This document shows, in pieces, positions 1 through 26,934 of a DNA stretch of 26,934 nucleotides. Made by a program: the position numbers and the translations under genes. This DNA is from an uncultured bacterium (GTDB lineage Bacteria > DUMJ01): NCBI GenBank assembly GCA_937958695.1, contig CALGNK010000044.1, positions 1-26,934 on the forward strand. Reading direction: 5' to 3'. Every line of letters begins with the position of its first letter. Positions within the stretch are counted from its first letter, which is position 1. The notes under the pieces were generated by a model. That model saw only the letters and a program-made list of their open reading frames with translations, made no database searches and was not told where the DNA came from.

Positions 1-693
1 TTTAAGTTAGGAGCTTGGGAAAGAATCTATCAGCTTGTTGATGATAAAGAGTTCTATGAATTAGATGAAAACTTAGAGAGTGTAGATGCTTTGCCTTTTA
101 ATGATGGTATATATCTAGATAAACTAAAAGAGAGTAAAGAGACAACAGGTTTAAATGAAGCTATAGTTACAGGAAGAGGTAAGATAGAGGGTTTTGATAC
201 TTTTATAGGTGTATTTGACTTTGGTTTCATAGGTGGTAGTATGGCTTCTGTTGTTGGAGAGAAAGTAACTCGTCTTTTTGAATATGGAGCTAGAGATAAA
301 TTACCTGTTGTTATAGTTACTGCTACTGGTGGAGCTAGAATGTATGAAGGGATGTTGTCCCTTATGCAGATGGCAAAAACAAATGCTGCCCTAAGTAGGT
401 ATAGGAGAAGTGGAGGATTATTCATATCTGTGTTATCAGATCCTTCTACTGCTGGGGTAATGGCTAGTTTTGCATCTCAGGGAGATGTTATAATAGCAGA
501 ACCAGGGGCATTGATAGGTTTTGCTGGCCCAAGAGTTATTGAACAGACTATAAAACAAAAATTACCAGAAGGATTCCAAAGTTCTGAATTTGTCTTTCAG
601 CACGGTATGGTAGATATCATTATAGAAAGAAGTAAACTGAAATCGACCATAGGGAGAATAGTAAACATATGGAACAAGAGATTAAAGAATTAA
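1..693 (+). CDS. accD: Acetyl-CoA carboxylase carboxyltransferase subunit beta, 5' end missing
   Basis: This is the beta half of the carboxyltransferase that moves the carboxyl group from carboxybiotin to acetyl-CoA, giving malonyl-CoA for fatty acid synthesis in the cytoplasm. The frame is open from the first base of the window, so the gene begins upstream. About 230 residues remain of a family length near 290-300, and the N-terminal zinc-finger Cys residues are outside the window. Visible family features are the crotonase-fold core with TATGGARMYEG, the DPSTAGVMASFA stretch and GALIGFAGPRVIEQT. The 3' end overlaps accA by 25 bases, which suggests translational coupling of the two subunits, as expected for an equimolar complex. 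The identification is secure; only the 5' end is unknown. Confidence 0.96.
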   Translation, partial: FKLGAWERIYQLVDDKEFYELDENLESVDALPFNDGIYLDKLKESKETTGLNEAIVTGRGKIEGFDTFIGVFDFGFIGGSMASVVGEKVTRLFEYGARDKLPVVIVTATGGARMYEGMLSLMQMAKTNAALSRYRRSGGLFISVLSDPSTAGVMASFASQGDVIIAEPGALIGFAGPRVIEQTIKQKLPEGFQSSEFVFQHGMVDIIIERSKLKSTIGRIVNIWNKRLKN

Positions 694-1535
694 CACCTTG
701 GGAAAAGGTCCAAATATCTAGGCATCCCCAGAGACCTTTGACAATAGACTATATAGAAAATCTATTTGAGGATTTTATTGAACTCCATGGAGATAGATTA
801 TACGGTGATGATCCTGCTCTTATAGGAGGTATAGGTATATTTAGAGATCAGGGTGTAGTCATTATAGGGCATAATAAAGGCAAAGATGTAAAAGAAAATG
901 TCTCTAGAAATTTTGGTATGCCTCATCCTGAAGGTTATAGAAAGGCATTAAGACTTATGAGATTGGCAGAAAGGTGGCATTTACCTGTAATCTCATTTAT
1001 TGATACCCCAGGGGCATATCCGGGAGTTGGAGCTGAGGAAAGAGGACAAGCAGAAGCTATAGGTAGAAATATACTAGAGGCTTTTGAGATAAGGACTCCA
1101 ATTATTGTAGTAGTAATAGGAGAAGGAGGAAGTGGAGGAGCTTTAGGTATAGGTGTAGGGGATAGGATTCTTATGTTAGAGAATGCAATATATTCAGTAA
1201 TATCTCCTGAGGGATGTGCTGCTATCATATGGAAAGACTCTAAAAATGCAGAGAGAGCTGCTTCAGCACTAAAACTTACAGCGCAAGATCTACTAAGATT
1301 TAACATAATAGACGAGATAATTCCTGAACCGCCTGGAGGTGCTCACAATAATGTAAGTGCTACCATAAAAGCTGTTGAGGAGAGTATTGCTAGGAATTTA
1401 GAAATGTTATGTAGTAAAGATATAGATTCTCTTTTAGAAGAGAGGTACTATAAGGTTCGAAAGATTGGAGTTTTTGAAGAAAAATTGGTGCCGAAGGCCG
1501 GAGTTGAACCGGCACGGAGTCCAAGCTCCACTTGA
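669..1535 (+). CDS. accA: Acetyl-CoA carboxylase carboxyltransferase subunit alpha
   Basis: This subunit binds acetyl-CoA/carboxybiotin together with AccD. Motifs typical of the family are the N-terminal WEKVQISRHPQRP segment, HGDRLYGDDPA, FIDTPGAYPG and the GEGGSGGALGIGVGDR oxyanion region. The usual AccA ending, here ...RYYKVRKIGVFEE near residue 272, is followed by about 16 extra residues. The reading frame passes the end of an oppositely oriented tRNA-Leu gene and stops inside it, so the tail KAGVEPARSPSST is antisense tRNA sequence. No earlier stop exists, so the tail is probably really translated. The ATG at 669 lies inside accD. There is no room for a terminator before the tRNA, so accA transcription opposes tRNA transcription. 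Confidence 0.95.
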   Translation: MEQEIKELTPWEKVQISRHPQRPLTIDYIENLFEDFIELHGDRLYGDDPALIGGIGIFRDQGVVIIGHNKGKDVKENVSRNFGMPHPEGYRKALRLMRLAERWHLPVISFIDTPGAYPGVGAEERGQAEAIGRNILEAFEIRTPIIVVVIGEGGSGGALGIGVGDRILMLENAIYSVISPEGCAAIIWKDSKNAERAASALKLTAQDLLRFNIIDEIIPEPPGGAHNNVSATIKAVEESIARNLEMLCSKDIDSLLEERYYKVRKIGVFEEKLVPKAGVEPARSPSST

Positions 1536-1574
1536 TTTTGAGTCAAGCGCGTCTGCCTATTCCGCCACTTCGGC
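1486..1574 (-). tRNA. tRNA-Leu (anticodon CAA)
   Basis: Read on the minus strand, the acceptor arms GCCGAAG and CTTCGGC pair perfectly and are followed by discriminator A and an encoded CCA. The anticodon stem CTTGA/TCAAG encloses the loop CTCAAAA, giving anticodon CAA. The T arm CCGG-TTCAACT-CCGG is canonical, and a long variable arm marks a class II tRNA such as Leu. The gene overlaps the 3' end of accA on the other strand (1486-1535). A run rich in T follows the CCA on the minus strand, which may help termination. Confidence 0.97.
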
Positions 1575-1578
1575 TTTC

Positions 1579-1587
1579 TGATATAAT
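1579..1587 (+). promoter_or_regulatory. Extended -10 promoter element for polA
   Basis: TGATATAAT is a full extended -10 (TGn plus TATAAT), 20 bases before the polA ATG. No good -35 is visible: the position lies inside the tRNA gene. The polA transcript would begin near 1594 with a very short leader carrying AAGAGGT as ribosome site. Confidence 0.6.
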
Positions 1588-1614
1588 TTTAAAATAAGAG
1601 GTACGTAATGTCAA
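1586..1614 (-). promoter_or_regulatory. Promoter of tRNA-Leu
   Basis: On the minus strand there is a perfect -35 TTGACA (1614-1609), a 17-base spacer and -10 TAAAAT (1591-1586), ending 11 bases before the tRNA 5' end. The -35 box overlaps the polA start codon on the opposite strand, and the -10 box shares two bases with the polA -10. The two promoters therefore probably cannot be occupied together. Confidence 0.8.
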
Positions 1615-4142
1615 TAGAGAGGCTTGTATTAGTAGATGGAAGCGGAATAGCTTATAGGTGTTATTTTGCATTACCAAGACTATCTAATTCAAAAGGGTTC
1701 CCTACTCAGGCAATATACGGTTTTGCTAATATTATGTTTAAAATATTAGATGAAATCAAACCTGATTATATAGCGGTAGCTTTTGATACCCCTGCACCTT
1801 CTTTTAGACATGAGGCTTATAAGGAGTATAAGGCGCACCGCCAGGCGATGCCTGATGAGATGAGTATTCAAATTCCTTATATAAAAAGACTGCTAAATGC
1901 TATGTCTATTGCAATACTAGAGTATCCTGGGTATGAAGCTGATGATGTGATAGCTACTCTTGTAGATAGATTTAAGAAGAAGCTAAAGATAACTGTTATA
2001 TCTGGAGATTATGACCTTTTGGCTTTGGTAGATGAAAGTATAAACGTCTTAGTCCCTAGAAAAGGTATAACTGAGGTAGAGACTTTTGATATTAAAGCGG
2101 TAGAAGAAAAATTAGGAGTATTACCACACAAAATACCTCTTTTTAAGGCTTTAGCGGGAGATGCCTCTGATAATATAAAGGGTATTGAGGGAATAGGAAA
2201 GAATAGTGCTATTGAAATATTAAAAGACGTAAATACCCTAGAAGAGCTTATATCTAAGATTCATAACCTCCCTTTAAGGTTAAAGACAAAACTTATTGGA
2301 AAAGAAGAGGAAATTAGAGAGAATGTCTTTTTGGCAACTCTAAAGAGGGATGTGCCCGTTGATCTTAATATAGAAAATCTTGCCATTGGACTTCCAAATA
2401 TAGAAGAAGTTAAAAATATAGCCTTAGAATTAGAAATGAAAACCATACTGAAGAGATTTTCTATAGATATTCCTATAGATACAAGTACAGAGATACATAC
2501 AGAAAGAAAGGGTATTGAAGAGGTTACTAATGTTATAAAAGATAAAGAATATTTTGCATTGAATCCAGATATGGATTTTTCAGTGCACCCTCCAAGACTT
2601 AAAGGATTAGCTATTTCTGTGGATGAAAAGATATATAAAGTCGAAGGAGATAAGGATAGTCTAGGAAGATTTGTCTTAGATATCATTGGTAAAGATAAAC
2701 ATATAGCAGTTTATGATATGAAGTCTTTATGGAAGACTATAGATATGGATAGAGTAGAATCTTCCAATATACTTGACGTCTCTATTTTAGGTTATCTCCT
2801 TGATCCTTCCCAAGAAGTAACTCTAAATAAACTTATAGACAGGTATATAAAGGAGAGACTTCCTCAAGAATATGCTATCTATAAGTTAGGAATTTTCTTA
2901 AAAGAAGAAGTAGATAAAAATGATATGAGTGAATTATACAGTAGGATAGAATTACCCCTTACTAAGGTCCTTGCCAGTATGGAACTTAAAGGGGTCCTGA
3001 TAGATATAGATTATCTACAAGAACTTTCTAAGGTATTGGAAGTTTCCCTCTCTCAAACTGAGAGAGAAATCTATAATCTCGCCGGGGAAGTCTTTAATAT
3101 AAATTCTCCAAAACAACTCGCCTATATACTTTTTGAGAAATTGAAGCTTCCTCCTGTAAAGAAGACAAAGACTGGATATTCTACTGATGCTGAAGTTCTG
3201 ACTCAGCTAGCCACTGAAAGTGAAATATGTTTGAAACTTTTAGAGTTTAGAGAATTGACTAAGTTAAAGTCTACATATGTGGATGCTTTACCGAAGCTTA
3301 TAAATCCTTATACTGGGAGGCTTCATACTACATTTAGCCAGACGAGCACCTCTACTGGAAGACTGGCAAGTAGTGAACCTAACCTTCAAAATATACCAAT
3401 TAGAAGCGAGATAGGAAAGGAGATAAGAAGGGCATTTATAGCACCTAAGGGGTATAAGCTTATCTCAGCAGACTATTCACAGATAGAGCTTAGGGTACTT
3501 GCACATCTAAGTGGAGACCCATTACTTATAGAGGCATTTGAAAGTGGGGTAGATATACATTCTCAGACTGCGGTTAAGATACTTAGGATAAAACCTGAGG
3601 ATGTAACACCTAATCTGAGAAGGTTGGCTAAGACAATAAATTTTGGGATAATATATGGTATGAGTGATTATGGATTATCTAAAGAATTAGGGATACATAA
3701 AAGAGAGGCTAAGGAATATATAGAAAACTATTTCAATACGTATAAAGTAGTCAAAGAATTTCTGGAAAGTCTTAAGGAGACCGCTAGAGAGAAAGGATAT
3801 GTAACTACCATCTTTAATAGAAGGAGATATATACCTCAGATAAAGAGCAATAATAAGACTGAAAGAGAGCTGGGGGAAAGATTAGCTATAAACACTCCTA
3901 TACAGGGTAGTGCAGCAGATTTAATAAAATTGGCTATGGTTAACCTTTATAATAAACTAAGGGAAAAGGCTTTACCAGCAGATATCATCTTACAGATACA
4001 TGATGAATTGCTTGTAGAGGTAAGAGAAGATATTGCAGATGATGTGGCTCAGATAGTTAAAGAGACTATGGAGAATGCTTATCCAATGAAGGTTCCTATA
4101 ACAGTAGAAGTGAAGATAGGAGATAACTGGTGCGAGATATGA
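1608..4142 (+). CDS. polA: DNA polymerase I
   Basis: Replication and repair polymerase of 844 residues. The N-terminal ~290 residues are a 5'-3' exonuclease/flap nuclease with the acidic motifs AFDTPAPSFRHE, YEADDVIATL and SGDYDLLALVD, plus a helix-hairpin-helix (GIEGIGKNSAIEIL). The middle (~310-430) is a 3'-5' exonuclease-like fold. Where proofreading enzymes carry D-x-E, this one reads ALNPDMD, so proofreading is probably lost, as in the Taq and Bst enzymes. The C-terminal family A polymerase domain has motif A ADYSQIELR (~residue 620), motif B RRLAKTINFGIIYG (~670) and motif C QIHDELLVE (~796). It overlaps purD by four bases (ATGA). The ATG is preceded by AGAGGT and by an extended -10. 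Confidence 0.97.
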   Translation: MSIERLVLVDGSGIAYRCYFALPRLSNSKGFPTQAIYGFANIMFKILDEIKPDYIAVAFDTPAPSFRHEAYKEYKAHRQAMPDEMSIQIPYIKRLLNAMSIAILEYPGYEADDVIATLVDRFKKKLKITVISGDYDLLALVDESINVLVPRKGITEVETFDIKAVEEKLGVLPHKIPLFKALAGDASDNIKGIEGIGKNSAIEILKDVNTLEELISKIHNLPLRLKTKLIGKEEEIRENVFLATLKRDVPVDLNIENLAIGLPNIEEVKNIALELEMKTILKRFSIDIPIDTSTEIHTERKGIEEVTNVIKDKEYFALNPDMDFSVHPPRLKGLAISVDEKIYKVEGDKDSLGRFVLDIIGKDKHIAVYDMKSLWKTIDMDRVESSNILDVSILGYLLDPSQEVTLNKLIDRYIKERLPQEYAIYKLGIFLKEEVDKNDMSELYSRIELPLTKVLASMELKGVLIDIDYLQELSKVLEVSLSQTEREIYNLAGEVFNINSPKQLAYILFEKLKLPPVKKTKTGYSTDAEVLTQLATESEICLKLLEFRELTKLKSTYVDALPKLINPYTGRLHTTFSQTSTSTGRLASSEPNLQNIPIRSEIGKEIRRAFIAPKGYKLISADYSQIELRVLAHLSGDPLLIEAFESGVDIHSQTAVKILRIKPEDVTPNLRRLAKTINFGIIYGMSDYGLSKELGIHKREAKEYIENYFNTYKVVKEFLESLKETAREKGYVTTIFNRRRYIPQIKSNNKTERELGERLAINTPIQGSAADLIKLAMVNLYNKLREKALPADIILQIHDELLVEVREDIADDVAQIVKETMENAYPMKVPITVEVKIGDNWCEI

Positions 4143-5389
4143 AGGTATTGATAGTTGGCAGTGGTGGAAGAGAAGATGCTATAGCTTATAAAGTAAAGCA
4201 GAGTCGATTATTATCTAAGCTATACTGTATTCCTGGCAATGGAGGTATGGTAGAGAAGGGGGAAATTATAGAAGGGAAGATTAGTGATATTCCTCAGATT
4301 GCTAAGGACCTAGGTATAGATCTTATAATTGTGGGTCCTGAGGCGCCACTTGTTGAGGGTCTTGCTAATAAATGTCTTGAGCATAACATCCCTGTTTTTG
4401 GTCCTGATTCTAAAGGGGCACAGCTTGAAGGCAGCAAAGTTTTTGCCAAAAATTTTATGAGAAAGAATGATATTCCAACTGCAGATTATTATGTTGCCTC
4501 TAATTATGACGAAGCTGTAAATTATATAGAAAAGTACGGTCTTAAGGTGATAAAGGCTGACGGATTAGCGGGTGGTAAAGGTGTGGTTATCCCTCAAGAT
4601 TTGGAATCAGCTAGAGATGCCCTTCATAGGTTTATGGTAGAAAAAAGCTTAGGTGCTTCCGGAGAAAGAGTAGTTCTAGAAGAGATATTAATTGGTAGGG
4701 AACTCTCATGTTTTATAATAACTGATGGTAAAGATTATATACTCTTACCTTCTGCACAGGATTATAAGAGAGCATATGATGGGAATAAAGGACCAAATAC
4801 TGGTGGTATGGGAAGCGTAGCACCTATAGCTATATCACCAGATATAGAAAGTAAGATTAGAGAGAGGATTATAGAGAGGACTCTAGAAGGTCTAGGAAGA
4901 GAAGGGATCAGTTACAAAGGAATCATATATTTTGGGCTTATGTTAGTTAACAGAGAGCCTTATGTCTTAGAATATAATGTCAGACTTGGAGACCCAGAAA
5001 CGCAGGCGATAGTTCCATTGATAGAAGACGACTTGCTAGAATTATTCTACGAAACTGCAGTATTTAAATTACCTAAAGTCAACATAAAGATAAAGTCTAT
5101 GTATTCTTGCTGTATTGTCCTTGCTTCTAAAGGTTATCCTGGATCATATGAAACAGGTAAAGAGATATCAGGCCTAGATAATCTCTCTGAATGTATAGTA
5201 TTTCATGCAGGAACTAGATTTGTGGATGGAAAATTTTATACATCAGGGGGAAGGGTTTTGAATATAGTAGGTATAGGAGAGAGTATAAAGACTGCTCGAG
5301 AGAAGGCTTATAGTTGTGTCTCTAAAGTTTACTTTGAGAATATGTTCTATAGGAGAGATATTGGAGAAGGAGTGATGAATATTGATTGA
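4139..5389 (+). CDS. purD: Phosphoribosylamine-glycine ligase
   Basis: This enzyme joins glycine to 5-phosphoribosylamine using ATP, the second step of purine synthesis. It is about 416 residues, normal for the family. It starts with the PurD signature MKVLIVGSGGREDA and carries GPEAPLVEGL, the ATP-grasp loop KADGLAGGKGVV, and LEYNVRLGDPETQ near the metal site. A GTG at 4130 would add three residues. I chose the ATG at 4139 because it forms the usual ATGA overlap with the polA stop and because family members begin at MKVL. The 3' end overlaps purB by eight bases, so polA, purD and purB look like one transcription unit. Confidence 0.96.
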   Translation: MKVLIVGSGGREDAIAYKVKQSRLLSKLYCIPGNGGMVEKGEIIEGKISDIPQIAKDLGIDLIIVGPEAPLVEGLANKCLEHNIPVFGPDSKGAQLEGSKVFAKNFMRKNDIPTADYYVASNYDEAVNYIEKYGLKVIKADGLAGGKGVVIPQDLESARDALHRFMVEKSLGASGERVVLEEILIGRELSCFIITDGKDYILLPSAQDYKRAYDGNKGPNTGGMGSVAPIAISPDIESKIRERIIERTLEGLGREGISYKGIIYFGLMLVNREPYVLEYNVRLGDPETQAIVPLIEDDLLELFYETAVFKLPKVNIKIKSMYSCCIVLASKGYPGSYETGKEISGLDNLSECIVFHAGTRFVDGKFYTSGGRVLNIVGIGESIKTAREKAYSCVSKVYFENMFYRRDIGEGVMNID

Positions 5390-6677
5390 AAGATATAATG
5401 TTCCTGAAGTTGCTAGGATATGGGAAGATGGGTATAAATTTTCACTTTGGTTAAAGATAGAGCTTTTAGTATGTGAAGCATATAGCAAACTTGGGATAAT
5501 TCCTCCTTCTGCATTAGAAAGGATAAAGCAGAATGCTACATATGGGAGTGTAGAGAAGGTAAGAGAGATAGAGAAAGAGACAAAACATGACGTAGTTGCA
5601 TTTGTTAAGGCAGTAGGAGAAAGCCTTGGAGAAGATGCTAGATATCTACATCTAGGCCTTACCTCTTCTGACCTTTTAGATACTACTTTGAGCATTCAGT
5701 TGAGAGAAGCAGGTAGTATTATTCTAAAAGATTTAGAGGATGTTATTGAAACGGTAAGAGAAAAGGCAAGAAGATATCGTGACCTATTGATGATTGGTAG
5801 AACACACGGGGTTCATGCCGAACCTATCACTTTTGGTTTTAAACTAGCAGGTTGGATTGCAGAGTTAGAACGTAACAAAAAGAGATTAATCTCTGCTATA
5901 GAGGAAATATCAGTAGGAAAAATATCTGGGGCTGTAGGAACGTATGCAGAAGTTCCTCCTGAGGTAGAAGCATATGTATGCGAAAAGTTGGGTCTAAAAG
6001 GTGATACGGTTTCTACACAAGTTATATCTAGGGATAGATATGCATTCTTTCTAGCTACACTAGCTATGCTTGGATCTTCTCTAGATAGGTTTGCTACAGA
6101 GATAAGGCATATGGCTAGAACAGAAGTAAGAGAAGTAGAAGAGGGTTTTTCTAGAGGGCAGAGAGGTTCGAGTGCTATGCCTCATAAGAAGAATCCCATT
6201 ACAGCTGAACAGATATGTGGACTTGCAAGGGTATTAAGAGGAAATCTCCTTGCATCCCTTGAAAATATATCCCTTTGGCATGAGAGAGATATAAGCCATT
6301 CCTCTGTAGAGAGAATTATTATGCCTGATTCAACTATTTTAGCTAGTTATCTACTACGTAGATTTAAGAGATTAGTTGATGATTTAGTAGTATATCCAGA
6401 AAATATGGAAAAGAACCTAAAACTTACCGGTGGATTGTATAATTCTCAAAGAGTCCTTTTAGCCCTTATGGATAAAGGACTACCTAGAGATGATGCTTAT
6501 GAAATTGTTCAAAGGAATGCCCTTAAGGCATGGGATTTAGGGAGGCCTTTTTTTGAAGTTCTCTGGGAAGATGAAGAAATAAAAAGATATCTATCTCAAG
6601 AGGAACTAAGAGCCTGTTTTAATGATGATGTATATAGGAAGAATCTGGAAGTTATATATAAGAGGGTGGGGATATAA
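5382..6677 (+). CDS. purB: Adenylosuccinate lyase
   Basis: This enzyme splits SAICAR and adenylosuccinate, releasing fumarate, in purine synthesis. It has 431 residues, the normal length. Family marks are MIERYNVPEVARIWEDG at the N terminus, HLGLTSSDLLDT, GRTHGVHAEP with the catalytic His region, and the fumarase-superfamily signature GSSAMPHKKNP at about residue 262. The start is TTG at 5382, placed by the family N terminus and by GGAGAAGGAG just upstream inside purD. The start lies inside the purD end, implying coupled translation. The sequence just after the stop is low-complexity AT and leads straight into a damaged transporter gene. Confidence 0.96.
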   Translation: MIERYNVPEVARIWEDGYKFSLWLKIELLVCEAYSKLGIIPPSALERIKQNATYGSVEKVREIEKETKHDVVAFVKAVGESLGEDARYLHLGLTSSDLLDTTLSIQLREAGSIILKDLEDVIETVREKARRYRDLLMIGRTHGVHAEPITFGFKLAGWIAELERNKKRLISAIEEISVGKISGAVGTYAEVPPEVEAYVCEKLGLKGDTVSTQVISRDRYAFFLATLAMLGSSLDRFATEIRHMARTEVREVEEGFSRGQRGSSAMPHKKNPITAEQICGLARVLRGNLLASLENISLWHERDISHSSVERIIMPDSTILASYLLRRFKRLVDDLVVYPENMEKNLKLTGGLYNSQRVLLALMDKGLPRDDAYEIVQRNALKAWDLGRPFFEVLWEDEEIKRYLSQEELRACFNDDVYRKNLEVIYKRVGI

Positions 6678-6712
6678 TTAAGTTATAAATTACTAATTTG
6701 TCTAATTTATCC

Positions 6713-7514
6713 ATGTCTTTGTACAGAATTTACTTTTTCCGTAGCTTTTATAGTTTTTCCTATATACTATATACTTGTTGGTAGTATGATGACTACCTCT
6801 GAGATATTTCGCCAGCCACCATATTTGTTCCCCCCTTCTCCTAAGGAAGCTATTACTAATTATTCTACAGCTTTTAGAATACTAAGCCGTTATGCCTTGA
6901 ATAGCCTTATTATAACCTTTGGAGTGATGATTTTAGTTTTATTACTTGCCCCAGCAGCTGCCTTTGCATTGGCTAAACTTAAGCTAAAATTGGGAGATAT
7001 TTTTAATTTTATCTTTGTTCTTGTTCAGATGCTCCCAATAACTGCTACTATTATTCCACTGTATCTCTTTTTCCGGGAATTTAAGCTTACAAATATTCTA
7101 GGAGTAATATTAGCCATATCTTCTTTTTCTGTTCCATTTATAGTAATAATGCTTACTTCCTATATGAGAGCCTTTCCTGTTCAATTGATAGAGTCTGCAC
7201 AGATTGATGGAGCTAGCCTTTCTAGAATTTATTGGAGAATAGTCTTACCTTTATCTATGCCAGCATTAACCACTGCATCACTGTTTGCTTTCTTACAAGG
7301 ATGGGGCAACTTTGTATTTCCTTTGACTCTTCTTCAAGACGATAGGCTGTATCCTCTAAGTATCCGCTTGTTTACCTTTGTAAGTGAGTTTGGTGTCCAA
7401 TGGAATTATTTAATGGCAGGAAGCTTTGTATATTCTATCCCATCAATAATAGTGATATTAGTAGGTAGTAAGTTTTTAATATCTGGTTTAACTGCAGGGG
7501 CGTTCAAGGAGTAA
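6713..7514 (+). pseudogene. Sugar ABC transporter permease (MalG type), 5' end damaged
   Basis: This is the MalG-like inner-membrane subunit of a carbohydrate ABC importer. The ORF from ATG 6786 lacks the usual first membrane helix. Upstream bases still encode it in the same frame (FIVFPIYYILVGSMMTTSEIF), but that frame has no start codon. An ATG at 6713 reads MSLYRIYF in another frame, and removing one T from the run at 6734-6738 would join the two into a normal MalG N terminus. Membrane helices and the EAA loop (ESAQIDGASLSRIYWRIVLP) are otherwise intact. No ribosome site precedes 6713, and no partner permease or binding protein is nearby. A shortened functional protein from 6786 (242 residues) cannot be excluded, but would start without the first helix. 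Confidence 0.75.
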
Positions 7515-7534
7515 AAAATAGGAGGATGATATCA

Positions 7535-9532
7535 ATGAGTATGTTTAGAGTAGAAGGAAACCGGCTTGTAAGAGAGTTTGATTATGAAAAGCTCTGGGTT
7601 GAACCCTGGGGTAAAGATAGTTTAAGAGTTCGTATAACAAAAGAATCGGAAATGCCAGATAAAGATTGGGCACTTTTAGAACAACCAGAGTTTAAGCCTG
7701 AGATAAATGTAGAGGAGAATAGAGCAAGTATTACTAATGGCAAGATTACTTGCTATATAAACGAGTTTGGCGCTATAAGTTTTAAGGATAATAAAGGAGA
7801 GACCTTGTTAGTAGAAAAATGGCAGACTAGGGATGACATCAACAATCGTATATCTCTTATGATCCCTGGAAGGGAATTGAAGCCTATTATAGGTGGGAAA
7901 TATAGAGCCACGGTTCGATTTCAAGGAAACGAGTCAGAAAAGATCTATGGTTTAGGGCAACATCAGGAACCTTTTTTAAATCTAAAGGGATGTAGTTTTG
8001 AATTAGCACAGAGGAATTCTCAGGTCAATATTCCATTTGCCCTATCTAATCTAGGTTATGGATTTTTATGGAATAATCCTGCTTATGGGCGAGTAAATCT
8101 AGCTAGAAATTGTATGGAATGGGTAGCTGAAGTTACAGATGTGATAGACTATTGGATTACAGCAGGGGATAACCCAGCGGAGATTATAGAGAACTATACA
8201 GCTACCACCGGAAGATCTCCGATGATAGCTGATTTTGCTTTAGGTTTCTGGCAGTCTAAACTTAGATATATAACTCAGGATGAATTGTTAGAGGTTGCTA
8301 GAGAGTATAAAAAAAGAGACCTTCCGCTTTCTGTTATAGTAATAGACTTTTTCCACTGGACTATGCAGGGAGAATGGCAGTTCGATCCAAAATATTGGCC
8401 AGACCCAGAGGGTATGGTAAAAGAATTAAAAGATATGGGCGTAGAGTTGATGGTTTCTATATGGCCCACTGTTGATACTCGTAGTAAATATTACAAGGAG
8501 ATGAAAGCCAAAGGTTATCTCCTAAATACTGAGCGTGGAGTTCGCGTCCATATGATGTTTAGGGGAAACGAGACTTTTGTAGACTTTACTAATCCAAATG
8601 CCCAGAGGTATGTTTGGGAAAAAGTGAAAGAGAATTACTATAAATATGGAATAAGGGTATTCTGGCTTGATGAGGCTGAGCCTGAATTTAGACCGTATGA
8701 CTTTGACAACATACGTGGATATTTAGGGCCATGGCTTGAGATTGGGAATATATACCCATTTATGTATGCCAAAGCATTTTACGATGGCATGGCCTCTGAA
8801 GGTATAAAAGATGTGGTGAATCTGGCTCGTTGTGCTTGGGCTGGGAGTCAACGCTTTGGAGTTATTATTTGGTCAGGGGATATACACTCAAACTTTGAGA
8901 CACTAAGAAAACAAGTCCCTGCAGGTCTCAATATGGGACTCTCTGGAATTCCTTGGTGGACAACAGATATTGGTGGATTCTATGGAGGAGACCCAAATGA
9001 CCCTAAATTTAGAGAACTTATAGTAAGGTGGTTCCAATTTGGAGTCTTTTGCCCAATATTTAGACTTCACGGTTATAGACTACCCGAGGGTAAAAAAGAT
9101 GAAGACGCTGGTATTTGGGACTTAGAAACTTGTGGGCCTAACGAGGTTTGGAGTTATGGTGAAGAGGCTTACGAAATAATAAAAGAACTCCTCTTTATGC
9201 GCGAGAGATTAAAGCCTTATATAAAAGAGCAGATGAGAATAGCTCATGAAAAAGGTTATCCAGTTATCCGTCCTCTATTCTTTGATTTCCCTGAGGATAG
9301 AGAATGTTGGAATGTAGAAGATGAGTATATGTTCGGTCCAGATATTTTAGTTGCACCTGTACTATATGAAGGAATGACTAAGAGAAGTGTTTATCTTCCG
9401 GAGGGTACAGAGTGGAAAGATATAAATAGCGGTAAGATATATAGTGGCGGTCAGTGGATTGAAGTTCCTACACCTCTTAGTGTAATCCCTGTATTTCTTA
9501 GAGCGGGGATAGATCTGCCTATAAAGGATTAA
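7535..9532 (+). CDS. GH31 alpha-glycosidase, probably alpha-xylosidase/alpha-glucosidase
   Basis: This family 31 glycoside hydrolase is a retaining enzyme acting on alpha-linked xylosides or glucosides. It has about 665 residues. The N-terminal beta-sandwich (~1-230) includes YGLGQHQEPF and SQVNIPFALSNLGYGFLWNNP. The TIM-barrel holds the nucleophile region VFWLDEAEPEF (~residue 380) and the acid/base region IIWSGDIHSNFETL (~447), followed by GLSGIPWWTTDIGGF. C-terminal beta domains include DILVAPVLYEG. No signal peptide is seen, so it is probably cytoplasmic and acts on imported oligosaccharides. AGGAGG at 7520-7525 touches an ATG at 7526, leaving no spacing, so I prefer the ATG at 7535. It lies right behind the damaged permease, a remnant of a sugar-use locus. 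Exact substrate is not determinable here. Confidence 0.9.
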   Translation: MSMFRVEGNRLVREFDYEKLWVEPWGKDSLRVRITKESEMPDKDWALLEQPEFKPEINVEENRASITNGKITCYINEFGAISFKDNKGETLLVEKWQTRDDINNRISLMIPGRELKPIIGGKYRATVRFQGNESEKIYGLGQHQEPFLNLKGCSFELAQRNSQVNIPFALSNLGYGFLWNNPAYGRVNLARNCMEWVAEVTDVIDYWITAGDNPAEIIENYTATTGRSPMIADFALGFWQSKLRYITQDELLEVAREYKKRDLPLSVIVIDFFHWTMQGEWQFDPKYWPDPEGMVKELKDMGVELMVSIWPTVDTRSKYYKEMKAKGYLLNTERGVRVHMMFRGNETFVDFTNPNAQRYVWEKVKENYYKYGIRVFWLDEAEPEFRPYDFDNIRGYLGPWLEIGNIYPFMYAKAFYDGMASEGIKDVVNLARCAWAGSQRFGVIIWSGDIHSNFETLRKQVPAGLNMGLSGIPWWTTDIGGFYGGDPNDPKFRELIVRWFQFGVFCPIFRLHGYRLPEGKKDEDAGIWDLETCGPNEVWSYGEEAYEIIKELLFMRERLKPYIKEQMRIAHEKGYPVIRPLFFDFPEDRECWNVEDEYMFGPDILVAPVLYEGMTKRSVYLPEGTEWKDINSGKIYSGGQWIEVPTPLSVIPVFLRAGIDLPIKD

Positions 9533-9544
9533 ATCTTAAGAAGA

Positions 9545-9593
9545 TAAGCCCTCCTAGAAGAATTTTTCTCTGTATTGCCTCTAGGAGGGCTTA
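9545..9593. terminator. Long hairpin after the GH31 gene
   Basis: A perfect 14-base inverted repeat (TAAGCCCTCCTAGA at 9545 and its complement at 9580-9593) is separated by a 21-base loop. It sits 12 bases after the GH31 stop, where a terminator is expected. Neither side has a clean T run, so it may instead be a transcript-end protector or a repeat. Confidence 0.5.
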
Positions 9594-9643
9594 CTCTAAT
9601 TGTAATCAAAATTTTAAATGGAGAAAGAAGGTGATAGACAAGA

Positions 9644-11464
9644 ATGAAGGACTTTTTCAAATATTTAGAAAAAGCTGAAGTGATAATATTCGATGGGGCA
9701 ACTGGAACAGAGCTTCTGAAGAGAGGATATCCTCAAGATAAGCCTATCGAATATGCAAATATTATAAACCCTGAGTTAGTATTATCTATCCATAGGGATT
9801 ATATAAGCGCAGGCGCTGATTGTATTGAAACAAATACCTTTGGGGCTAACGGATTTAACTTAAAAGATTGGGGATACGAAGATTTAGTAGAAAAGATAAA
9901 TAAAGCTGGGGTAAGATTGGCTAAAGAAGCCTCCGGGGAAGGTACTTATGTATTTGCAAGTATTGGACCAATAGGAAAACCTATAGGAGAAGGATTTGAA
10001 ATAAGTAGAGATAAAGCTACTGATATATACAAGAGACAAGTTATAAGTATTATGGAGGAAGAGCCTGATGGTTTGATATTAGAAACTATGACCTCAATAA
10101 GAGAGGTAGAGATCCTTATCGAATTGATGAAAGATCTTTCGATTCATATACCTATTATTGTCCAATTTTCCTTTTCAAAAGATATGAGTACCATTCTTGG
10201 AGAGGATATTTACAGGGTATTAGATTTCTTAAGAGGAATTGATGTTGATGTAATTGGATTGAATTGTGGGAATGGTCCTCTTCAAACCTTAGAAGCCCTC
10301 AAGATATTTTCAAAAAACTTAAACGGTCCATTTTCTATTCAGCCAAATGCAGGATATCCAAAGATTATTCAGAATAGACTTATATATACTACAGGAGAAG
10401 ATTATTTTGCTAGCTTTGTAAAAGAATATATAAGATATGGGGCAAAGATCATAGGGGGATGTTGTGGAACATCTCCAAGACATATAGCTTCTATTAGAGA
10501 GGTTATTAAGAAAGAAACATCAATAATAGATATAGCGATTGAAGAGGTTCAGAGAGAAAAGGTAGAATTAGTTAAGAAAGATGAACCATCGGAATTTTCC
10601 AAAAAACTTGGTAAGAAGTTTTTATTCACAGTAGAAATAAATCCTCCAAAAGGAATAGAAATAGAAAAGGTAAAGACAGATGTTAAGATTTTAAAAGAAG
10701 TAGGTGTAGATGATATAAATATTTCAGACTCTCCTATGGCTAGGGTTAGAATATCTCCTATAGCTTTAGCACATATACTTAAAGAGGAATTAGATATAGA
10801 ATCTATACTTCATTTTACATGTAGGGATAGAAATCTTATAGGACTTCAATCCGAGCTCTTAGGCGCTGCTGCATTGGGCATAAAGAATGTTTTGGCATTA
10901 ACGGGAGACCCTCCATCTATAGGGGATCATCCGCAGGCAAAACCTGTATTTGATGTTACTTCAGAAGGGCTTGTGATGATAATGAATAAATTAAACAATG
11001 GTACCGATTATATGGATAATCCTATAGGATTATCAACAAATTTCACCATAGGTGTGGCGGTGAATCCTAATGTAGAGGAGATAGATAAAGAGTTAGAAAG
11101 GTTAAAGCGAAAGATTGAGAATGGTGCTAATTTTATTGAGACTCAGCCTATATACACTAGATAAGTTCTGGAGAGATTCTTATAGAGAGTTAGTTTTAAA
11201 TTACCCCCTATCTTAGTAGGAATTCTTCCACTGAGAAGCTTTAGACATGCAGAGTTCTTACATAATGAGGTACCTGGCATATCTATTCCTAGAAATATTA
11301 GAGAAAGAATGGCTAACTCTAAAGATCAGAAAAAAGAGGGGATAGAGATAGCTTTAGAGATAGTTGAAAGTATAAAAGATATGGCTAGTGGTATATACAT
11401 AATACCACCTTTTGATAGGTATGATATTGCTATTGAGATTATAAGATTTTGCCACATTTTATGA
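9644..11464 (+). pseudogene. Bifunctional homocysteine S-methyltransferase / methylenetetrahydrofolate reductase with two in-frame stops
   Basis: This is a fusion of the YitJ type. The N-terminal barrel (~1-290) is a zinc-dependent homocysteine methyltransferase: IFDGATGTELLKRG, ETNTFGAN, the zinc Cys of GLNCGNG (~205) and the pair in GGCCGTSPRH (~270). The second domain, from ~315, is methylenetetrahydrofolate reductase (FTVEINPPKG, NVLALTGDPP, NGANFIETQPIY). Translation stops at TAA 11162-11164, after 506 residues. The same frame then continues as VLERFL, a TAG at 11183-11185, and the normal family ending PILVGILPLRSFRHAEFLHN to TGA 11462-11464. Removing the two stops gives about 605 residues, the usual length. 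The methyltransferase half could still work; the reductase barrel would be incomplete. An alternative is readthrough or sequencing error, but two independent stops make recent decay more likely. Confidence 0.85.
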
Positions 11465-11470
11465 TATAAT
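11463..11470 (+). promoter_or_regulatory. -10 element of the pilin operon
   Basis: TATAAT at 11465-11470, preceded by TG at 11462-11463 one base upstream (TGATATAAT), is an extended -10, 36 bases before the first pilin gene's ATG and overlapping the end of the MTHFR frame. No clear -35 is seen. AGAGGGGC just before the ATG at 11506 serves as ribosome site. Confidence 0.5.
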
Positions 11471-11505
11471 AATACCTATCAAAGAGATATTAGTAAGAGG
11501 GGCAT

Positions 11506-12591
11506 ATGGAGAAAAAGGGAGGTTTTATTTTAGTATTTGTAATATTTTTAATCTTACTCCTCAGTATGTTTATTCTCTTGGGTATGGTTATCGTGTTAAA
11601 TCTTCATAGAAGCTTAAAGATAAGTTTCGATGTAAATCTAAAAGCCAACGAGGTAGCTAATGCTGGGATAGAGGATGCCATATCCTGGTTTAAAAGACAG
11701 CTTGTTCAACCAGTGCAAGATTTTTCGCCAAGTGGAAATGATACTGAAGAACCTGATATAGGCTTAGTGAGAGAGTATCTAATCTCTGGAAATGTGTATG
11801 GGAGGTATGAGGTTCCTAAAAATAAAGTGGAGGATGTTTCTATCATAAGGGGGCTTTCTCAACGTGGAAGCATATGGAAGATTACAAGTTATGGGTATGT
11901 TTTTCATAGGTTAGACCCTAATAAGAGGTTTAATGAATCTCCAAATAGAGTACTTGGATGGAGCAAATTATCTACAGAAATAAGGAGAATAGATGTTAAT
12001 CTCCCTATTGAATCTGCAATTTTAGCGGAAAGGAATGTCCAGATAGGTAGAGGTGGAAGAGTCCGTGGAGGTATAGCTACTAATGGTAAGGTTACTGGTA
12101 AGCAAGGAGAAATTCAAGGAACAATTCTAGAGAATCAGAGTATGGCTCTTGATCCATTCTCTATCTTTGGTCTCTCTCTAGAAGAACTGAGTAATATTGC
12201 AGATATAAGTGTATCAAGAGTAGAAGAACTACCAGAAAAATTACCAAGTTCGGCTTTGATATATATAGATGGTAATGCTCAATTTGGTCGTAGAAGGCCA
12301 TTGAACGGAGGGGGAATTCTTATAATAAATGGGAATCTAAATATCCAAGCTGGAAGTAATAGTAACTTTACAGGTATTATATACGTTGTTGGTAATTCCA
12401 GCAGTAACTATAATCAACAGGCGCCCTCTTTAATATCGGGTTGTATAGTGGTTACAGGTTCGGTAGTTAATTTGGAAGGGACAGGAGAGATATCTGAGAT
12501 AGATTTTGATAAAAATATTATAGATATGATGAAGCGGAGAGTAGGCCTTTATAGAAGGGCTACCCCTCTTATAAAGGAGGAGGTCCAATGA
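11506..12591 (+). CDS. PilX/GspK-like type IV pilus minor subunit
   Basis: A 361-residue protein with a short basic leader (MEKKGG), then about 28 hydrophobic residues (FILVFVIFLILLLSMFILL). This is the layout of a prepilin, but mature position 5 is Phe rather than Glu, as in minor pilins of the GspK/PilX kind that cap the fibre. The next segment, ANEVANAGIEDAISWF, resembles the AxxAxAGIEDAL stretch of PilX-type proteins. The C-terminal half is rich in Gly, Asn and Ser (GGGILIINGNLNIQAGS, then TGIIYVVGN), suggesting a beta-helix-like passenger. The gene overlaps the next prepilin by four bases and is first in a three-gene pilin operon. PilX-like is inferred from layout; the specific role is not known. 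Confidence 0.75.
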   Translation: MEKKGGFILVFVIFLILLLSMFILLGMVIVLNLHRSLKISFDVNLKANEVANAGIEDAISWFKRQLVQPVQDFSPSGNDTEEPDIGLVREYLISGNVYGRYEVPKNKVEDVSIIRGLSQRGSIWKITSYGYVFHRLDPNKRFNESPNRVLGWSKLSTEIRRIDVNLPIESAILAERNVQIGRGGRVRGGIATNGKVTGKQGEIQGTILENQSMALDPFSIFGLSLEELSNIADISVSRVEELPEKLPSSALIYIDGNAQFGRRRPLNGGGILIINGNLNIQAGSNSNFTGIIYVVGNSSSNYNQQAPSLISGCIVVTGSVVNLEGTGEISEIDFDKNIIDMMKRRVGLYRRATPLIKEEVQ

Positions 12592-15500
12592 AGAAGGGTT
12601 TTACTCTGATAGAGGTATTGATAAGTTTGTTTGTTCTTGGAATAGTAATTGCTATTATAGCCAATTATATTGGTATGACATTTAACTATACTGCAAATAA
12701 TCAGGATGTTTCATTTTCAAATGTTAAGGCAAATCAGATATTAGAAGAGCTCAAAAGCTATGTAAGAAAAGGAGAAGAGAAAAGGGCAGAATATCTAGAT
12801 AACTTTGACGATGGAACTAGCTATAATCCAGTACTTACTACACTTAAAGATGCTACCCCAGATTCTATCCTAAGTGGTAATAGTAAATTAAGTGATGGAA
12901 GCTGGAGATATTATAGAAGAATAACAGTGAAGAGATTACCAAACATCGAGAGTCGTGATATAAGGTATGTTATAGTAGAATTGTTTAAAAAAGTTGGAAA
13001 CGACTATAAGAAACTTGCAGACCTAAGTACTATAATTTCAACGATGGGCTCACCTGATATACCTCAGCAGGTTTATGATGTATATCTAATTGCTATAGAA
13101 AATGTCCCTGGGTGGTGGGTAAACACTACAAATTTGAGAATGATGATTGATAGCGCTATTAGTGAACTAGAGTCTAGGAATCCAAATCTCTCTATAAGAA
13201 CCCACTGGATAACAAGGCTCTCTTATGGAAGAGATGAATACTATAGACCATACATAAATAAAGAAAATACAGTGGCACAAGATATTCTTTGGACTTATCT
13301 ATATCCAGGACTACTGAATAATTCTGGAAGCGCTAATTCCTACTATTTTGATGCAAATTTTATAAAGGGTAAACTCAATATTGATGAATCTTTTAATGAT
13401 GGGAGATACGCCTTAGCTGACCAGTTTAATCACAGTATGAGATATCCAGATGAGATACTTAGGTATAACTATGAGAAACAGTTTAATCCTGGCTTAGAAC
13501 CAAGTTGGCGGATGTTAATGGAAGACTTATTCTCAAACCCAGAAAAGTATAAGAATTCTATTATAATAAACCTTCACGGTGAGTTAATGCCTTTTCCTCC
13601 TTTAAGAAACTACTCTGATCCAGCTAAAGATCCTGAAGTTTATCCTGGCGTAAGAGTAGTAACGCATCCGGAAAAGTTAAAATACAACGTTAACGAAGAT
13701 GTAAAACTAAGGGTATACTCATATCTTATGCCTGAATACTCCTCACCTTATACTGTAGATAATATCACCATCCTTTTTAGAGGAATTAATCTTGATATAA
13801 ATAACGATGGGAATATAGAAGGTATAAAAGGTATAGATTTTATTAAAGGTGATGGAAATACAAGATACGAAAAAATCTCTGCACTTTCTGGAACTCATTA
13901 TAGTGCTAGTATTGTTTATGATACCAATGGAACTCTAATAGGCACAAAGATACTACTTAAAAATACACCAACGAAGTGTCCTTATCATAGTAGTAGTAAA
14001 ACAGGATTGCCTAGTAGTAAGAAGCTCTATGGACTTGAATATATACCTTGTGTGGTAGGAAAATCCTCCAATCCTTTGGATTGGCAAGATTTGACAGTAT
14101 CTGGAGATATTGCTAAGAATACCGCTAGATGGATAATAACCTTAGATAAAAACATCCTAAGTAACATATACCCTTCTAATAAAATGCTTACTGTAGAGAC
14201 TTATATAGGAGATAAAGGGGCTAACAATATTCCAGACCCAATACAGTATACTCCAAACCGTTCTAGGACATTCACCTGGATTGGTCTAGAACCTCCAATT
14301 ACAGAAAGATTTCAATTTATGGGAGATCCAAGATACTGTCCCTATTCAGATGTAAAGAATGATGGTAGATATAATAGATGGTTTACATCTGATCTATCTG
14401 GTTATTATGGTTTTAGTGGAAACAATGGTTGGGGTATGCAGTATAGCTCAAATAGTCCATTTGATTCCGATATACCTAGATATTTCCAAGTTTTTAGAGA
14501 TGGTATCTTAAGGTCTTCTAGTATATTTACTAGTGTTACCGGATTTTCATTCTACTACATTGGTTTTGGCCAAGAGATGGGTGGAGATACTGCAAATCCT
14601 TATATAAATAATCTATTAGATAATCCCATATCGAGTCTTCCTTGGGGAGGGGATTCTGGGAGAACAACAAAGGTAGACGAAATAATACCAGATGATGGGG
14701 CAAACCAGTCTTACTGTAGGTTAATAAAGGATAAAGATTCTAATTGGTATTCTAGGATCTGGCTTGGAGAACTATATCCAGATAATGAGTATAATAATTG
14801 GAAAACAAATGGTAATTTATCTTTCTCAAGATTCTATAGGGAAAGATATAAAGTATTGCTAAATTCTTATGATAGATTTAAAAGGACAAGGGAGTATGGT
14901 CCACCTACCGCACTAAACGGAAGCTCTAATCCTTCTGATTCTAATTTAGGGTTTAATCATGAACATAGGAATTCTAATAATACAGCAACACTTACTAGCG
15001 ATGGAAGAAGGATGAATGAGACTTTTAATATAGTTTTACCAGAGTCGATGGAGGCAAGAAGACCTTTCGCTATAAACGTTAATTTGCAAACAAAGGGTTG
15101 GATGCCCTCTCAGTGGAATGAATCTTATTTTGGCAATTATAGAGGAACTTTGAGTTTTTATAAATCATACTATAACGCTCCACCTGACATTAGTAATTAT
15201 AGATCTAGTGCTCTTTTAAAGTTGACCGCTCCTACCCTTGCTGGTGATACAAAGACCGGATATTTTTTGATAAATGGGTTATCTCCAGCCGGAGAGGCAG
15301 GGGTTGCTTTTATCTCTAGGTATGCCCTTGTAAGTAGTATTATGGGGTTTCTTGATGCTGGAAACCCTTCAAATCCACATAGGATAGAACAGGTTCCATA
15401 CATATCTATCACTTCTCCTACAGAAATAGATGAGATAGATAATCCAGAGAACATTACTATAGAATGGCTCTTAGAATGGAAACGATGGGATGGAAAACCC

Positions 15501-15782
15501 TATTCTAATTATACATATACCAATCCACCCCAAGTAATTTATGCAATAAAATATTCTAAGGACGGTGGAAAGACTTGGAATTATGTTCAAGATGATCAGT
15601 CTACATATCCAGGAGAAAGGCCGGATGATGCTCATAAGGTGGAAGGGGTAACATCATATGTACTTAATACTCCACCTGACAAATTCCCTATAGGTACCTA
15701 TTTATTTATGGTAGAAGCTCATAGGAGGGATATCCGTAACCACTATGCTTTCCATCAGAGAAGGGTATTTATAAGAAGATGA
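12588..15782 (+). CDS. Giant prepilin-like protein (PilV/GspI-type N terminus, 1064 residues)
   Basis: Starts with a canonical prepilin peptidase site and methylation motif, KKG/FTLIEVLISLFVLG, with Glu at mature position 5, followed by the long hydrophobic helix. The rest, about 1030 residues, should lie outside the membrane and is several times larger than usual for a pilin (150-250 residues). It is rich in Asn, Tyr, Ser and Pro. A DINNDGNIEGI stretch at about residue 402 has the Dx[DN]xDG form of calcium-binding loops. The last ~120 residues look like an Ig/fibronectin-type beta domain, with KYSKDGGKTWNYV and a final beta strand VFIRR. The middle is not recognised. It overlaps both neighbours by ATGA, so all three are made together. 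A tip adhesin or secreted-substrate-binding role is inference. Confidence 0.8.
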   Translation: MKKGFTLIEVLISLFVLGIVIAIIANYIGMTFNYTANNQDVSFSNVKANQILEELKSYVRKGEEKRAEYLDNFDDGTSYNPVLTTLKDATPDSILSGNSKLSDGSWRYYRRITVKRLPNIESRDIRYVIVELFKKVGNDYKKLADLSTIISTMGSPDIPQQVYDVYLIAIENVPGWWVNTTNLRMMIDSAISELESRNPNLSIRTHWITRLSYGRDEYYRPYINKENTVAQDILWTYLYPGLLNNSGSANSYYFDANFIKGKLNIDESFNDGRYALADQFNHSMRYPDEILRYNYEKQFNPGLEPSWRMLMEDLFSNPEKYKNSIIINLHGELMPFPPLRNYSDPAKDPEVYPGVRVVTHPEKLKYNVNEDVKLRVYSYLMPEYSSPYTVDNITILFRGINLDINNDGNIEGIKGIDFIKGDGNTRYEKISALSGTHYSASIVYDTNGTLIGTKILLKNTPTKCPYHSSSKTGLPSSKKLYGLEYIPCVVGKSSNPLDWQDLTVSGDIAKNTARWIITLDKNILSNIYPSNKMLTVETYIGDKGANNIPDPIQYTPNRSRTFTWIGLEPPITERFQFMGDPRYCPYSDVKNDGRYNRWFTSDLSGYYGFSGNNGWGMQYSSNSPFDSDIPRYFQVFRDGILRSSSIFTSVTGFSFYYIGFGQEMGGDTANPYINNLLDNPISSLPWGGDSGRTTKVDEIIPDDGANQSYCRLIKDKDSNWYSRIWLGELYPDNEYNNWKTNGNLSFSRFYRERYKVLLNSYDRFKRTREYGPPTALNGSSNPSDSNLGFNHEHRNSNNTATLTSDGRRMNETFNIVLPESMEARRPFAINVNLQTKGWMPSQWNESYFGNYRGTLSFYKSYYNAPPDISNYRSSALLKLTAPTLAGDTKTGYFLINGLSPAGEAGVAFISRYALVSSIMGFLDAGNPSNPHRIEQVPYISITSPTEIDEIDNPENITIEWLLEWKRWDGKPYSNYTYTNPPQVIYAIKYSKDGGKTWNYVQDDQSTYPGERPDDAHKVEGVTSYVLNTPPDKFPIGTYLFMVEAHRRDIRNHYAFHQRRVFIRR

Positions 15783-16723
15783 GATCAGGTTTTACCTTGA
15801 TAGAGTTACTCATAGCTTTAGTCATAGTCTCTTTAGTTATACCTATAATTTATGAGATTTCGGAGAGTGTAATATTTTCTACAACTACCTTAACCGCTAC
15901 AAATGATATAAAACTAATAAACCAGCGACTTATAGAAGATATAAAGACAGATATTGTTCAGTCAGCGTTAATATTTGATAATAATTCTAGTTATAAAGAT
16001 AAAATTTCTTTAAATACTCCTCCTAATTTTACAACTTTAAGCGGGAATAAGCTTCCCATCATAGATGAAACTGGTAATTTCCCTCCTAACCCAGACAATG
16101 TGGGTAATGTGCTTTTTATAGCTAAGTACCTTAGCCCTATAGAGCTTGCAGTTAACGGAACTGAATATAGGATAGATATCTATAGGTTTATATACTATTT
16201 TCTAGCAAAAGATACTACTTATAAAATAAAGGAGAGAAATCCGATAGTACTACTGAAAGCCCAGTCTAGAGAATCATATATAGACTATTTGACAATAAAT
16301 AACGTTTCAGATAACAACAAGAAAAGGGCTTTAGTTGTAGCCCTATATAACAGTGGAATAAGATATTCTGTTGATCTAAAAAATGTAAAGTTTTATGAAT
16401 TAAGAAGTAATGGGAATCTTTCTCTACTGAATAATTATCAAATTCAAATGGACGCTATGCCTGCGCTTAGAGATTTTGGAATTTGTCAGCTTCCAACTGG
16501 AAGTGTTTACTATGCTATAGGTTATAATACAGAGCATCTAAATATCCCTAAATTTGCCAATGCAAATAATAATGGAGACGGTTTCCCAAACGGATTTGAG
16601 GTAGCGGTAATTGGTCCAAAATCTAGTAGAGACGTATTAATTAGAACTGTTGTAATTTCTCATATCTCAGGTAGAGCCCTTGGAAACGAAAAATTAACAA
16701 TTATAAGTGTTCCTCAATTTTGA
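15779..16723 (+). CDS. PilW/GspJ-like minor prepilin
   Basis: A 314-residue protein with the prepilin motif RSG/FTLIELLIALVIVSLVIP, including Glu5, and a following amphipathic helix (IKLINQRLIEDIKTDIVQSA). The remaining ~250 residues form a probable extracytoplasmic beta-rich head with no recognised domain. N-terminal features and its third position after PilX-like and PilV-like genes fit PilW/GspJ, a member of the minor pilin priming complex. It begins with an ATGA overlap to the giant prepilin. It ends one base before the stop codon of the convergent DUF4129 gene, with no hairpin between them. Confidence 0.78.
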   Translation: MRSGFTLIELLIALVIVSLVIPIIYEISESVIFSTTTLTATNDIKLINQRLIEDIKTDIVQSALIFDNNSSYKDKISLNTPPNFTTLSGNKLPIIDETGNFPPNPDNVGNVLFIAKYLSPIELAVNGTEYRIDIYRFIYYFLAKDTTYKIKERNPIVLLKAQSRESYIDYLTINNVSDNNKKRALVVALYNSGIRYSVDLKNVKFYELRSNGNLSLLNNYQIQMDAMPALRDFGICQLPTGSVYYAIGYNTEHLNIPKFANANNNGDGFPNGFEVAVIGPKSSRDVLIRTVVISHISGRALGNEKLTIISVPQF

Positions 16724-16724
16724 T

Positions 16725-18023
16725 CTAGTTCTTAGAGTTAATCTTTTTATAGAGAGTAATGAATTCTTTTACCGTTTCGTTAGAGGGATTTTCTAAGCCA
16801 TATCTAACTCTTATATAGATCTCTCTTATTCTAGGTAACACTTCCTTATTAAAAAATTCTTTTGACTTTGAGTATATATCTAGAGTAGTATCACTCTCTT
16901 TTAGACCTATTTCTTTCTCTTTACACATCATAAGGTACCTTTTATAGTATAGCCTAATCTTTTCTATCGGATCCTTAGGCCTAAGTCTCTCTAGAAATTT
17001 CTTCAATATGTTAGAACCCTCTTCTTTCTTTATAGTAATGAATTCTTTTGTTTCTATATAATCTTCCTCTTTAGGGGTACGTCTAGATTCATACCTTTTG
17101 AATAGAATAAAGATTATATAAGCTAGAATAATTATTATTAGTATCCCTAGAATGATTATCAGGATATAATTAGTGCTAGAAGATGTAGCTGTTTTCTCTT
17201 TTATTATTTCTCTCCCTTCTTCCATCCTTGTCATATTGAAGATCCTTTTAGTTAACTCATCCATCTTTATTTCTGGGATTTCTCGCTTTACCGGTTTGAA
17301 GAACCTACCTAAGAATGAGACAATCTTATCAAGGATATATAAGACCCCAAATATAAGCCATGCTAACCCCGTAAGGAAACCACTGATAGTATAGGTAAAT
17401 CCAATTGAGATACCCCTCCAGATAATAGCCCTTACTGCCGGTAGGCTTAGAGTAAATGAGAGGGATATTATTCCAATAGAATATGCCAGGTTTACCTTAT
17501 TTATATCCTTGTTTTCGCTGGAGCTATATTCTATATACCTTAGAGTTCTTAATAGAATAATAGTAGAGACTAAATAGACAACCAGATATGGTAAGACAGA
17601 TCTGCTGTATATTATAGCCTTGTCTGGAAATGCGAGTGATACACCTATAGAAATTATAGTAATTGCTATGATTATAGGCACAACCCTTTCAAACTCCTCT
17701 ACGCTAGAGCCATAAGTTAGCCTTTTGATAATTCTGGACAAGAGATATATAGAGTATAGACCTACTATAGATATAAATACAATATCTAAAGCATCTCTCA
17801 TAAATAGAAGAGGAGAGAATAGCAAAAATCCTAAAGGAATGGATATTATCTTTTTAGAGTAAAATCTAAATATAAAGAGAGAATTCAAGATAGTCCATAG
17901 ATATAAAATTTCAGTACGGTGAAGCTCAACATTGTTTAGCATACCAATAGAATTCAGTATAAATCCCAAGATTCCAAATATTAGAGATATATTACTTATT
18001 ATCTTGAGGTATCGTATATACAT
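16725..18023 (-). CDS. DUF4129-type membrane protein
   Basis: About 432 residues. The N-terminal ~265 residues hold roughly eight hydrophobic segments. A loop follows, then another membrane helix (ILIIIILGILIIIILAYIIF type, near residue 290-310) and a cytoplasmic C-terminal domain. The end (DPIEKIRLYYKRYLMMC, then YIRVRYG) matches the DUF4129 pattern found beside MoxR and DUF58 genes, often as the tail of transglutaminase-like proteins. No transglutaminase catalytic triad is seen. An upstream in-frame start at 18056 exists, but the ATG at 18023 has a good GGGAG ribosome site 8 bases ahead. The gene overlaps the DUF58 gene by 32 bases and is the last gene of the fluoride-riboswitch operon. Confidence 0.75.
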   Translation of the reverse strand: MYIRYLKIISNISLIFGILGFILNSIGMLNNVELHRTEILYLWTILNSLFIFRFYSKKIISIPLGFLLFSPLLFMRDALDIVFISIVGLYSIYLLSRIIKRLTYGSSVEEFERVVPIIIAITIISIGVSLAFPDKAIIYSRSVLPYLVVYLVSTIILLRTLRYIEYSSSENKDINKVNLAYSIGIISLSFTLSLPAVRAIIWRGISIGFTYTISGFLTGLAWLIFGVLYILDKIVSFLGRFFKPVKREIPEIKMDELTKRIFNMTRMEEGREIIKEKTATSSSTNYILIIILGILIIIILAYIIFILFKRYESRRTPKEEDYIETKEFITIKKEEGSNILKKFLERLRPKDPIEKIRLYYKRYLMMCKEKEIGLKESDTTLDIYSKSKEFFNKEVLPRIREIYIRVRYGLENPSNETVKEFITLYKKINSKN

Positions 18024-19140
18024 ATTCACTCCCTCTTCCTGTATACTTAAGTACACTATCAGAAATAAACTCGAGGTTTTCGTCTTTGAGAGAGATAAGT
18101 ATCACCTCTTGTAATTCAGATGCCAAAGAATTTATATATTCTATATAGGAGTCTAAGACCTTTGGTGTTATTATGATATAGGTAGAACAATTTATATCAT
18201 GCCTATTTAATTTTAAAAGTAGTTCCTCTAAGGTTAGACTTATACTATATGAAGCCCTACCTAGACATTCTAATAGTGATTCTAGGTGAGAGATACCAGA
18301 GGAAGGATAGACAATATTCCTATTTGCCGGTAACCCATGCATAATAGAATTGGTGGCAAATCCATATGGCATTCCAATAGACTCAAATTTCTCCATAACT
18401 CCCCTAGTTATAGATATACACTCTTCTATATCGTCTGGTTTTATATCTACCCAGAAAGGCTTGTCACATTCAACGTTTAGTATAATCATAGCAGTATTTT
18501 CTAGAGTAAAATCAAATTTCTTCACCATAAGATTTCCTGCCCTTAGAGAAGAGGGCCAGTGAATAGTCTTTGCCGGTTCAAGGCCAGTATACTCCTTTAC
18601 ACCTATAATCATTGTAGGGTCATCTATAATCCATCGCTGAACTGAGAGATTTCCATTATAATTTCCATAAGGGACAAGTTTTCTTTCTAGGTCTATACTC
18701 TTTGGTAAGACTATTATCTCTTGATTGTACCTTATGCTCCTTACAAATGTATTTAGCCCCAGTAAGTCTCCACCAATTAACGAGACATCTTCGAAAATAT
18801 ATCTTCCCCTTCTATAGGCTACCGCAGTATAAATCCTTTTTATACGCTGAAATGGCAATAGGAACATAGTTATTGTATGGTATAAAAACTCTACGGTCTT
18901 AAACTGGTCCGCCTTAAATTTATACTCTATACCTCTAGGGAATCTCTCTACAATCTGAAGGAATGTTACAGGAAGAAGCTTCCTATTCTCTATAACAGTG
19001 GTTATATGAAAATCTTCTCCTATCTCTAAGATCTTTTTAGATATCTCTCTCTGATATGTAACTCCAAAGAGTGTATACTTTTTAGATAATCTATTAAGTA
19101 TTATTCCAACAATTATCAAAAAGAGCAATAAGTAAGCCAT
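17992..19140 (-). CDS. DUF58 domain protein (MoxR-associated)
   Basis: A 382-residue protein with one N-terminal membrane helix (AYLLLFLIIVGIILNRL), a beta-rich segment with FPRGIEYKF, and the DUF58 hallmark GLEPAKTIHWPSSLRAG followed by LMVKKFDFTLENTAMIILNVE. The last part has the shape of a von Willebrand A-like fold, as expected for the family. DUF58 proteins are coded with MoxR AAA+ ATPases and are thought to be their substrate- or metal-binding partners. The ATG directly follows the moxR stop codon (TAG-ATG), with AGAGGT ahead, so the two are coupled. Confidence 0.88.
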   Translation of the reverse strand: MAYLLLFLIIVGIILNRLSKKYTLFGVTYQREISKKILEIGEDFHITTVIENRKLLPVTFLQIVERFPRGIEYKFKADQFKTVEFLYHTITMFLLPFQRIKRIYTAVAYRRGRYIFEDVSLIGGDLLGLNTFVRSIRYNQEIIVLPKSIDLERKLVPYGNYNGNLSVQRWIIDDPTMIIGVKEYTGLEPAKTIHWPSSLRAGNLMVKKFDFTLENTAMIILNVECDKPFWVDIKPDDIEECISITRGVMEKFESIGMPYGFATNSIMHGLPANRNIVYPSSGISHLESLLECLGRASYSISLTLEELLLKLNRHDINCSTYIIITPKVLDSYIEYINSLASELQEVILISLKDENLEFISDSVLKYTGRGSEYVYTIPQDNK

Positions 19141-20085
19141 CTAGACCTCTTCTACAGGAACCTTTATGGTATCAAGAACAGAGTTTATAAACGAATAGAT
19201 ATTTTTGTCTCTGCTTAACCCCTTCAGAATAACCCTATGGTTCAATACATAGGGAGCCACCTTTTTTATGTCCTCTGGGATTATATAATCCCTTCCATTT
19301 ATCGCTGCATAGGCTTGACTTGCTTTAAATAGAGCAATAGTTCCTCTTGGACTTACTCCAAGCTGGACAACATCGATATTTCTTGTCTTTTCTATAATAT
19401 CTAAGAGATAATCCATTACTTCTTTGGAAATTCTTACCTCATTATAGACGCTTCTAACATAGTTTATCTCTTCAAGAGATACCACACTTTCTAGATCCTC
19501 TATGAGGTCTAGCTTTTTATTCCTATTTACTATTTCTATCTCTTCTTCTCTTGTTGGATAGCCAATCTTGACTCTCATAAAGAATCTATCTAGTTGAGCT
19601 TCTGGAAGAGGAAATGTTCCAAATGATTCTATTGGATTTTGAGTTGCTAGAACCATAAATGGCTCTGGAAGTTTTCTAGTTACGCCATCGGTAGTAACCT
19701 GCCTCTCCTGCATAGCCTCTAAGAGGGCAGATTGGGTCCTAGGGGTTGCTCTATTAATTTCATCAGCAAGTAAAATATTTGTAAATATTGGCCCTGGTTT
19801 AAATTGAAAATCTCCAACCTTTTGATTATAAAAGTTTATACCGGTAAGATCAGAAGGAAGTAAATCTGGGGTGAACTGAATCCTCTTAAAATCGCACCCT
19901 ATAGTCTTAGCAAATGCCCTTACCAGCATAGTCTTCCCTAATCCTGGGACATCTTCAAGAAGGATATGTCCTCCACAGATGAAGGCTACTGTAACAAGCT
20001 CTATCACCTCATCTTTACCCACTATAACCTTTGAGACATTCCTTATAATCTTATCTTTAAAGTTTACAAATGCTTCTATATTCAT
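19141..20085 (-). CDS. MoxR family AAA+ ATPase
   Basis: A 314-residue AAA+ chaperone-type ATPase. Visible are Walker A GGHILLEDVPGLGKT (~residue 36-50), the pore-side TPDLLPSDLTG, Walker B ILLADEINRATPRTQ (~105), sensor 1 ATQNPIES, the arginine-finger region LPEAQLDRFFM, and sensor 2 GVSPRGTIALFKAS. MoxR ATPases work with DUF58/vWA partners in maturing or inserting metals into other proteins; the target here is unknown. AGGAGG lies 5 bases before the ATG at 20085. Expression is predicted to depend on the fluoride riboswitch and its terminator, which end just upstream of the ribosome site. Confidence 0.93.
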   Translation of the reverse strand: MNIEAFVNFKDKIIRNVSKVIVGKDEVIELVTVAFICGGHILLEDVPGLGKTMLVRAFAKTIGCDFKRIQFTPDLLPSDLTGINFYNQKVGDFQFKPGPIFTNILLADEINRATPRTQSALLEAMQERQVTTDGVTRKLPEPFMVLATQNPIESFGTFPLPEAQLDRFFMRVKIGYPTREEEIEIVNRNKKLDLIEDLESVVSLEEINYVRSVYNEVRISKEVMDYLLDIIEKTRNIDVVQLGVSPRGTIALFKASQAYAAINGRDYIIPEDIKKVAPYVLNHRVILKGLSRDKNIYSFINSVLDTIKVPVEEV

Positions 20086-20101
20086 CTATACCTCCTAAAA
20101 C

Positions 20102-20138
20102 AAAAAATGACTTCTACCCTAGACCGAGTAGAAGTCAT
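20102..20138 (-). terminator. Fluoride-controlled attenuator (intrinsic terminator) before moxR
   Basis: On the minus strand ATGACTTCTAC (20138-20128) and GTAGAAGTCAT (20118-20108) form a perfect 11-pair stem with a 10-base loop, followed by six T (20107-20102). The 5' arm is also the 3' strand of the riboswitch pseudoknot, so terminator and ligand-bound aptamer exclude each other. This predicts transcription stop without fluoride and read-through with it. Confidence 0.92.
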
Positions 20139-20178
20139 CAACCCCTATGGGGTTATATTAAGGTGGACTTCATCACCT
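20125..20178 (-). promoter_or_regulatory. Fluoride riboswitch (crcB motif)
   Basis: Read on the minus strand from 20178: P1 AGGTG/CACCT encloses the loop ATGAAGTC; a linker follows, then P2 AACCCC-ATA-GGGGTT, then TGATGACTTCTAC. The loop GAAGTC pairs exactly with the downstream GACTTC to give the pseudoknot. Order, spacing and fixed bases (GATGA in the first loop, GATG after P2, CTAC at the 3' end) match the fluoride aptamer, including the crystallised Thermotoga one as I remember it. It lies between a consensus promoter and an overlapping terminator, directly ahead of moxR. A covariance-model search should hit the fluoride riboswitch family. Confidence 0.93.
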
Positions 20179-20184
20179 GAACTA

Positions 20185-20213
20185 ATTATATCACAAAGTT
20201 CATTATGTGTAAA
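20185..20213 (-). promoter_or_regulatory. Promoter of the riboswitch-moxR operon
   Basis: Minus strand -35 TTTACA (20213-20208), 17-base spacer, perfect -10 TATAAT (20190-20185). The predicted start near 20178 coincides with the first base of the aptamer. Confidence 0.85.
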
Positions 20214-20250
20214 ATCATTATTTATATTTTTTATCAAATATAGAAAAATA

Positions 20251-20279
20251 CTAGAGGGTAGCATCACTCTACCCTCTAG
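20251..20279 (-). terminator. Terminator of the glutamate synthase gene
   Basis: CTAGAGGGTAG and its exact complement form an 11-pair stem with a 7-base loop, 20 bases after the glutamate synthase stop. On the minus strand it is followed by TATTTTTCTATATTT, a usable U tract. It separates this gene from the moxR promoter just downstream. Confidence 0.85.
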
Positions 20280-20298
20280 CCTATATTAAAAAGGAAGT

Positions 20299-21867
20299 CT
20301 AATTTTCTAGAATCTTCATACTTTCTTCATAATCCATCTCCATCACATAAGGAAGGCCGGTTACTTTAGACGCTTCTTCAGTAAGACATATTAGATCGCT
20401 TCTATCTATGTACTCTAAACTAAACTTTCTAACTCCGGCCATAAACTGCTTTAAGCCCGTAGCAAGTCTGTCAAAATAGGCATATACACCTAGAGCACCT
20501 GTCGGGATCCTCTTCCACTCTTCTCCATAAATCTTCTCCAAATCTGCTACGGCTGAGAATATTTCTTGAATCTCCTCTCCATATTTCTTATACTCTTGAG
20601 GAGTCTTACCTTCTTTGACTAGTTCTCCTATAGTCTTTCCAACCATAGCGGCAGTCAGAGAAGCTCTGCCCATAGCAACTAATTTAACAAATGGTGCTCC
20701 AAGTGCTAGACCTTTGAATATGTGGTCTTCTAGTGTAAATCCTCCAGCTATAGCTATTGGTGGAACGTATTTGCCTCTTTCTTGGAGAATTTTAGCATAC
20801 CTGTAGACTAGAGATTCTAGATAAACGGTTGGGACTCCCCACTCGTTCATCATTCTCCAAGGACTCATACCTGTTCCTCCACCAGCTCCATCTACAATAA
20901 GAAGATCAATCTTACCTTCAGAGGCACACTTTAAAGCTAGGGCTAAGTCTCTTGGTCTGTAGGCTCCTGTTTTTAAAGAAATATACTTTGCTCCCTTACT
21001 TCTCAATTCATAGACTCTTTTTAAGAAGCCTTCTAAAGAGGCCATACCTAATCTAGAATGTCTTTCAAATTCCTTTATCCCACCCTTACTGTATATTTCT
21101 TGAACAACTGGATCGTCTGGATCTGGATGAACAATGTATCCTCTTTCTTTTAAGGCTTTAGCCCACTCTATTGCGGGGAGTTTTATTTCGCCTCCAATGT
21201 CTTTAGCCCCTTGTCCCCATTTTATCTCTACAAATTTTACCCCCAAACTATCTATAACATACTCTAAAACCTTTAATCTTGAATCTTCTACATTTTCTTG
21301 AACTATAATCTCTCCGTACCCATCCCTTTGCCATTCTTTAAATAACTTAACTCTTCTTTCCATTTCTGGAGAGTGAAGGATATATCCATTTTTAAATTTA
21401 GCATCTGGGTCTACCCCACAGACATTTTCTCCGATGCCAACCATACTTCCAAATATAGCAGATCCTATAGCTACTCCCTCCCAGTTATCCCTTGCTATAA
21501 ATGTAGAGCCTAATCCGGTAGTGAACCAAGGTGCTCTCAGTTTTATATCTCCTAGTCTTGTCTCTATATTAACCTTAGGGAAAGTAGCTACATCTGGATC
21601 TGCTTCTACTCCATGAGCTCCTACGCAAGTTCCACTTATATTAAGGTGAGAAAAGTCTACCGGATAATCTTTCTGAGATCCGGCGGTTATCTTACCATAA
21701 GGTTGCGGATATATGTATTCTCTTCCCCTTACGGCAGACCTGCCTATCTCACAGTATCCAGGACATCCATCTAAACAAGTTACGCACATCCCACTAAAAG
21801 GGGAAAAGTCCTTCTCTCTCAACCTTGTAAGTGTAGCATCAGATGCATTTGGTTTAGAAAAAGACAT
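20299..21867 (-). CDS. GltB-type glutamate synthase FMN domain protein
   Basis: A 522-residue stand-alone protein of the glutamate synthase central/FMN domain type. It should make glutamate from 2-oxoglutarate and ammonia or glutamine together with other subunits, which are not in this window. The N terminus has a Cys cluster CVTCLDGCPGYC (C28, C31, C35, C39), probably an iron-sulfur site. The flavin barrel follows, with IKWGQGAKDIGGEIKLP, VDGAGGGTGMSPWR (~residue 325) and IAGGFTLEDHIFKGLALGA. No glutamine amidotransferase domain is present, so ammonia must come from elsewhere. GTG at 21879 is inside the ribosome site; the ATG at 21867 lies 11 bases after GGAGG and is preferred. The leader carries a predicted ANTAR-target tandem hairpin, which fits nitrogen control. 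Confidence 0.88.
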   Translation of the reverse strand: MSFSKPNASDATLTRLREKDFSPFSGMCVTCLDGCPGYCEIGRSAVRGREYIYPQPYGKITAGSQKDYPVDFSHLNISGTCVGAHGVEADPDVATFPKVNIETRLGDIKLRAPWFTTGLGSTFIARDNWEGVAIGSAIFGSMVGIGENVCGVDPDAKFKNGYILHSPEMERRVKLFKEWQRDGYGEIIVQENVEDSRLKVLEYVIDSLGVKFVEIKWGQGAKDIGGEIKLPAIEWAKALKERGYIVHPDPDDPVVQEIYSKGGIKEFERHSRLGMASLEGFLKRVYELRSKGAKYISLKTGAYRPRDLALALKCASEGKIDLLIVDGAGGGTGMSPWRMMNEWGVPTVYLESLVYRYAKILQERGKYVPPIAIAGGFTLEDHIFKGLALGAPFVKLVAMGRASLTAAMVGKTIGELVKEGKTPQEYKKYGEEIQEIFSAVADLEKIYGEEWKRIPTGALGVYAYFDRLATGLKQFMAGVRKFSLEYIDRSDLICLTEEASKVTGLPYVMEMDYEESMKILEN

Positions 21868-21928
21868 TATTATATACACCTCCTACTAATTTGGATTTAT
21901 TTTATAGATAAAATATACCTTCTTTGGG

Positions 21929-21978
21929 AATCCGCCATCGGATTTAGAAACAGCAAGGCGCCATTGCCTTAGACTGTT
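21929..21978 (-). ncRNA. Tandem-hairpin leader (predicted ANTAR target) of the glutamate synthase gene
   Basis: On the minus strand the first hairpin is AAGGC-AATGGC-GCCTT (21970-21955), extended by outer AACAG/CTGTT pairs. A short linker leads to the second hairpin AATCC-GATGGC-GGATT (21944-21929). Both have 5-pair stems and six-base loops. ANTAR proteins are known to bind paired hairpins with six-base loops bearing A at position 1 and G at position 4. Here all loops have G4 and the first has A1. The element begins within a few bases of the predicted transcription start. I see no obvious terminator overlapping the second hairpin. Confidence 0.75.
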
Positions 21979-21985
21979 AGAATAT

Positions 21986-22015
21986 ATTATAGAGATAAGA
22001 TGTAAACATTGTCAA
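21986..22015 (-). promoter_or_regulatory. Promoter of the glutamate synthase gene
   Basis: Minus strand perfect -35 TTGACA (22015-22010), 18-base spacer, perfect -10 TATAAT (21991-21986). The predicted start near 21979 places the tandem hairpins at the very 5' end of the transcript. Confidence 0.85.
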
Positions 22016-22084
22016 CAGAATGCCGAATTCTTTACACTGCCTATCTTTGGATAATCTAGCTTTTCAAAAAAGGGAGGAATTTAG

Positions 22085-22254
<170 letters not shown>

Positions 22255-22267
22255 AGATGGTAAGGTA

Positions 22268-22295
22268 GTGTAAAATAATCTGTGTAAATTTCCTA
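22268..22295 (+). repeat. Left terminal inverted repeat of the IS256-family element
   Basis: It matches the reverse complement of 22982-23009 at 20 of 28 positions, including an uninterrupted TGTGTAAATT-like core. Confidence 0.75.
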
Positions 22296-22324
22296 CTATA
22301 AATTATAGAAAGTTAGGGAATAAG

Positions 22325-22975
22325 ATGGCGATATTCAGTAAAGAAGAAATGAAAAGAATTATAGAAGAGAATGGGTTAAAGACTATGGATGAGGTAGATG
22401 AATTTATTACACAGCTAGAAAAGGAAATGGTAGAAGCAATCTTAGAGGGAGAAATGGATACTCATCTCGGATATCCTAGATATGATCGTGAGAACAAGAA
22501 GACAGATAATTCTAGGAATGGATATACATCTAAAGAGGTCTATGGCAAATCAGGAAAAATAAGAATAAACGTTCCAAGAGACAGAGACTCTTCTTTTGAA
22601 CCTAAATTAGTTAGAAAGAGAGAAAAGGATATCTCCAACATAGAAGATATAATACTACTACTCTACCAAAAAGGTCTAAGCACTAGAGATATCCAAGATT
22701 ATCTACAAAAAATATATAACTGTGAAATATCGCCAGAAACTATAAGTAACGTTACGAATAGAGTTTTGGAAAAGGCTAAGGAATGGCAAAATAGAGTTTT
22801 AGAAGAGATATACCCAATAGTCTTTATAGATGGCTTAGTATGCAAAGTAAAAGATGATGGGGAAGTAAAGAATAAAACAGTCTACATGAAGTGGACGAGC
22901 AAGATAAGAGATTGGCACCTTATACTAGCGGAATTAGCTGTTTACTTTGAGAATAGACTAGGAGGATACCTGTAG
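22325..22975 (+). pseudogene. IS256-family transposase with in-frame internal deletion
   Basis: 216 codons against about 400 for the family. The N-terminal ~180 residues are normal: EGEMDTHLGYPRYDR, NSRNGYTSKEV, VPRDRDSSFEPKLV, the IEDIILLLYQKGLSTRDI helix region and FIDGLVCKV, which carries the first catalytic Asp. After VYMKW it jumps to IRDWHLILAELAVYFENR, the family C terminus. The DDE core between them, with the second Asp and the Glu, is missing, so the product cannot transpose on its own. The reading frame is kept across the join. It could still bind the element ends, or the element could be moved by a full-length relative elsewhere. Confidence 0.9.
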
Positions 22976-23755
22976 AGACACTAGGGAATTTACACAAGCT
23001 TCTTGACAGACCCCAGATGCGATCTCCTTCGTAGTCTTTCCTGTATCCATACTCTTTTTCTGTAAAAATCTATACGCCTCTTCCTCACTCATCCCTCTTT
23101 GTTTCATAAGAATTCCTTTTGCCCTTTCTATAAGTTTTCTAGCCTCTAACGTCTCTTTTAACTTTGTTACCTCTTCTATGAGCTGACTACTTCCTACAGC
23201 TATAGCTGCATAATTAGCTAATGTCTGAACAATATTTACCTCCTCTTTTTTAAAACTATGCCTCTCTGAGGTATAAACATTTACTAACCCAATAATTTTA
23301 TCTCTGAAGTACATAGGTACTGAGAGCATAGAGACTAGTCCTAATCTTCTGGCAATATCTCTGTAGAAAAAATTAGAATCTTCTCGGACATCTGACACTA
23401 TAATAGGATGTCCTTCTTTTAATACTAATCCACTTATGCCTTGATCTAGCTTTAGATTTGGCTTATTTTTATACTCTTCATCTAGACTCTGTGTAGCTTT
23501 GATTATAAATTCCCTTCTCTCTTCGTCTATAAGCATTATGGAGCAGACTTTAGTTTTTAAGATTTCTGCTGTTACCGTTACTATAAGGTTAAGTATATTA
23601 TCTATAGAGCTGAGTTGTAACGCCACTAAAGATGATATCTTAGTTATCCTGTCTATTTCGGCATTTTTCATCTCTATCTCAGACTTTAAAAGGGATATTT
23701 CTTTATCCTTCTCTTCTATTGTCATTTTGAGCTTCTTAACACTTGCCTTAGCCAT
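22958..23755 (-). CDS. GAF-ANTAR RNA-binding antiterminator protein
   Basis: A 265-residue regulator. Residues ~5-40 are a coiled coil (MTIEEKDKEISLLKSEI), ~45-185 a GAF sensor domain (SIMLIDEERREFIIKA, QGISGLVLKEGHPIIVSDV, LSVPMYFRDKIIGLVNVY), and ~196-250 an ANTAR domain (KLIERAKGILMKQRGMSEEEAYRFL, then KTTKEIA). ANTAR domains bind tandem-hairpin RNA in leaders and prevent termination. The usual family ending (EAIL-like) is replaced by SGVCQEACVNSL..., which is encoded by the end of an IS256-family element, so the natural C terminus was clipped by the insertion. Nearly all of the ANTAR helices remain. The gene's own leader carries the hairpin pair, pointing to autoregulation. The GAF ligand is unknown. 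Confidence 0.9.
   Translation of the reverse strand: MAKASVKKLKMTIEEKDKEISLLKSEIEMKNAEIDRITKISSLVALQLSSIDNILNLIVTVTAEILKTKVCSIMLIDEERREFIIKATQSLDEEYKNKPNLKLDQGISGLVLKEGHPIIVSDVREDSNFFYRDIARRLGLVSMLSVPMYFRDKIIGLVNVYTSERHSFKKEEVNIVQTLANYAAIAVGSSQLIEEVTKLKETLEARKLIERAKGILMKQRGMSEEEAYRFLQKKSMDTGKTTKEIASGVCQEACVNSLVSLQVSS
22982..23009 (-). repeat. Right terminal inverted repeat of the IS256-family element
   Basis: Reverse complement of the left repeat at 20 of 28 positions. It is also read in frame as the last codons of the ANTAR protein (CQEACVNSL). Confidence 0.75.
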
Positions 23756-23806
23756 AAATTACTCACCCTTCTTACTTTAAATAGATAAATAAGAAATAAT
23801 AATTTT

Positions 23807-23865
23807 GTTACAGAGTCCATCGTTGGATAAAATAACAGTAAGGCATCCTTGCCTTAATCTGTAAC
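23807..23865 (-). ncRNA. Tandem-hairpin leader (predicted ANTAR target) of the ANTAR gene
   Basis: On the minus strand: TAAGGC-AAGGAT-GCCTTA (23856-23839) and a weaker TCC-AACGAT-GGA (23827-23816). Both six-base loops have A1 and G4, the known ANTAR-target signature. ACAG and CTGT flank the first hairpin just as in the glutamate synthase leader. In addition GTTACAGA (23865) and TCTGTAAC (23814-23807) can pair perfectly over 8 bases to enclose both hairpins, so ACAG has two competing partners. No clear terminator follows. Confidence 0.78.
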
Positions 23866-23869
23866 ATAC

Positions 23870-23898
23870 ATTATTGGATAAATCATAGGATTTGTCAA
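23870..23898 (-). promoter_or_regulatory. Promoter of the ANTAR gene
   Basis: Minus strand perfect -35 TTGACA (23898-23893), 17-base spacer, -10 AATAAT (23875-23870). The predicted start near 23863 is at the 5' edge of the tandem-hairpin element, as for the glutamate synthase gene. Confidence 0.78.
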
Positions 23899-23932
23899 TA
23901 GATGTTTGAATTTGATATTTTGCTTGATCTCC

Positions 23933-23961
23933 TTTACTAAACTCTTCCCTAATTATATAAT
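23933..23961 (+). promoter_or_regulatory. Promoter of the DUF438 gene
   Basis: Perfect -10 TATAAT (23956-23961), 17-base spacer and a partial -35 TTTACT (23933-23938). GGAGG lies 7 bases before the ATG at 23997. Divergent from the ANTAR promoter. Confidence 0.55.
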
Positions 23962-23996
23962 ATTAATAAACATTATCATAATTTTGGAGGATAAAG

Positions 23997-25211
23997 ATGA
24001 GTGAATACTTTGGTAGAGAAAGAGACAGGAAAGAAATTTTAAAGGATATTATTAGAAAACTCCATTCAGGTGTAGACCCTGTAGAAGCCAAGAGGCAGTT
24101 TAAGGAACTTTTAGGTAGTGTAGATGCCTTAGAGATCTCTAAAGTAGAGCAAGAGCTTGTGCAAGAAGGTATATCTAGGGATGAAATCCAAAAATTATGC
24201 GAGGTCCATCTAGAGATATTTAAAGAGTCTCTTGAGAAGAAGGAAGAAGAGTTAAGGTTAGGTCATCCTATAAATATCCTCAAAGAGGAGCATAAAATCC
24301 TCCTAGATTTTGCCTTTAGGCTTCAGAATATTGTAAGCGGGATAGATACTCCTGAAAGCTTTACTAGCAAAAGAGATGAAATATTAGACATAATTGAACA
24401 TCTTAAGGAGTCTGAAAAACACTATCTTAGAGAAGAAAATGTCTTGTTCCCTTATCTTGAGAAACATGGTATAGTGGAACCTCCAGCTGTAATGTGGAAG
24501 GAGCATGATATGATTCGTTCAACAAAAAAAGAGATTTATTCTGCTTTTGAAGGAATAGATGATGATTTCCATAACTCTTTAGAGAGATTAACATCTTCTA
24601 CTGAGAATTTATCTCAACTACTCTCAAGTCATTTCTATAAAGAGAATAACATACTCTTTCCTACAGGCTTAAGGGTCATTCAGGATTCTGAATGGATAGA
24701 TATAAGGTCTCAATTTGACGAAATAGGATACTGTTGTTTTACCCCAGAATCTACTTTAGTACCATTGGAAAAGATAAGTCAAGAGAGTGTAGAACCCAAG
24801 AGAGAAGAGGGTGTAATTACCCTAGAGACAGGGAGTTTTACTACCGATGAGCTAGAAAGCCTTTTAAATACTCTGCCGGTAGATATAACGTTCGTAGATA
24901 AAAATGACTCTGTTAAGTACTTTAGTCAGACCAAAGACAGGATATTTGTAAGGACGAAGGCTGTTATAGGGAGAAAGGTCCAGCAGTGTCATCCGCAGAA
25001 GAGTCTACATGTAGTTAATCAGATAGTAGAAGATTTTAGAAGTGGTAAGAGAGATTCTGCAGAGTTCTGGATTAACCTAAATAATAGGCTTATCTACATA
25101 AGATACTTTGCGGTACGAGATAAGAACGGAAACTATCTAGGGACCCTAGAGGTAACCCAAGATATTACAGATATAAAGAAGATAGAAGGAGAGAAGAGGC
25201 TCCTAGATTGA
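23997..25211 (+). CDS. DUF438-hemerythrin-PAS protein
   Basis: A 404-residue protein. The N-terminal ~80 residues are DUF438 (LKDIIRKLHSGVDPVEAKRQFKELL). Residues ~92-235 form a hemerythrin-like helical bundle with His/Glu ligand candidates in HPINILKEEHK, HYLREENVLFPYLEKHG, WKEHDMIR and SHFYKENNILFP. The C-terminal ~125 residues are a PAS domain (LPVDITFVDKNDSVKYFSQ, IGRKVQQCHP, FAVRDKNGNYLGTLEVTQD). Relatives are found in anaerobes and are thought to sense oxygen, nitric oxide or redox state through the di-iron and PAS sites. No output domain is present, so it probably signals by protein contact. It is transcribed divergently from the ANTAR gene; a functional link is not shown. Confidence 0.9.
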   Translation: MSEYFGRERDRKEILKDIIRKLHSGVDPVEAKRQFKELLGSVDALEISKVEQELVQEGISRDEIQKLCEVHLEIFKESLEKKEEELRLGHPINILKEEHKILLDFAFRLQNIVSGIDTPESFTSKRDEILDIIEHLKESEKHYLREENVLFPYLEKHGIVEPPAVMWKEHDMIRSTKKEIYSAFEGIDDDFHNSLERLTSSTENLSQLLSSHFYKENNILFPTGLRVIQDSEWIDIRSQFDEIGYCCFTPESTLVPLEKISQESVEPKREEGVITLETGSFTTDELESLLNTLPVDITFVDKNDSVKYFSQTKDRIFVRTKAVIGRKVQQCHPQKSLHVVNQIVEDFRSGKRDSAEFWINLNNRLIYIRYFAVRDKNGNYLGTLEVTQDITDIKKIEGEKRLLD

Positions 25212-25229
25212 GGTCAACGATAAATACTA

Positions 25230-25291
25230 TTACAGGCGGAATATGGTTCCCTCGGAGCTCGTTTATTCTAATATCCATATCCCGCCTGTAA
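25230..25291. terminator. Hairpin between convergent genes
   Basis: TTACAGGCGG (25230-25239) and its complement (25282-25291) enclose a second paired segment ATATGG/CCATAT with a single mismatch between them, giving about 16 pairs. The 28-base apex includes the palindrome GAGCTC. It lies between the DUF438 stop and the convergent UroD-family gene and probably ends both transcripts, although U tracts are poor. Confidence 0.6.
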
Positions 25292-25294
25292 GTA

Positions 25295-26656
25295 CTATAA
25301 TCCTTTTTCTACGATCGCTTTTTCTATAGTCTCTCTTAATTCTTCTACCGAAGGAATAATACTTATATATGTGGGTTTCCCATCTATACATATAGTTGGT
25401 ATATTGGGAACTTTCAATTTTATCATACGTGCCACTGATTCTCTTTCCTTTATCTTGTATTCCTTCCATTCTACCTTGTCCTCTAGTCCTTTAATTGCAG
25501 ATTTTACCGCTTCTACAACGTATTGACAAGGAGCACAAGATTCAGAGTCCAGTGTGATTATATCTAAGATGACTTTTTTTGCATTTTTATAGTCAGGTAA
25601 TTTTATATCGATATCTTCGAAACCACTTTTTATATCCTGCCTCATAAACTCTGCTACATCTCCATGGACTGCACTGGCTATGGCTTTTATATTCTCTGGA
25701 GGGGTATTAAAAGGTATGTCACATCCAGGAGAGAGGATATATCCCTTTTTACCACCTATCTGCATAAGATTTTCTGCTTCTCTTATATTATCTAATGGAG
25801 TTCCAAAGAGCATAGTTACAGTAAGCTTTATATTTCCACCTAGGGATACTCCATACTTACTGCATATCTCCTTGGCATATCTTAAGTCAACATTTTCATC
25901 TATTGAAATATTATCAGGCTTACACTTACACATAGCCTCTATATTCCTTGTAGCATCACCACAGACAAAAAGAGAACACGCCTTTCCTCTTTCTTTAATG
26001 TATTCAAATACTGGAATGATATACGGTGTAACAAATTCTTCAAAACTATTCGGAGATATCTGAGATGTCATAGGATCCACAATAGCCACTACATCAACAC
26101 CAGTATCGATATACATTTTGGCACTATTTGTCGAAACATTCTGGCAGAATCTCATAAGTTTATGAAGCTCTTCTGGCTCATCCATCATCTGATAGAATAT
26201 ATCAGTCCCCTTAAGATGCAATGCTAGAGTAAAGGGTCCGATAACAAGTCCATATATGGCTATCTTATCCCCTAATCTTTTAACTATCTCCCTACTAGCT
26301 TTTAGAACTATTGGAAATCTTCCATCCTCCTCTGTTGGTATCTTTAAATCTTCGATAGTTTTCCCTTCTGCTAGTGGGTGCGAAGCTACCGAAGGAGGAT
26401 TTGTATCTGAGTATATAAGTTTACACCCTAGAGCTTCTGCTTCTATTTGAAGGTCAAATGTTACTGGTAATCCATCTGGCTTGTATAGTTCGAATGCCTT
26501 TATTGCCCCTTCAACTATATATTTGTCATTCTTGAAGTACTCTTCTGCACTGACCCCTATAAGACTTGCAGAGTGACAGCCTACAAATGGAACCCAAGGT
26601 GTTCTTTCTACCTCCCCGTTATGTATAGCCTTTAAGAGTAATTCTTTTGAATTCAC
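25295..26656 (-). CDS. UroD/MtaA-like methyltransferase fused to a thioredoxin-fold domain
   Basis: 453 residues. Residues ~1-340 are the uroporphyrinogen decarboxylase superfamily barrel of the corrinoid methyltransferase branch (ELLLKAIHNGEVERTPWVPF, MRFCQNVSTNSAKMY, VDVVAIVDPMTSQISP, GCDIPFNTPPENI). In MtaA/MtbA zinc is held by H-x-C plus a distal Cys. Here the segment reads FVCGDA (~230), so Cys is present but His is Phe; the distal Cys is in SPGCDIP (~313). Residues ~355-453 are a thioredoxin/glutaredoxin-like domain with CAPC (~370) and the cis-Pro segment VPNIPTICIDG. A UroD of haem synthesis is unlikely because of the fusion and motifs. Start is GTG at 26656 after GGGAG. Substrate unknown; methyl transfer with redox partner is inference. 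Confidence 0.82.
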   Translation of the reverse strand: MNSKELLLKAIHNGEVERTPWVPFVGCHSASLIGVSAEEYFKNDKYIVEGAIKAFELYKPDGLPVTFDLQIEAEALGCKLIYSDTNPPSVASHPLAEGKTIEDLKIPTEEDGRFPIVLKASREIVKRLGDKIAIYGLVIGPFTLALHLKGTDIFYQMMDEPEELHKLMRFCQNVSTNSAKMYIDTGVDVVAIVDPMTSQISPNSFEEFVTPYIIPVFEYIKERGKACSLFVCGDATRNIEAMCKCKPDNISIDENVDLRYAKEICSKYGVSLGGNIKLTVTMLFGTPLDNIREAENLMQIGGKKGYILSPGCDIPFNTPPENIKAIASAVHGDVAEFMRQDIKSGFEDIDIKLPDYKNAKKVILDIITLDSESCAPCQYVVEAVKSAIKGLEDKVEWKEYKIKERESVARMIKLKVPNIPTICIDGKPTYISIIPSVEELRETIEKAIVEKGL

Positions 26657-26719
26657 TATCTCACTCCCTTTTATAATATTTTATCTAAGATTTTATTTTA
26701 ACATATCCTATGGTTTAAT

Positions 26720-26934
26720 TTAAATTTTAGAAACTAAACGTCTTAACTTTTTTAATGCTTTATTTTCTATCTGTCTTATTCTTTCTCTAGTTACATCGAA
26801 TATCTTTCCAACTTCTTCTAATGTATGAGGCCTCTCTCCACCTAAACCAAATCTAAGTATTAGTATTTCTCTTTCTCTTGGAGAAAGTCCTTCCAATATC
26901 TCCTGAATATCCTCTGAAAGTAAATGTTGAGAGG
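26720..26934 (-). CDS. RNA polymerase sigma-70 factor, 3' end only
   Basis: The last 70 codons of a sigma-70 family factor; the gene continues beyond the window. Region 4 is clear: [17 protein letters not shown], then [29 protein letters not shown], which contains the -35-binding helix-turn-helix. The match to primary sigma factors (SigA/RpoD: [28 protein letters not shown]) is very close, so this is probably the housekeeping sigma, consistent with the TTGACA/TATAAT promoters seen here. An alternative sigma of the same group cannot be ruled out from the fragment. No terminator hairpin follows. Confidence 0.9.

Follow-up and report, generated by a model that had tools for sequence, protein, structure and literature searches.

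A fluoride riboswitch ahead of a MoxR–DUF58–DUF4129-like operon: anatomy, recurrence and possible role in the fluoride response

The usual targets of fluoride riboswitches are crcB, eriC-F, antiporter, enolase, pyrophosphatase and mutS genes, among others. Here we ask why such a riboswitch should stand ahead of a three-gene operon for a MoxR-family ATPase, a DUF58-type protein and a DUF4129-like membrane protein, as it does in a 26,934-nucleotide stretch of DNA from an uncultured bacterium (the window, by which we mean this whole stretch). To our knowledge, operons of the MoxR–DUF58 kind occur widely, and since most of them lack a known, clear inducer, their function is largely obscure. For the copies considered here the riboswitch names that signal, fluoride, and thereby offers a direct assay for a large unsolved family.

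The riboswitch leader of moxR

The leader and its upstream border comprise the following features:

20250..20280 (-): terminator of the upstream glutamate-synthase-like gene
20185..20213 (-): sigma-70-type promoter TTTACA-17-TATAAT with TG before the -10 box, 11/12 matches
20122..20186 (-): fluoride riboswitch aptamer (RF01734, crcB motif), from the Rfam covariance search
20166..20171 (-): 5' pseudoknot strand GAAGTC, in the P1 loop
20131..20136 (-): 3' pseudoknot strand GACTTC, common to the 5' arm of the terminator
20106..20139 (-): intrinsic terminator of 14 pairs, followed by TTTTGTTTT; it excludes the pseudoknot

A first-pass annotation of this DNA, made from the letters alone, had described a TTTACA/17/TATAAT promoter, a complete crcB-motif aptamer beginning at the predicted first base and a terminator that reuses the pseudoknot strand, all on the minus strand directly ahead of moxR, and each of these elements was recovered at its place. 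In the covariance search that it had proposed, RF01734 was matched at full length with 41.6 bits, exceeding the gathering score (34); the E value is 1.6e-8 when the window is searched and 3.0e-10 when the whole genome is. The promoter (20213-20185) ranks best among the 14 promoter-like sites of the region, and the transcription start predicted from it, at about 20178 and some 7 nt past the -10 box, coincides with the first bases of the aptamer; moxR starts at 20085, 36 nt downstream of the aptamer. Upstream of the promoter, the glutamate-synthase-like gene stops at 20299 and is closed by a terminator of its own (20280-20250), so that the fluoride operon is insulated from it.

The two pseudoknot strands (GAAGTC, 20171-20166, and GACTTC, 20136-20131) are fully complementary, and the second lies inside the 5' arm of the terminator, forming an expression platform in the 5' untranslated region of moxR that is mutually exclusive with the pseudoknot. 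The same reuse of the 3' strand by the terminator was present in all six leaders examined, and between lineages the aptamer loop, the 3' strand and the terminator arm co-vary. The leader has a folding energy of -35.1 kcal/mol, compared with -19.1 kcal/mol for shuffled sequences (z -5.45). In an alignment of 15 riboswitches the cells of P1 and the pseudoknot are 100% paired and hold 22 two-sided changes; shuffled versions average 5.8 and slid controls have 0-2.

Judged by its sequence, the riboswitch itself is an ordinary member of the known class RF01734, which it resembles in aptamer sequence, pseudoknot, overlapping terminator and ON logic, and the difference lies in what it controls, namely moxR-DUF58-DUF4129. 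The class is fluoride-ON (PMC11139923). From the anatomy, the terminator at 20139-20106 would form when fluoride is absent and transcription would halt ahead of moxR; by the known mechanism of the class, which fits the anatomy seen here, fluoride and Mg2+ would stabilise the pseudoknot and withdraw the GACTTC strand from the terminator, and the polymerase would then read through into the three genes.

The three encoded proteins

The operon consists of three genes:

19141..20085 (-): moxR, MoxR-family AAA+ ATPase, 314 aa (Pfam AAA_3, 1.7e-65; PDB 2r44, 1.7e-79)
17992..19140 (-): DUF58-type protein, 382 aa, with an N-terminal helix, an Ig-like and a VWA-like domain and the motif EYTGLEPAKTIHW (hhalign)
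16725..18023 (-): multi-helix membrane protein with DUF4129-like C-terminal helices (hhalign 90.7%, E 1.3e-6)

The names MoxR, DUF58 and DUF4129 given in the first-pass annotation fared unequally: the first stands at the Pfam threshold (AAA_3), but the other two do not and were recovered by profile–profile comparison, DUF4129 less firmly. The window MoxR has both the AAA_3 and the AAA_lid_2 domain; Walker A, Walker B, sensor 1 and the arginine finger are all present, and its motifs DVPGLGKT, ILLADEINR, ATQNP and LDRFF are intact. In the Pfam search the second protein had no DUF58 (PF01882) match above the cut-off, and the third scored 12.6 bits for DUF4129 (PF13559), under the cut-off of 24.8; profile–profile comparison was applied to both because naming by Pfam had failed. 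The second protein then matched canonical DUF58 (hhalign 99.9%, E 8.7e-34) and contains the motif EYxxxxPxKxIHW, and its counterpart in G603, a genome of another phylum (see below), passes the Pfam cut-off (24.0 vs 23.4). The third is probably DUF4129-like at its C-terminus, as suggested by the match to the DUF4129 C-terminal domain, obtained with small alignments. Its reading frame was listed from a GTG at 18056, and the ATG at 18023 is the likelier start.

In the structure model of the DUF58-type protein (mean pLDDT 80.6), an Ig-like domain is predicted at residues 24–147 and a VWA-like domain at residues 211–373, the latter resembling the VWA domains of Rpn10 in a fold search (Z 10.1-10.8); the matches given by VIA-align are only Ig-like and VWA-like, in a search that covered mainly these two parts of the model. 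The MIDAS motif DxSxS was sought in the first VWA strand of the fluoride-linked DUF58 proteins and none was seen at this expected place, which makes metal-dependent client binding of the NorD type doubtful. The model of the membrane protein is all helical (pLDDT 74) and gave no match in a fold search against the PDB, and the protein is poorly conserved.

MoxR proteins pair with VWA adaptors and insert metals or remodel complexes (PMC9976466). The present operon resembles NorQ/NorD, RavA/ViaA and CbbQ/CbbO in that the gene of a MoxR ATPase accompanies that of a partner modelled with a VWA-like domain. Here, however, the partner appears to be tethered to the membrane, it has an Ig-like domain and shows no MIDAS motif, and no gene for a client enzyme lies beside the operon, which is under fluoride control. 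It also resembles Bat and other MRP-type MoxR–DUF58 operons, in which moxR is followed by a DUF58 gene and genes for membrane proteins and which the literature links to stress and the envelope; the difference is again the riboswitch, which is missing from the two such operons that the same genome carries elsewhere. Most likely, the three products assemble into a MoxR/VWA-type machine anchored in the membrane, in which MoxR would supply the AAA+ ring, the DUF58 protein would act as an adaptor tethered to the membrane and carrying the Ig-like and VWA-like domains, and the third protein would be their helical partner in the membrane.

Recurrence and origin of the pairing

A survey of other genomes, also proposed in the first-pass annotation, brought up the same pairing in a sister species, in three Caloramator-family genomes and in nine genomes of a third phylum. 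In the sister species (G001) the riboswitch and the three-gene operon are kept, with a MoxR 93% identical to that of the window, next to a changed upstream neighbour, a glutamate dehydrogenase gene; the third genome of the genus lacks the fluoride-operon MoxR and keeps two other MoxRs. A scan of public genomes for MoxR led to a Caloramator MAG, in which a MoxR 71% identical to that of the window is directly preceded by a riboswitch of 45.1 bits and followed by the same two genes. Two further genomes of its family (G456 and G457) carry the unit, making three in this family of the Clostridia. The pairing is uncommon in that class, since among 391 sampled genomes it was found only in G059, a Caloramator-type genome used as the centre of the sample.

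In a spread sample of 386 genomes, G603 showed the order riboswitch–DUF6062–moxR–DUF58–DUF4129-like gene. A fluoride riboswitch is present in 42 of the 103 genomes of its phylum, the third with the pairing, and in nine checked genomes from two families it stands ahead of moxR, DUF58 and a membrane-protein gene, mostly with DUF6062 first. One of the nine, G848, has no DUF6062, and its DUF58 frame is not resolved in the list of open reading frames used; in an additional genome, G854, the locus is interrupted by a contig end. All riboswitch leaders of this pairing (14/14) score above the Rfam cut-off, and the survey model, R1, had been built without G603, the named phylum-mates or the Caloramator cases. 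The moxR of G857 (L303:956-1902) reads as two overlapping frames, probably owing to a frameshift.

In the MoxR tree, the window protein groups with the Caloramator fluoride MoxRs (88/82) within a clade of Firmicutes (100/99). Its genome is from a different phylum, represented by three genomes, and this placement suggests that the operon was laterally transferred together with its switch. The third-phylum MoxRs form a separate clade beside proteins from Chloroflexota and the paralogue encoded by the window genome itself. A single MoxR origin of the fluoride-linked operons was rejected by the AU test, in which constraining all fluoride MoxRs to one clade cost 55.9 log units (p-AU 6.3e-5). Therefore, fluoride control of the module was probably acquired on two or more occasions, or else an old pairing was followed by later MoxR replacement; under either history, the association of riboswitch and module looks selected, not accidental. 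The covariance hit, the mutually exclusive terminator, the conservation in three phyla and the probable two recruitments of MoxR together strongly support, at the level of sequence, that a fluoride-ON transcriptional riboswitch controls the moxR operon.

Place of the operon in the fluoride response

The suggestion of the first-pass annotation that the three proteins form a fluoride-response system stands as regards fluoride control and membership of a response, given the riboswitch and its conservation in three phyla, while the repair or envelope role that it added can be given only by inference. Regulation by the riboswitch gives good reason to count the operon as part of a fluoride response, fluoride-riboswitch operons can raise fluoride resistance (PMC5533749), and the repeated recruitment of the module supports its use in fluoride stress. 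We think it likely, on balance, that fluoride lifts the attenuation of a dedicated remodelling complex of the MoxR/VWA type, anchored in the membrane and used under these conditions. At least three bacterial groups show the pairing, and some of the genomes concerned have no recognised fluoride pump; the MoxR–DUF58–DUF4129 machine therefore probably helps some bacteria to survive fluoride. By analogy with NorQ/NorD, RavA/ViaA and CbbQ/CbbO, it would remodel or re-mature membrane or metal enzymes damaged by fluoride, and reloading of metal enzymes or protection of the envelope may be the operon's role. A broader proposal, that the module, often with DUF6062, is a non-export defence that repairs or re-matures fluoride-hit membrane or metal-dependent complexes, and the main or only fluoride-regulated defence in some genomes lacking CrcB and CLC, is put forward tentatively, as something possible that we hold to be rather doubtful. 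That the operon lies under a fluoride riboswitch also suggests protein remodelling as a component of fluoride resistance, alongside export and enzyme overproduction.

A different explanation starts from the ATPase itself. As a Mg-dependent enzyme, MoxR could be a victim of fluoride through MgF or AlF complexes at its nucleotide site, and the riboswitch would make more of it, as suggested for enolase and pyrophosphatase. It is established that riboswitches can control fluoride-sensitive enzymes (PMC5533749; PMC11139923), the ATPase motifs of the window MoxR are intact, and dynamin-like GTPases likewise recur near fluoride riboswitches. However, if the purpose were dose compensation, one would expect the housekeeping copy to be controlled, and the fluoride-controlled unit is an extra paralogue: no riboswitch was found when the two other moxR operons of the window genome (contigs C17 and C32) were searched. 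We consider this explanation unlikely.

The distribution of exporters bears on another possibility, namely that the operon serves a form of fluoride transport that has escaped recognition, with the DUF4129-like protein exporting fluoride or protons, or with the MoxR machine maturing an exporter. The first-pass annotation had remarked that no exporter gene is adjacent, which holds within the window but not for the genome as a whole, where three fluoride riboswitches were found, all above the Rfam cut-off, and the second precedes DUF6062–crcB on contig C37. A frameshift within a T/G run interrupts this crcB (L026, contig C37:10439-10773); it may reflect an assembly error or real decay, and the gene is intact in the sister species. 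At locus L025 (5401-6899, with the third riboswitch at 6965-7027), the riboswitch precedes the genes for a zinc-ribbon/HEAT protein and an MFS transporter. In G603 and G853, both 99% complete, neither CrcB nor CLC gave a hit at the Pfam threshold, and the single fluoride riboswitch found is that of the moxR operon; other genomes, among them G855, G856 and G857, lack CrcB and have a CLC protein that may or may not be specific for fluoride. The two genomes with neither family, the multi-helix membrane protein predicted for the third gene and the sharing of DUF6062 between fluoride operons with CrcB and with MoxR are in keeping with transport, but homologous DUF58–DUF4129 operons without fluoride control are widespread, and the membrane protein resembles no solved transporter and, unlike a channel, is poorly conserved, so that we regard transport as improbable.

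The pairing is rare overall and the window genome is a draft of 57 contigs, but it is next to inconceivable that the riboswitch stands here by chance or through misassembly, or that it serves another gene, as the same junction, with matched terminator anatomy, occurs in the sister species, the three Caloramator-family and the nine third-phylum genomes, and these independent genomes rule out the misassembly that the first-pass annotation had considered as well as chance placement.

The remodelling complex that we favour would add a target to this riboswitch class. In the literature searched, we found no report of a MoxR–DUF58-type operon under a riboswitch, nor of a fluoride riboswitch paired with MoxR or DUF58, and the one publication found to name both the fluoride riboswitch and MoxR treats the two separately. 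The target list of the 2012 founding paper was outside this search, and therefore moxR-DUF58-DUF4129 is only provisionally an unreported target.

Two further gene families accompany fluoride riboswitches. DUF6062 genes recur under them, before crcB or before moxR (L003, L010, L012, L190, L231, L271, L275, L278, L280, L286, L288 and L290). Dynamin-like GTPase genes recur beside them in many genomes, at 19 loci (including L159, L162, L114, L217, L223 and L230), the weak local matches at some of these loci reflecting P-loop similarity only; fluoride riboswitch and dynamin were not found mentioned together in the literature searched. Elsewhere in the window, positions 22325-22975 encode a 216-aa Mutator-family transposase that covers about half of the Pfam profile and is therefore probably truncated, and positions 25295-26656 encode a uroporphyrinogen-decarboxylase-like protein fused to a C-terminal thioredoxin domain.
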